From contig JAEUWY010000003.1 of the NCBI GenBank assembly GCA_022059125.1, positions 55,162-119,161 on the forward strand: a DNA stretch of 64,000 bases, written 5' to 3'. Position 1 is the first letter of the stretch, and each line of letters begins with the position of its first letter. A program made the translations under genes and the position numbers. Under the pieces are notes generated by a model. That model was not told the origin of the DNA. It made no database searches and saw only the letters and a program-made list of their open reading frames with translations. Source of the stretch: Corynespora cassiicola (Eukaryota > Ascomycota > Dothideomycetes > Pleosporales > Corynesporascaceae). Positions 1 through 64,000 of this stretch are shown here, one piece after another.

Positions 1-599
1 CACTGGTCGGGTACTTTTTTTGCCATGTTCTCCAGGGATACGGCCATCGCGCCTCGCATGTTCTCCATCTTCAAGTTAATGGTAGATTCTATGGCCTGTC
101 TTTTTGAATAGTTTCTGGGTTGGAGGCTGTTACTTTTGTTCCTTCTGCCCTCATCGTTTTCGTCCTCATCTTCGTCCTCATCTTCATCCTCATCTTCATC
201 CTCATCTTCATTATTGATGACTTCGTTTTTGTTGTTGCCGTCACTATTGTCGCCATTGTCGCCGCTGTCCCCCTTGTCAGCGGCTTTGTCATTATCAGCG
301 ATGTCGCCTCTAAGGCGCTCTTCCTGTTCTTCCTGCTGTGTGTCGGAAAAAGCGGTTTGTCGTGTAATGTCGAGAGCGGAATAATTATTATCTACCTCTT
401 CTTTAAGGTTCTGAGCATCCTTTATAATTGTTTCGAGGATTTTTGAGGATTTTCTAAGGTCATACTCCACTCGTGCAGTCCTAGTCGCATGTTGTTCTTC
501 TCCATTAGACGGTAGCAGTGATGTGGAACGTTGAACTTGTGTCAATTCGCTGAGTAGTTTTCTGGTGCGGCTAATGAGACCACGAACCTTTTCGTTCAT
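1..599 (-). CDS. Acidic D/E-repeat coiled-coil protein, 3'-truncated by window edge
   Basis: From an ATG at 599 the minus strand is open for 199 codons and runs off the left edge without a stop, so the C-terminus is missing. The N-terminal ~75 residues are charged and helical (starts MNEKVRGLISRTRKLLSEL). A GD/N-rich linker (DNGDNSDGNNKN) follows, then about 17 alternating Asp and Glu residues encoded by GAT/GAC/GAG/GAA around 160-215, and then a basic stretch. Short open frames overlapping it on both strands are by-products of this low-complexity DNA. I do not recognise a family. An acidic tract flanked by basic helices suggests a nuclear or chromatin-associated protein, but this is inference only. 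Confidence 0.6.
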   Translation of the reverse strand, partial: MNEKVRGLISRTRKLLSELTQVQRSTSLLPSNGEEQHATRTARVEYDLRKSSKILETIIKDAQNLKEEVDNNYSALDITRQTAFSDTQQEEQEERLRGDIADNDKAADKGDSGDNGDNSDGNNKNEVINNEDEDEDEDEDEDEDEDENDEGRRNKSNSLQPRNYSKRQAIESTINLKMENMRGAMAVSLENMAKKVPDQ

Positions 600-1139
600 T
601 GTCGGTACTGTCCTGCAGATGTGGCCCTTTTCAACTATTAAAGCGCTTTGAAACCTGCCAAGCCGGCCAATGGCAGATCATTTTGCCGGTCCAATACTAT
701 TTTGCTTGACGGAACCCAAATGTTGGCCACGCGAGGTGGACCTGGATAGTGAGCCCTAATATGTATATACGTATGATTCTATCGAAGAAATAACAAATAT
801 GGAGTATGATTCAAAACTATCCCGTATAATTTAAAGGCAACTAAGCTATTACGGGAGGCTGTTGCGCCTCCGGAAGCTGTGAAAAGAATGGCAATATGAC
901 GCTGAAGGCTTTAAGTCGAGCTCAGCGCCGCTGCAGAGCACGTGACTTAACTAAGAATAACGATAGAACTTTACATGTCGTGATTATAACATAAAGGGAA
1001 GTCGCAGTGTTATCAATACTTCGCGGTGATAAAAATATCTCCAACAATTTTTTGCGCGAACAATTAGCTTATAGACTACGTTAATCACATATTCGAAGAC
1101 GCTAAACTAGCCACATATTCGAGCTGAAAGATCAACGTA
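600..1139. other. Intergenic, no gene seen
   Basis: No open frame of useful length and no RNA gene was recognised. The stretch is the likely 5' flank of the acidic gene on its left and the 3' flank of the bZIP gene on its right. Confidence 0.5.
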
Positions 1140-2498
1140 TTAAAACACATCAAGAACCCTGGCTGAATCAGATTTCACAGATTCAAACCGTTTGCGGAGT
1201 TCTCTATTCTCTTTTTCTAGTTTCTTCACCTTCTCCTCCAAATTTTCTATGCGGGCAATTTGCCCATCACGAGATTTTTGCTGGCTTTTGCGGTTGTTTT
1301 TAAGCCTTTTTTCGTATTTTTGCTCCAGCACGTTATATTCTTGCCTTAAGTCGCCGAGACAATTATCGCCAAGGCTGCACAGGTCACTATTGATCTTTGA
1401 GAATCTTTGCAATCATACCGTTTGAGAAAAGATGAAAACGTTTGCTCTAAATCAAAGGGCAAATCATCCCTGCCAGAGTCGGGAAATCCGAAGCATTTTT
1501 TCACATCAGTTGCAAACAGCCCTGCAACTATAATTTCGTCTTTCTCAACAGTGCAAATTGGAATCAGAAGCTTTCCCCCAAGCATCTTCCGCATCGTTGG
1601 TGGGAGCAGTAACTGTAAAAAAGCTAGTCCTGATGGTCCATAAATAGAGCCGATTATGTGTACCCGGGTTATCTTTGTGACGGGGTAGATTAAATCCCGG
1701 TCGATAACAGTTTGTTGATATTTGAAGAGGGCAGATGAATCTTCTGAAAAGCGGTCTGGGAAAGATACGGTAAAGCCTTTGTGGATGAAAGCAGTATCCG
1801 CTCCGAAAGATGTTTGTGGTGTTGCCGGAATGCAGAAAATAACTACTGGATGCATAGGGATGAGTGATGTACTAAACGGGCGGTAGGTCATACCTTTCAT
1901 GGGGATATCGGTCCATGTGGCACTCTTTCCAATTTTTACATCATATTCATGAATATTCTCTAGGCTAATGGCCTCTGATGTAGGATCTTGTTCGTGCTCG
2001 GAATTCGACTGCAAATTATGTTAGTGAAAACAAAATTGTAGGAAGCCGACGAACCATCCAGTCATCTTATGTTTCATATCAGTCCAGTGAAGAAGATAGA
2101 ATGGATGACGTTCTGAGGTTAAAGAACGTTTGACAACTTTTATATATCTCTGGGCTCTATTGGATGGGAACTTATCGGGCAGGTACCTCGCGGTAAGCAT
2201 CCTTTCTGAATGATCATCAGAGAAGTCAGCTGTGGCTGGGAGGATCGTAGGATGGTGAGTTTACATGAGACATGTGAGCTATGAAGCAGCTAATGCTGGC
2301 ATTTTTCCTCGTATTGGATTTTCCCAACATCACTAGTGTGCCACTGGGTTTGACTGTTGAGAATTCTTTAATTTCGGGTCCAATTTTGACCGCCTGGTGA
2401 TTCACGCTCCCAAAAGCCCTGGATTTTACGACGAATAGAGTATCATTCTTCAACCGCATTGTATAATATTCTTCCGTAATTACAGGGCAAGTCTCCAT
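1140..2498 (-). CDS. Protein with C-terminal bZIP-like domain, multi-exon
   Basis: The best-supported part has two exons. Exon 2008-1419 joins exon 1344-1140 through an intron with a GTATG donor and a TTAAG acceptor, and the phase closes exactly. The joined C-terminus reads KNNRKSQQKSRDGQIARIEN and then LEEKVKKLEKENRELRKR. This is a bZIP-like basic region with an N-x-x-x-S-Q core followed by a leucine/charged zipper. About 200 residues of unrecognised domain precede it (contains IIGSIYGPSGLAFLQLLL and DEIIVAGLFATDVKKCFGFP). A perfect CACTAAC branch and TTTGCAG acceptor at 2009 show another exon upstream. Frames 2200-2050 (MLTARYLPDKFPSNRAQRY) and 2498-2226 (METCPVITEEYYTMRLKND) are probably part of it, but I could not fix those introns. 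The 2498 start is therefore tentative, and these could be two genes. A bZIP at the extreme C-terminus is unusual. The gene is tandem with another bZIP gene. Confidence 0.55.
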
Positions 2499-2597
2499 TA
2501 TTATTTCGCTCAAGGGTTTCCTCGGAGGTATCTAAATATCGCGTTTCTAATATGATACACAGAAACTTGGCAAATTTCGAGACAAATGAACATTCTC

Positions 2598-3113
2598 CTA
2601 GTGCAAACCCCAATATGGTGCATATGTAGGTCCAATAAAAGTAGCCGTTGACCCTGCTCGGTTCTCTATATTCCCCTCGATTTGTAGTGAACCGTTCGGA
2701 AAAGAACCTTCTGAAGAGCTATAAGGTTGTTGTAGCCAGGAGTCAGGATGGGTTTGCTGAAGAGAAGGGTGATGCAACAGCCTAGCTTTGCCTCCTACCA
2801 AGGCAGCACATTCTTGATTTTTCTGCTCCAGTTCCCATTCCAGCTGTCTTATACGTTGCAGAAGCTGTCGATTTTGTTCATCCACTTTCCTCGCAGCCTC
2901 TTGAAGCTCTTTTCCGGCTTGGACACCCTGTTGCTCGTATAATTGAACCTTGCTTTCTAGCTCCGACACATATTCACGTCTTTTTCTCCGCGAGTTCTGT
3001 TGATTCTTACGAATTCGGGCTAAATTCTAGAAATTCATAAGTTTTGAGAAACAAGATTTGACTTTTCTGCTCACTTCTTCGTGTGATTGTGATTTGGTTC
3101 TTTTGGGTCGCAT
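2598..3113 (-). CDS. bZIP transcription factor (small, fungal type)
   Basis: Two exons: 3113-3075 and 3026-2598. They are separated by a 48-nt intron (GTGAGC donor, TTCTAG acceptor), giving about 142 coding codons after the splice and 155 residues in total. The splice assembles a classic bZIP. MRPKRTKSQSHEE leads into NLARIRKNQQNSRRKRREYV, the basic region with the N-x(7)-R spacing of DNA-contacting residues. A heptad zipper follows (SELESKVQLYEQQG, then VDEQNRQLLQRIRQLEWELE). The C-terminal third is Pro/Ser/Gly-rich and unstructured. It should bind DNA as a dimer in the nucleus. The target is unknown. It lies directly upstream of, and in the same orientation as, the other bZIP-containing gene, so they may be diverged tandem relatives. 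Confidence 0.8.
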
Positions 3114-3619
3114 GATAGGTAGGAAGATCAACAGCGTTTAATACGAGCAGAAACTGACAGTATGATTATCGGGAATGCGACAGATTATTTATCTAGCCAC
3201 CCTATTACGTTGTCTGTGCGCATAATCAGGGGGTAGTTCTGATTCCAACAGCGCTACCTCGTTTAGGCATGTACTTCGTGACATCTACTAGCAAGGGGGG
3301 GGGGGGGGGCGGTTGAGTGTCCAAGAAGAGCTAGCTTGTGATAGGATTCGAATCATATTATCCAACGATTTTTCTAGATATTGCGTCCGACCAGATGGCG
3401 CATCCAGGCCAACAGAAAAAAAGCCGAAATAACTTTATGCGATGATAAAGCGATTGAAGAGATTACATATTTTCAAAGTAAACGCCAAGGTTTCAAATGC
3501 ATGGAAACTGCAGTAACATTGTATCTAGCATGGATGCATATGAAAAGTCTCATTCACTTGGTTTTTTGCAAAAAAACCACTTTCTGTCTACTGGACAATT
3601 CAGCTTCGTTGGCTTATGG
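3114..3619. other. Intergenic with 15-bp poly-G run
   Basis: Bases 3295-3309 are an uninterrupted run of 15 G. It may be slippage-prone, and its length in the assembly should be treated as approximate. Short plus-strand open frames (3381-3623, 3497-3754) lack recognisable content, and one overlaps a better-supported minus-strand gene. Confidence 0.5.
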
Positions 3620-3919
3620 CTAAAAGTTTCCTGCGACCAGATGACCTATCCCAATTCCAACGGCTGCAGATATTCCCCAAAAGACCCAATTCTCTTCAGG
3701 ATAGTGGTAGAGGACAGCCAAATAACACGCCAGCGTAACAAGAAAATAGAATGAAGCCATTCGAAAGTACAAGTGAAGTCCAAGCGCGATGCTTAAGACA
3801 GCAGCAGCAGTTTCTGGGCCTGGATAGGAATTCAGTATTGTTCCAATTTAGAGAGGGGTTAACATACGGATCATAATGATGAAGAGGATCGTATTGATGG
3901 AATCCAGTGTACTTTCCAT
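3620..3919 (-). CDS. Small membrane protein, two exons
   Basis: ATG at 3919. Exon 1 (3919-3868, MESTLDSINTILFIIMI) joins exon 2 (3819-3620) through a 48-nt intron with a canonical GTATGT donor and a CCAG acceptor. Phase closes to give 83 residues. Exon 2 encodes TAAAVLSIALGLHLYF, ASFYFLVTLACYLAVLY and VFWGISAAVGIGIGHLVAG, three hydrophobic helices separated by short charged loops, and ends GNF. With the N-terminal INTILFIIMI segment this is a small multi-spanning membrane protein. No family recognised. The start could lie further upstream, since the first-exon frame stays open to about 4102. Simple ORF finding misses the gene because each exon is under 70 codons. Confidence 0.6.
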
Positions 3920-4215
3920 GCCATAGCATGTGGAGTAATGAATCTTAATTTTTCCAGAAAGAAAAGAGTGCAGAAAGGCTTTATAGTGCAAGTAAGATAA
4001 AATTGACCGATGGCTGCTCCACAACCAACACGAATTCATATTATACATGTTGCAGATAGATGGTTGGGGACGCTTAGGCCAGGGGGATTGGGAACGCCAC
4101 AAAACGAAAGAATCTTCCCTGAGACTATTACAAGGTCATGGGGGGTTCCTAGGAACTTCAGAAGTAGTTGGATATGTGCATACTATTCTTTCTGTACCCG
4201 AAACGCCTCATTGTC

Positions 4216-4869
4216 TCAATCCTTTACCGACCCATCGTGCTCAGGTTGACCGAAGTCGATGTTAATGTCGCCTTGGTCCCAAGATATTCCATCAATGTTA
4301 ACATATATGAGCGGAAGTTTTTCGTTTTTTTCTCGCTCCATGATAACTTTTATACCGCCACAGAAACGATCAAATGACAAAAGCTTGCCTTCATAACTCT
4401 CCCCTTCCATTGATACTGTGATTCTGGATCCAACATTGCCTGAGAGACGCAGATGAAGGATAGATCGGGGGTCTCTCTCTGAGGGAAGTAGATCGTTTGC
4501 CTCCTTTCTTAAAAAGTCCCGAAGGCCTTCTAAGACCGGCCTAATGTTCCCAACATTTCCCTTGACATTCGAAAGTATGCCAGAAACTTGTTCCATAGCA
4601 CTGGTGATGGAACAAGAACAGTAGTATCCGATACCGTAGTCTATTGGCAAGCCGATAGTGTAGGCCAACTGTTTTCCTATCTTGACCTCCCCATTTTCCC
4701 CTGATTCGTAATCCCAGGAGGATTTTATCTGGCTGATGGATGGAGGAGGAGGAGGAGGAGCAGGAGGAGCAGGAGGAGCAGGAAGAGGACCGTGTGAACA
4801 CATCTTACTAAAACTTGTTAGTAAATCACAGAAATGAGAAAATACACCATACCTTGAAATTCTTAGCAT
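4216..4869 (-). CDS. Orphan protein with proline-rich N-terminus
   Basis: A 17-nt first exon (4869-4853, MLRIS) joins exon 4807-4216 through an intron with GTATGG donor, TTACTAAC branch and TTTTAG acceptor. The result is 202 residues. Residues ~15-30 are PAPPAPPAPPPPPP, encoded by an imperfect GGAGGA/GCAGGA-type microsatellite around 4741-4780. The rest is globular-looking, with a helical middle (VSGILSNVKGNVGNIRPVLE) and a strand-rich C-terminal half (RITVSMEGESYEGKLLSFDR, then LPLIYVNIDGISWDQGDINI). No family recognised. Initiation from the internal ATG at 4803, which removes only the first few residues, is possible. Confidence 0.6.
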   Translation of the reverse strand: MLRISRYGVFSHFCDLLTSFSKMCSHGPLPAPPAPPAPPPPPPSISQIKSSWDYESGENGEVKIGKQLAYTIGLPIDYGIGYYCSCSITSAMEQVSGILSNVKGNVGNIRPVLEGLRDFLRKEANDLLPSERDPRSILHLRLSGNVGSRITVSMEGESYEGKLLSFDRFCGGIKVIMEREKNEKLPLIYVNIDGISWDQGDINIDFGQPEHDGSVKD

Positions 4870-5180
4870 GTACTATGAGACAGAAACGAACTGAAGATAT
4901 CTCAATTTGTGCGGTATCTTCCCCTATTAATAGTTCCGTTTAGGCTTCGGTATGAACGACATCAGTAATAAAGATCTCAATCATCACGCAGAATTGATGG
5001 CAATCAATAATTTTCTTACAGGGAAATCCATGCATATACAGTCAGACTGGTGTTGGAATGTGCTTGAGCCGGTCATGGATATCCAATCATCTGATGTCGA
5101 TAGCGAGCCATGATCTGTCATTTACAACACAGAGATTCATTGGCCCAGAAGATCCTGTTGCCTACATACCCCCTAATCCT
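4870..5180. other. Intergenic, no gene seen
   Basis: No coding signal was found. The only plus-strand open frame (5058-5282) overlaps the 3' end of the next gene and has no recognisable content. Confidence 0.4.
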
Positions 5181-5695
5181 TCATGCAGCCATGTCACTGC
5201 ATGTCCATGTCGCCGAGTCTTTACGCGCTTCATTCATCTGATTTCGGAACTCGCCTTCGTCAAGTGCATAAACTTCAGGTAAAATATTGTCCCACTTATC
5301 CGCAGGGTTCTGCTCCTGTTCCCTGTCATATCGGACAAGAACCTTCCCGCACCACCCTTGTGCCACATAGAGCCTAGAGTACCCCCATTCTTGAACATCA
5401 GCTTTCCCGGGCCATTCCGAAGCTTCTTGTATGCCGTAGAAGATGAGAAGGAAGCAAGCAGATCGTTTAGGCTGGCATTCTTCTCCATCTGAGTCTGTGG
5501 TATCCGAAGAGATGCTAAATACGGCATCCTTCTTTCGTGAGACAGCCTGCTCAGATGGCTCGCGGGTCTCGACAGTGAACTCCTTAGTACGTAATGGACT
5601 CAAAGCTAATTAGTATGGATTGAACACGTGGAAAAACGGTCTTACTTGAAGTTATTTTTGGCAGATTTCTGACAAACCAAGGGAGAAAATTCCAT
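5181..5695 (-). CDS. Orphan protein, two exons
   Basis: Exon 1 is 5695-5646 (MEFSPLVCQKSAKNNF). Exon 2 is 5598-5181. The 47-nt intron has a GTAAGA donor and a TACTAAT branch, and an acceptor at TTTGAG keeps the frame; an earlier TTAG acceptor would not. The product is 155 residues. An acidic/serine segment (SISSDTTDSDGEECQPKR) leads to a globular part with many aromatics (EWGYSRLYVAQGWCGKVLVR) and a helical, charged C-terminus. An alternative overlapping frame (5527-5234) is less protein-like. No family recognised. Confidence 0.5.
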
Positions 5696-5889
5696 ATTTC
5701 CTGCTATGAACTGTGTAATGGTGTCGACAGGATGAAACGGTAGCAATTGATGTCAGGAAAGGTGGAGATTTAATGGGTTGGGCACGCAATGGTAGGGGAT
5801 TATGCTTTCTTTATGTACGCTGCGTGGTGAGCACACCATACTTCAAAGATGCTCAATACATGACTTGGTGAAAAGAAGTGGAAACCGTA

Positions 5890-6951
5890 TCAAAATTCAA
5901 ATAAATTGTTCCAGAATCTATCGATCTTGTCTCCGGTCTCCGTTTGCTCTTTGTCCAAAGCAGTACCCGAGCACATCAGATTTCCCGAGATCTCCTCTAG
6001 TTCATCCTGGCCGTTCTCAATACCAAATTGCTTCCTGCTTTCCAAATTCAAAAATCGCCTGTGACGCTTGATAATGGAGGTCTCAATCGCAAACACCAAG
6101 TCTTTCCTCGAAAGACTATGACCTTGAATTATGGTATCTGCCAGATTTTCCACCCATTGAGGTTCAAAATCCTTCCACCGTGACTCCCACTCCTTGTTAT
6201 TCCGCAGCGCTCGTAGAAATATAGCCATAGCAGCTTCAATCTGAAATTTCTCTGATTCAGAGGTGGTGTGGGTGTAAGCGTCGACGATATTTCGGATGAG
6301 CTGGGAAGCTTCGCGTGTGACAACCCAGTTTACTAGAGAATCATCTACTAGATTGCAACCGTAGGCGAGAAACAATATGGCATTTCTTAAGCGCAGGTTG
6401 TGGTTTAACACCTTTAGTGGGTGTAAAGTTCTGTCTTTCTTAGTTACTGCATGGATTTGATCAGTTCGTGGGCTTACATTCGTCTAGAGATTTTATTGAC
6501 TTCATGGCAAGGCAGATTAAGCAAAAGCGGGGAAAAGTCGACAGGGAGGTCTAGATAATCGCAACCTAAGAGACATAGAGGTATTCCGACTAAGTTTTCG
6601 ATCTTCACTTCAGTGTCGCCTAGAAGCGACATTAATGAAGTGAGATTGCTTTTTGGTGTGGCTTTCTCGTCAAAGGGCTCTCTATCCTGGATTTCGAGCC
6701 CGCAGAACTCGACTATATGTTGCAGAACTGCGAGATTCTGGGCACAATGCTTCGGTGATTTTGTGAGAAAGAGGTCTTGAAAAGCCTCGTCGTCGAGAAA
6801 ATATCGACAAACGTAAGAAACAGTATATTGTATATCTTTTCGTTCATCCTCAGAAAGGGACTTGAGAGTATCAGCTTATTGAAACCTAGAGCTACAGTAG
6901 ACTTACCATCAACCGCTTTCCAAGCTCTTCAAACTTCTGAGAGAAATTCAT
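5890..6951 (-). CDS. All-helical orphan protein, three exons
   Basis: Exons 6951-6907, 6860-6478 and 6430-5890 are separated by 46- and 47-nt introns with GTAAGT/GTAAGC donors. Acceptors are CTCAAG and GACAG, and an AACTAAG branch is present. Phases close to 322 residues. The protein begins MNFSQKFEELGKRLM. Exon 2 is rich in helices (VSYVCRYFLDDEAFQDLFLT, AQNLAVLQHIVEFCGLEI). Exon 3 continues with RNAILFLAYGCNLVDDSLV and EAAMAIFLRALRNNKEWESR. The pattern of amphipathic helices resembles an armadillo/HEAT-like or other alpha-solenoid fold, but I cannot name a family. The C-terminus is polar with many E, D and K residues. Confidence 0.65.
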
Positions 6952-7276
6952 GATATTGTAAAAGCTCGGAAGATCGAAATGGTTCAGATGAGCTGTGGGG
7001 AAAAAAGCAGTGGGGGATTATGACGGGAGGGTGATCGAGTGACACGAATTTGGTGGAATGGGTGGGCATATAAATAGAATGAAGTGCACGGCTCAGTGCG
7101 CCGAAAGGTAATTTCTTCATTCCGCACTTTACAACCGGGATTCTAAGAATAGCGCTGAATTCAATAAGCTACAAAGCAAAAAGAAAACAAATTGTAATTA
7201 CTACCTCCAGTGAAGCTGTCATGTTGAATTAGCAGCTCTAGATACATGGTGTCTTGCCATAGAAAGTTCAGCCATC

Positions 7277-7733
7277 TTATTCTATATCCGGCAGGTACGA
7301 ATAGATCCGCTCTGCAGTCCCCAATGCGTCACGTACGTCTGTTCCCAACCTCTCCGTTGTATTTTTCAAATTGTCTTGTTCCGCCTCTATGCGTTTCAAT
7401 GCGTCACGTACTTCTCTTCCTAACCTCTCCATTGTATCTTCCAACTTCTCTTGTTTCGCCTCTGTGTATTTTAAAGAAGTCATGATTGCAGAAATTTGTT
7501 GCTCTTTTTGCTGGTTTCGATGCTTTGAGCGGCTCGGAAGCCATATTCTCTTGATCATTCGCATAAACCAAGTGTTGTGAGGAGCTTTGTTATCAGCTCC
7601 ATCGATGAGCTCGACTGGAACGGTTCTATGTGCTTTGTTAGTAATATCTTCGAGACGCATGCGATGACGCCTACTTTGTCTCCAGATTTGGGCCGGAGCT
7701 GGATCGTGTGGAAGAGACACTTGACGAACTCAT
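7277..7733 (-). CDS. Coiled-coil protein, two exons
   Basis: Exon 1 (7733-7675) encodes an S-rich leader MSSSSVSSTRSSSGPNLETK. It is spliced over a 49-nt intron (GTAGGC donor, TTACTAAC branch, CACATAG acceptor) to exon 7625-7277, giving 135 residues. The C-terminal 70 residues are a coiled coil with an internal duplication: EKLEDTMERLGREVRDALKR is followed by DNLKNTTERLGTDVRDAL. The matching DNA repeat (GTACGTCTGTTCCCAACCTC-like on the plus strand) is visible at 7330-7440. No family recognised. The short repeat pair suggests recent internal expansion. Confidence 0.65.
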
Positions 7734-7983
7734 GCTGTCACCGTGGCTGATTAGCACGTAAAATCGAGGGCAAGGCAGTTATATAGGCCAGAGCTAAAGG
7801 GGGGCGCCTTGGCCCTGTAGCATGGATCAGGGGGAACATCGTCTCTTGTAGTAAGAAAAAGACCACAATAAACTCAATTTGCGAATCGCAGCATTTAAAA
7901 AATTGTGCAAGGATATACATCATCGGAAGCTGAATTTCAAAAACAGTAGATAAGATTACCAATGAAAATGTGAGTGTCCATTT

Positions 7984-9315
7984 TCATAGTTCCACTCTCT
8001 CACTACACACGAACCCTCCATCTCGTAAGACTTCACGATCTTTCTGGACAGGTACAAGATCTTTAATATCCCACTTGACAAATATAGGTTGTGAAGTATA
8101 TTGCCTTGAAAATTGCGCGGCAGTCTTGAACGTGTTCTCCGGCATCAGTTCCTTCAATGTCGGCTCCCACTCTTGGATCCTATCCCAATCAATTTTCATT
8201 AGACTGGTTTTGTTCCCATCTAAACATACTAGCACTTCCGCAGTTACTGTGGAATTCTGTTCAATGTTCAACAGTTCCCTGATTGCCGTGATCTTGAGTC
8301 CCGAAGAGTGTACTAGGTTGACAGCGGTGGTCTCGGTTCGGGGTGATGTATCGTGCGATTGATAGGATTGGAGTTGGAGGCTTTCGTGCGACTGAGAAGG
8401 ATGAAGGCTTTCGTGCGATTGAGGAGGGTGGGAGGGGTGAATTTGTTCGTGTGACTGAGAATGGTGAATGATATCTTGAGCGCTAGATTTATGTCAGCAA
8501 GGAATAGAACGAGATTATTTTCACCTTACTCTGTCTGGCCAAACGACTTCTCTGATCTGATTGCAGTCTCAAGGTCGCTTCGCGGTAGGACTCGACGAAC
8601 TAGCTTGCATAGAAAGAGAGCAATATTCGTCGAGCATTCCAAAAGATTTATAGCCTTACTTTTATTAGTTTACGAAAATCCTCGGGGTGGATCTTACCAA
8701 TGGATGCTGAGGGCTTCCGTGAATTATCAATTCAATAAGGATGACGGAAACAGTCGCCAGCGAAAATACAGTTAAAGGAACAACCGTCATTCTCCATTCG
8801 AGGCTGGTAAAAACGAAGATGCAATAGAATCCAATAGCAGATACCAAGTGGAAGATAAAGATCCCTGCAAAGGTGAAAGATCTATCATAGAGTTCATTTT
8901 GAGGTGATTGGGAAATCGCAAAACCGATTATTTTTAAAGAAAGAGCGATTGCGTACAAAATATAGAAAAATTTTTTGAAGCGGTCATCGGGGCAAATGCT
9001 CCTCATCAGATAACCCTATATCATGATTAACGTAATTTTCAATAGATATCCGAAATCACGCACCTGAGGATATACACCAGCCAGCCAGGTGGTCTCGAAA
9101 AGCAGCCATAAGGATACTTTGGATGAAATGTTCGGGTGCAACCAACAGACAGATGTAGCGGCGATGATGGCGAAATATAGGAAGAGGACGCCAATAGGCC
9201 AAAGAATGCAAACAGGCCATCTCCATGGTCGGGCCGATAAAAAAGTCAATATCCCACTGAAGAATGCACACACTATGACGGCCACGGCGCTCAAACCGTC
9301 ATGGATTGTGGCCAT
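7984..9315 (-). CDS. Seven-transmembrane protein with QSH-repeat cytoplasmic-type tail
   Basis: Four exons (9315-9064, 9015-8698, 8654-8530, 8482-7984) are joined by introns of 43-48 nt with GTGCGT, GTAAGA and GTAAGG donors. Phases close to 397 residues. Exons 1-3 hold about seven hydrophobic helices, including AVAVIVCAFFSGILTF, ILWPIGVLFLYFAIIAATSV, FFYILYAIALSLKIIGFAI, FAGIFIFHLVSAIGFYCIFV and TVVPLTVFSLATVSVILIEL. Exon 4 starts with a degenerate hydrophilic repeat carrying five QSH copies, most reading QSHE (HSQSHEQIHPSHPPQSHES, then QSHESLQLQSYQSHD). A ~130-residue soluble domain ending CSERVEL follows. Topology resembles fungal rhodopsin-like or GPCR-like orphan membrane proteins, but no diagnostic motif of those families is present. 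The pieces look like separate small genes unless the introns are removed. Confidence 0.65.
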
Positions 9316-10020
9316 GATTGGGTAAAGAGGAAGCTCAGAAGGTAGCGCAGGGTTCGGTGCGTTGAACGTGGAACTCGGGTATAGGACATGCAGGAAGGCA
9401 ACCGGTCAAGGGCTGAAGGACGTGTCAGCCTTGGGAAGGGCTAACAGTTATTAAGTACAGTTCATTTCCTCCCGTGTTGAGGAACTCAGCGAACGTCCGG
9501 TCAGCTTTGCTTTTCAGGGTTTCAATGTCGGCGAACGGGATAAACTATTCGATACGGAGACACAATGCAAGATTAACACGAAAAATCTAGGATGCCTCTG
9601 CCAATGTGATGCGTTATTGGTATTTCAGACCATTCTAAGCAAATACAGGCAAGGCAGCCGATGTGGACGCCACACTTGGGTCATCTCAGCTACTTGCATC
9701 CCCAGAACGCGCAGTCTATACCTAAGAGTAAACAACAGGGGCTCAACGAATCACCTTCGCCATAACAGACCGTCTTAGCGCGAACAATCAAGTTCGGCAT
9801 TGAAATCTGAGACGGAATGCAACTCAGCGCTAGTGCTTTCGCCCCTTGGCAAGATAGGCGCTTAGATCTGCAGTCCATAGTGCACAGATCAACTGCAGGA
9901 AAAGCATTGACTTCTTCTCTAACTTAGACAGGCTAGAGTTTGAACAGGGATCTTAAGGAAACCAGTTTCCTTAAGATGCCTGCTTTTCCATCTCACAGGT
10001 GGCACCTCGCAAGTTGGATC
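9316..10020. other. Intergenic, no gene seen
   Basis: No convincing open frame or RNA gene. A minus-strand frame at 9878-9690 is short and featureless. A 10-bp inverted motif around 9952-9976 (CTTAAGGAAA / TTTCCTTAAG) is visible, but it is too short to interpret. Confidence 0.4.
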
Positions 10021-11311
10021 ATGAGCGGATACGATACGATTGCAATTGAACTACAGAGGGTACTGGAAAAGCTATCTCCATCTGAAGTTCTGTCTGTCGA
10101 AGTGGGTATTCCGTACATACGAACGTGAACTAGCTGACAGTGCCGAAGAGTTTGAGGTCGTGTTTCAAAGATTTTTTCGACAAAGGAACTGAGAATGAGT
10201 GTCTGGAGCTTTGGGAAGTGTTGGGGCACAGGCACTTATCTGTATCGACTCAGGAGATGCCAAGGGTGGCTTCATTCCGTCACTTGCCCAAACCCACGAC
10301 CGAACCACCTCAGCCCAGTTTGCCACTCCATGGTCAAATTAAAAGCACTGAAACACAAGCACTAAAATACTTTGAGTCTTTAGGATTAAAGGACTCAAAG
10401 GTGATCACAAAGTTGGCCACAGTTGCGGAAGGCTTCGTGAAAGCTCAAACGCTTTCTGAGCAGGAATATCTACAGCTATGGTGTAAAGATGATGTTACCA
10501 CCAGTGATCCTACCCAAAGAACGAAAAAAATAGCCATTACCATATGTGGTGCTATCGATACTGGGGTTTCTATATCGCTTCGTCTACTTTTCTTCGCCCA
10601 TGCTGTCGATTGCACAGAATCAACCGTAATACGTAAACATGGTGAAAGAACGAAGACTGCAGCCTTGATGGAGGTCGCAAGAACATGCGGCATGGAAAAG
10701 AAGCAAGTAATCAGCATTTATAAAAGGAGATGCAACTATCTTGAAGTGGCCGATCAATGGGGGCTGGGCTGCCTACTTGGGATGGGAACTAGTGCGACTA
10801 AGTATGTTTGAAATTTCAGTATTCCAAGCTGTAGCTGACGTATTAAAGCATCGAAAAGATTCCCGTCGTATATGTTCATGACTACTTAAGTATCCACTTT
10901 CCAGAAACTCTTACTCGCCTTACATCCTTGAATCTGGTTGCCGCGAAAACTGTTATTCAGGGTCTCATACATTTTGGTTGGACCTATAAAGATCTGGCAG
11001 AATGCAATAGTGACTTGATGAAAGTCGTTAAGAAGTACGTGGACTCCAAGGCACTTAGAACTGGAATAATTCAGGAGCGACAAAAGGAAACGAATGAAGG
11101 AAACATCCGCAAGCGCCGTAGGAAACATACAAAAATACAGATCCCATCCCAGGGAATATACAATCACACAGAACCTGAAACGAATGGCAGCCGGCATCCT
11201 TCCTTGTCGCAACGTGACGAGCAGGGAGGTAGCCCGACTGTAGACTTCAGCGAGTTTCTCACTGAGGAAGATGAGCATATTGATGGTTGGGATTGTGTAT
11301 GGCATCAATGA
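10021..11311 (+). CDS. Orphan protein with C-terminal FS-x-F...GW motif
   Basis: Proposed exons are 10021-10105, 10141-10801 and 10849-11311. The second intron is strong (GTATGT donor, AGCTGAC branch, TTAAAG acceptor, 47 nt). The first would be only 35 nt and is uncertain, as is the start. About 402 residues. The N-terminus is helical (MSGYDTIAIELQRVLEKLSP), followed by a Pro-rich linker. The globular middle contains TKKIAITICGAIDTGVSISL and KTAALMEVARTCGMEKKQVI. A basic segment (NIRKRRRKHTK) looks like a nuclear localisation signal. The C-terminus DFSEFLTEEDEHIDGWDCVW aligns without gaps with the C-terminus of the small repeat protein at 12064-12291. No known family recognised. Its stop codon abuts the stop of the opposite gene within TGATCA. 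Confidence 0.6.
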
Positions 11312-11869
11312 TCATTGTACGTTCTCTGTTGATCCAGTGCGTACCGGAGTCTGTATAGAACAGTATAAAAGAAGGATAGGGACGTCTTCGGACACTCTGA
11401 AATAGGTACTAGGCAAGATCAAAGTCAAACCAGGCCTCAATTCCATCTCCACCATTTTTTCGTCCTTCTTCCAGGTCTGTAGTGCTTTTTTTTCTAGCAA
11501 TTTGCGATGTTCGACAGGTAGAACGATAGCGATTTCATTTTTCGAAGTCCAGAATTCCCCGATATCCAACTTCAATAGAGCAGTCTTTGACTTTGGAGGC
11601 TCTACAGTTGTTTGTATTGCTGTCTCGATTTCCTTTCTCTAAATTCTCTTTGTTAAGAACATCGCCCTAGAAGCAGCTGCTTTTGTACCTACCCTGCAGG
11701 CAATTTCACGCTTGACTTTTGACTTCAACTCATCTGATAGTGCAGAATGTTCGTAAACTTTGTTTTTCGCTGTAGTAGGGAGAAAAGCCCAGCTACTTGG
11801 GGTGACAGCCTCAAGGAGTTCGTCCACGAGCTCATCGAGACCTGTCGTAGATGGCAGATGAACAGACAT
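11312..11869 (-). CDS. Small orphan protein, two exons
   Basis: Exon 1 (11869-11693, MSVHLPSTTGLDELVDELLE) joins exon 2 (11638-11312) over a 54-nt intron with GTAGGT donor, TCTTAAC branch and TTTAG acceptor. Phase 0 on both sides gives 167 residues. The N-terminal half is helical and charged (ELKSKVKREIACR). The C-terminal half has a short globular look (LLKLDIGEFWTSKNEIAIVL, then VEMELRPGLTLILPSTYF). No family recognised. It converges with the upstream plus-strand gene with zero intergenic bases: TGA of the plus gene is 11309-11311, and the reverse complement of 11312-11314 is this gene's TGA. Confidence 0.6.
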
Positions 11870-12063
11870 GAGATCGAGATAAGAACAGGAATTCCCTAGA
11901 ACACTACTCGACTATTTATATGGTGGTGACGAAAATGTCATGGATTCAAATGGATGTATGACAGGAACGTTGATAACAGTTTTTACTGCACTAAGCTCAA
12001 AGTATCTAAGAATAGCCGGAAAAATAGTATTTCCTTGCCTTAGCGAATGTAACTATCAGATTG

Positions 12064-12291
12064 CTAAGAACTTCGATTGTTGAAGGTTTCCTCCCAGCCC
12101 TCCCTATCTTTTTCATCTGCACGTATGAATTGACTGAAACTATCTGGCCTCTCTCCATTAATGGAGGCATTGTTTTGCCCCGAGGATAGATGGCTCGGTT
12201 GCTGACCGGAGGTGTTAGATTGCTGACCGGTGGCGTTCGATTGCTGGCCGGAAGCGTTGGATTGCTGGGTAGAGGCGTTCGATTGACTCAT
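12064..12291 (-). CDS. Octapeptide-repeat protein, 75 aa
   Basis: Start ATG at 12291 (MSQSNAS); the frame upstream lacks another ATG. Residues ~3-37 are four or more near-copies of an 8-residue unit Q-Q-S-N-A/T-S/T-G, encoded by a 24-bp tandem repeat at about 12180-12285. A Ser/Asn/Gln-rich linker follows, and then a C-terminal block SFSQFIRADEKDREGWEETF that matches the C-terminus of the 10021-11311 protein. The low-complexity Q/N/S composition is prion-like or linker-like. No function can be assigned. The shared C-terminal block is the only hint of partnership with the neighbour. Confidence 0.5.
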   Translation of the reverse strand: MSQSNASTQQSNASGQQSNATGQQSNTSGQQPSHLSSGQNNASINGERPDSFSQFIRADEKDREGWEETFNNRSS

Positions 12292-13327
12292 GATGTGATA
12301 ATTCTTAACGTGCAAATGTCAGTATAACATCTAAGAGGTGTGATTTAATTGCGTTGAGTAATGCTTCCAATCGTCAAGTTATTGAGCATTTCTCTACACA
12401 AGTGTACAGCCTCAAAGGGACTTACCTTGACAGTTTTTGCAATTTAACAGAAGCAGGCTTTGAAGCTTATAGAAGAACACGGTCTTTTATGGAAATCCAA
12501 TGCCTTAGAGTACGGATTATGGTGGCAGTTATAGACGTTAACTCGATGGGTTTCCTAAAGGAACAAGGTAAGCAGCAAAAGGGGAGAAACAAGGAAAAGT
12601 CATGTTTTTTGAAAAGCCGAATGGATCGCAACCACTTTATCGCTTTTCCAGACATTGGCTTTTCGGTATACTATCTCCGCTCAAAGCCCCCGCTCCTCTA
12701 TTCTGCACTCCCCTGCAATTACACGGTGCAGCTACGCAAGCTACAGCAGAATATCTTACGCTGCAGATACCCTTGCCAGAGACACGGGAAGGTGCTCTGC
12801 ATAGAAATTGGCTGATATTCAATCGTCCCCTGTTTGATGACGATTCATGTCAATGTCTTTTCAATGTCACTTAGTAGCTAAACTGGGTTAGATTATATGT
12901 ATACGCTAGACTTGAACATGACTTTGGCTTCATACGAATGAGGTTTATAAATTATATGCGGCATTGAAGTGTCGACAAGAACGAAGCACGCTGCAGATAA
13001 TACGACCTTGGAAACCCAACAAAGCCTAGATTTTTGTAGTATGCTCCATTTAGAATTGTTAGATATATTATTGTGTCTTGCCATTTATATGTTGTTAACT
13101 TATGACTTCATATAGAATTTCTCAAAGAATAGGCGATTCGCTAAAAGATTTTTAACAGTATCCCATTATGGCGAAAATGACTTGCAAATGGAAGGCGCGA
13201 CTGAGTTTGATAATATGAGTGGTGTTAGCCACAAAGAATCTCTTTGTGGTCTTTGCAACGAAAGAGGTGGCTTACTGCGAATCAGCTAAGTTGGGGGGTT
13301 TGGTCGCAAAGGTTGGGAAAGGCTATT
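12292..13327. other. Region without convincing gene
   Basis: Plus-strand frames at 12354-12815 and 12602-12874 and a minus-strand frame at 13084-12893 are open for 60-150 codons. None has an ATG in context, splice-compatible partners or recognisable composition. The stretch may be degraded coding sequence or spacer. Confidence 0.35.
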
Positions 13328-13483
13328 GGGAAGGAACATTGGGAAGGAACATTGGGAAGGAACATTGGGAAGGAACATTGGGAAGGAACATTGGGAAGGA
13401 ACATTGGGAAGGAACATTGGGAAGGAACATTGGGAAGGAGCATTGGGAAGGAAAATTGGGAAGGAGCATTGGGAAGGAACATC
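13328..13483. repeat. 13-bp minisatellite, ~12 units
   Basis: Unit GGGAAGGAACATT is repeated head to tail about 12 times. The first eight or so copies are identical, and the last four carry point changes (GGAGCATT, GGAAAATT, AACATC). Because 13 is not a multiple of 3 and the unit contains no stop in any phase, all frames are open on both strands. This produces spurious ORFs of 90-140 codons (for example 13219-13641) with a 13-residue cycle such as EGTLGRNIGKEHW. Confidence 0.95.
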
Positions 13484-13757
13484 GGGAATGCTGGGAAGGT
13501 GGGGAGAAGGATCAGGCTAGGCAAGGGTATCAGTTGGCATGCACATTCTCGGACCATCTTTCCCCTTCAGGCAACTCACGCGGTATTGCCGCTAATTCAA
13601 ATTTAGTTGGCATGACGTATACAATCAGCTACCTCTCGTGATGATCGCCCGTTCATTTCAAACATCCTTTCCAAACTTCTCTTCCAAAATTCCTTTCCAG
13701 ACTTTTCGCATTTTAGGTTCGAACTTCTAAAGTGTCCGTCCGTATAGCTTCCCTAAA

Positions 13758-14850
13758 ATGGAGCCCGGAACACAGCCCGAAACACAGCCTGTAACACAGC
13801 CCGAATCGCAGCCCGAACTGCAGCCAGAACAAGATGTCGTCACGGCAATGGTGCAATATTATCTAAATATGAAACGTGGTCCATACAAGAGCAACGATGC
13901 ATTAAAGAAAGCAAAGACGGCCGACCCAAGTTCAACAGCGAGAATATTTGTAGATGAGAACGAAATTGCTTGGTATGCATACTATGCCGTGCAGAGGGGG
14001 GTAGAGTCACAACATGGGTTCGCTGGTAAAGCCGCCTTGACGCACTTACTCAATCAACTCCACAATAAGCCTATCGAAAATCAGCGCATTCTTGCGCGAA
14101 AAATAGCACAGGCAATAGGTGTTGGGGAGGCAGCCACAAGGTCTGCTAAGCGGCGCCGTTCGTGACCCATCCGATGGATTTTCCTTGTGTCTAACATACC
14201 TAGGTATTCAATACCAAAACAACATATCGACTCCAAATGCGTTAACAAACAGCCCCGACCCGGACAATGAGGATGTAGATTATCGCGATTCAGAAGAAAC
14301 GTCTGGTATTGTGAATTCACAGGAAGCCATACACGTTGAGGCCTCCCTCGTGGCAGCCAAAAGACTGTTTCCTCCGGAGTTTATGGATGCGATCAAAAGA
14401 ATGCCAAGCGCACAGCTACCAAATAACTTGGTGGCAGACATAGCGATGTTCCTCCAAAAAGGGTACCACCGTGACCAATTTGGATGTCAGATGGAAATAG
14501 GAATCGTAAAAGAGAAAGTAGCATATTATGCTAAGAAATTGTTCGATGTAGAAGTGGAAGCCAAGGACGGAGTAAGATACCTTCGTTATCCAGGCGGCGG
14601 AAAAGTTGAACCTGACTCATCGATAAAACTTCGGGCCTGTCAGCGAGATGTCATTCCGTATGTGTTTGGCACTGATGTGGATCATGGTTTCTCATCCGCT
14701 CCTATATACCAGCGCGAAGAAAGGGAGGTGCGTGAACGCACAGATGGTGTTTCGATGACGATTACCAATCGAGTCGACGAGGATGGGTTGATAACCCTGT
14801 ACCTGGGGGAATGGCATGCGTTCAGTATCAAAGATCGACTGTTTAATTAA
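13758..14850 (+). CDS. Orphan protein with QP-repeat N-terminus
   Basis: ATG at 13758. Exon 1 (13758-14157) and exon 2 (14204-14850) join across a 46-nt intron (GTTCGT donor, TGTCTAAC branch, ACCTAG acceptor). Phase closes to 348 residues. Residues 1-28 are a Gln-Pro repeat (TQPETQPVTQPESQPELQPE). The rest of exon 1 is helical (MVQYYLNMKRGPYKSNDALK) and ends in a basic KRRR. After the splice an acidic linker leads to a second domain (FPPEFMDAIKRMPSAQLPNN, then YLRYPGGGKVEPDSSIKLRA) that ends GEWHAFSIKDRLFN. No family recognised. The donor is weak, so the exact junction could shift. Confidence 0.6.
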
Positions 14851-14860
14851 TCCATCAGTT

Positions 14861-15124
14861 CTATTCTTCTTTCACTTTGCCTTCTTCTAGCAGAAGGCTT
14901 GTACCCTTTCTCACAAGTGCTTCGCCATCGCCCTTTTCGAAGGTTTGAGTAGGTTTCCTCTCTTCTCCAGTTTTGTAAACTTTTACAGTGCAGCCCTTCC
15001 AGTATACCATCTGCCCCGACCCAATAACTGTAGCGCCTGTTTTCGCACCGTAGAAGAATGCGTCGTCTTTGGTAAGAGCCTCTGGATTGAGTGACTGAGA
15101 ACATGTTAGACAGGCCTGTAACAT
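14861..15124 (-). CDS. Possible exon of a small minus-strand gene
   Basis: An 87-codon frame with protein-like composition (PEALTKDDAFFYGAKTGATV, then GQMVYWKGCTVKVYKTGEER) ends at a TGA at 14861. It lacks an ATG in context at its 5' side. A TCTAAC branch and TTCTCAG acceptor at about 15090 suggest an upstream exon, perhaps encoding AVFFKDSDGASYLL, but the implied intron would be only about 32 nt with that donor. The model is therefore incomplete. It converges on the 13758-14850 gene, 10 bp away. Confidence 0.35.
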   Translation of the reverse strand: MLQACLTCSQSLNPEALTKDDAFFYGAKTGATVIGSGQMVYWKGCTVKVYKTGEERKPTQTFEKGDGEALVRKGTSLLLEEGKVKEE

Positions 15125-15168
15125 ACGAGAAGATAACTAGCACCATCTGAGTCTTTGAAGAAAACGGC

Positions 15169-15474
15169 TTGCCAAACAGTCAGTCAAGATCGTTGACGTC
15201 GCTTGATGTCGAAGGTGATAGTAAGTTGAAATGTTTCGAATGTTCCTTATCTACGAAGGCAGAGACCGAGATATCGCTCGCTCTTCACGAACGTATGGCA
15301 TATCGAGAAGTGGAACCTGGGCTTTGGGCCTCAACGTTGACTCAGCGTGTTGAGAGCCTGACGTGGAGAGACTGCAGGGTCTGCGATTCAGCCCACTTGA
15401 TTAAGCATAAGTTGGGCACGAGGTCAGGTGCTAACGATGACGAGGGCAATTACTTGTTGTTGATTTTGAAGTGA
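15169..15474 (+). CDS. Possible small plus-strand gene or exon
   Basis: A 101-codon frame has reasonable composition, including two CxxC-type pairs (CFEC and CRVC) that could bind metal. The first ATG in frame is at 15295 (MAYREVEPGLWASTLTQ). The frame upstream of that is open but has no ATG. Neighbouring frames on the other strand compete with it, so I treat it as tentative. No family recognised. Confidence 0.3.
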   Translation: MPNSQSRSLTSLDVEGDSKLKCFECSLSTKAETEISLALHERMAYREVEPGLWASTLTQRVESLTWRDCRVCDSAHLIKHKLGTRSGANDDEGNYLLLILK

Positions 15475-16311
15475 GGCCTGCACACGGCGTTACTGGAAGC
15501 GAGGAGACAAGTTGAGGGATAAAATAACGAAATAACGAGGGGGTGTGGTGGGGTAATTTAAACATCTTGGCAAAAGGAGAGTTTTGGAAGGGGTGTTTCT
15601 GGAGGAGGTTTTGCGCGGCTAAGCTAAGAAAAATACCCTGCGTTATGGATCTCGTGTCAAGTTTCAATTGGCCTTTTTGTTCCAAGCGCCCGAGGCATGG
15701 CAAACACATCTGCGAAGGAGCATACGAATATTAAGCCCTACTTTGAGGCGAAGTGGAATGGAATGGATTGACGCTACTGCGAAGTGAAATAAAGTAAAAT
15801 AAAGTGAAATGCGATGCGAACTGGAGCTGTCGGACGATCTCGCTTCCCTGCTCCTTCGCAAATAATTTCGCATATCAACCTGACGTATCATCCCGATACA
15901 GTTCAAAACATCCATCACTTTTAACGCGATTCTGAATTTCTCACGATGTGCACTTTTGGAGTAACCCGTGCTATTCAAGGCGAGTGCACAAAGCGGCCAC
16001 AACACAAAACAGAGACACGTCTTCGTAAAAGATGTATAAGTTCACCAAAATCGGGCCCGCCTTGTGATAACTCGACACGCGATACGAGCCTGGATCAGCT
16101 TCCGTCGAGAAAAGGTGGACCGTGCCCGGCATGCCGTGATTCAGGGATAGTGCTCGAGGTATACTTAACCAAATGGGTGGGGCACCTTCCCGTTCGTTGC
16201 ACCCAGATACTAATAATTGACAGGTAGATATTAATGGCTAGTCTATCTAACATTGGGTTGAACAAATAGTGGGTTGAACAGGAGGTCGTCACAGTGGAGG
16301 AACTTCGTTGA
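15475..16311. other. Region without convincing gene
   Basis: Short open frames on both strands (for example 15946-16227 and 16005-15664) show no family features. A run of GAAGTG/GAAAT-like words at 15735-15815 is mildly repetitive. Nothing further can be supported. Confidence 0.35.
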
Positions 16312-17178
16312 TTATAATTCTCTGCATTCGAAGGACAGATGGGGAGACGTCTTTAATTCCCTGGCAACATCTTCCATAGAACTAAAACCGTTGTGCCAGC
16401 AACGATATATAATTTGGTCTAAAGGAAAATGTTCCACATCGGGAAATTGATTGTTCTTGTATAGCCCTTCGACATGAGTATATGGATCATCCACCTTTTC
16501 AAACTCATGGTATGGTGGTCGTCCAGCCAGAACCTCGTAGATCGCACATCCAAACGCAAAAATATCCGTGTTTCGGGTGACTCGTGGAACCGATGGGCGA
16601 TAGCTGAACCATTCGTAGCAAGAGCTGGCCGGTCCACCATCAATGCTACAACCTTCGAAGTCGATCAGCTTGACACACCCATTCCTTGCGACAATCAGAT
16701 TGTTACATCCGACATCGCCATGAATGATGTTGTGAGTATGTAGATAATGGTAGCCTTCCGCAGCCTGTACCAACCAGCGAATCTTTTCCTGCAACGATAT
16801 CTCTCGGAAAGGACTTCGACAAACAGTCCGCAGGGAATTGCCACGTTCGAGCATAAGGGAGCCGTCCGTAAGAGTATCAAACAGTTTCGCAACACGGGGA
16901 TGTAGGCCAAGCTTTTGATACACTCGACGCTCAATTACCCCCCCTTCATCGTCAAAAAACTCTTTGAGAACTTTCTCATTATCTATCCCATAGACGACGG
17001 CTGATTTTCCACTGGCAAGAAATTGTAACGTATTCGAGGATGTTGTATCAGGCCGTACTTCAAATTGAGTTTGGGTTTCTTCGGAGGACCCGGTGATGAG
17101 AGCTTTAAAATGCGAGAAGAGGTATCGATAGTATCTTGCGACATATAGGTATTGATATGAGCCTGCTTTGGTCGCCAT
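16312..17178 (-). CDS. Small serine/threonine protein kinase with HGD catalytic loop
   Basis: Single exon, 288 residues, ATG at 17178. It has a protein kinase fold with shortened N-lobe. The Gly-loop-like FLASGKSAVVYGI (~54-65) is degenerate. The presumed ATP lysine is K72 in VLKEF. Catalytic loop IIHGDVGCNNLIV (~151-163) has HRD changed to HGD but keeps Asp155 and Asn160. The Mg-binding motif is DFEG (173-176) in place of DFG. The C-lobe helix F region is DIFAFGCAIYEVLAGRPPYHE. Catalysis therefore looks possible. The first ~50 residues are a basic, aromatic leader. Kinases with an HGDVG-type loop are a fungal-expanded group whose substrates are mostly unknown. Its subtelomeric position with NLR-type genes is suggestive only. 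Confidence 0.85.
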   Translation of the reverse strand: MATKAGSYQYLYVARYYRYLFSHFKALITGSSEETQTQFEVRPDTTSSNTLQFLASGKSAVVYGIDNEKVLKEFFDDEGGVIERRVYQKLGLHPRVAKLFDTLTDGSLMLERGNSLRTVCRSPFREISLQEKIRWLVQAAEGYHYLHTHNIIHGDVGCNNLIVARNGCVKLIDFEGCSIDGGPASSCYEWFSYRPSVPRVTRNTDIFAFGCAIYEVLAGRPPYHEFEKVDDPYTHVEGLYKNNQFPDVEHFPLDQIIYRCWHNGFSSMEDVARELKTSPHLSFECREL

Positions 17179-17964
17179 ATGCTGGGTAAGCGGGTGTTAG
17201 GAGTCAAAGGAGATACAAAGTGAACACCAACTCAAATAAAATCAGACACAGCACACTTTGGAAGAAAAAGACTGTCAATATGAGTGGGCATAGCACAGCA
17301 GGTCGGGTTAGAGGTGAGACTCAGGAGAGCTGTTATCGCTTGTCCTAGCGACATTCTGCCGCCAAGTCTGATATGACTAAGAGAGCTTGGACGCCCATAA
17401 GCTGCCGATGTTTTCCCGGCTAGCCGCTTCACGATAATTACGTTCCATTCTTTGAAACATCATTGACTATCTGCCAAAAGTCTCCAACAGAGTTAGCTTC
17501 GACCATATAAGAATAGTTATGTCACTAATATCTCCATTTCAGCCCGCTCAAAGTTTCCGGTGCGTAACCCGTGCAGCAAACCCTTGCGCACATAGCAACG
17601 CAGTGCCCTTCGAAAGGTCTTACGCCAAATTCGATTCTCGCCATACTCTCACCGGTCAAGCTCGGGTCAGGAAGCCCCCCTCGTCGAACGACTTGCGATC
17701 TGCCTCCTTTGCCCTCCCATTCCATCGCCACCGCCGCCGCTCCTACTCTCGGTCGTCTGCTCGCATCACGGCAGCCTCACGGCACTCATGGCAGGAGATT
17801 GAGAAAAGATTAATGAAATAAGTAAGCTGGATGAAAGAATCCGAGTTAAGAAATCACCACCGACGCTGAATGCCATTCGCTCGCCGAGCCCCATCCACTA
17901 GGGCACCGTCACTAACGCCGCCACGTCCCACAACGTCTTGCTCTTTACCTCTCTTCGCGGCAAA
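17179..17964. other. Intergenic, no gene seen
   Basis: Open frames at 17432-17232 (minus) and 17519-17821 (plus) are short, basic and lack splice partners or recognisable composition. They are probably fortuitous. Confidence 0.4.
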
Positions 17965-18560
17965 TCAACTACATATCACAGTGGGGATTGAAAGATTGGT
18001 AGGAGCAGGAAGTGCACCAACTGGAGCCTGAAAGATATCAAGGCTGTTCCGACAATTCACTTGTGGAACCAAGCTGTGCCACTCATCCAGAAGCTCTCTA
18101 TTATTCCCGATACCTCCTGTGATGTTTAAAAGAACACAAGAAGTTATATGAGTTCCACTGCATTGCCTACAAGTAGAGTTAGCAGGGCTAGAACCTGTCG
18201 GAAGAGACTGACCATTGCATAGCAACAGTCCCATTCGGGAAGTTATAAGGAATCTGAAGTGATGCGGTCTGATCTCCCGCACAGTTTCGGGGTTGGACTG
18301 TAAAAGAAAGTGGGAGGAGGATTGGATCGGCGAAATTCCATGTGGCTTTACATGTAGAATTGAGAGAATTGAAGAGCCTATTTTAGAGTCAGCCTATCTA
18401 TACTGGCATTATCTAGCACGTACTGAAACTCGAGTGTATCTCCAACTCGCGCTTGAGCCATTGGGCTTATCAAGCACGGGAGAGACCAGTCGAATGGCAA
18501 TCGAGGCTGTGAGACAGCTAGGGCTGGGAAAATTAAACCGAGTAGCGTTATGAAAGTCAT
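17965..18560 (-). CDS. Secreted protein with conserved-looking cysteines, three exons
   Basis: Exons 18560-18424, 18377-18213 and 18166-17965 are separated by two 46-nt introns (GTACGT and GTCAGT donors; GCTGAC and GCTAAC branches; AAATAG and TTGTAG acceptors). The result is 167 residues. The N-terminus MTFITLLGLIFPALAVSQ is a clear signal peptide. The mature part has six or more cysteines (SLPCLISP, NSTCKATWNFADP, QPRNCAGDQTA, QCSGTHITSC, QVNCRNSL, VICS) and several NxS/T glycosylation sites. Cell-surface or secreted location is expected. I do not recognise a family. Size and cysteine content fit an effector-like or cell-wall protein, but that is inference. The end at TSCS-like ICS leaves no obvious GPI signal. 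Confidence 0.75.
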
Positions 18561-18753
18561 AGTGGATGTTATTTTCCGTCGCGAACGGACTTGTGACGTT
18601 TTATGTTCCATTCGTGCGCAAATGTCAAAATCGTTTTTCGCAAAACGGTTTTAGAAAGCGGGCCCACCGTTTTCCAGAAGTGGAAATTAACATTAGGAGC
18701 TGAGTTCGAAATGGTTCAAATAAGAGGACCAATATGCATGCAAACTACACAAC

Positions 18754-19230
18754 ATGTCTTATCCTCAAGTCCTTGCCGATAGCAGTCCGCAAGACGATTA
18801 CGTTGCTTTCTCCATCCCAAATTATTTTGTGCTTCGGAAAATTGCCAGGCATTCCGAGCAAGAAGAAAACCTTCGCGTGAAGGCCGCTGGAAACGTTCTT
18901 TTGGAGAATATGGATGAAATCTCTCTCCTCCTCTCAAAGTTCCACCTGGATACGGCTCCAGTCAAAGGCCGCAATGAGCTACGAGTCCGGCTCTCGGTTC
19001 CCTCACTCCCACCGCGTGCTCCACTCCCGCCATTACCAAATGGAAGTTCCAATACTCATCAAATCAAATACATCATTCGAGAGCCCTCTAAAGAACTAGA
19101 AACAAGCCCTTCTCGAGGCCCTAGCCGGTACTACCACGTACCTGGCTTCCGATCTGAGATACGAATCACTACGAGGGAGGACAAGAAAGCACGCAAAGCA
19201 AGGAGAACAAAATTGTTTCTATGGGCATAG
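18754..19230 (+). CDS. Orphan intronless protein, 158 aa
   Basis: ATG at 18754 (MSYPQVLADSSPQDDYVAFS) and stop at 19230, no intron needed. The first 70 residues are helical (LRVKAAGNVLLENMDEISLL). The second half is Pro-rich (PSLPPRAPLPPLPNG) and ends in a basic segment (REDKKARKARRTK). No family recognised. It is transcribed away from the secreted-protein gene, with about 190 bp between the two start codons. Confidence 0.5.
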   Translation: MSYPQVLADSSPQDDYVAFSIPNYFVLRKIARHSEQEENLRVKAAGNVLLENMDEISLLLSKFHLDTAPVKGRNELRVRLSVPSLPPRAPLPPLPNGSSNTHQIKYIIREPSKELETSPSRGPSRYYHVPGFRSEIRITTREDKKARKARRTKLFLWA

Positions 19231-19692
19231 ATAACTAGTCATTTAGATATTGAATCTCAACCCGATTGTCTGAGCTGTACCTGCAAGTGAATGACCAGGC
19301 ATTTTTAGTGAGTCCACCAAGAATTCATGATTCAAACATGTGCACCAGGATAGATCCTCGAAATAATCCTAGCTTAATTTCCATACCACAATGTACTTAT
19401 GTTTAGACACCATTGGTGTCATCGTGCATCAGCCCCAGTACTTGCGAGAGGAGCGCTGGGCCACTGAAGTCTTGGCAAAGCTCGCGCAGCGTCATGCGTG
19501 TTATTCCCATCCACCAAATACTCGGGTTCATGAAGCTCATCCCGGCGATGTTTAGTTTTAATACTGGCCAATATGAGGATAAATTGGACCTTTAAGCTAT
19601 GTAGAACCAATTTGGTTGAATGATACGGTACACTGATGGTGTGATGATGGTTGTGCTTACAACAAGCGCGCTGCGCACCAAGCCATAGTCGC

Positions 19693-19772
19693 GCCGAAAA
19701 TCGAAAACCAAAAACCAAAAACCAAAACCGACGAAAATCAGAAACTAAAAATGAAAAGCCAAAAACCAGTCC
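19693..19772. repeat. A-rich heptamer-type low-complexity tract
   Basis: Imperfect repeats of AAAAACC / AAAATCG-type words, roughly 7 nt long. Related T-rich tracts occur at 20566-20615, 23889-23930, 26795-26905, 41864-41907, 44597-44756, 52513-52536 and 54187-54213, all outside genes. Confidence 0.7.
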
Positions 19773-19778
19773 GAACTA

Positions 19779-20492
19779 TTAACGCCTACTAGTACTGATC
19801 ATTGTCAAAAAAATGCTTCCTAAAATTTCTAAACATTGGTAGCCCAGCCTGCGACCGCCGTTCGCGATAGTTGGTGAAATCGACGTTGTGTTCGGGCCCA
19901 GAAAAGTTCGCGAACTAGAGCCCTGGTTCGGACTATTCGTTGAGAAAGGACGCATGGTGTTGTGGCAGAAGCTATGCGCAACGCTAGATGTGGTGGTGTT
20001 GTAGATCTCAGATTCCTTTGTATTCTCGGTGACAGGGTTCAAACTGAAGACCATCCCAGCTTCGCAGTGGGATATCGGCAAATTTTGTGCGCAGTAGAAC
20101 CATTTAGGTTGCTCTGAAGCGACTTCGTAGTCTACTAAGAACTTCCCACTAACATTATACGGATTGAATTGGTTGAAGCCGGTGTCAAACTGTGAGCTAT
20201 TTGAGCATGGGTGATGGAATGAGCTTTGAGTTAGAGTATGGTTTTTGGCCAGGAAATTGAATCGAAGGATGGTCCCTGGTGTGACGCTCACAAAGTCAGG
20301 ATTGAATGCCAACTTTCCAGCAGCGCCGACAAGAATTTCCACTATCTGCTGGGATTCATGTGTGGAATTCGGACGCATCGTGGGCTGGAGAAAAGAGGCA
20401 TTTGCGGAGGAAGCGTTCCATCCTAGTTTATCGTGATTCCACAGAAGGCCTGCAGCTGCCAGAGAAGTGACCGCGGATTGAATGAAATGCAT
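19779..20492 (-). CDS. Extracellular cupredoxin-like (blue-copper fold) protein
   Basis: Single exon, 237 residues, ATG at 20492 with a hydrophobic leader MHFIQSAVTSLAAAGLLW. Residues ~50-155 match the fungal extracellular serine-rich cupredoxin pattern. VEILVGAAGKLAFNPDFVSV is followed by GTILRFNFLAKNHTLTQSSF, then HPC, then WFYCAQNLPISHCEAGMVFS and LNP. The presumed copper ligands are visible in order: His of NHT, Cys of FYCAQ, His of SHC and Met of GMV. The C-terminal ~80 residues are Ser/Thr/Asn-rich with many N-glycosylation sites, as in cell-wall or GPI-linked family members. The terminal hydrophobic segment (ILGSIFLTMIS) is weak as a GPI signal. Copper binding or redox role at the cell surface is inferred from the family. 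The gene is bracketed by A- and T-rich heptamer tracts. Confidence 0.8.
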   Translation of the reverse strand: MHFIQSAVTSLAAAGLLWNHDKLGWNASSANASFLQPTMRPNSTHESQQIVEILVGAAGKLAFNPDFVSVTPGTILRFNFLAKNHTLTQSSFHHPCSNSSQFDTGFNQFNPYNVSGKFLVDYEVASEQPKWFYCAQNLPISHCEAGMVFSLNPVTENTKESEIYNTTTSSVAHSFCHNTMRPFSTNSPNQGSSSRTFLGPNTTSISPTIANGGRRLGYQCLEILGSIFLTMISTSRR

Positions 20493-20741
20493 GGCTGCAG
20501 CTTTGAGTCAATGCGAACCTTTGGTACTTATGTAAGAGTCTATACGATCTGATGAAAATGGATTGCCATTTTTTGTTTTCCGATTTTCACTTACAAAAAC
20601 GATTTCCGATTTTCGACTCCATTCACATTGTTAGAAGTGACCCATCCGAATATATATATATATATACATTATTTAAACAGGGGGTATTAATCAGTAAGCA
20701 GAAACTATATCAAAAATTTATCAAATTCGTCCAAAACCAAC

Positions 20742-23021
20742 ATGTCACAAGAAGATATTGTCTCCCAAGAGATGGCGCAGCCAGATAGCCGTAATTCTGT
20801 CACAATGACTGATCCTATCACTGATCAAGTCTCCAGTGAATTCAAAAAGATCGGTCTAGATGGAGGAGAAAATCTCTACGGACATCTTATTGTAGACGCC
20901 TTTAAGAGGAATAATCACAGCAATGAGCAGTGGGATGAGTTGAAGCGAAACAAAACTGTGGACGACATCCTAAGCCTTGACGATCCGCCAAGTGACTGGC
21001 GTGAAAAGTTGATTTCAATAATTGAGGATGAACAGAGAAACGATCTGGCAAAGCATTCTGAATGGATCCGTACCTGGTTTGGTGAGGTGCCCACTGACAG
21101 CGTTGGGAGACAACGTGTCGCCAAGTGTGCAAAGGCCATGGCCCTATATCCCATAGAGGTTCCCGAAACAACTCAAAAAAAGGACATCATACCATTTATC
21201 GAAGAAGAATTAGCAAGGGCTGTAGAAAAGCACCAAGACGTTGCAATATTCTGGCACGAAAGAAAGCTTTGTATGGACGATGCTGAATGGATAGAGTGGA
21301 GGAATACCGAAGCCGATCCCGATGCAATGCAAGGGATGACACAAACAAAAGAAGAGAAGGAAGAGACAGAATATAGACATGCGGAAATAAAAGCGTTGGA
21401 AACCGAAATTATCGAACGAAAAACCGTCCCTAGGCCAGTGCGGGATACGCTCCAAAAGATGCAGCCCATGATCTGGAACTGGTGGGAAAACGAAGAGTCG
21501 AGAAGCGACATGAGCAACTTCAATGCGCTAAACAGCCAACTACGCCCTCAGTATAGAGAATTCTGTGTGCCTCCCACCGAATTGATCGCCGCTATCAATG
21601 CGATGAGGAACGCCACGAGAGCATGCGAACTAGACTTGGACGATGATACAAAGAGCCTTAGCCTGGCCAAGTCCGCGATTCAATTCACTAATATACTTCG
21701 CAAGTACGGCCTTGACCTAAAGTTGGTCATTAGTACAGAAACGCACAGAAGGCTACTCAAATGTCTCCGAAATTCTGGCAACGATCAAGTGAAAAATCTC
21801 ACGACAAAATTGGAAGATGCCTACTTGGATATCTGGAGTGAACAGCTTGATTTATTCGATAACGACTCATTTCGCATGATCGGTACCTTCCTAAAGCAGA
21901 ACATGACTTCCGAGACGACTTTGAATTCGTGCGCGGACGCTTACAAGACAACCAACAGCAACATGGAAAAACTCAATCGTCAGCTAGGCATTAGGCAAAG
22001 TGATCACAGAGTCCCTGTGGAGGATCTTTTGATCAAGTTGGAAAACTTCCTGTATAAATGCTCCCTTTTACATATCCCTATATTTCCTGGATTCGAAAGC
22101 CATATTGGCGCGGCCGAAAAAGACAGACTCCGCGATGAAGTACTCGGAATTACTGAGAGGCAAGCTTCTGCTGTGGATGGTGTGCCTCTGCTGAAAAAGT
22201 CTATGCATGCAAGTCTCTACCCAGGAATACCCCAGAAGACGGTGGGCTGGGGCGATCTTCGTGGGAGGTTCTACATCAATCAATATGGGCCCAACGATGC
22301 TCCAATCTGGAGAAAAGAACGCCACCCAACAATGGACTGGATCAAAGAGCATGGAGAAGACGACTGTAACGTGGATTTAAAAGTTACCGTAGGTCGTAAT
22401 CGTTTTGGTGACAAGCGTGATCTGATCTCAGGGAAGCTGCAGTATGGGAAGCGCTTCATCTTTGGTATCTATGGGGTTGCTTTTGCGAGCGAAGGATGGG
22501 AAGATCCAATTGAGGCTGTCAATCCAGAGAACTTTCAAGAGGGTCGTCGGTGGGGGCAGGACTACATCTTGATTGGATGGGATCTCGATCTAAGGGGCAT
22601 AGATATCCAAAAAAGGTGGGAAACAAGGGCAGCGTTGAGAGCAAGATGGGGACAAAAAGATGCCGATGAAGCAATCTACTTGGCAGCCCAGGAATCCGAG
22701 AAGATATTTCGCGCCTGGAAAGAAAGCGGTAGCATTCTTCAACCCGAGTTAAGTAGTGGTCGACAGCGAACAGCTTCCCCACAACCACTGGCGCAGGAGC
22801 CTGTAGCTCAGCATCGATGGAAGTCGCCATATGCGATCCCGCAGAGCCCGATAGCAAGTCAAGAAATACCTCAACAATCTATCGAAGGCGATAATCCAAT
22901 TCGGGGTAAAATGCCACCTAAGGCGCTGTTTGAGCGCTTGAAGGGTGAGTACGGAATTGATCACGCACTCAAAATTATGAGTAGTAGTCACGGTGCTGGA
23001 TGGGCTGAACTAGTAGTGTAG
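20742..23021 (+). CDS. Large intronless orphan protein, 759 aa
   Basis: One uninterrupted frame from ATG 20742 to TAG 23021. The 5' flank carries a (TA)8 tract at 20651-20666 that could serve as a TATA region. The protein is charged and mainly helical for ~500 residues (LAKSAIQFTNILRKYGLDLK, SEQLDLFDNDSFRMIGTFLK). A more globular part follows (TVGWGDLRGRFYINQYGPND, then FGIYGVAFASEGWEDPIEAV). The last ~110 residues are a Q/P/S-rich disordered tail that ends in a short helix (LFERLKGEYGIDHALKIM). No domain recognised. Its length and lack of introns contrast with the intron-rich small genes nearby. Possibilities include a retained protein of mobile origin or a lineage-specific gene. I cannot decide between them. 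Confidence 0.75.
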   Translation: MSQEDIVSQEMAQPDSRNSVTMTDPITDQVSSEFKKIGLDGGENLYGHLIVDAFKRNNHSNEQWDELKRNKTVDDILSLDDPPSDWREKLISIIEDEQRNDLAKHSEWIRTWFGEVPTDSVGRQRVAKCAKAMALYPIEVPETTQKKDIIPFIEEELARAVEKHQDVAIFWHERKLCMDDAEWIEWRNTEADPDAMQGMTQTKEEKEETEYRHAEIKALETEIIERKTVPRPVRDTLQKMQPMIWNWWENEESRSDMSNFNALNSQLRPQYREFCVPPTELIAAINAMRNATRACELDLDDDTKSLSLAKSAIQFTNILRKYGLDLKLVISTETHRRLLKCLRNSGNDQVKNLTTKLEDAYLDIWSEQLDLFDNDSFRMIGTFLKQNMTSETTLNSCADAYKTTNSNMEKLNRQLGIRQSDHRVPVEDLLIKLENFLYKCSLLHIPIFPGFESHIGAAEKDRLRDEVLGITERQASAVDGVPLLKKSMHASLYPGIPQKTVGWGDLRGRFYINQYGPNDAPIWRKERHPTMDWIKEHGEDDCNVDLKVTVGRNRFGDKRDLISGKLQYGKRFIFGIYGVAFASEGWEDPIEAVNPENFQEGRRWGQDYILIGWDLDLRGIDIQKRWETRAALRARWGQKDADEAIYLAAQESEKIFRAWKESGSILQPELSSGRQRTASPQPLAQEPVAQHRWKSPYAIPQSPIASQEIPQQSIEGDNPIRGKMPPKALFERLKGEYGIDHALKIMSSSHGAGWAELVV

Positions 23022-23121
23022 CGTTGGTTTGCAGCACTTTCACGTCGCAAGCAGTTGGGAGGAATGTAACTAATTAACTCAGGGAAGTAATGTAAATTTG
23101 CAACAAGATAAAAACTATGTA

Positions 23122-23805
23122 TTACTCTGGCGTAAAGGAGCAAGGCGAATATTCTGATTCTTGTTCCGTTGTACACGAACTCGAGTCTCTATTTCTCATC
23201 TCACAAACACGTCCATTTTCGCTATGACTACTGAGACTGCGTGAGAGTTTCCTTCTCAGTAGCTTGATTTGTTTGTCTTTGGGCGCTGTGGCATCGAGTT
23301 GGAATGAGGGCTGCGAGTTCAAGGTTGCTTCTTGTAGCTGCACCTTCAACATCGTGTTCTCCGCTGACAAGCGCGAAAATTCCTCCGAGCATCTGTAAAG
23401 GGCCGATGTTAGGCTATTGTACGCTGTAGCCCAGCTTTGTGTGTCGGAGGAAAGCTGATTACAGCGCTGAATAGCCTCGAGCCGCCGCTGCTCAGTTTCG
23501 TGCAGCATCTCGCGGGTCATATTGTGTGACTGTATCTCGGTTCGAAGAAGCGCTGCAATGGCTGAAGCTTGATCTGAAGGAGGAGGCAGCAACCACATAG
23601 TACTGGTCCTTTGTGCCACCTCAGACGGCCATGATGAGGGCGTCGGAAGTGCCGCATCTTCGTTGACAGATGCGGCAGTAGGTGTATTAACAGCCGGCTT
23701 AGCCGAATCGTCTGGGGGTGCCTGAGGTGCTGGCGTGCGAAGCGACTCAGCGACCCGTTCGTTAGCTGGGCGAATAGTTCGGAACGGTGGAGAATTTGAA
23801 GGCAT
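23122..23805 (-). CDS. Coiled-coil protein with Pro/Ser-rich N-terminus
   Basis: Single exon, 227 residues, ATG at 23805. Residues 1-70 are disordered and Pro/Ala-rich (LRTPAPQAPPDDSAKPA). A coiled coil spans ~85-160 (MTREMLHETEQRRLEAIQRC, then RLSAENTMLKVQLQEATL). A basic patch follows (KLLRRKLSRSLSS), and the tail is Ser/Glu-rich. No family recognised. It converges with the 759-aa gene, about 100 bp apart. Confidence 0.65.
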   Translation of the reverse strand: MPSNSPPFRTIRPANERVAESLRTPAPQAPPDDSAKPAVNTPTAASVNEDAALPTPSSWPSEVAQRTSTMWLLPPPSDQASAIAALLRTEIQSHNMTREMLHETEQRRLEAIQRCNQLSSDTQSWATAYNSLTSALYRCSEEFSRLSAENTMLKVQLQEATLNSQPSFQLDATAPKDKQIKLLRRKLSRSLSSHSENGRVCEMRNRDSSSCTTEQESEYSPCSFTPE

Positions 23806-24010
23806 TTTTAGTTGTCCATTCCAAAGTTACTACAAGCAGGCATTTAACAAAGTAATTTTGTAGTTGAGGAGACACATACAGGCTACTTGCGTTTTGGTTT
23901 TTGGTTTTTGGTTTTCCGTTTTCCGTAAGCGGATTCCCACTCCGATCCAGCGGATCTTATTGCGCACTTAATGTGCGCAACTACGTTTCGCTTTAAGCTA
24001 GTGTTTCCCC

Positions 24011-25196
24011 ATGCAATCGATACTGCAAGCTACTGCCATGCCCGACATCGTGAACTCGACCAGTTCACCGCCTAACAATGCTTTGGAGCTCGCATTTGCT
24101 CGCTTACCACGACCACAGAAGGTACTAGACATTAATAGACCATGCGTTCCTGTCAAATCGTCATTCGGGTTAGCCGAGGCTCGAGCACAGTCTCCCCAGT
24201 TGAGCATGCCTCCACCACCTGCCCCAGCGAAGGTCTCAGCTCCAACTCCTCCAAAGAGGAGCACGTCCACGGAGTCGGTGGCAGACGAAAACATCCTCCA
24301 AAAGACAGTAACGCTTGGAAGGTTCGCTCAGGATAGCGTGGAATGGGTCGTGCGTGCGCACCGAAGTCGTGGTCTGGTCATGATCAAGAAAGTAAATGGT
24401 ACAACGGGACTGGCCGAAAAAGAAATCCTCGATCGAATACAGCATCGGAATATTGCAGCTATCGTCTATTCTCTTTGGGAAGGCGAGAGTTTATGTCTTG
24501 CTATTGAATACTGCCGATACACGTTGGCTCAGATACTGTACGTGCATCTGAAGCTAGAGGAGGTACAAATACAATATGTTGCGCGCTCTGTAAGTTTTAC
24601 ATACTCGACTGCATGCTTCGCTAACTTCTCAGATTTTTAGTGCTCTAACCTACCTCGGAACTCGAGGTATCACGCATCATCGCATTTGCGCACAGTCAAT
24701 CCGCCTTACACCAGATTTCAGAGTAGTGCTGAGTAAGTTGCCTAACACAGCGTGCGATCGCACTAACGCTATGAAGCAAATTTCAGCCATGCCACCACAG
24801 ATGACCCAGAGTTGTATTCGAACAAAGACCTGATTGATCTTGCGTTCGTACTACTAGAATGCATGGAGGGACATTTGATTCCAGATGGAAGAAGGAAAGT
24901 CGAATTCGTGAAAGAGCAGCGAGCTGCAAACAGGGTGTTCGGCCTCACCGAACCGGAACACTGGAGCGGTTCCAAGCAGCTGATTGATTTTCTGGACGAA
25001 CTGTTCAATGAAAAGCGCTCGGCACAATCAAAACTCTCTAAGCCGGTATGTCTTCTGCTAATCCTTCGCATCTTAGCTTACTATTTGCCAGCATCAATTC
25101 ACGTCATATAAGGAAGACGCACTATGCATGAGACATTATATCGAACTTGTCAGCTTTGAATGCTCTTTCCTCTGGGTGCCTGGAACTCTTACATAG
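24011..25196 (+). CDS. Pseudokinase-like protein, four exons
   Basis: Exons 24011-24589, 24633-24732, 24777-25045 and 25092-25196 are joined by introns of 43-46 nt (GTAAGT, GTAAGT and GTATGT donors; CTAAC branches). Phases close to 350 residues. A ~90-residue Pro/Ser-rich leader (MPPPPAPAKVSAPTPPKRS) precedes a kinase-like domain. RAHRSRGLVMIKKVNG supplies a VAIK-like lysine, and HRNIAAIVYSLWEGESLCLA with IEYCRYTLAQIL resembles the N-lobe/hinge. The catalytic loop reads ITHHRICAQSIRL, so HRD-x(4)-N is destroyed. The DFG position reads NFS in VVLTNFSHATTDDP. Catalysis is unlikely, so a scaffold or decoy role is plausible but inferred. The ORF pieces look unrelated until the introns are removed. 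The first ATG could also be that at 24038. Confidence 0.75.
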
Positions 25197-26993
25197 TTAG
25201 AGTAGATTAAGATATCATATAGATTCAATATTCAGTCATATCTTTTGGTCAACTTTGATACAATAATACAACGAATCTAAGGAGCTGGAAAATTCCCTGC
25301 GATGTTCAAGTAAGAGGTCGACATCCATGGGCGTAATGGTAGCGTGATGATAAAAAGTTTCCAACGAGTTGCCACAAGCTGTAGGTGTCAAAGTCCCAGC
25401 AGTGCAAAAGTAAAGATTGAAAAATGAGGATGAAGATATATAGTCTATGACTAAGAAGCCGGCAATATCAAAATCTTCTGAAGCCCTCATCACACTCCGT
25501 GTCCATACACATAAGTTCTCACCGCCCATAACGGTAATGGCTCTATAAGCTGGCCAGTGCAGTAACATAGACAGTACAACGCACGCTCTCGCAGCCCAGG
25601 ACGCACATATTAACCCCCATCGAAGTCTCCATGACGATACGCACGGCTTTACTCTTCCACCTAGTCGCAGCGTAACAGTTAGGGCCTCAGAATGCGGGAC
25701 TCTAAGTCTCCTGTTTCGGTCTTCCGCTGTACAAGTGGACTATGTTAGCTCTGGAGGTGACGTTCGCGATGGTGTTTTGCTGAATGGCGTTTTATTGCTG
25801 AACGACAGAACCGTGGTTTAGAGCCTCAACATCAACGAAATGGACGACTGAGATAAAATGACTTCCGCAATGTGTACAGATCTTCTCTTCTTCACCCAAT
25901 CAGCATGGAAATCCCGTACATAGACCAAAAGCCTCCGACAAGCATTCATCGATTCACGCCTTTTCGCTGTGATTATCAACCTCAGTGGCGACGACAGTTC
26001 CGAGTCAGATACCAAAATCAGCTGAATATGAACGATTCAGACATGCGGAACATCAAGTTGATGCAGACTGATGCGGCATTCTGGTGGACTGCACGCTCAG
26101 GGCAAATATCCTCAGTGACAAATAACACTGGCAAAGGAAAATGCTGGCGAATACAAGAATGCAGTTCATACAGGGTGAGAGGAACCTTCTAGCTGCCATG
26201 CAGCATGCCGTACATGTCGGAAACGCCATTTCCCCGCAGCAGAGCTATCTCAAGAAGTCCCGTCATTCAAATCACTAGAATGCAATGCGCGATATGGACT
26301 ACATATAAGTAGGTGTGCAGTGACGATACGGAATAGATTGTTTGATCGACTACGTGGAGCATCTGAATGAGATTCGTGATGTTTTTGTGGGTGGTTACAT
26401 CGACACGTTACACTGCAAGTATGTCGATCCCTAGACTGTGTTAAGTACCTCAGCCCTAACTACTGCGACAGTCAATCATAGGTAAAGCGCTTAGTGTGAC
26501 GGCGTTCGGGAAAGATGGCCTCCCGCGTTAACGGTTCCTCTAGTCAGTCCAAATCTTCTCCCAAGATCTTGTCATGACTGCTGTGAGACCATACTCTGCA
26601 CGAGACCCTATCATTTATGATTATTGAAGGAGAACATTAGTTACATGATCTTGATTGTTGGAAATTGTTGCTGATGCTCTAATTGCTGTGCTGCAGGGCT
26701 AGCACGTGCTGAAGATCTACCAAGACGGCTGGAGATAGTGGAATGCTGAATTTGCTAATAACGTAATAGTTAAAAATAGTAGAGAAAAGCAATGGAATTT
26801 TCTATTTTGGATTTTCCGTTTTCAATTTTTGGTTCTCGAATTTTGGTTTCATCTTTGGTTTTTGACTTTTCGTTTTCGACTTTTGGTTTTCGGGTTTTGG
26901 CTCTTGGCCTTGAGAATGGTAGATTGTGCCTTGAATGATCACAGAACAATATGAATAACCCTTGAACTACTCAACCCTCAAATCAAGCCCAAT
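25197..26993. other. Gene-poor 1.8-kb stretch with T-rich tract
   Basis: A minus-strand frame at 25568-25236 (110 codons, contains IAGFLVIDYISSSSFFNLYF) and a plus frame at 25872-26192 lack introns, signals or recognisable content. They may be decayed genes. Bases 26795-26905 form a T-rich heptamer-type tract (TTTTGG/TTTTCG words). Nothing else can be supported. Confidence 0.4.
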
Positions 26994-27372
26994 ATGATTC
27001 CTGAATTGGTTATCTCGCCTTTTGTCGAAGAAAACTTCCCCCCTGGAAGTCCAGAGCCCGCAGTTAGATCCATCGCGGTCCCCCTTACTGATGAAAAGAG
27101 CAGCATTGTAGATCTTGAAAATGCGGTGAAACTCTTGCAGAGGTATGTGTGTATATTTGACCAAGTAAGCTATTTCCTGACTGCAAAGTGATATCGAGAA
27201 TATGAAAGAGGAGCAGAGGAATATCCATGTCGCCCTGGGCCAACTCGATAGCTGGAAGGACAAAGTGATCGCTTGGGCAGACTCTATCATGGTATTTCTG
27301 TTTGGGTCCGAGGTAGAGGACGCTGCCCTCATCAACCCAATTCAAAGCTGGTTGGATGAGAGTCCTGTATGA
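26994..27372 (+). CDS. Small orphan protein, two exons
   Basis: Exon 1 (26994-27142, MIPELVISPFVEENFPPGSP) joins exon 2 (27189-27372) across a 46-nt intron with GTATGTGT donor, CCTGACTG branch and GCAAAG acceptor. Phase closes to 110 residues ending QSWLDESPV. A helical segment crosses the junction (DLENAVKLLQRSDIENMKEE). Exon 2 has one amphipathic helix (VIAWADSIMVFLFGSEVEDA). Antisense frames of similar length exist but do not splice. No family recognised. Confidence 0.55.
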
Positions 27373-27703
27373 CTGATCGGACAATGTTGTAATGGGTTTT
27401 TGGCGGTAAGGGGTCATTGGTTATTTGTTAAATGTATAGAATTTTAGTTAGCGTCAGTAATTGGAAGGTTCTTAACTAGCAATTTTGTTGATTTTATCAA
27501 GGATTATCCTCCCAGATAAGTCGAGCTTAGTAACATGACTAACTAGTTAGTTATCAAAAAAACAGAAAGTGTCTGCTAAAATAGCGATTAACAAGGTTAA
27601 CAAATTATTAACCAGCAAAAAAGTCACAAATAAAACTCTTAAAAAAATATCATGTTGACCTTCACGTGACTAGCATCGTTGTGGTATGTTTGCTTTTGGT
27701 ATA

Positions 27704-27785
27704 ACGTGTTCCACCACCGAGCTGCGCACCCCACCGAGCTGCGCACTTTTGCCAAGACCACACCTCTTTCTACCTTTTATCGCAA
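27704..27785 (+). repeat. Left TIR of element 1
   Basis: 82 bp, identical to the reverse complement of 29466-29547. It contains two direct copies of CCACCGAGCTGCGCA. Confidence 0.95.
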
Positions 27786-27822
27786 CGTCTTAACAAGCTG
27801 GAGTAGTGTACAGTAGCTCCGA

Positions 27823-29466
27823 TCAATCTTTTATATCTGCTGTATCTTTGTTACATGTGCGCTTATTATGCCCTGCCTTGCCACATCTCTTGCAGCGTTG
27901 AGTACCTCCTCTACTAGCACCTGTTCGCGCCCTCTGCTCATGCTTCTCTACCTCAAGTTGAGCCTCAACGTCTCTCTGCGTAACTAATTCCTCTGCTTCT
28001 GCCTGCGATAGGGTCCCTCCTTTCTGAATACGCTTTTTCTTGCGCTTCCTACGTTCAGAAGCAGCCCTATTTGCCTGCTCTAGACTAGCTACTCGAGCCT
28101 CAAGTAGCGTGTGAGAATGAACCTTTATAGTTGACCCCTTCTTGACCTGTAGTACCATCTCCATAATAGAATCAGGTGATGAGCTTTTATGATCTCGTAT
28201 CCTTTTCAAGATCAACGTTGTCTGGGCCTCTATCTCCCAGGCATTGCTTGGTGTTTTAGGTTGCCAGGTAATAGGTTCCGGTAGGGGTGGTGTTGGCGTA
28301 CGAGGCCTCACTTCAAGCCTCGATAGCACGATCTCTGGGTTATATGGAACTAAGCCAGTTGCTCTGAAGCTAGACAGGACATTTTCCTTTGAAAATGTGC
28401 TCTCAAACACCTGTGTAAAGGCAGCTAGAAATGCTTTCTTATCAATGTGGTTGATATGGCTGTTTGCCAAGCCTCTGATTTCCTTCTTATATGCCTGCTT
28501 TAATGGCGCAAAGCAGCCCACATCAAGTGGCTGTAGGATATGAGATGTGTGCGGAGGCATACAAAGAGTGATAATCTTGTTCTCCTCACATAGATCCTGG
28601 AAGGCAAGCGACCTATGGCTCTCGTGGCCATCAACAATCAGTAGCCGGTAGCTACCCACTGTCCGGCCTTCTGTATGCTGAATAAAGTGCTGTAGCCAGG
28701 CAATACCAAGCTCATTTGTTGTCCAACCATTACTACTAACACCAATACGCCATTCCTGAGGGTTGTGGTACCATGCCTGGTCGTGATGCTTTGCTTTAAA
28801 GATGAAGAAAGGTGGGACTATCCAGCCCTTAGCGTTGATACTAGCAATCAACGTTGCCCACTCACGGTCGCCAGGCTGGATCCCTAGTGGTTTAAGACGC
28901 CTCTCAGATGCTGTTACCACCTTAACAGACCCTCCAACGCCCATCTGGAAGCCAGTTTCGTCAAAATTGTAGGTATCTTCGTCCAGTATGCCGTGCTTGG
29001 CTTTGACGTTGCGTATAAGGTCAAACCAAGGACTGATGATAGCTGGATCACTACACAGGACTCGTTGGTGATCACGCTGTCTTGTTATCTGAGCTTTAAT
29101 CTCGGGCTTCCGGCGAACGAGCCTACACGCCCAGTTTTCTCCAACCTGCCCACCACCACGCGCAGCTAGCAGTTGATTGGCCATTTCACGCACGTAGCTC
29201 AGCGTAGGGGCAAACCCTCGCGCGTCAAGCTTCCTTATGCATTGTACAACCGTTTCCTCTTCGTGCCTCTGGAGCCTTGATGAGTTGGCATAGGTATCGC
29301 GTCGTGAAGCTGTTCCAGCGCGTCGCGTGCGAAGAGTACTTTCAGAGACATTGTAGATGGCAGCAGCGCGCCGCTGGCTTATAGACGCGTCATGTTTTAT
29401 AGCCTGAACAGCAAGGATAATCCTATCTTCATAAGGGAGCGATTCGAGATCAGGTTGTTGAGACAT
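27823..29466 (-). CDS. DDE transposase, pogo/Fot1 type, with C-terminal zinc knuckle
   Basis: 547 residues from ATG 29466 (MSQQPDLESLPYEDR); a longer frame exists only with a non-ATG start. Order of domains: Psq-like helix-turn-helix (~15-55, ISQRRAAAIYNVSESTLRTR), a CENP-B-type HTH region, then the DDE_1 catalytic core. Visible acidic residues are in YNFDETGF, LLIVDGHESH and LQPLDVGCFAPLK. The C-terminal ~130 residues form a coiled/basic segment with a CCHC knuckle CKRCGKAGHNKRTC. All catalytic aspartates are present and the frame is unbroken. The product would bind the subterminal repeats and catalyse cut-and-paste into TA. The closest relative in the window is the transposase at 42245-43894. 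Confidence 0.92.
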   Translation of the reverse strand: MSQQPDLESLPYEDRIILAVQAIKHDASISQRRAAAIYNVSESTLRTRRAGTASRRDTYANSSRLQRHEEETVVQCIRKLDARGFAPTLSYVREMANQLLAARGGGQVGENWACRLVRRKPEIKAQITRQRDHQRVLCSDPAIISPWFDLIRNVKAKHGILDEDTYNFDETGFQMGVGGSVKVVTASERRLKPLGIQPGDREWATLIASINAKGWIVPPFFIFKAKHHDQAWYHNPQEWRIGVSSNGWTTNELGIAWLQHFIQHTEGRTVGSYRLLIVDGHESHRSLAFQDLCEENKIITLCMPPHTSHILQPLDVGCFAPLKQAYKKEIRGLANSHINHIDKKAFLAAFTQVFESTFSKENVLSSFRATGLVPYNPEIVLSRLEVRPRTPTPPLPEPITWQPKTPSNAWEIEAQTTLILKRIRDHKSSSPDSIMEMVLQVKKGSTIKVHSHTLLEARVASLEQANRAASERRKRKKKRIQKGGTLSQAEAEELVTQRDVEAQLEVEKHEQRARTGASRGGTQRCKRCGKAGHNKRTCNKDTADIKD

Positions 29467-29547
29467 TGCGATAAAAGGTAGAAAGAGGTGTGGTCTTGGC
29501 AAAAGTGCGCAGCTCGGTGGGGTGCGCAGCTCGGTGGTGGAACACGT
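29466..29547 (-). repeat. Right TIR of element 1
   Basis: 82 bp, perfect inverse of the left TIR. The transposase start codon (29466-29464) touches its inner edge. Confidence 0.95.
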
Positions 29548-29558
29548 TATGAAACTTA

Positions 29559-30131
29559 ACGTCTATCCCTCCGTTGCGCGACAGACCCCGTGCCGCGACA
29601 GCTTCGCACTCCGGACCCTCGGCGTCTCTCGTCTGAATGTCAATAAATCTTCAGCTTGTTTATTAACGTTCTACAACTGGTTTTCTCTCTATGCATCATC
29701 CTCCGGCGAAGACTATCGCCATGTTGGCGGTGCTGTTGACTGCTTCGTCGACGCCGCCAATCGACTCATCAGCAATACCCCCTTGTCCATTCGCGACCCT
29801 GAAAATCACTGAAAAGCTCGGAGGGCTAGAAATGAAGTAAAATCAAGGAAGACCGCCCCAGTCCTTTATAGATTGCTCCAAGCCAGAAAGGAGGCATTCC
29901 GAGAGTTTCTCCGGTCAAAAGAGAAGATGGAGAAAAGCGGCCCATGTGGCGACCCCGCTCTAGCGTGCCTTGATGTGCAGCAAGCTGCATTAGCGCGTGT
30001 GTAGTTTACTGTATTCTATTGCACAGCGGCCATCACCGGTACTCCCAAAATAGCTGTGGCGCAGGGCAGCGGGTCTCTCCAAGTGTCAACGATCACGTGG
30101 TGAGCTTCGCCGCTTCTCCCACCTGTCCTTT
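29559..30131 (+). repeat. Left long TIR of element 2
   Basis: About 572 bp, inverse of 37226-37797. Differences seen by eye are at the sixth base, at about 29680 (G/A) and at about 30080 (C/G). Identity fades after 30131. It is GC-richer than its surroundings. Confidence 0.93.
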
Positions 30132-30193
30132 CTTCTCCAGCGCTTGCCGATGCTGTCTATGATCGTTCGCAGCCCACCATTAACTTTGCCACG

Positions 30194-31939
30194 ATGGACA
30201 AAGCTAGTCAGGTATTGGCGCAAGGCCTTCCTGCTGGCATGCCTATGTCGTATCGTGCTCTAGCAGATTACAGCGATGTCCCTCACGCTACCCTTCATTA
30301 CCGAGCCCGTGGCCGCCGCTCGATAGAAGAGAAAGCCCGGAGCCAACAATACCTCACACCGTGGGAGGAGGAGGCTCTTGTTAAGTTTTTGCTACAGATG
30401 GCCGACCTCGGACGACCCACACGAATCAAGTTCATACCTTTCCTAGCCTTCTGCATCGCCCGCCAACGACCCGAGACAGACCGGCCACCCAAGCCCCCAG
30501 GTAAAAACTGGGCGAAGGCCTTTCAGAAACGCCACCCAGACGTGCAAGCGAGAAGAGTTAAGGCATTAGATTGGAATCGCCACGAGAAAAACACATATTG
30601 GAAGATGTCGCACTGGTTTGAAGTGATTGGGAGGATAGTACAGGACCCAACTATATTAGCGGAGAATATTTACAACATGGACGAGACTGGCGTCATGCTA
30701 TCGAGGCTAAGCTCTGTAAAAGTCCTTGTAGGTAAGGATGACATACGAGACTATAGGGGCGGGCGTGTGAAGCGCACCGTTGTAACAGCGGTTGAATGTA
30801 TCAGCGGCGATGGTAGGTATTTGAATCCGATGATCATCTGGCCGGCTGCCACCCACAGGAGTAACTGGACTACGTTTCACACTCCCGGATGGCAATATGC
30901 ATGTTCCGAATCGGGATATACCGACTCCTATATCAGTTTACAGTGGCTTAAGCGCATATTTGACCCCGAAACCAAGGAACGAGCTAACAACAAGCCCCGA
31001 GTCTTAATCTGCGACGGCCTTGGCACGCATGAAACGTTGGAAATTCTGGAGTTTTGCCTCGCAAATAACATTCTCCTGTGTCGCCTTCCATCTCATACAT
31101 CCCACAAGCTTCAGCCCTGCGATGTCGCTGTGTTTTCCCCACTGAAGGCAGCTTACCGTAGCCAGGTAGAGCGACTGGAGGGAGGAGGCGTCAATACGAT
31201 CGGCAAGGAGCATTTTACCTCGCTATACAAACCTGCAAGGGAAATAGCATTCACTAAAAGGAACATCGCAGCTGGGTGGGCTGCGACTGGCTTGTTTCCA
31301 TTCAACCCGGACAGAGTGCTCCGAGGTGTACCAAAGCCTACTGCTGAACTAACCATCACGACATCTCATGGAGTAGAAGGGGAAGTAGCTTCTTGTTCTC
31401 AAAGCGCAGCGCTGCAAACTCCGATCACTCCCGTGTCAATAGAGGGTCTCGTGTCTTTACAAAATCTCATAGTCAAACAGGATGCCTGTGCCCTTGACGA
31501 GACAAGTAAACACAGTCTACAGAGACACTTGGAAAAATTCACCAAAGCTGCGCAGTTGTCTATTGCCAAAGGTGCCCTTCAGCAGCAACAGATTCGATTC
31601 TTGATGACAATCAACAATGAAGCCAAAGCCAGACGGTCGACCAAATCGATAGTGCTCGGAACAGCAAAAGTCATGGGCTATGAGGAGCTCAAAGAAGCAA
31701 GAGAGAAGCGTGCCAAGAAAGAAGCCGCGAAAGAAGCAAAAGGCAAAGGGAAACGTGGCCGGAAGCGTAAGAGTTCTACGCTAGATACGGATGCAGCGGA
31801 GCCGAAGGTCAAGGCAGCGCGGGCGAGCAAAATGCCAGAACCAACTACATCCTCAATTACGCAGGTGATCGGAGTGCGATTAGAAGAGGGTGATACTACA
31901 AGAAAGCCATGGACAGCCCCAGTGGCGCAGATGTGGTAA
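30194..31939 (+). CDS. DDE transposase of element 2 (pogo/Fot1 type)
   Basis: 581 residues, intronless, ATG at 30194, about 60 bp inside the left TIR. An N-terminal HTH (SYRALADYSDVPHATLHYRA) is followed by a CENP-B-like HTH (KNWAKAFQKRHPDVQARRVK). DDE_1 catalytic motifs are IYNMDETGVM, VLICDGLGTHET and KLQPCDVAVFSPLK. The C-terminus is Lys/Arg-rich (KGKGKRGRKRKSS), a likely nuclear localisation signal, and lacks the CCHC knuckle of the other two transposases. The full-length frame and conserved acids suggest activity. It is clearly a different subfamily from those at 27823 and 42245. Confidence 0.92.
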   Translation: MDKASQVLAQGLPAGMPMSYRALADYSDVPHATLHYRARGRRSIEEKARSQQYLTPWEEEALVKFLLQMADLGRPTRIKFIPFLAFCIARQRPETDRPPKPPGKNWAKAFQKRHPDVQARRVKALDWNRHEKNTYWKMSHWFEVIGRIVQDPTILAENIYNMDETGVMLSRLSSVKVLVGKDDIRDYRGGRVKRTVVTAVECISGDGRYLNPMIIWPAATHRSNWTTFHTPGWQYACSESGYTDSYISLQWLKRIFDPETKERANNKPRVLICDGLGTHETLEILEFCLANNILLCRLPSHTSHKLQPCDVAVFSPLKAAYRSQVERLEGGGVNTIGKEHFTSLYKPAREIAFTKRNIAAGWAATGLFPFNPDRVLRGVPKPTAELTITTSHGVEGEVASCSQSAALQTPITPVSIEGLVSLQNLIVKQDACALDETSKHSLQRHLEKFTKAAQLSIAKGALQQQQIRFLMTINNEAKARRSTKSIVLGTAKVMGYEELKEAREKRAKKEAAKEAKGKGKRGRKRKSSTLDTDAAEPKVKAARASKMPEPTTSSITQVIGVRLEEGDTTRKPWTAPVAQMW

Positions 31940-32763
31940 TGGAGATTGTAGATGGTAGTGTTGTGTTGGCTTGAGGTTGTTTCGCATGAATCACAAACCG
32001 TAACCACACAATAACTTTCAAAAAAACATTTTAAGGTTGTATTTAGCTTAATGAAAGTTGATCTTTGGTTTCCCACTGTGCTGCTTGCTCATGATTAACA
32101 ACCGTATCTACCAAAAGGTCAGTTCTTGTGCTCGTCGCTCCGCTCTTACCATATACATTTTTTTGCTTCGCAGTAACCATTTCTTCGTAATTGTGGCTAC
32201 CTCTAGTTTATTCAAGCTTAGAGTGAGCCGTCTTGCTGGTATGGGGTGGCGAACTGGAAATAGTGAAAATCACTGCGAATATCTTTCTTTACACAGCAGA
32301 AATCCTACATTATTAAGTCATAGGCACTTCATTATTCCTTTAAGCCCCTATTTATATCTTTTCTAAGGATTCCATGTGTACAGTTTACAGTCCTCTCAGC
32401 TCTTTCTGATCTTGGCTTGACGTCACCCACATCTTATCTCGTGATTTACGCTCAAAATTAGGTATCAAAATCACGAAGACCTTTAGTATTGCCCTGCTGC
32501 CACCATTCGAAGTTTTTGTAGTACACTTGAAAATCAGTAGATTTACAACCGGATGTAAATGCACATTCACGGAACATATGGATGATGCTTAGAAGTCAGG
32601 TGATCCTGCTATATATAGCGAGAGCTGGGCGTACAGTGGCAGCCACGTGATGTCAGCTTGCCCAAGCTCAGCCACAATGTATCAGAAACCTCAGCTAGGC
32701 CAACGTTACCACTTCCAACCATTTGTGTAGTCAACGGCCGCTTGACCGTTGAGCTGCTTGGTC
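31940..32763. other. Spacer between transposase and NLR-like gene
   Basis: No open frame with support. It contains the presumed 3' end of the transposase transcript and the promoter of the NLR-like gene. AT-rich words (CTATATATAGCG near 32610) occur here. Confidence 0.5.
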
Positions 32764-32771
32764 TATATAAG
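32764..32771 (+). promoter_or_regulatory. TATA box candidate for the NLR-like gene
   Basis: TATATAAG lies 59 bp upstream of the chosen ATG at 32830. It argues that the in-frame extension upstream of 32830, which starts without an ATG in good context, is 5' leader and not protein. Confidence 0.45.
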
Positions 32772-32829
32772 CATCCTTACGTCTCCTCTTTCGCAGCCTT
32801 CAATCCAGCGGCTGGCTGGTTTCTTCTCC

Positions 32830-35800
32830 ATGCGTTTATTGCAGTTTGACGATAACGGCGAGTTCAGCCTTATTGAGCGGCTAGGCAATGACATCCCGCG
32901 CTACGCAATTCTATCGCACACATGGGGTCAAGATGAAGAGGAAGTCACTTTTCGAGGCCTCATGAACGACAGAGACAAAAGCAAAGCTGGTTACCAAAAA
33001 CTTCGCTTTTGTGGAGCGCAGGCTGCAAGGGACGGTCTCAAGTATTTCTGGGTAGACACCTGCTGCATCGACAAGTCAAGCAGTGCAGAGTTGTCTGAAG
33101 CGATTAACTCAATGTTCAGCTGGTACAAGAATGCGGATAGATGCTACGTGTATCTATCGGACGTTTCTCGTAGTTCATCCGATAGGAATGACGAAGCCAC
33201 ACAGAGATGGAAGCCAGGGTTTAGGAAAAGCAGATGGTTTACCCGAGGATGGACCCTTCAAGAGCTTATAGCGCCAGCATCGGTCGAGTTTTTTTCTAGA
33301 GAGGGAATATGCCTTGGCAGCAAGGACTCAATGGAGCAAACCATCCATGAGATCACAGGAATCGCCATCGATGCTCTTCGAGGAAGGCCATTGTCTCAGT
33401 TCAGTACAAACGAAAGACTGCTGTGGGCACAACATCGTATCACAAAACGAGAAGAAGATGCTGTATATTGTCAGCTGGGCTTGTTTGATGTCCAAATGCC
33501 ACTCTTGTACGGAGAAGGGCGAGGGAAAGCAGAAAAACGGCTTCATAGGGAGATCAAAGAAAGTTCAGGTACTATGCTTCTGAGTCAAGAGCAGAAACAG
33601 AAGCTATTGGACTCATTAAGGTTTGACCAGATCGACGCACGCCACACGACCATCAAGAACGCGCACGCTAGGACATGCAAGTGGTTGCTGCGCAAGTCTG
33701 AGTATATTGACTGGCTCGACAAGACTAAGCTGAGTAAGCATCACGGATTTTTATGGATTAAGGGCAAGCCAGGAACAGGAAAATCTACACTGATGAAGTT
33801 TGCTCTCGCCAGTGCCCGGAAGAGAATGAAAGACTGGGTCGTAGTCTCCTTCTTCTTCAACGCGCGAGGAGAGGATATCGAGAAATCTACAATGGGAACA
33901 TATCGGTCGTTGCTGCTGCAGCTTCTCGAACAGCTTCCCGCCCTCCAGAGCGTCTTCGAATCGGCTGGCTTTTCAACGCTAAGCGCTAGCACAGGACACA
34001 AATGGAGCATCGAATCACTCAAGACGCTTCTCGAACACGCCATACAAGGCTTAGGGAATTCTTCGGTGGTTTGCTTCATCGATGCTCTAGATGAGTGCGA
34101 AGAAGATCAGATACGCGATATGGTCTCGTTCTTCGAGCGGATTGGCGAGCTCGCTACATCATCTGGCATTCGGTTCCAAGTCTGCTTCTCCAGTAGGCAT
34201 TACCCCCACATCACCATCCGCAAAGGGATAGATCTGGTGCTGGAGGGTCAAGAAGGGCATACGCAAGACATCGTCAGCTACCTCGAGTCTGAGTTAAAGA
34301 TTGGAAAGACTAAAGTCGCACAGCAGGTCCGAGATGAAGTTCAAGAAAAAGCGGCAGGGGTCTTCATGTGGGTAGTGCTTGTCACAGACATCTTGAACAA
34401 AGAGCACGACCGCGGTCGGATGTTTGCACTTCGGCAAAGGCTGAAAGAAATCCCGAGAGATCTGCATGAGCTGTTTCGCGATATCTTAACACGTGATTCG
34501 GAACGTACGGACGAGCTTGTGCTCTGCATCCAATGGGTGCTTTTTGCCAAGCAGCCGCTAAGCCCCGAACAGTTGTACTTCGCCATTCTTTCCGGAATCC
34601 GACCAGATGAAATGTCAAAACACGACCCTGAAGAAAACACAAGCGAAGCAATCAAGAGGTTCATACTGGATTCATCGAAGGGGCTCGCCGAGACTACTAC
34701 GTCTAAGGCTCCGAAAGTCCAGTTCATTCACGAGTCGGTTCGGGACTTCCTTCTGAAAGAAGACGGTCTGAGCAGTATCTGGCCTGATCTCAGGAGCAAT
34801 TTTCTGGGCCAAAGCCACGAGCAGCTGAAGCAGTGTTGCCTGAACTACATGAGCATAGACATTTTCACTCTTCTAAAGGTCCCCGAGATTCTTTCGAAAG
34901 CTTCGTCGCCACAAGCTGCGGACTTACGCAAGTCAGCTGCCGATTCCTTTCCCTTCCTGGAGTATGCTACACATCATGTTTTGTACCATGCAAATGCGGC
35001 ACAAGGAACTGGCATTTCCCAGACACCATTCCTGGATAATTTCCAGCTGCCTCGCTGGGTTAAGCTTGACAACCTGCTTCAAAAGCATGAAATACGTAGG
35101 CATTCAGCCAGTGTAAGCCTTCTATATCTACTGGGAGAATACAATCTGGCAAACCTCATTGGAATCCACCAATCTATCGCATCCTGTGTTGAATCGGAAA
35201 ATGAGCGTTATGGATGCCCTCTGTTTTCAGCGATGGCGACTAACAGCAAAAACACTGTCAGGATTTTTATGAATCACATGGTGATAGATCATACTCCTGG
35301 AAAAAATGGGCTTAGACTGGACGCCGAGGACCATTACGAAGAATGTGACCAAACGAGTATTGGATTCAATTTCCAGTTTTCCAAAAGCAAGACTGTGTTT
35401 TCATATTCATTAGAATTTGGATATGAGAGAGTAGTTTCGTTTCTTATAGCAGCAGGCAAATTCGACGCCAACTCGAAGGACAACTACGCGCGGACGCCGC
35501 TTTCGTGGGCGGCACAGTACGGACACGAGGCGATAGTCAGGATGCTGCTCGACACAGGCAAAGTCGACGTCGACTCGAAAGACAGCTACGGGCAGACACC
35601 GCTTTCGCTGGCGGCACAGTACGAACACGAGGCGGTGGTCAAGATGCTGCTCGACACAAGCAAGGTCGACGTCGACTCGAAGGACAACAGCGGGCGGACG
35701 CCGCTTTCACTCGCGGCACAGAACGGAAGCGAGGCGATAGCCAAGCTGCTACTCGACACAGGCAAGGTCGACGTCGACTCGAAGGACAACAGCGGGCGGA

Positions 35801-37059
35801 CGCCGCTTTCACTCGCGGCACAGAACGGAAGCGAGGCGATAGCCAAGCTGCTACTCGACACAGGCAAGGTCGACGTCGACTCGAAGGACAACAGCGGGCG
35901 GACGCCGCTTTCACTCGCGGCACAGAACGGAAGCGAGGCGATAGTCAGGCTGCTACTTGACACGGGTAAGGTCGACGTCGACTCGAAGAGCATCTACGGG
36001 CAGAAGCTGCTTTCGTGGGCGGCACAGAACGGGAACGAGGCGATAGTCAGGATGCTACTCGACACAGGCAAAGTCGACATCGACTCGAAGGACGGCATCG
36101 GGCGGACGCCTCTTTCGCTGGCGGCACAGAACGGAAGCGAGGCGATAGTCAGGATGCTACTCGACACAGGCAAGGCCGACGTCGACTCGAAGGACAGCTA
36201 CGGGCAGACGCTGCTTTTACTGGCGGCACAGAACGGGAACAAGGCGATAGTCAGGATGCTACTCGACACAGGCAAAGTCGACGTCGACTCGAAGGACGGC
36301 ATCGGGCAGGCACCGCTTTCGCTGGCGGCACAAAACGGGAACAAGGCGATAGTCAGGCTACTACTCGAAACGGGTAAGGTCGACGTCGACTCGAAAGACA
36401 ACAGCGGGCGGACGCCGCTTTCACTCGCGGCACAGAACGGAAGCGAGGCGATAGTCAGGCTGCTACTTGACACAGGCAAAGTCGACGTCGACTCGAAGGA
36501 CAACTACTGGCGGACGCCACTTTCACTCGCGGCACAGAACGGAAGCGAGGCGATAGTCAGGCTGCTACTTGACACGGGTAAGGTCGACGTCGACTCGAAG
36601 AACATCTACGGGCAGAAGCTGCTTTCGTGGGCGGCACAGAACGGGAACAAGGCGATAGTCAGGCTACTACTCGAAACGGGCAAGGTCGACGTCGACTCGA
36701 AAGACAACAGCGGGCGGACGCCGCTTTCGCTGGCGGCACAGAACGGAAGCGAGGAGGTGGTCAAGATGCTGCTCGACATAGGCAAGGTCGAAGTCGACTC
36801 GAAGGATAGCTGCGGGCGAACGCCGCTTTGGTGGGCATTACTAAACAGACGTGAAGCGATAGTCAAGACGCTGCTTGACACAGGCAAGGTCGATGTCGAC
36901 TCGAAAGACAGCAGCGGACAAACGCCGCTTTCGTGGGCGGCATCGAACGGGGGCGAGGCGGTAATCAAGCTCCTCCGATCATACGTCAATCCTTCCCAGT
37001 GGCCAGGTCGTGTTCTTTCTATTTCGAATGATTCGCAGATGCAAACAACGTTGTTCTAG
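32830..37059 (+). CDS. HET-NACHT-ankyrin NLR-like protein
   Basis: 1409 residues, intronless. ATG chosen at 32830 (MRLLQFDDNGEFSLIERLG) because the HET-domain hallmark sequence follows at once and a TATA box lies 59 bp upstream. A HET domain covers ~1-190 (ILSHTWGQDEEEVTF, then FWVDTCCIDKSSSAELSEAI). The NACHT NTPase has Walker A GKPGTGKST (~312-320) and Walker B VVCFIDALDE (~412-421). A helical linker (~600-860) precedes about 15 ankyrin repeats of 34 residues (~870-1385). The repeats are nearly identical to each other (consensus core GRTPLSLAAQNGSEAIVRLL). Fungal proteins of this architecture act as intracellular recognition receptors in vegetative incompatibility, with the HET domain triggering cell death and repeats reading ligands. 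All key motifs are intact. It sits inside the TIRs of element 2, the oddest feature of the window. Confidence 0.95.
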   Translation: MRLLQFDDNGEFSLIERLGNDIPRYAILSHTWGQDEEEVTFRGLMNDRDKSKAGYQKLRFCGAQAARDGLKYFWVDTCCIDKSSSAELSEAINSMFSWYKNADRCYVYLSDVSRSSSDRNDEATQRWKPGFRKSRWFTRGWTLQELIAPASVEFFSREGICLGSKDSMEQTIHEITGIAIDALRGRPLSQFSTNERLLWAQHRITKREEDAVYCQLGLFDVQMPLLYGEGRGKAEKRLHREIKESSGTMLLSQEQKQKLLDSLRFDQIDARHTTIKNAHARTCKWLLRKSEYIDWLDKTKLSKHHGFLWIKGKPGTGKSTLMKFALASARKRMKDWVVVSFFFNARGEDIEKSTMGTYRSLLLQLLEQLPALQSVFESAGFSTLSASTGHKWSIESLKTLLEHAIQGLGNSSVVCFIDALDECEEDQIRDMVSFFERIGELATSSGIRFQVCFSSRHYPHITIRKGIDLVLEGQEGHTQDIVSYLESELKIGKTKVAQQVRDEVQEKAAGVFMWVVLVTDILNKEHDRGRMFALRQRLKEIPRDLHELFRDILTRDSERTDELVLCIQWVLFAKQPLSPEQLYFAILSGIRPDEMSKHDPEENTSEAIKRFILDSSKGLAETTTSKAPKVQFIHESVRDFLLKEDGLSSIWPDLRSNFLGQSHEQLKQCCLNYMSIDIFTLLKVPEILSKASSPQAADLRKSAADSFPFLEYATHHVLYHANAAQGTGISQTPFLDNFQLPRWVKLDNLLQKHEIRRHSASVSLLYLLGEYNLANLIGIHQSIASCVESENERYGCPLFSAMATNSKNTVRIFMNHMVIDHTPGKNGLRLDAEDHYEECDQTSIGFNFQFSKSKTVFSYSLEFGYERVVSFLIAAGKFDANSKDNYARTPLSWAAQYGHEAIVRMLLDTGKVDVDSKDSYGQTPLSLAAQYEHEAVVKMLLDTSKVDVDSKDNSGRTPLSLAAQNGSEAIAKLLLDTGKVDVDSKDNSGRTPLSLAAQNGSEAIAKLLLDTGKVDVDSKDNSGRTPLSLAAQNGSEAIVRLLLDTGKVDVDSKSIYGQKLLSWAAQNGNEAIVRMLLDTGKVDIDSKDGIGRTPLSLAAQNGSEAIVRMLLDTGKADVDSKDSYGQTLLLLAAQNGNKAIVRMLLDTGKVDVDSKDGIGQAPLSLAAQNGNKAIVRLLLETGKVDVDSKDNSGRTPLSLAAQNGSEAIVRLLLDTGKVDVDSKDNYWRTPLSLAAQNGSEAIVRLLLDTGKVDVDSKNIYGQKLLSWAAQNGNKAIVRLLLETGKVDVDSKDNSGRTPLSLAAQNGSEEVVKMLLDIGKVEVDSKDSCGRTPLWWALLNRREAIVKTLLDTGKVDVDSKDSSGQTPLSWAASNGGEAVIKLLRSYVNPSQWPGRVLSISNDSQMQTTLF
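35440..36990 (+). repeat. ~15 near-identical 102-bp ankyrin-coding repeats
   Basis: Tandem 102-bp units (34 codons), each starting near GGGCGGACGCCGCTTTC and ending near GTCGACGTCGACTCGAAG. Several neighbouring units are almost base-identical, for example the three beginning at about 35690, 35792 and 35894. Variation concentrates on a few codons (Asn/Tyr/Gly/Ser after SKD; NGSE/NGNK/NGNE; RLL/RML/KLL). The repeat DNA is also open in another plus frame and on the minus strand, producing shadow ORFs. Confidence 0.95.
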
Positions 37060-37225
37060 TCCATTAACCATATTGCGGGCCAATAGAAGAAAGGCATAGA
37101 ACTGATTACCATTAATAAAACACATGACAGTTTTACTATACATGAGAAGTGATAACAACGTAGGGGTGCACTTTGTACAGAAGGCCCCGTTCCAACATAA
37201 TAGTGGAGGCAGGCGCTGAAGAGTA

Positions 37226-37797
37226 AAGGACAGGTGGGAGAAGCGGCGAAGCTCACCACGTGATCGTTGACACTTCGAGAGACCCGCTGCCCTGCGCCAC
37301 AGCTATTTTGGGAGTACCGGTGATGGCCGCTGTGCAATAGAATACAGTAAACTACACACGCGCTAATGCAGCTTGCTGCACATCAAGGCACGCTAGAGCG
37401 GGGTCGCCACATGGGCCGCTTTTCTCCATCTTCTCTTTTGACCGGAGAAACTCTCGGAATGCCTCCTTTCTGGCTTGGAGCAATCTATAAAGGACTGGGG
37501 CGGTCTTCCTTGATTTTACTTCATTTCTAGCCCTCCGAGCTTTTCAGTGATTTTCAGGGTCGCGAATGGACAAGGGGGTATTGCTGATGAGTCGATTGGC
37601 GGCGTCGACGAAGCAGTCAACAGCACCGCCAACATGGCGATAGTCTTCGCCGGAGGATGATGCATAGAGAGAAAATCAGTTGTAGAACGTTAATAAACAA
37701 GCTGAAGATTTATTGACATTCAGACGAGAGACGCCGAGGGTCCGGAGTGCGAAGCTGTCGCGGCACGGGGTCTGTCGCGCAACGGAGGGATGGACGT
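37226..37797 (-). repeat. Right long TIR of element 2
   Basis: Inverse partner of 29559-30131. It starts 167 bp after the NLR-like stop codon. Several short open frames read across it but have mirror-image counterparts in the left copy and are not genes. Confidence 0.93.
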
Positions 37798-38019
37798 TAC
37801 CATCCCACGCACTTCAGACAGACCCTAGTCCATGGAGGATATAAGTATAGTGCGGTAGTTATCTATAACAATCAACTCAGTCTTCATTCTTCTTCCCCAC
37901 ATATACTCTAGATATAATTCTAAAGTTAAGAACAGATAAAATCGTCGCATATTAGATAAATAACTATACACTAGTGGAAAAAGAAGTTACAGTATCTTTT
38001 CTACAAAACTGTCCCATTA

Positions 38020-38578
38020 ACGTGCATCGCCCTTAAGCGAGAAACGCCCCTCAGCGAGATGAATCCAGCTTCAACCCAAACCAACCCTCACCACATTCGC
38101 TTATGGGCTTGCAGCATGTATGCTGATATTTCCCAAGTCTGTCTTTGTCACTCTGTATCCTGTGATAATTAAAATACGGTGTTTGTGGTCGAAACGACAG
38201 TCTTGTCGCACGCTGCGCAAGGAGCCACTTTACTCTCCACCCCTGCTCAGTCACCATTTGCCTCGTTCTTTGCAATCTGCAACTGCTATAGCGATAGATA
38301 CAACCGAATAGCACATTGTCCCTGGTTTTCAAGATGCTTGAGCCTGAAAAACATATACTCCGAGCTTATCTCCGTGTAAACTGGACTTCCGCTTGGCGTC
38401 ACAGCTCGACCACAACCATCATATTTTTCCTGCTTCAACATAGTATAAGAAGCAGAAGTGTCTGAAGCATGGATTTACTGCAATTAAGGACCTCTAGAAG
38501 TGTGTGGGGAAGTGTGAAGTGCCTGTCGAGTTGGCCCATCTCGCTGAGGGGCGTTTCTCGCTTACGGGCGATGCACGT
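38020..38578. mobile_element. 559-bp non-autonomous TIR element (MITE-like)
   Basis: A 42-bp TIR with a single mismatch runs 38020-38061 and 38537-38578, starts ACGTGCATCGCCC and is flanked by TA on both sides. The TIR holds repeated AGCGAGA-type words as in the other elements. The interior has no transposase. Short open frames (38120-38379 plus, 38332-38051 minus) have no family content. It could be mobilised by one of the neighbouring transposases; similarity of AAGCGAG words points to element 3. Confidence 0.88.
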
Positions 38579-38611
38579 TACACCATGCGTCTGACGACTC
38601 AGGGATAGACC

Positions 38612-41600
38612 TTATATTCGATCCAGTTTCCGTTTCGACGGCACATCAGGAAGAGGTTTTTCAGTTTCTCTATGATCCACACATCCAAAAGGGATATCCA
38701 AACATTGTGTAGCAACCATCTCGCGCAGTGATACAGGCACTCCGCTGATTGAAGTTGGTTCAGTTGTGACATTGTTCACGCTGATCTGGACCACAGAGTC
38801 CATGTCTCTTACGATGAAATCCAAGTCTCGTCGGAAAGCTGGAATGTTCTCTGGCATGGAGTCCACGCAGGCGAATGAGCTGTTAGCCACGACAAAGTTG
38901 GCCGAAGCTTCAGTCAAGCTTTTGTAAAGCCTCTTAAGACCTTGAATATCCATGTTGAGCCGGCACAAGACGATCCCCGAACAGGAATATGCACCGCCTT
39001 CAAGCCTCAGGACTTCATCCAGCTCGAAGTAAAACATCGAGGCAATCATAGAGTCCTTTACGTTTGTTAGATGCATATCGGTCTCAATAGAGATCTTTGC
39101 CTGAGTCTTGAGCCGCCCGATTGCCATTGTATCATCTAAAGCAGGTTCGGGCCCACAGAGAAACAGATTCATGCGTCTGTACCTTGATCGTAAATGTGAA
39201 GGAATGCATTGAATAAATGCCTTCCATTTCTTCTCGCCGTCCAGCTGGCCCTTGTAGTTGCCTACTAGTCGAGGGAGGAATCGGTCCTTTTTAGGGGAAT
39301 GTGGTCCAATTCTATATTTCAAGGTAGCCGTTGTTCCCGTACCAAGAGACAGCATATGGTCAATGCGACAGTGTGCTGGTTCGAATATCTGACATCGATC
39401 AGGCCAAATAATTGCGCATTCCCAGCTGGCTAGAAATATCGGGTTGTTGTGTTCCAGACCCCCATCCTGAAAGGTATCTAGATGATCGACGTCCTTGGAC
39501 TTGAAATAAAAGGGTGCAGCTGAAGTACATGCAGCCCTGATTTCGTATTACTAAGGAGACATCCGTAGTGGTTGTTGAGACTTACGCATCGCTAATGGAT
39601 ATATCATGAATGTAGCTGTCTGCACGGATGTGGTGATAGTCTGCCTAGGTCAATATCAATTTTGAACGTCGCAGTACCACCTACCAGCTTCCCCGGAACG
39701 GACACCTCCGTTATAGTTGGACATGATACAAGGCATGTTGTCTCGAACACTAGTGGTGGTCACCGCAACTTTGACATCGCTGCGCAATGGATTGAAAAGA
39801 CGTTCAGAGGAGCCGAGGGCTGAATCAAACGCCTTCTCAATAGGGGAAAGCTGATATTGATGGTCTTTCACAAAAGTCCTGAATAATTGTTGGAGCCATT
39901 GGAACAGTGAAGATTTCTTCTCATCCTTTTCGCGTCGGAACGTTGTTGCTGCAAGGCTCTCAAATCTTACGAGGCACTCGCTTGGGGTCCACTTCTTAAG
40001 AAAAACTCCGATCGCTACCAGGCCACCTATTATGCAGGTTTAGCGAGGCCACTTAGATTTCCAACATACTTACCTGCAGAGGTCCCACATATATAATCGA
40101 AATATTCATGTATCGGGCAGCCAAATCGGCTTAATTCGCGATCAAGATACTCCATGAAGATGAGTGGGACTACTCCTCTTATACCGCCTCCATCTATACA
40201 TAAGATACGGATCCCAGCTGACGGAGGTATAAGAGTAAAGGTAGAGCTGTCAGATGGCTGTACCTGCCCGCATAGAATACAGGCTGGTATTCTAAAAGTG
40301 TGCCTTGCAAACCTTGAATTTTGTCCAAACCTTCTGACACAAGTATTGCAAATGGCATGTCCACATTGAAACACCTTTTCTGGAGGCTGTACAAGGCATG
40401 AAAAACACGTCTTAAAGCTCTTCAGTTCAGGGAAATGTGGCCACAGCCCAGTGAGCCGCTCGTAGTGTTGGCGCAAAGCACTCTGACCTTTAGGATCGAA
40501 TTCATATTTGCGGAACATCCTATCCAAGTCGACTCGAAGGCGCGATATGAACTTGACTTGGATCTCGGCATCCTCGGTGTAACTTTCAATGACCTTTCTG
40601 CATGGGGCGGCATAGAAGGCGTCGAATATATATGACGCTGGGAAATCTGCAAGCATTGATACATGTTCGACAAGAAGAGCTCTTGACTTACTGTGCGATC
40701 CCGGAGGGTAGTTCTCCAAGAATATGGCGGAAGCCACTAGAGGTATTATGACCTGCCAAAGCCAGCTGGAACTTGGTATCAGCTTAGTTGCCTCATGAAG
40801 ATGTCGTCCTAACGAATCTTTTGCAAAGTTCTTAGGTCGAGACTCCTTGACAAAATCGAAGACTGATTTGTCTTTACAAAAATGTACGAGCATACGGCTG
40901 GCCAGTGCATCTAGATGCTGAACGCTGAATAAGTAGTGGCTCGTTTTGCGGCCCCAGTGGACTTCTTTCGAGAGAGCGGCCACACGCCCGTGAAGTGTAG
41001 CGGTATTCTCATGAACCGAGCTACTTTTTGGTAGAGCGATGATTTGGATACTACGAAATCGCGCTGTGAGTTCGCGTTCAGCATGTCTGAGATGCAGATA
41101 TCTTTTCCGGAGCTGCATCGCCTTGATGACTGCTTCCCGAATATCGCATTCGGCTTCACAGGAGCTGTGAGTATCGATAACGATTAAAACATGAGGTAAT
41201 GCTTGCGATGGAAGTTTATATGCAAGCGAGTCGGTGGCCTGAAGCGCCAATAGACTACAGACGCCTTCGATACCACCGAAATCTGTCGAAAAATAGCATA
41301 CGACGTTAGAAAGGGGTACAAGGAATTTTGAAACAAAAACGTTAGGAAAGTGTTCCTCAGGTTTCCAATTGATGTGGTGTGGTGTACATGGAATCGAAGT
41401 AGGGTCGAATAGTGGAGTCGTTTGGTTGGAGAGTTCGCAATCAACATATACGTCTGGTGCATCGCTGCCCGCTCTATTTATGGAAGACAGCCGGACTCGA
41501 CCATGTGGTCTCATTGCCTTGGCGTGGCCCAAAAGACGGGCCAGCAGCGAGGATTTTCTTTTCAACCCTACAAAGGTAATCAAAGAGGGGGTCGTTTTTG

Positions 41601-41691
41601 GGCCACAAACATCGCTGATAGTAACCTTGTGCGCCCATAATGTAGCTTCTCCGTCATCATAGTTGAAACTAATCCAGGGGAAAGATGGCAT
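38612..41691 (-). CDS. Patatin-like phospholipase with RING-like cysteine region
   Basis: Exons 41691-40074, 40026-39685, 39640-39586 and 39536-38612 (introns 44-49 nt; GTAAGT, GTAGGT and GTAAGT donors) close in phase to 979 residues. The first in-frame ATG is 41691 (MPSFPWISFNYDD); a spliced upstream start is possible. Residues 1-~420 are an unrecognised domain. At ~430-475 a cysteine/histidine array (CFSCLVQPPEKVFQCGHAIC, NTC, then PACILCG) looks like a RING or related zinc finger. The patatin domain follows, with oxyanion loop GGGIRG (~499-504), nucleophile GTSAG split across the first splice (~536-540) and catalytic Asp in FQDGGLEHN (~696). The dyad is complete, so lipid acyl hydrolase activity is expected. 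Patatin domains are a common effector module of fungal NLR proteins. Here it is paired with a zinc finger, with no NTPase. The gene stands 33 bp from the MITE-like element. Confidence 0.88.
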
Positions 41692-42163
41692 CTCAGTCAG
41701 TTTTGCTTCCAAGAAATTCTATAATGGAGATTGCATGTGCGAAAGGACATCTCATAGTGATGTACTCATCTGAGTTGCCAGCTCTGTGTCACATGATATA
41801 TAAGTCGACATTTCAATTTCGAAGTTTTGATGCATCAATACCATTTTAATTGCATTCAAAAATTGGAAAACGAAATTTAGAATTTGAAAATTGGAAAACG
41901 GAGAGTCACATGGGATTTAATATCTATGTATCCATCTAGAAATATAAGATTCCCTTCCACCTAAACTGAATCAGACCCAACTCACGTATCAACTAAATGT
42001 TACAATTGACGTGCCTGTATCCGAATTGCTACTGTTTCCAAAACACCAACGTTTATACTGTATAAAACATGCGTTTTGCTCTTTTTGAAGGTCTATTTGC
42101 CCTTACTGTGTTGTCTTCCTCACTTTCTAAAGCTAAAGTACGTTTGCATGAATATTCATGGTA

Positions 42164-42214
42164 ACGTAGTTTATAAGTGAGCGGCGCATATAAGCGAGCG
42201 GCGCACCCCACCAA
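42164..42214 (+). repeat. Left TIR of element 3
   Basis: 51 bp, identical to the reverse complement of 43966-44016, with internal 17-bp direct repeats. Confidence 0.95.
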
Positions 42215-42244
42215 CTTTTCGCGACGCGTTACCTATCAACTACA

Positions 42245-43894
42245 ATGGCTCAACCCACGCATATTGAATTACCCTATAACGAGGCCAATGTCTTCCTAGC
42301 TATCTCAGCTATCAATAAGAATCAAATTCAGAGTGGACGACGCGCTGCTACTACGTACAGCGTCCCTGAAACCACGCTCCGGCGCCGACGCGCAGGAATC
42401 GCTGCGCGACGCGACTGTGAGCCCAAATCAAAGAAGCTTACCAAGTTAGAAGAGGAGGTGATTGTCAAACACATACTTGATCTAGATTCGCGAGGCTTTG
42501 CCCCCACTCTAGGTGCCGTACGAGATATGGCGAATAAACTGCTCACTGAGCGCGGCGCAGGCCACGTTGGCCAGCTATGGCCTAGGAACTTTGTCAAACG
42601 AACAGAAAGCCTCGTAACGCGATTCAATCGACCCTACGATCGGCAGCGGGCTCTCTGTGAGGACCCAACGGCCATACAGGCCTGGTTTGAGCTGGTAGCA
42701 CGTACAAAGGCCACCTATGGCATCTGCGACGAGGATACCTTCAACTTTGACGAGACTGGCTTTCTAATGGGTAAAATATCCTCTCGGCTAGTTGTCACGG
42801 GCTCAGAGAGACGTGGCCGGCCAAAGGCGATCCAGCCAGGCAATCGCGAGTGGGTTACGATAATCCAGGGAATCAACGCTGTTGGGTGGGCTATCCCGCC
42901 CTTTATCATCTTCGCTGGCCAGTACCACCTCTCTGCCTGGTATGAGGGCGATGATATACCAGGTGACTGGGCCATTGGTCTCAGTGACAATGGCTGGACC
43001 ACGAACGAGCTTGGTGTTGCCTGGCTATGGCACTTTATTAAGCATACAGCAGAGCGTAGAGTGGGCGCGCGCCAATTACTAATACTCGATGGCCATGAGA
43101 GCCATAACTCGCTTGAATTCCAGGAGATCTGTAAGGAGAACAAGATCTATACTCTCTGTATGCCACCACATTCGTCGCACCTGTTGCAGCCACTTGACGT
43201 GGGCTGTTTCTCACCGTTGAAGCGGGCGTACGGGCGCCAGGTCGAGGGCCTAATACGCGACCATGTTAACCATATCACCAAGCTTGAGTTCTTACCAGCC
43301 TTCCGCGCCGCTTACAACCAGTCCATCACAAAGGGAAATATCTGCGCAAGCTTTCGGGGCGCTGGACTAGTCCCACATAATCCAGAGGTAGTGCTTCTAA
43401 AGCTTAATATCAAGCTTCGGACGCCATCACCACTAGCCCTACCAGAGGCTGTGTGGGAAGCTAAAACACCAAGCAACCAGCGCGAGATAGAGGCTCAATC
43501 AAGATTAATTCGCGATCGGATCCGCGCACATAAGAGTTCGTCGCCTGCTTCTATTATTGAGAGGCTTAACCAGCTAGAGAGGGGCTCCTCTAAGGCAATG
43601 CATCAGATAGCGCTTATGCGCGAGCGAGTCTTGAGCCTTGAAAGAGCAAATGAGGCCGCCACAACGCGCAAGCAGCGTAGAAAGAAGCGGATTCAGAAGC
43701 AAGGCACCTTATCGAAGGCAGAAGGAGAGGACATGATTGCTCAAAAGGCTGTTGAGCAGCAGATAGAGGGAGAAACGCGGCAAGGTAAGGCGCGATCGGG
43801 TGCGAGCCGGCAGGCTCTAGCGCGCTGCACGCGCTGCAGGGAGCCTGGACACAATTCGCGTACGTGTAAGAAGGCTTCTCTAGATATTATATAA
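42245..43894 (+). CDS. DDE transposase of element 3, with C-terminal zinc knuckle
   Basis: 549 residues, ATG at 42245 (MAQPTHIELPYNEANVFLAI), no intron. Psq-type HTH (RRAATTYSVPETTLRRRRAG), CENP-B-type HTH region, and DDE_1 core with FNFDETGFLMG, LLILDGHESH and LLQPLDVGCFSPLK. The C-terminal coiled/basic region (RKQRRKKRIQKQGTLSKAEG) leads to a CCHC knuckle CTRCREPGHNSRTC. Domain order and many blocks match the transposase at 27823-29466, so these are diverged members of one family. The catalytic acids are intact. Confidence 0.93.
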   Translation: MAQPTHIELPYNEANVFLAISAINKNQIQSGRRAATTYSVPETTLRRRRAGIAARRDCEPKSKKLTKLEEEVIVKHILDLDSRGFAPTLGAVRDMANKLLTERGAGHVGQLWPRNFVKRTESLVTRFNRPYDRQRALCEDPTAIQAWFELVARTKATYGICDEDTFNFDETGFLMGKISSRLVVTGSERRGRPKAIQPGNREWVTIIQGINAVGWAIPPFIIFAGQYHLSAWYEGDDIPGDWAIGLSDNGWTTNELGVAWLWHFIKHTAERRVGARQLLILDGHESHNSLEFQEICKENKIYTLCMPPHSSHLLQPLDVGCFSPLKRAYGRQVEGLIRDHVNHITKLEFLPAFRAAYNQSITKGNICASFRGAGLVPHNPEVVLLKLNIKLRTPSPLALPEAVWEAKTPSNQREIEAQSRLIRDRIRAHKSSSPASIIERLNQLERGSSKAMHQIALMRERVLSLERANEAATTRKQRRKKRIQKQGTLSKAEGEDMIAQKAVEQQIEGETRQGKARSGASRQALARCTRCREPGHNSRTCKKASLDII

Positions 43895-43965
43895 TTTAGG
43901 ATAGCTATCATGTTAATAAAATAGTGATGCGTTGTGAATTTATATGCTTTAAAAGGCTTAGAGAC

Positions 43966-44016
43966 TTGGTGGGGTGCGCCGCTCGCTTATATGCGCCGCT
44001 CACTTATAAACTACGT
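43966..44016 (-). repeat. Right TIR of element 3
   Basis: 51 bp, perfect inverse of 42164-42214. TA follows immediately. Confidence 0.95.
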
Positions 44017-44018
44017 TA

Positions 44019-45396
44019 TATCTTTTGATACTAACTGTATACTAGAACGAGATTCTAGCGCGATCGGACAACTCAGGCATAGGAAGGAAGATCTCTGGCG
44101 ATAGAAATGTCATCTATAGGGGCCATAGAAACTCTGAAAGGGACGAAAGTGGAGGAATAGGCAAGCGCCAAGCCAAGTTTGGAGATTCTAAGAGGGAGGA
44201 ATATACTAGTCAATTGGGACTTGATAAACACGAAGAATCTGAAATAATCAAGCAAGCTGTTCGTAGGAGTCTTGGTAGATTCAATGGCAAGAGGGAAAGT
44301 TCAAAGCTTACTTTGTAATTAAGGAATTAGTTATAGCATATTTGGAAGGATTGAGGCGGCTGAGTAGTCAGAAAGGATTATACATTATGGGATAACGCTT
44401 TGAGCTTGTTAAACATCGCAACATATCTAGTTAGCTTACGAAAAACTATTTTCGCCAATAGAATCCTATATTCTTCCGATCTTCATTAGATCCACCATAC
44501 GTCGTGCTGTATAAACCCTACAACTTAGATGCTTGATTGTCTATATCACGTGACAGATGTTTCCTTGGCGAACCTTTTTGGGATTTGGCTTCCGATATTT
44601 CGCTTTTCATTTTTCATTTTTCATTTTTCATTTTTCATCTTTTACTTCTAACTTTTCACTATTAATTCTTAATTTTTCAATTCTTGTTTTTCATTTTTAA
44701 CAGTTAATGTTTCGTTTTTAATTTTTCGCTTTTCATTTGTCGCTTTTCTAGCTACTATTCCCACTCGAAAACGAAAGGTGGAAAATTATGATTGTTATAG
44801 AAAGCGTACAGATAGAAGACTGAAACCCGACAATAAGAATAATTTGTCTTAATCAAAGGCCGTAGGCCTGTCTCATTAGAATACTGTAACGTTGGATACT
44901 AAGATACATTGATTAAGTCTTGAGAATGTGTTTCTATACATATCTATGGTATTCCTGTAATCACGATTACTATATCTGGTAAGTTGCGTGCATACTAGAA
45001 TGATTTGCCTACCTAATAAATATGTAGTGGAGATAGTATAGTGACTTGTGAGAACCGTCTTCCTTCTGTATACTCTTATGATGCATGGGGAGTTGACATG
45101 TGTAACGATACAAATGCGAGCTGTGACGGGTTTTCGGTTCGTTTTTGTCCGGAATGCTCCGAAGATGTATTGCTAGAGTTTGAATTAGATGAGCTATAAT
45201 GATGTTGTACTACTAGGAGTGTAGGTGCTGAATGCAACGATCACTTCGTAAAGATAAAGTCGGATTTAAAATCTCGAGAAAGTATTTCATTTGCAACATG
45301 GAAAATAGCAATACAAAAGCTAACTTATGGGATTTGAAACACGACAATTCTTCCATATTAATTGACAAAAAAAGAACCGGGAAATGAATTCCCCAC
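44019..45396. other. Gene-free 1.4 kb with T-rich tract at 44597-44756
   Basis: AT-rich DNA with no supported ORF. Bases 44597-44756 are an imperfect 7-nt repeat of CATTTTT/TTTTCGC words, including five consecutive copies of TTTTTCA near 44610-44640. No RNA gene recognised. Confidence 0.6.
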
Positions 45397-46459
45397 TTAA
45401 ACATTTGACCGCTTTCTTTTAGGCCGACCCGCATTGGCTTTCTGTTCCCCTAATTTCTCTGTCCCTGCTTTCTGCTCAAGTTCCGCTATCTTATCTTTCA
45501 TTGCCTCATCTCTTTTGTCTTTTTCTGCTAGAAAAGCCTCGAAATCCTCGATCGTAAGCACATTACCAAGCCTGGTTTTGAGTTCCTCCAATTGCGCTCT
45601 TGTGTTCTCCAGCTCTTTTTGCGTTCTGTCAAGTTGAGCTTCCACTTCTTGGTATCCTCTTATTGTCTCTTTCAATTCGTAGATTTCTGACTTCAGTTGG
45701 TTTTGTTGCTGGTTCCATGAACTATCCCTTGTGCTCAGCTGACCAGCAACGCGGTCCAACTGGGTCTTCAGTTGAAGAATTTGTCCGGTGCATTCTATTT
45801 CGTTATTTCTAATTCCCTCCCACAGCAAGTCTCTACTTTGTGAGAGGTTGTTGTTGATCACAGCGTAATGGTCGTAGCATTTCCGATCAAGTTGAAGTAA
45901 AAGGTCGTCCCGAAATTTTTGCAAATTATTGCTGAACAAGTGGGCCACAAACATGTTCAAATAATCGGTAGGAACGGAGTCTGGACACACGCTGGAGGTG
46001 GCAGCTGCTTGCTTCTGTCGCTTAGATGCAACATTTTCGAAAGCTTGGTAATTATTGATTGGAGTGAATGTTGGGGGCTGATATGGGAAATGAGCTAGCT
46101 TAGGACGCTTTGCCTGACTGCTTTTTCTAATCGAGATGTGCTCAGCGAGTGAAGGAGATGGATTGGCCCGAGCCAAAAAACCGTTTTCCGTTCTTTCTTT
46201 TGGCCTGGGGTGTTTGTTGGAAAGCGTATCATATGAAGGCTTTCCTGTGGCGTTGGAAACGCTTGGGACAGAGTGGGTGTCGATAGGGTTATCTTGCTTG
46301 TCAACTTTGGATGTATAGGAATTGGTAAATCCCCCATTCTCTTTGTAATCGGACTTTTCAGGTTTTTCGGAACGAGGCATCTCCTACGATATGCTGTCAG
46401 TATAGATTTGAGGCACAAAGTTATTGGAAAATTACCGAGTGCTCGGTAGGCTTATTCAT
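45397..46459 (-). CDS. Coiled-coil protein with C-terminal NLS
   Basis: A 24-nt first exon (46459-46436, MNKPTEHS) is joined to exon 46383-45397 through an intron with GTAATT donor, ACTGAC branch and CGTAG acceptor. The product is 336 residues. Without it the frame still starts at ATG 46380. The N-terminal 120 residues are polar and disordered. A central segment (TDYLNMFVAHLFSNNLQKFR) precedes a long coiled coil (LKTQLDRVAGQLSTRDSSWN, then EAQLDRTQKELENTRAQLEE). It ends in a basic GRPKRKRSNV, a probable nuclear localisation signal. No family recognised. Confidence 0.7.
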
Positions 46460-46684
46460 GATGTCGATTATCAGGGTATAAAAATAAATCTTGGAAAAAG
46501 TGTGGGAAGGGAGCGAAATGATCGTGTTCTCTTTCAGAACCTAACCGGTCCTTTTATAGCTTGACATGAACCGATCACATGTCCTCCTTACGAAGGATCC
46601 GCATGATCCAATCGGACTTGCAGGGCATTTGTGTCAAATGTATCCATCCAAGGACAGTTTACTGGCCAACAGATTTTGAATTGA

Positions 46685-46972
46685 TCAAGTCGCGAATGCT
46701 GTGCCTCCTTGGCTAGCATAAAATCTAGCCCAAATTGAGGTCATGCCGTGTCCGAGAGCTCGAAGCCTCAAGGTATAGCCACAAATCCAACATGTGAAAG
46801 CGCTTAATGAATTATCCTTGTTAGAAATCCATTGGCCCGAATGTAAATTTATGAGCACTCCGCCACAGTCTTCAAGGATGATACAGGTTGTAGTGACATG
46901 TTCGTAATGTTCACAGCTGCCTTTTTGGAACAGAAGTCTCAGCGAGCTCACCGTAAGATCCTTGAACATCAT
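46685..46972 (-). CDS. Possible small protein, 95 aa
   Basis: ATG at 46972 (MMFKDLTVSSLRLLFQKGS). The frame has plausible composition with six cysteines, including CEH, TTTCIILEDC and FTCWICG. No signal peptide, domain or intron evidence. It may be real or fortuitous. Confidence 0.35.
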   Translation of the reverse strand: MMFKDLTVSSLRLLFQKGSCEHYEHVTTTCIILEDCGGVLINLHSGQWISNKDNSLSAFTCWICGYTLRLRALGHGMTSIWARFYASQGGTAFAT

Positions 46973-47153
46973 GCCATCCAAACACTTATATACGAAGTAA
47001 ATGACGTTTTGATTTGCCTTTCATCGATTTACAGCTCTCTTAATGATAATTAACTGAATGCACTCAACTTCAAACGAAATAAGATATTTGTTCCAAAACC
47101 GGGAGTATTGAACTATGGACTAGATAAAACTCGGCCTAATAAAATTTGAATTT

Positions 47154-48341
47154 CTATGTAGTCTTTCTCCGAGACTTTTTTCCACTGCGGTTCTTCATCT
47201 TTTCCTGCGATTTGATTCGGCGCGACTTTCTTGAAGAAGCGATATGAGGAACTTTCAACCGCTCCGGCAATGCAAAACCACCATTCATACCCTCTTGAAA
47301 GGTAAAATGAGCCATGCCTGACTGCCCCGAGCCAGGGAACATTCCGTTGTTGTAAAACGTCTCTCCATGGGTAGCAAGCCCATTCTGGGAGTTTCCATTA
47401 GAGGCACCGGGCTGCGGATAAAAATGAGTTATGGGCACTCCATTGTTGATAGTTGCAGGGTGGAATTGTTGTTGAGCCTTGGAGAAGTTTGAAATAGCCG
47501 CCTGTTGAGCATCACCCTGGGCTGTAGGGTTAAAAGCAATCATGGGTGCATACTGGGAGATATCGACGTTCTCTGCCCTTCGCCTTTTGGGTGACTGACG
47601 ATGATCCTTTCCCGCCATGTCAGCTAAGATTGCAGCAGCTCTCTGGCCGTCTTCTTCATATTCGTCATCGTCGTCGTCATCATCATCGTCATCATCATCA
47701 TCATCATCCTCTTCGTCTTCTTCAGTGTCAGTCTCCTCTTCTTCATCATCCTTGTCATCTCCATCACGCTGAATGCGAGTATCGGGATGTCCCCCTTCAC
47801 CATTCTTCTGGATCTCTCCTGCGACACTCTGGCAACCACCAACGTTGTTGTTCAAGTCATTTGCATCAAGGCCATGGTCTGGCCCAAAATAATTGAGGAA
47901 GGGAAGATCCTGCAAATTCGGTGACTGGTTTTGGCTTTCTGCGGGCAAAGGGATCTTTGTAGCAAGGGAAATAAACTCGGCATTGGGCGATATTGCTTTG
48001 ATAAGGCCCTCCTTCTTTTTCCAGTTGTCGATCAATTTGAGTTGCTCATTGCCGCGGTCATGAGATTCCATGTCTGTGAGAAGAATTCCGTCTTTACTCT
48101 GTTGGTCTTGTTAGAATGTTATAGTTCAACCATCATAGAATCATACCAGCTGTTTCATTGATGGAAGCCCAAGATGAGGATGAGAGCGAAAGAATGAGAA
48201 TTCGTTTCCATGTTGATAGATGATTGTCACCCTTACGTGGTTTCCTCGCTGGAGCTCCTTCAAGACCAGATCCGTGGCCTTTCTGTCAAGACCCTTGCGG
48301 CGGCGAGCGAAAAACTTGTCTTGTTTCATAGTGGACATCAT
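47154..48341 (-). CDS. MADS-like domain protein with poly-Asp tract
   Basis: Exon 1 (48341-48147) and exon 2 (48098-47154) join over a 48-nt intron (GTATGA donor, TTCTAAC branch, CAACAG acceptor) to give 379 residues. Exon 1 (MKQDKFFARRRKGLDRKATD, then VRVTIIYQHGNEFSFFRSHP) resembles the MADS-box pattern R-x-x-G-L-x-K-K-A followed by V-x-V-x-I and an F/S-P end. It is degenerate, so I call it MADS-like. Exon 2 has an acidic block of about 15 consecutive Asp (encoded by the ATC/ATCGTC run at ~47660-47710) within a D/E-rich region. A KRRR patch follows, then a Gly/Asn/Gln-rich region and a strongly basic C-terminus (SRKSRRIKSQEKMK). A nuclear DNA-binding role is likely but unproven. Confidence 0.6.
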
Positions 48342-48416
48342 TTTGGAGGTTGTTTACTGAAATGGATATTGGAGGACTTGTAAGTATGCAGTAGTAATGC
48401 CGTTGTCGGGTACTCT

Positions 48417-48743
48417 TCAAGGTGGTATGCCCTGAGGATATATCTCGCTCCGAGCGGGGTATCTTGTTGGTGGCTGAAGATTTTGTGTAGGATGGTAAAA
48501 GCAAGGCCGATGTATTTCCGCGCGCTTCCGACCGCCGTGAGACCTAGCTAGAAAAATAGGACAGCGATGCGCAGTGCGGCACAGCAAGGCTGACATACGT
48601 TCTTGCTTCCGTTCTTGGGGTGGCTCAATTTCTTTCTCGATTTTCCATTTTCTGAAACTCGTCAAGAAAAGCCGTAATCTTTTTTCGTTTTCTATTTCCG
48701 TCATTTCATCTTTGGTAAACAAACTGCCAAAAATATCGGCCAT
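48417..48743 (-). CDS. Small charged protein
   Basis: ATG at 48743 (MADIFGSLFTKDEMTEIENE). The first 49 codons are helical and charged. A GTATGT donor at 48597 and TTTTTCTAG acceptor define a possible 51-nt, frame-neutral intron, so the product is 108 residues unspliced or 91 spliced, ending EIYPQGIPP. It is head-to-head with the oxidoreductase gene, about 70 bp between proposed starts. No family recognised. Confidence 0.5.
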   Translation of the reverse strand: MADIFGSLFTKDEMTEIENEKRLRLFLTSFRKWKIEKEIEPPQERKQERMSALLCRTAHRCPIFLARSHGGRKRAEIHRPCFYHPTQNLQPPTRYPARSEIYPQGIPP

Positions 48744-48812
48744 TTCATTGTCATGAGGAGATCCCGACTATTTATGTGCGAGACCACATTATGCCTAATT
48801 CTACAGATCATC

Positions 48813-50477
48813 ATGCAAACGACACTTATTTACCTCATATCTTTTGCTTCGGCTATTGCCGCTCTGTTGCTTTGGAAACTGTGGCGGCTTCTTGACGCTC
48901 ACTCTCGACGAGTTATATTTTCATTTCTGCGAAAGAAAATTCTATATACTTTGGTTTACCAGCGCCGGAGAGGTTCTGGTGATATCAATGTCGCTTCTTT
49001 TGTCAATTTAATTCTCTTCATAACCGGAAATATTGTAGCATGCACCATAAGACTATCTGATCGGGATGAGCTCGCGAAACGATGCGCAACGCTGTTTATG
49101 ATCAACGCTATCCCATTGTACCTTGGGGGTCGAACGAGTTTCCTCGTAGATCGAATACTGCGTCTTTCTTTGAGTGAATTTCACCTCTTCCATCGGTGGG
49201 TGGGTCGAATATGCGTAATACAGGGTCTGGTTCACGGTGTCATCAACGCCACTGCCTCTTCATCATCGGTAAAGGAGACTTTGGTAGCAATGCCTACGTA
49301 ATCTGTGCTTCGATGCCAGCTGATATCAAAATAGTTGCTCTCTCTTCTTACAGCTCTTGGTGGCCTTTCCATTCTCTATATCAGGAGATATATGTACGAA
49401 CTGTTTCTTAAGAGCCATCTGGTATTCGCACTCGCCCTTGGGATCACCCTGTGGTTTCACATACGACCTGGAAGAACTCGCTCTACCATTTTCCTAGGAA
49501 TAGCTGCTCTGACTTGGTTGGGTCAGCATGCGATGTGGGCTGTCTTGTTGGTTCATCGGAATTGGGGATCTAGGTTCCCTGATAGCCCGGTGTTCAACTA
49601 CTTCCCCAGTCAAAGCGCCACCCAGGCCGTGCAAGTAAAGATTCTCCCAAAGAGGCCTTGGAAAGCTACCCCGGGACAATACGTGTATCTCACATTGCCA
49701 AAAATTGCCCCACACAGATTAGGTTTTGTCCAGTCGCATCCGTACATGATCGCATGGGCAGACGAAAGGTCGATCGTCCTGCTAATAGAAAGGGCTGGGG
49801 GCCTTAGCGATACAATTTTCACCTCACCCCATGTAAGATCCTCTGTGATCATCGATGGCCCTTATGGCCATGAGGTACCATTGAATGGCTTCGACAAAGT
49901 GCTGTTCATGGCTAGTGGCATTGGAATTGCGGCTCATCTTCTCCCTATCAAACGCCTTCTTGAGGCTCATGAAGATCAGAGCGCAAGAGTTCGAAGACTG
50001 ACCCTAGTATGGTTCCTTGAATCACATGGTATTTCTTCTACTAATGTTTTTGGCTTATCTAACATGGTATAGACCAGGTGGCATGGGCGCGTGGCTTCCT
50101 TGACCGTCTTCATGAAATGGATCATCGGCATATCTTTACTATAGCCCTTTATACGCCACCAAATACCAAATTTCAAACCGTTGAAGAGAGAATAGGCAAG
50201 CGTTGGTTTGAAACTGACCAATCTCTTGATGTCGGTTGGTATATCAGTAAAGAAAATTCAGCTGACGCCGGTAACATGGTAGTCTCAGGTATGAGGCCTT
50301 CTAGAGTTTATCACGTTAGCATTGCTAACAATCGAGATAGTATGCGGCACGCCAAACTTTGAGGAAGCGGTAAGGAGCGGACTACGTGAGAGTAAAGAAG
50401 ATATCCATATGGTAACAGCTGGGTTCCGCCCGGAGGAAACTGTCGCTGGCCGGGCGTCCCGTGTTAGATATTCTTAG
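48813..50477 (+). CDS. Ferric-reductase-type transmembrane oxidoreductase
   Basis: Exons 48813-49268, 49335-50028, 50073-50288 and 50341-50477 close in phase to 500 residues. ATG 48813 (MQTTLIYLISFASAIAALLL) is preferred over 48753, which would leave only 9 bp to the divergent gene. Features in order: about six to seven membrane helices and two bis-histidine heme pairs with 13 residues between the histidines (FHRWVGRICVIQGLVHG and SHLVFALALGITLWFH). The FAD domain has an HPYMIAW motif (canonical HPFT). The NAD(P) site has KVLFMASGIGIAAHLLPI (canonical GGxGI), and the C-terminus has VCGTPNF. It should move electrons from NAD(P)H through FAD and heme to an extracellular acceptor, classically Fe(III) or Cu(II), or oxygen. 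The FAD and NAD motifs are slightly atypical. Introns use GTATTT/GTATGA donors with CTAAC branches. Confidence 0.9.
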
Positions 50478-51671
50478 ATATTTCATGTGGCTGCAAGAAA
50501 CCTGTACAGAACCAATAGAAGAAAAAATGAGCAAATTTGAGTCACTAGTTAGTTACAATGAAGTTTTATTTTCTCAAAGCTCCTACGATTTTGACCCGGA
50601 TACAAAGAGCCCCTACGTTTAGGTACGCGTATCGGAGATGGAAGAGTAGAAAGAGCTGAATGTCAGATAAAAAAATGAGACCCATCTCCATAGCTGCAGA
50701 TTTTTTTCAAAACATTACCGGCGTTTCAAACAATCACTTTCCGGCAATGAATAACTATTGAGGGGGTTTTTCGTTGTTCGAATAGGCTTGCACGGAAGAG
50801 GAGTCTCCACCAGCTGTGCCGCAACATTGACACGGTTCGCATGATCAGAACTAAACCTAAGCGATGGTGTGCTTGTCCCTGCGGCGAGAGGCGTGTAGGG
50901 CCATCGGCAGTATATCGGCAGACTAACCTCGAAAAAACGCAGGTACCAACTGTAACCTGGCCAATAAGAGCTCGATGAGCGGAAAACACGGGCGTTTCTC
51001 CCCTGCGGGATCTGAGCCCATGCAAGTTAACATCCCGTAACCGCTGCACTGCGGCTAATCCTGACGTAACCCTGCGCCCCTCGACGCCACAAGCCCGCAT
51101 CCTACAGTTGCCCCTGCGGGAAAAAAGACCCTGTGCAACATTAGCGCTTATGGGAAATTCTGCCCTAGTCCATCCACGCCCCTCGACGCCGCCAGCCCGC
51201 ATTCTACAATCGCCCCTGCGGGAAATAAGACCCTGTGCAACACGAGCGCTTGCGGGACAAAAACCCCCAGTCCATTCGCGCCCCTGCACTGAAGTGGAAA
51301 ATGAGGTCTTATATCCCTTAATCGACATTCCAAATTTGAAAACCCAAAAATGGATCCGCGCCGCATGGCACAATAGCCCGTAGGGGCACTTCCCTGGCGT
51401 AAATTGTATCCCATGTGGGATTTAAGGCCATAAGGCCTTGATCCCGCGAATTTGCTTTCATTACCTTGCTTTCTGCTACAGCAAGTACTATCACTGATCG
51501 CTCCCAGAGAAACATAGTAACTACTCAATTACCTGAAATAAGAAACACAGTCATGAGCTTCCAGGAAGAGAGAAGCAGCCATATACATCAAGATTTCTGT
51601 AGGTTTGCCTTTCTGTTTGTGACGACAGATAAGCCGATTAACTTCAAATAGATAGGCATTCTATTTCTGCC
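50478..51671. other. 1.2-kb region of GC-rich repeats, no convincing gene
   Basis: A long minus-strand frame (51373-50726) owes its openness to the tandem repeat at 51075-51290 and has no family features. Words such as CCCCTGCGGGA recur (near 50877, 50998, 51112, 51214). The segment may be a decayed or non-autonomous repeat. I could not find matching terminal inverted repeats. Confidence 0.5.
51075..51290. repeat. 102-bp tandem repeat, two copies plus a partial third
   Basis: Copies start at 51075, 51177 and 51279 with CGCCCCT. The first two share CGACGCC(A/G)C, GCCCGCAT, CCCCTGCGGGAAA and AAGACCCTGTGCAAC at the same spacing, with several point differences. Confidence 0.85.
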
Positions 51672-52478
51672 ATGCTATGTTCAGCGAATGAAGATCAAAG
51701 CCTCCAAACAGAAAAAGCACCTGATCTATCGCAGTCCAAACATCAAGACAAAATAGGACAGCAGACTGGTTCAAACATTGCTGGGATACCTGGCCTTTTT
51801 CATGTGCATACCCAGGGCCTAATTCACCTACCGAGCTTAAGATCGCAGTCTGAGGCTAGCCCGAAAGACCACTTTCAAATGCCTCCGTTCGATACGTTTC
51901 GAAGTTTGGCCGGGGAAAGCGGATGTAGGATAAGATTGCATAGCAATTGCACTTGTGAAACATCCCAGCCCGTTTCTGGACCGGAGCCGAAGAAACCTCT
52001 GATTCATCAAACCTCAGGAGTCGGAGAATATATCAAGAAGATGGAGAAACTGCAAAGGTACTATTCTTCTGCAGTTTCTGATCACGGAGCTATTCGTCTG
52101 AGTATCGAGACACCATCGAACCACAAGTCACAACCAATTGGAAACACGACAGTTTGGCATCCAGATCTCCAGAAAAGAGATTTAAGAGGTTTCTCCCAAG
52201 CAAGGATGGCTGAATCAATCAAGGTCAATCTCGATCCCGTACTCTGTAAAACTGAGAAAGATGTAATCAACATTATTGTAGACGTTCGGGGTTCTGTAGG
52301 TCAACTTTGGGATAGGAGGTGCGAATCTCCGGAAACCAGATTACAAATGCGAGTAGCGTATTTCTGGGCCGTGGCCCAGGGCAGGATGCAACATTCTTAT
52401 ATCGCTGCTGAGCTTTCTCTAACCCCTAGTATTCTCTGGGAATGTGTTTTTCGATATGCCAGCGTTGGAAAGCCTTGA
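51672..52478 (+). CDS. Orphan protein, 268 aa
   Basis: Intronless, ATG 51672 (MLCSANEDQSLQTEKAPDLS). The first ~120 residues are polar and probably disordered. From ~125 it looks folded (GEYIKKMEKLQRYYSSAVSD, KVNLDPVLCKTEKDVINIIV, then LQMRVAYFWAVAQGRMQHSY). The last part, AAELSLTPSILWECVFRYAS, could be helical. No family recognised. It is followed at 215 bp by another small plus-strand gene. Confidence 0.6.
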   Translation: MLCSANEDQSLQTEKAPDLSQSKHQDKIGQQTGSNIAGIPGLFHVHTQGLIHLPSLRSQSEASPKDHFQMPPFDTFRSLAGESGCRIRLHSNCTCETSQPVSGPEPKKPLIHQTSGVGEYIKKMEKLQRYYSSAVSDHGAIRLSIETPSNHKSQPIGNTTVWHPDLQKRDLRGFSQARMAESIKVNLDPVLCKTEKDVINIIVDVRGSVGQLWDRRCESPETRLQMRVAYFWAVAQGRMQHSYIAAELSLTPSILWECVFRYASVGKP

Positions 52479-52692
52479 GATAACACAAATGTGACCAATA
52501 AGCGAGTATGTACAAAAATGAAAAATGAAAAATGAATCTCAATGCGTTGCGATTTCCACATTCCATTTTCAGCAATCAAAAATATTGCGCGCTTGTGCAA
52601 GAGGCTTGAAATATCTTTGATTGGGGAAAGGCTAATAAACAAAGATCGGATATCCTCAAGCCATCTCGTTTACAATACACACAGATACCAAT

Positions 52693-53148
52693 ATGCCTTA
52701 TGCACGCTACCTAGCATTTTCCTACCTTCAAACACAACTCCTTATACGTTGTTTTAACATCTATTCACGCGAAAATAGTCATGCTTTGAATGATCCGTAC
52801 CTTCCGGACGCTGTGAGCAAGTTTCCTTTCAAACAACAGTTAGACTGCACCTGCGTCTGCTCTTTATGCATTCATATGCAAGCCGTACAAGATGACCACA
52901 TCCAAAGAAATTTGAGACGAAGAATGGAACGATTTCAGGGGCATGCTACCGTGGAGTTCGCCAAACTCACACAACTCTTAGAGACCTTCAAGACATGCCC
53001 CAGCTGGATGGAGCACCTAGCCCAACAACAAGACAGTTTTACTCTGATTTGCAATGGTAAATCAAGCCTCATTATTGAAAATATTGGAAGCTCACCATAT
53101 ATAGAAATTGATGAGAAGCTAGAGGCAATTAGTATAGCTGAGCCTTAA
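52693..53148 (+). CDS. Orphan protein, 151 aa
   Basis: Intronless, ATG 52693 (MPYARYLAFSYLQTQLLIRC). A cysteine cluster CTCVCSLC occurs near residue 52, followed by a charged helix (DDHIQRNLRRRMERFQGHAT). The C-terminal half has TLICNGKSSLIIENIGSSPY. No family recognised. An AAAAATG-type repeat (52513-52536) lies upstream. Confidence 0.55.
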   Translation: MPYARYLAFSYLQTQLLIRCFNIYSRENSHALNDPYLPDAVSKFPFKQQLDCTCVCSLCIHMQAVQDDHIQRNLRRRMERFQGHATVEFAKLTQLLETFKTCPSWMEHLAQQQDSFTLICNGKSSLIIENIGSSPYIEIDEKLEAISIAEP

Positions 53149-53313
53149 GAAGCCCACCTGGATATCGAAAGCATGAAATTTGTTAGCTATGAAGTACTAG
53201 TTAAATTTATGACTCTTTAAGAAATGTATCAATGTGAAGTAAGCTATTCGAGCTGAAAATTTCTAACTACATTAACTAACTACAGTACTTACAATAACAT
53301 GAATCTTTACTAT

Positions 53314-54069
53314 TTAGATGATTAGGACATCTAAGCAAGTGGTATACCTCTCTGTGAACCCTAGTCCATCAAAATTCCACATCCAGTATAGAGTATAGAT
53401 AGTTCTCGGGCTCAAATCAAAAGGAAGCTGTACGTTACTACCGCACCAGAGATCAGGACCTTCTTCCTGAAGCTTTGGACGATGCGAGCGCGTCTTTCTA
53501 CTCATCGCCATAGGTGTACCATTGTCTTGGTAACATAGTCCATCGTCAAATGAAGTTTCTCGAAGCCGAGTTGCAGTTCCAATAATGCTCTGAAAACCTT
53601 CAGCAGGAGATGGGCTCGACGTACCAAAGATAGTTACGGTTCCTGGATGAGGATGGCCTGGATCGTTTTGGATTTTTGTCACGTGACCGTTTTCTTGATA
53701 CAAGAGTAAGACAGCCTCACCCGAATGTGCTACTAGCCGTGGACTCCCATTAGTCTGATTGTAAGTAGTTTGAGTGTCCTTGCATATCAAATCACCGGGT
53801 ACAATCTCGCTGGGTGAACGTCCTGGAGGTGGCAACCTATACATCATGTCATTGTCGGAAAAGCCTGTGGTGCGGGATACTATGTGATTGAATTAGCTAA
53901 GTCACAAGGAAGACACCAGAATCCTACCGTAGCCGCGAGGAAATCCAGCCTCTCCTATAATGCTACCTTCTAATAACACGTATGCTCGTTCAACCCAACT
54001 GTGGCTGTCTCCTTTTAGAATTAGGGACATTGTATAGAGTAAAAAGAAGGCTTGTTCAATAAAACTCAT
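53314..54069 (-). CDS. Secreted DUF7492-like protein, N-terminal His after signal peptide
   Basis: Exon 1 (54069-53928) carries a signal peptide (MSFIEQAFFLLYTMSLILKG) ending before DSHSWVE. Exon 2 (53879-53314) follows a 48-nt intron with GTAGGA donor, TAGCTAAT branch and CACATAG acceptor. Total 235 residues. Motifs typical of this fungal extracellular family appear in order: HSWVE, FPRGY, MYRLPPPGR, PGDLICKDTQ, LLYQENGHVT, GTVTIFGT, DDGLCYQDNG, DLWCGSNVQLP and TIYTLYWMWNFDG. It should be cell-surface or secreted. Biochemical function is unknown to me. The histidine a few residues after the signal peptide recalls copper-dependent lytic enzymes, which is speculative. Family assignment rests on recalled motif patterns. 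Confidence 0.75.
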
Positions 54070-54389
54070 TTTGGCATCTATTCACAAGCATGACCAGGCT
54101 TACACTAGTGAAATATGGCAGTTAAATAGTCAGACCGCAGCCTACCGGAAAGATATTCGTTTCTGGGTTTCTACTTTCCTCTTCCGGAAAACCAAAAACG
54201 GTTTTTGATTATCAGGTCGAGCTTTCTAAAAATAGAAACTTAAAATTGTTATCCAGGGATGACGCGTACCTACATAAATCCCCCAAGAATCGCTGCTGTA
54301 TACCATTTCCCAACGATATCACGCATTTTGTGCACCACATAATTTTGACATCTGCCAAAAAAAATCTTCGCATCACATCAATCCGCAAA

Positions 54390-54677
54390 ATGCTACCAAT
54401 CGATCAATTCATCCATATGAGGGCCGTTAAGAGCGTGTCCTCCAGTCTGGTCGATGCTAGCCCCCAGTCAACCGCTCTACCCAACTCCGCTGCAACCCGG
54501 AAGGCGCACAGTAAAAGTTCAACCAAGATGTCAAGTGGAGCGATTGGTGGGCTGGTAGCTGGTGTGCTACTTCTAATTATCTTAGTGGGCTTGTTTGGAT
54601 ACTACCGGCAAAGAAAATCGAAGCAGAACCGATTGTTGCACGAAACAAGCAAGTTAGAGCCGAACCGTATCAGATAA
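54390..54677 (+). CDS. Small single-pass membrane protein
   Basis: ATG 54390 (MLPIDQFIHMRAVKSVSSS) chosen; 54417 is an alternative, and the open frame extends upstream to 54246. 95 residues. A Ser/Thr-rich outer segment precedes one strong membrane helix (GAIGGLVAGVLLLIILVGLF), followed directly by basic stop-transfer residues (YRQRKSKQNR) and a short tail. The layout is that of fungal single-pass wall-sensor-like or mucin-like proteins, but too short for the known sensors. Confidence 0.5.
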   Translation: MLPIDQFIHMRAVKSVSSSLVDASPQSTALPNSAATRKAHSKSSTKMSSGAIGGLVAGVLLLIILVGLFGYYRQRKSKQNRLLHETSKLEPNRIR

Positions 54678-55287
54678 TGGCAAGTGTGACATTGAAAACA
54701 CTCAGTCATCATATTTTGATTGACGTTCGTCGTTTGGATTGGAGAATAGAAATGGGAATGGAAAATAGGGATCAATACACAAGTCAACCACTGAAGAATG
54801 TTGGTGCAGTATGTTGGACCCAGTGATAGTTAGCAAATATTATGAATATATTATGAGAGATTGTTATGCATCTAAATGTGCATCCTAATCAGGAAGTAAC
54901 GTTACATGGTTTCAGACCAGAAGTCAAGTCAGACGCGGACAGCCGGGATGTACGCGCCGTACATTCGCGCCAGCAGGGATGGTACATGCAGCGCATATTT
55001 AGCCCCACCAGTCACCCCTGTCCCAACTTGAAGGAATTACCACACCAATGCTTAGATTCCGTCGACGATTCAAACCACTTCCCTTCCCTGTTCGCAATCC
55101 GAGTCGAATTTTGCGGTTGACATAGCTTCCTGCAGACCGTGAGTTTGCGACTAAAAAACCTCCTATTTTGCGCCTCACGCATATGACGTTTTCTTTGACA
55201 ACAAAAAACGTAGTAAATTCTAGTTCAATCTACGACCGCCTTATATAGAGAAGAGGAAGATAGAAACTTCATGCATGTCGTTCATAT
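54678..55287. other. Intergenic, no gene seen
   Basis: A plus-strand 84-codon frame (54866-55120) has no recognisable content. Nothing else supported. Confidence 0.4.
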
Positions 55288-55946
55288 TTAACACTTCCTT
55301 CTTTTCCTTTGTTGTCTTTTAGTGTAAGATTCGCCGCTCCTTTTCAGGCCCTTATTAGGGTACACAGACTCTCTCTGCAAGGTTCCTATCAACTCCACCA
55401 ATCTGTTCTGCTCGGATTGAAGTGAATCAATTTCTGTTTGAATATCTTTATGCTTTGCCTCCAGTGTAGTGATTTTCATGGAAACCTCCCGGATAGTATT
55501 CTTCAACTGTTCTACGCCATCTCATCTACTCAGCGAAGAAACTGTGTCAGGTCAAGGGCCTAAGTACTCACTATAACAGTCGTTGTTATTCTTTCCACCT
55601 TCCATATTGACTTTCGAGAGATCGCTGAACTTCCTCTTTCCACTTCTAGAGTTGGGTTGTGGGCATGATTGATTGCTTCGGGTGCAATGTTTCGAAAGCG
55701 AGTCGTTCTTTTGATTCGGAAGTGTGTTGTTCTTACTCTGGGCGTACTTGTAAGCATGATTAAAGTATAAAAACAGGACCTAGTTTTCAACCATACTTCC
55801 TCTATTGCATTTCCTGTTTCGTATATGACAGGACTGGCGGCAGAAAACGAGTTCGACTTAGAAGCGATCTCGAGCCTCTCGCTGTTGACTCTAATCTCTT
55901 CATCGTACATGTGAGGGTCCTCGTTGGTGCCAGATGATTCAGACAT
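55288..55946 (-). CDS. Coiled-coil protein with basic C-terminus, three exons
   Basis: Exons 55946-55797, 55746-55572 and 55511-55288 are joined by introns with GTATGG and GTGAGT donors and TTACAAG and GCGTAG acceptors. Phases close to 182 residues. The N-terminus is acidic (MSESSGTNEDPHMYDEEIRV). Exon 2 is Asn/Ser/Lys-rich and disordered. Exon 3 forms a coiled coil (SMKITTLEAKHKDIQTEIDS, then EQNRLVELIGTLQ) and ends KRQQRKRRKC, a probable nuclear localisation signal. Exon 2 also reads open in another frame contiguous with exon 1, but splicing gives the more coherent protein. No family recognised. Confidence 0.55.
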
Positions 55947-56908
55947 AGTAGATTGGAAATATCGTGAGCTTTAGTTGCTGTTACGAGTGAAGTTAATTGA
56001 AATGGTTGATAGTCAGTCCCTTTTATACCAAGGCTCCCGAGCTTAGGCCATGTTCCGTCTCTTACGATAGGCACTGTATTTCTCTTCCTTGTCAAGTGTT
56101 ATACATGCATGAAGTATGCCTCGTATAGATCCCAGTAAAGCCAAATTTGAGGTCTGATATGCTCTTTTGGGTTCGAGAAGACTCCGTTACCATCTACACA
56201 TTTTCCAGCTTACCATGCAGTACTCTGTGCTGAATATCGCAGAGCCTATTGGAGAAAAAGGCGCCACACAATTCGAAATGAGGTATCACGAGTTCTATGG
56301 AAACAGTGGTGCCTAATATGGTGGTTCCAATTACCCCAAGGCGTTTTTCTCGGGGTTGACAGGGCAAAGCCACCCCTTAGCAACAGGTCTTGGGCCTAGC
56401 GAGGAATCATTGGCCATCATGAACCCGTCATCCAGCACATTTATGCAATCATACTCTAAATATATCTCTGCTCAGGGCAGTGTTTGCCGGTTGTGGACAG
56501 ATATCAGCGCGCGAAGCCACCCCCTGGTTCCAGATTGAGAGAGAGTGGAGCCTCTATCAGGTGTCCATAGGCCATCAAACTGCCATCTTCATGCAGAGTT
56601 TGCTCATCGATACGGAAAACATACATCCGGGCGCTAGAAGAGCGGCTTGTTACCCTCTGTGCTGTTTATAAGTCTGCCTTGGGTGGCACAAAGGGAGCAA
56701 TACGCCGTTGTCTTGTTAATCACATCGATTACTATTCGCATCTGTTACCAATCTATCTTGAATTGTCAAAATATCATCATGACACCATATTCGCAGGCAC
56801 ACGCTATGGAGAAGGCATCAAACAGTGGTATGTCATAGCAAAATCTGTATTCACAGTTCTAATAAAATTTGAAAAGAGAGTAAAATAGTTCTCATTGATT
56901 TGGAGACT
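55947..56908. other. Intergenic, no convincing gene
   Basis: Four overlapping plus-strand frames of 60-70 codons (56356-56888) lack domain content or splice partners. I would treat them as noise or remnants. Confidence 0.4.
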
Positions 56909-57905
56909 ATGATTGAAACATGCGCCTTTTGTTATAAAGAACTTGGCTGTACTAAGTTCGTTTTTGACGAGTGCTCATGTGTAAGTATGGCAGCAATACA
57001 GACGTTAGGCTACACTCATCTTGTTAGGTCTGTTGTTTGGGCTGCATAGATGCTCCAGATGACGCCTCTACATCTCGAAACGACAAAAAACTAATGACCT
57101 GTCGCATCCATCGACAGGATTCACCATCAAAGGTGATTAAGTTATCAGGTTCTGAGTGCACTATCTGCCAGGAAACTGAGTTTCATACCAAATGTCGAGT
57201 ATCGACAAGTTGTGGTAAGTGTGAAACTCGTCACACATGTATCTATTAATCGATCCTTAGGGCATATATTCTGCAGTTCTTGCATACGAGAATGGTTTCG
57301 AGTTCAGTGCAGCATAGATACACCCAAGACATGCCCCATGTGCAGAACGCCCTGGTCCCCAGCCCCTTCGAAGAAGGGTGCGATGTATTATCGTCGATAC
57401 ATACCTCGCCTAAGACCGGCTGAAAAGTCCATAGATCAAGGCAGAGTCACGGTGTGTATTATCATCATCTGGCTTAGAATTGAATGCGGGCTGATATGTT
57501 CGAAAGAAGCCTTCAAAGAACCGAAAACGCAAGGCTTTGATTCCAAGGTCAACACCAAAAGGTCGCAAAAGTTCAGAAGGCGCTGTTTCTGACGCTTGGA
57601 TTAACTTTCAACTGCACTGGGTTCGATGCCTTCCCTCCTTGGAGGCTGAAATGTCCGAAAGCTCAACCAAGGCTTCTTTTGGGCATGTGTTAGACATTCT
57701 GAAGCATGAATGTGCTTTGCAAAAGGAAACTAGTGGGGATATCAGCTGGGGGTTTGCAAAGGTCTTGAAGGTAGCCTTTGAGCAGTTGGAGCAAGCTTAT
57801 GGAGGCTTTAGCCGGGAACAGAAAGACTACAAGAGGTTATTTGTGCTTCTGAGGCAACTTGAAACCGCTCAAAATTTTCATCAAGCAAGTTGGCTAGCAG
57901 CATGA
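56909..57905 (+). CDS. C3HC4 RING-finger protein, four exons
   Basis: Exons 56909-56980, 57028-57214, 57261-57451 and 57507-57905 (introns 46-55 nt; GTAAGT, GTAAGT and GTGTGT donors) close in phase to 282 residues. The RING is split by intron 2: CTICQE is followed by VSTSC, then GHIFCSSCIREWFRV and CPMCRTPW after the splice. This gives the C-x2-C ... C-x-H-x2-C-x2-C ... C-x2-C order of a C3HC4 RING. Extra CxxC pairs precede it (TCAFC, CSC, CCLGC). A basic KPSKNRKRK segment follows, and then a helical C-terminus (FAKVLKVAFEQLEQAYGGFS). A ubiquitin E3 ligase role is expected from the family. Substrate unknown. Confidence 0.8.
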
Positions 57906-58630
57906 ATAGCCTCAAGTCGGGCGCGTCTTCTTTTTTGGTAAAACAAAGCATCCACTCGCTCTTGGAAGTTCACAACCTGAAATCAGTGTAAAAAAATGAT
58001 TCTACTTCCAATAAAATCGTCCAAATTCTTTTTTAATCATTGCCAGGAGCAAAGGGATTGGCCAGCAGAAATGTCAAGATGGGCGATGAAGGCAGTAGTC
58101 ATGTGACTGATACACATGACTAGCTAGCGTCACTACTTAGTCTTAGATCCCGCCTTGACAATACGATAACTCTTACACCCCCAAAGTTCTGACAAGAAAG
58201 TAGAGCTTGAGACCCTTATGTTGTGTTTTTTAACTGTCTACAAATGGTGATAGGATGGAACACTTGTTTTGGTTTTTTCATGCGTCGGGCGGAACACGCT
58301 CACTGAGATAAGTAATACTGTTGTGTGAGATAGAGGTTCCCACGATCAAAGGACTGGCAATGAGACATTATTTGGTCATCAGCCAGGTTACCTCACAGGG
58401 AAAAATATCCCCCTAATTATAAGACAGAAATAATTCACGACTATAAAAATGTTCATGTTTGTAACATATTCTGAGCGAGCGATATTTGCGGCCGAGAACA
58501 GATAGCAATGTCTGCTCTCAGAGTCTTGAGCTACAGACCTACAAAAACGTCGTGTCAAGAAAATCCACTATGTCATGCCTTGATATTGGGATACCTGAGT
58601 AAATACCTGAAAACTACTATTCTAGGAAAA
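57906..58630. other. Intergenic, no gene seen
   Basis: Only a 65-codon plus frame (58508-58705), which overlaps the chromodomain gene's 3' end and is likely fortuitous. Confidence 0.4.
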
Positions 58631-59869
58631 TCATTCGGCCCTGTCATCGTTGGGATGATCTTCGGCATTTACTCCCTCATCCCAACACAACATCCACCAT
58701 CCTAACATCTTGGGAGGCCCTGCACGAGCATTTTTGTCCTTATGGTAGTCTGAGACTTTGTAAGGGCTATTTTTAAAATTGCCTGCATTATACCACGTTT
58801 GATCCTCGGGATATCCGACCCATTCGACGCGGTACTGTAATATCCCGCCATCACCAATCCGGGAATCGAGAATCTTCTCTACCTCGTATTCGCCGTCTTC
58901 ATCTGAATTGCTCGGATCGGCTTCGAGATTTAGGGCCCAGCTGGTTTTTTGACTCTGCTTGTGTTGACCGGCAGCTGACTTGGCGTTGCGAAGGCGCCGC
59001 TTTGGTGCTGTATATGAGCTTCGGTTGCGCCGCTTGCGGCTGATGGTCACTTTAGAAGAAATTCTTCTACGCTTATGAGTCGAAACATTGTCGTGTGGAG
59101 TGCCATTAATGTTATTCTCAACATGAATGTTAGGATCAGGCACACATTTAGGTGTGGGAAATCTGTCTTACTGCGGATTAGATAGATTCGGCACATTTGC
59201 AACTATTTGCACCAACCTTTCCTTTCTGTCACGCTCATTAGTGACTGCAATGGATCGGTAGCTTTTGGAGTCATGCAACTGGTGGACTCTTGCATCGGTT
59301 GGCAGCGCAACGTATCGCGGCATTCGGATTTATCCTGGAGTTCAGCTTTCCTGGTTAAAATTCCGCCATCTCCGTTTGCGTGCCTAGTATGACTCTTTTG
59401 GAGTAGTGAATCGGTCACGGTGGGGTAGGATGGAGTTGAAGTCGGTTCGTCTAACTGCTCGGAATCGATAGTATCACCCATTGCCGAGAAATAAACGCTC
59501 TCAAGTCTGTTGCCCGTCTGAGAGATCTCGCCACTCTTCCGTAAGCACTCGCTCTCCTTGTCAGAACCAGATTCTGACTGGCTGTCGTCAATGACAATCA
59601 AGTTATCTGCGAGAGTGAGCTGCGGTATTAAGTGTAGAGAGTTACCTACCTAAACTGTTTGTCTCAAATTGGGATGCGCAGGACTTGGACGCTTGGTCTT
59701 TTGTGTTCTCGGATTGAGCATTCAAGATTCTACTCTGCTCACTAGCGACGGCTGATGCATGATGCCTTGACCCAAGAGGTTGGTAAGATGGCTTCGGCTT
59801 TGGCGGTCCATGGTAAAGCTTAACTTCGAGAGGCTTAACCTGGGAGAGGGAGAACGTGTTGTAGGCCAT
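58631..59869 (-). CDS. Chromodomain protein, three exons
   Basis: Exons 59869-59650, 59606-59217 and 59166-58631 (introns 43-50 nt; GTAGGT and GTTGGT donors) close in phase to 381 residues, starting MAYNTFSLSQVKPLEVKLYH. The first ~240 residues are polar and disordered. A strongly basic stretch (THKRRRISSKVTISRKRRNR) precedes a C-terminal chromodomain: EYEVEKILDSRIGDGGILQY leads into RVEWVGYPEDQTWYNAGNF. This contains the aromatic residues (Tyr, Trp, Trp/Tyr) that form the methyl-lysine cage in the family. It probably binds methylated histone H3 tails. Chromodomains of this type also occur at the end of retroelement integrases, but no integrase or reverse-transcriptase motif is nearby. It lies about 2 kb from the AT-rich subtelomeric block. 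Confidence 0.8.
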
Positions 59870-61570
59870 GACTGTTGTTATGGCTTTCAAGATTGATTGA
59901 TAATGTCTGTTAGGGCAGACACAGAGTCCTGGAACCGATTCTTAAATAGTTAAGAGGTCTAACGTGCCAAGGCAGTCATTGATACCATATTTGGAATGAT
60001 ACTTACCATGTTAGGGTTAAGTACAGGCCAAACGTGTTCACGTTATCCAATATTGATTTAGCATTGCTCATGCAAGTTCCTTCGTTATCCATCTACAAAA
60101 TTTCAGTGGCGATGCTACTTTCGCATAAGGGTCTCACTACCGAACCCGCCAATAGCCAGCATGTAGCAAGACTGCAATCTCTTGGGCTAGGCGTTTTTGC
60201 TATTGGAGTCTGCCTTACTTCAACACGACCCTATGCATTGTAGAACCGCAATGCAGGCCGTTGAGTTGTCGATAACTCCGAAGCCCAATCCCAAGCTCGA
60301 ACCCCTTCAACTGTGGCATTTCAGCCATTGCCCCTGCATAAAGCGTCTCTGTTAAATAAGGAGTGAGCGGTTTCTCCGCCGATAAATTTTCGCTGAAAAG
60401 GGATGTCTGACGCCATCTCTGTCAGAGTCTAGGCTGGGCTGGCGGCAACATCCTGCTCCCGGGAATCTGCCTGATGGTTTCGTGTCCCCGTAGGCATCCT
60501 TTGCATACGAAGAGCGCCTAGTCAGCTAGACAGGGTCTGTATGGCACAGATATCTAGAAGATGCTCCGATTTTCATACGAGTCTCTGATCGTCGGCCACC
60601 CCGATACCCAACTGGGGCGCAAGGCCACTCAGGAGCCTCCAATTCCCGCCGGCATGGGGTTAACCGGAGCAGTTGGAGCTTGCTTGTACCTACACCTCAC
60701 CAAAGAGGCCCTTCTAGCCCCTCTCTTATCTGCGACCATGCAACACAACAAAGCAACCATAGACCTAGCCACGCAGACTAACACGTAAGAAGCTTCGATG
60801 CACCGTGCAAGGCGCCAATGGCACAGCTCAGTGTCGAACCGTGATTGTGCCCCGGGCTTTGAGCGGTAGATTACGGCTAGGCTCCACTCCAACGAAACCA
60901 ACCCTGGTATTGTAGGGCGGTTAACAGCGTTTCTTGAACGCCGAAATGGCTAGATCTTGAATTCTGTGGTAGCCTCGGCTGCTTTTCTGATGCAGCTGAC
61001 GTGGCAGCGTCCGAAGGGGCCATGGAGAAATCCCTACACAGAAGTGGAAGACCATTTTCCTTCCTCGAAGAGGAAATGAGTGACGTGATAATCAAGAGGA
61101 TTGGAGACTATCGGCGAGTCGTCCGAATGGTAAAGGGAGTCGAGAGAGGTTGCTGGAACTGGGCGATCAGTGGTCAAGAATGGACGAAATGTCATCCTGA
61201 AGGGCCATCCGTAGGATAGGCAGAATGGATAAGTCCGTCCTGTATTGAAAGAAGAGCGCATAAAAGATGAGAAGCTCCGCGAGGGGGCTGCTATCGTCAG
61301 TCCAAGACACGGGAAATCAGGAAAGGCACGTAGTGCAGCGCTTGCATGCATGGCAAGGGAAGAAAATGCCTCATGAAAAGTGTCTGGGCGTCTCATATGG
61401 CCAGGGTAGGGCGTTGGAGGAAATAGAGGGTGGTGGGGGGCAAGCAGCGCGGTGAGGGAAGTGCGCTTTTATGTGAAGAGGTCGGCGCACGGGCCAAATA
61501 AAAGCAGCGAGATGCCAAGCGAGCCCTCGATTTCCTACTACAGTAACCTCCATTTCCGGATGCAGCGACA
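59870..61570. other. Gene-poor 1.7-kb region before the AT-rich block
   Basis: Frames at 60034-60243, 60561-60788, 61001-61219 and 61267-61455 (plus) and 61396-61034 (minus) overlap each other and show no family content or splice structure. Base composition is still normal. It may hold decayed genes. Confidence 0.4.
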
Positions 61571-63848
61571 CCGGAAAGTATTTTACTATAAAAAATCTAT
61601 TTTATATTTTATAGTCTACTAACTACTAAATTTTTTTTTATAAAAAAAACTAATTTTTTTTAGCAGTTTCTGTATTTTTATACAGAAGCTTCTACGCCAG
61701 CTATATATTGTAACAAATCTCGTTTGTATAAAGTCCGAATATATTTACTTCTAAGCATCGCGCACGTAATTCAGAACTTTATATTTAATTCTTAGCTTCC
61801 GACATCCGACTCAGCTCTAATCCCTTATTTTTTTATACTTTTCTATAATAACTAAAAAATAGAACTAGACTAGACTTATAATAAAGTACTAAAGGAAAAC
61901 TATAAAAAGTTACGATAGTTTTAGATAGTTCTATAGTTTAAAAATATTTTTTTATACAAAATCTATAGGTTCTAATTTGTAATTATTCTCTAGTTCTATA
62001 AACTTTTATTTTAAGTAGTATTTAAGCCGTATTAGAGACAAGTTACTCTGTGTTTTTATATTATATTTCTAAACTACTTTTCGCTGGTAACGGCTTAAAA
62101 ATATTACTTCTCTATTTATTATAAAAAGAAGTACAACTAGATAGTATACGTATTAGACCGGGTCCGTTCTAAATTACTACGTACGTTTTTAACTTTTAGT
62201 AAAGTTAAAATTCTTTAGATTTTTTAACGACTAAAGCTTTTAGGTTTAGAACTTCTGCTTTTATATAAGTTAGATTATTTTTAAAAAAAACGCGTTAAGC
62301 GCTAAAATAAAAACTAAATAACTACTAATAATTTACTAGAATTAATTCTAACTATTAATATCTGGCTCTATACACCCGCTAAATATATTTTAAAAAAATA
62401 CTATTTAAAAATTAAGCCGGCTGCAAAAGCAGTTTTAACTCTTTAATAATAATCTAAAACTTACCGGATTCCCATCTTAACCTAATAATAATAATCTTTA
62501 TTTTATATCTATAGAAGTAGAAATTTTACAGTTATAAGCTAGAATATTAGAACTTAAAGCTGCTGCTGCAGACTCTTCTCTCCGAAATATAAAAAAATTC
62601 TAACTGTTACTTTTAACTTGTATCTAACAACTATTTAAATTACTTTTAATTTTAGTTTAAATAAAGTTATTTAAGTAGATTTTTAAGATTAAGCCTTTTA
62701 GCAACAGAAAAACCGTTACTTTTTTATAATAGCTAGCTTCTATCTAAAACTGCTTTAATATTAACTAGAATTATTATTCTACTAAGCGAGCTTATATAGC
62801 AGAAGTCTAAAAATATACGTTAAAACTAGCTCGCGAATACTTAGAGCCCTATTACTTAGCTAATAACTTTTAAAAATAGTTTTTTAATATTAAGAAAATA
62901 CTTAATTTTTTAAAATTGTACTTTATTTCAGAAAACGAAAAAGTAGAAAATTAAGTAGCTTTCTACTACTTGCAGATAGAACGAAAAAAAACCTTCTCTA
63001 CTTTTAAAGCTTAATTTCTATCCGCTGCTATTAAGAGCAGAGTATAATAAAAAAAGTAGTTTTTTTATTTATAGAAGAAAATTACTTTAACTCTGCGAGT
63101 GCTGAACTTTAGATTTAAATTTTTATAGAATAACTTCTTTAACGACATAGTAAAACATCTATTAGCTTATAATATAAAACGCCGAAGTAACTCTGTGTTA
63201 AATATAACCTGAAATAGAAAAAGTAATACTCTACTTCTATCTTTTAAGGTTTCAGAACTCTAGAAATTAGTAGTTATCTCTACTACTTCTAACAGACTAA
63301 AAGATACTACCTACTTAAGTACTACTTGTATAGAGTTGTAACTACCGTACTAACGCGAAACTACTAAGCTATTTAAAACAGCTTAGACTGTAAAAGAAAA
63401 CTGCTATAACTATAGTAAGTAAAACTATTTTTTATGTAACTATAACTTTCTGCAAGTAAGCTAAATTAATATAAAAAATAATTTATATAACTAATTTAAA
63501 AATACGCTTAACTTTTATAACCTAAATCTATTCTAATCGGAAAATAAGAACGCCTAGAAAAATCTTCTGTTTTAGACTTAGGTAAGTACAATCTATTACC
63601 GATAAAGATTTTAAACTTACTAGAAAAGAAGTACTTTAAAGTATTTTTAGTTCTCTATTCTAACAGGTTTAAAATCTGTTTATATTCTTTTATTAATACT
63701 AGCGTATAAAGTTTTTTATTTATTAATACTTCTATCGCGACTTTATTATCTCGTACTCTTTAAATTCTAATCTAGAAACTGCTTTACTAGGTTAAAATAC
63801 GCAGTTTTTAAAATTCGATTAAATCTTTAGTTACTTATTATATCAGGG
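61571..63848. repeat. AT-rich, ORF-free subtelomeric block (RIP-like decay)
   Basis: Composition changes abruptly at about 61571. The following 2.3 kb are dominated by TA and A/T runs, with scattered CGC/GCG islands and no open frame of 60 codons on either strand. High TpA content and loss of ORFs are the expected outcome of repeat-induced point mutation, on both strands, of a former subtelomeric repeat or helicase-type element. The original element is not recognisable by eye. Confidence 0.75.
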
Positions 63849-64000
63849 TTTTTTTAGGGTTTTTTTAGGGTTAGGGTTAGGGTTAGGGTTAGGGTTAGGG
63901 TTAGGGTTAGGGTTAGGGTTAGGGTTAGGGTTAGGGTTAGGGTTAGGGTTAGGGTTAGGGTTAGGGTTAGGGTTAGGGTTAGGGTTAGGGTTAGGGTTAG
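63849..64000 (+). repeat. Telomere repeat (TTAGGG)n
   Basis: Two variant units TTTTTTTAGGG (63849-63859 and 63860-63870) are followed by perfect TTAGGG units to the last base, about 22 in all. The G-rich strand reads 5'-3' toward the window end, so this is a right chromosome end, with only part of the array present. Confidence 0.99.

Follow-up and report, generated by a model that had tools for sequence, protein, structure and literature searches.

The NLR genes of fungi differ strongly from one strain to another, and, giant Starship elements aside, few routes are known by which whole receptor genes may come and go. The window analysed here, a stretch of 64,000 nucleotides of Corynespora cassiicola DNA (C3:55162-119161, C3 being a contig of 119,161 bases in a genome of 44.35 Mb and 23 contigs), raises the question of whether such a gene may also travel inside a small transposon that encodes its own transposase. 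Over a stretch of 922 aa the RPB2 encoded by this genome agrees fully (100%) with that of C. cassiicola Philippines, which indicates this species or a very near one as the host. The end of the window consists of TTAGGG repeats, which places the locus in question about 26 kb from a telomere. The interpretation that we favour, with a probability of roughly 0.85, is that positions 29559-37797 represent a pogo-type transposon bounded by terminal inverted repeats (TIRs) and containing both a DD35D transposase and a complete HET-NACHT-ankyrin gene, and that all 8.24 kb of this transposon likely entered together, the target being a TA within a subtelomeric repeat.

Boundaries of the element (29559..37797, + strand, 8,239 bp) are defined by its TIRs, by flanking TA dinucleotides and by an empty paralogous site elsewhere in the genome. 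The left TIR (29559..30131, + strand) and its right counterpart (37225..37797, - strand) are each 573 bp long and differ by three mismatches, at TIR positions 6, 122 and 522 (99.5% identity), with abrupt divergence of the two sequences from position 574 onward; taken as a BLAST alignment, the pair reaches 98.8% over 592 bp, TA included. The termini read ACGTCTATCC and ACGTCCATCC, the outermost bases being ACGT at both ends, and the left and right copies of the duplicated TA target occupy 29557..29558 and 37798..37799. An inverted repeat of 573 bp with 99.5% identity is far beyond chance. The sequence-only reading from which this analysis started had described repeats of about 572 bp with some three mismatches, ACGT termini and TA on the outer sides, and this description now stands with exact values. 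Against the attribution of the whole unit to the pogo type counts the length of the repeats, which far exceeds the Tc1/mariner norm, 20-30 bp being given as typical and 169 bp as the maximum mentioned in one account (PMC12506042). Between the TIRs lie two genes, both on the + strand: the transposase, whose ORF starts 63 bp inward of the left TIR, is followed by the NLR gene, whose stop codon is positioned 166 bp ahead of the right TIR, and the 890-bp spacer between them (31940..32829, + strand) would, judged from its position, house the NLR promoter. The same reading had also claimed that a full-length pogo-type transposase and a 1409-codon HET-NACHT-ANK gene are enclosed, and named internal TIRs separating the two genes as what would speak against a single unit. 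Both ORFs proved to be uninterrupted, Pfam-supported and located between the TIRs, and the search for a TIR copy in the interior of the element returned none, the best match there having E 0.62 as compared to 0.23 in one shuffled interior.

The transposase (30194..31939, + strand) is an uninterrupted ORF of 581 aa with a DDE_1 Pfam match (E 1.2e-30). In an alignment of 14 sequences, comprising the window transposase and 13 homologues chosen from 120 listed, residues D163, D274 and D310 are invariant, and 35 residues between the last two give the DD35D pattern, while a Tc5-type helix-turn-helix (HTH_Tnp_Tc5) scores 20.3 bits, under the Pfam cut-off of 22.2 bits, so that the N-terminal HTH or CENP-B-type DNA-binding domain of pogo transposases is at most weakly indicated, a point that counts against the favoured reading. 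Protein-database searches were performed with the transposase and with the NLR, about 8,000 candidates being scored per search. For the transposase, the top-scoring match is 73% identical over the full length, and partial or shorter ones among the 120 listed reach 77%, one of them over 75% of the query. No relatives of this protein were found in viral contigs, and comparison with solved structures gave weak, meaningless matches alone (best E 0.14). Taken together with the TIRs, the intact frame suggests an apparently autonomous pogo-like transposon with its own transposase.

The NLR gene (32830..37059, + strand) extends over 1,409 uninterrupted codons, no intron being needed to keep the frame. 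Its product contains a HET domain match at aa 25-125 (32902..33204, + strand; PF06985, E 4e-13), an NPHP3_N or NACHT-like P-loop match at aa 282-456 (33673..34197, + strand; PF24883, E 1.8e-31) and an ankyrin array of 15 units of 34 aa, or 102 bp, the last one degenerate (35470..36999, + strand; repeat analysis and Pfam ankyrin families). Two motifs of the NACHT region, GKPGTGKST at aa 312 and CFIDALDEC at aa 415, are taken by us to be Walker A and Walker B, respectively; the NACHT family itself (PF05729) is absent among the 12 Pfam families listed, and the NACHT-type assignment rests on PF24883 NPHP3_N. Solved-structure matches to the first 907 aa, all 60 of the 60 shown, start beyond aa 810, that is, in the ankyrin region. 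Two neighbouring ankyrin units out of 15 are identical over 102 bp, and six are 87-100% mutually identical, resembling the highly conserved repeats described in fungal NLRs, where such repeats are reported to be enriched, preferentially together with HET domains, and their reshuffling would alter the binding surface (PMC4986451).

Among database proteins, the best match to residues 1-850 of the NLR belongs to Lasiodiplodia theobromae and is 73% identical, being aligned over all of these residues. Within the genome, the closest full-length match (C1:375540-378272) has 62% identity to the 907-aa query, while matches to parts of it go up to 63-64% and, in a single case of about 120 residues, to 70%; no other full-length NLR above 62% was found, so that a recent donor within the genome is not evident. 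For the 62% paralogue, dN amounts to 0.28 (NG86), dS being not computable. Third-position GC is 0.52 and 0.53 in the two genes of the element versus 0.66 in RPB2, a likeness of the transposase and the NLR with which a common foreign origin would be compatible. No Corynespora name appears among the 120 database matches listed per gene, in a set where many matches are nameless, names are shortened and annotation may mask the element, which makes this absence a weak hint about other strains, even though the database does contain RPB2 of the Philippines strain; NCBI had 41 C. cassiicola assemblies in 2020 (PMC8235470). RIP indices, TpA/ApT and (CpA+TpG)/(ApC+GpT), were judged by the usual thresholds. 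The pair is not RIP-like for the TIR (0.69 and 1.22), the transposase (0.86 and 1.24) and the N-terminal part of the NLR (0.61 and 1.41). The spacer is on the RIP side by the first index alone (0.97), and the ankyrin array is on the RIP side by both (1.19 and 0.80), this array being compositionally biased with 59% GC.

How this pair of genes came to its present position can be approached from a segmental duplicate on contig C6, where both flanks are collinear with those of the window and the element together with its NLR is absent. The right flank matches C6:2640122-2643644 with 98% identity over 3,523 bp, shorter pieces continuing to C6:2644015, and the left flank matches C6:2644036-2649704 with 95% identity over the whole 5,691-bp query. 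The C6 junction corresponds to the window flanks minus the element and minus a neighbouring 1.84-kb pogo element, with one TA left at each; compared with flanks joined in this way, it shows three mismatches in 165 aligned positions and no gap, the alignment stopping at an extra piece present on C6. A C6 piece of about 147 bp (C6:2643809-2643955), starting TAACGTCTATCTGTTG, is missing from the window near 37853-37858, indicating that insertions set the duplicates apart on both sides. The insertion point falls inside a dispersed repeat some 120 bp long. The 40 places listed for the junction query comprise 38 further copies of the repeat, each aligned without a break across the point, together with the C6 site itself and the left half of the occupied site; the copy number is a lower bound given that 40 of 66 candidates were scored. 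The sequence-only reading had asked for a look at empty TA sites in other strains; what was found is their equivalent at a paralogous locus of the same genome. No TIR-less copy of the NLR gene at a syntenic site, which would have spoken for an independent history of the gene, was encountered: the gene is missing from the C6 duplicate, and its best full-length relative elsewhere is the 62% paralogue. Since both genes lie between mirror-image TIRs and the duplicate site is devoid of the 8.2-kb unit, it is likely that the transposon brought the receptor gene along when it jumped in. The C6 site agrees with insertion of the complete unit in one event and is compatible with either order of events for the NLR. 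Because the TIRs differ from each other less (0.5%) than the duplicated flanks do (about 2-5%), the insertion probably postdates the segmental duplication. Near-identity of the TIRs had been proposed to imply recent movement or homogenisation, and both terms of this proposal persist, as a young insertion is supported by the flanks and homogenisation of the TIRs would mimic the same pattern.

Ten TIR matches occur in the genome, two of them being the element's own. One of the others is a TIR-only miniature (C1:443283-444193), terminated by ACGT and flanked by TA at either end, which splits another transposase gene into halves (C1:442505-443281 and C1:444204-444905); its position inside a gene implies that such ends work or worked as transposon ends. 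A truncated copy combining the TIR with the transposase start (C1:257977-258998, 93.6% over 1,022 bp) has a different outer end, extending about 170 bp to another TA-ACGT start, and miniatures on C13 and C6 have their outer ends about 140 bp further out. Limits of the family therefore vary, which was counted against the favoured reading. Different outermost ends (ACGTCTRTCTGTTG...) accompany the same inner TIR in L050:2523-2700 and in L005:884-1027 and 1912-2055, one of which shares the transposase start; this diversity suggests that transposon ends are exchanged or turned over among family members. Relatives of the transposase with 66-70% identity were seen at C6:2676846-2678675 and at C2:4795190-4797019, the latter accompanied by a match of equal score on C22. 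The first of them is part of an NLR-free unit, roughly 3.27 kb long, whose inverted ends measure 42 bp; it has a TGA within the transposase match and is flanked by TA on one side only, the latter being a point against the favoured reading of the window element. Further copies in the parent genome, the search for which had been suggested by the sequence-only reading, thus exist in the form of transposase relatives without an NLR, and no second NLR-bearing full copy was found there, which also counts against a mobile receptor-bearing unit. With relatives having the transposase alone, it is the receptor gene that marks the copy in the window.

The neighbourhood of the element is populated by other mobile sequences. 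A second pogo-type element (27704-29547), with a 547-aa transposase ORF on the - strand, TIRs of about 100 bp at 97% identity, ACGT ends and TA on both sides, is situated nine bases to the left of the NLR-bearing one, is missing from the C6 duplicate and recurs with 100% identity at C1:897628-899473. A third pogo-like element (42162-44018), bounded by perfect inverted repeats of 53 bp and flanked by TA, is represented by two more 100% identical copies, C3:46600-48456 and C1:3031848-3033704. Full-length identical copies of these two nearby elements point to recent pogo movement in this region. A miniature at 38018-38580 is delimited by inverted repeats of 44 bp that terminate in ACGT and are flanked by TA, and it is likewise missing from the C6 duplicate.

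Several observations concern NLR genes outside the element. A motif of some 47 bp, rich in GC and in part palindromic, lies about 350-550 bp upstream of NLR genes (L030:957-1003 and 5178-5224; L036:1111-1155); among the matches listed, it is strong in L030, L036 and L037, shorter and weaker near several other NLRs, and it was not found in the window. This motif may perhaps be a shared regulatory element of NLR genes. The inverted repeat around the paralogue C1:375540 (77 bp, 85.7%) was considered as the signature of a second NLR transposon and rejected, since it is a motif recurring near several NLR genes and its downstream copy runs into a segment found reversed upstream of other NLRs among the matches listed. 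Equal-scoring NLR matches at C6:2775258-2777228 (-) and C6:2782478-2784448 (+), inverted and about 5 kb apart, form a possible palindromic NLR duplication. Two pairs of blocks, C3:9447-18111 with C2:4764638-4773302 and C22:3757-28067 with C2:4795190-4819398, contain NLR and transposase matches, the equal scores and spacing of which indicate that blocks rich in NLR genes and transposons have undergone large segmental duplications.

This genomic context gives some room for a different history, in which the element arrived with its transposase alone and only afterwards acquired the NLR in its interior through ectopic recombination or gap repair, the cargo then never having travelled with it. The existence of NLR-free transposase relatives, the lack of a second TIR-bound NLR copy and the richness of the region in NLR genes and segmental duplications are all in line with such a scenario, which we nevertheless hold to be improbable: no donor is seen, as the best other full-length NLR stands at 62%, partial matches at 63-64% and one of about 120 residues at 70%, and the empty site, although neutral in itself to the order of events, fits a single insertion of the whole unit.

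A coincidental framing of a resident NLR gene by two separate transposon ends might be imagined in a place so dense in transposons, with another pogo element only a few bases off. That the inverted repeats arose by chance or as a composite was rejected on account of the C6 empty site and the absence of internal TIRs; the C6 duplicate has no NLR and its flanks meet at one TA, inner TIRs do not exist and the outer ones are 99.5% identical. The empty site by itself disposes of most of the case for a composite origin, which we regard as highly improbable. Scarcely credible, finally, is an assembly artefact through misjoining or collapse at a chromosome end full of repeats, for which one could adduce the contig size (119 kb, with a telomere at one end), the near-identical TIRs and the ankyrin units; TA and ACGT are present at both ends, the flanks are collinear with C6 on both sides, and there is no other copy of the NLR to serve as a source of a misjoin.

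If the element was indeed inserted as one unit, then, by analogy with the pogo family, its transposase would bind the long TIRs and cut and paste everything between them at a TA, and the receptor gene would ride along as cargo. The encoded protein, as may be supposed from fungal NLRs and from the NLR family in general, would sense a ligand by its ankyrin array, oligomerise through the NACHT region and trigger cell death via the HET domain upon non-self recognition. A further step, and an unlikely one, would be to consider the receptor not as passive cargo but as a component kept in the element by selection: pogo transposons with a receptor would then form a lineage that spreads a ready-made allorecognition or defence gene through a population, strains with and without it becoming incompatible, and that gains by killing mixed cells or rival elements. 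Irrespective of this, a compact element having both its own transposase and a complete receptor means that a recognition gene could be gained, relocated or lost in a single round of cut-and-paste; insertion or loss would create presence/absence polymorphism, and a receptor gene could in principle be spread or lost by a transposon.

Comparison with known systems defines the place of this element. It is similar to fungal pogo/Fot1-type transposons in having a DDE_1 transposase with DD35D, a pattern reported for pogo groups 33-40, a TA target and TIRs, and unlike their usual layout, described as a transposase between TIRs with extra ORFs possible, it possesses very long TIRs and a host-type gene (PMC7325037). 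Podospora het-d, het-e and het-r share the order of N-terminal HET, central NACHT and C-terminal repeats of high identity; they have WD40 repeats, and the accessible parts of these works describe no enclosure in a TIR transposon, whereas the window NLR is ankyrin-based and TIR-enclosed (PMC1805685, PMC12222747, PMC4986451). Starships also are mobile elements of Pezizomycotina carrying NLR, HET or NACHT genes, being giant and led by a DUF3435 tyrosine recombinase, unlike the 8.2-kb element with its DDE transposase (PMC9594970, PMC12134995). No such captain appeared in the Pfam results for the two genes of the element. Carriage of an NLR by a small Tc1/mariner or pogo element had been called unusual; no such case was found in open-licence literature among the matches listed, as covered by titles and beginnings of abstracts, but for host-relevant cargo as such a precedent exists in ToxTA, formerly ToxhAT (PMC12506042). 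That account depicts a TA-duplicating element of 14 kb in wheat-infecting Pleosporales, with 74-bp TIRs and the gene ToxA, judged to be a non-autonomous representative of the Tc1/mariner type (PMC12506042). Common to both are Class II affiliation, the order of size, TIRs, TA duplication, an empty site with one TA, host-relevant cargo and the same taxonomic order of hosts, while in place of the effector ToxA, the 74-bp TIRs and the non-autonomous state the window element has an NLR, 573-bp TIRs and an intact transposase frame of its own (PMC12506042). It would thus extend small cargo transposons of the ToxTA type in Pleosporales from effector to receptor and unite transposase and cargo in one unit.
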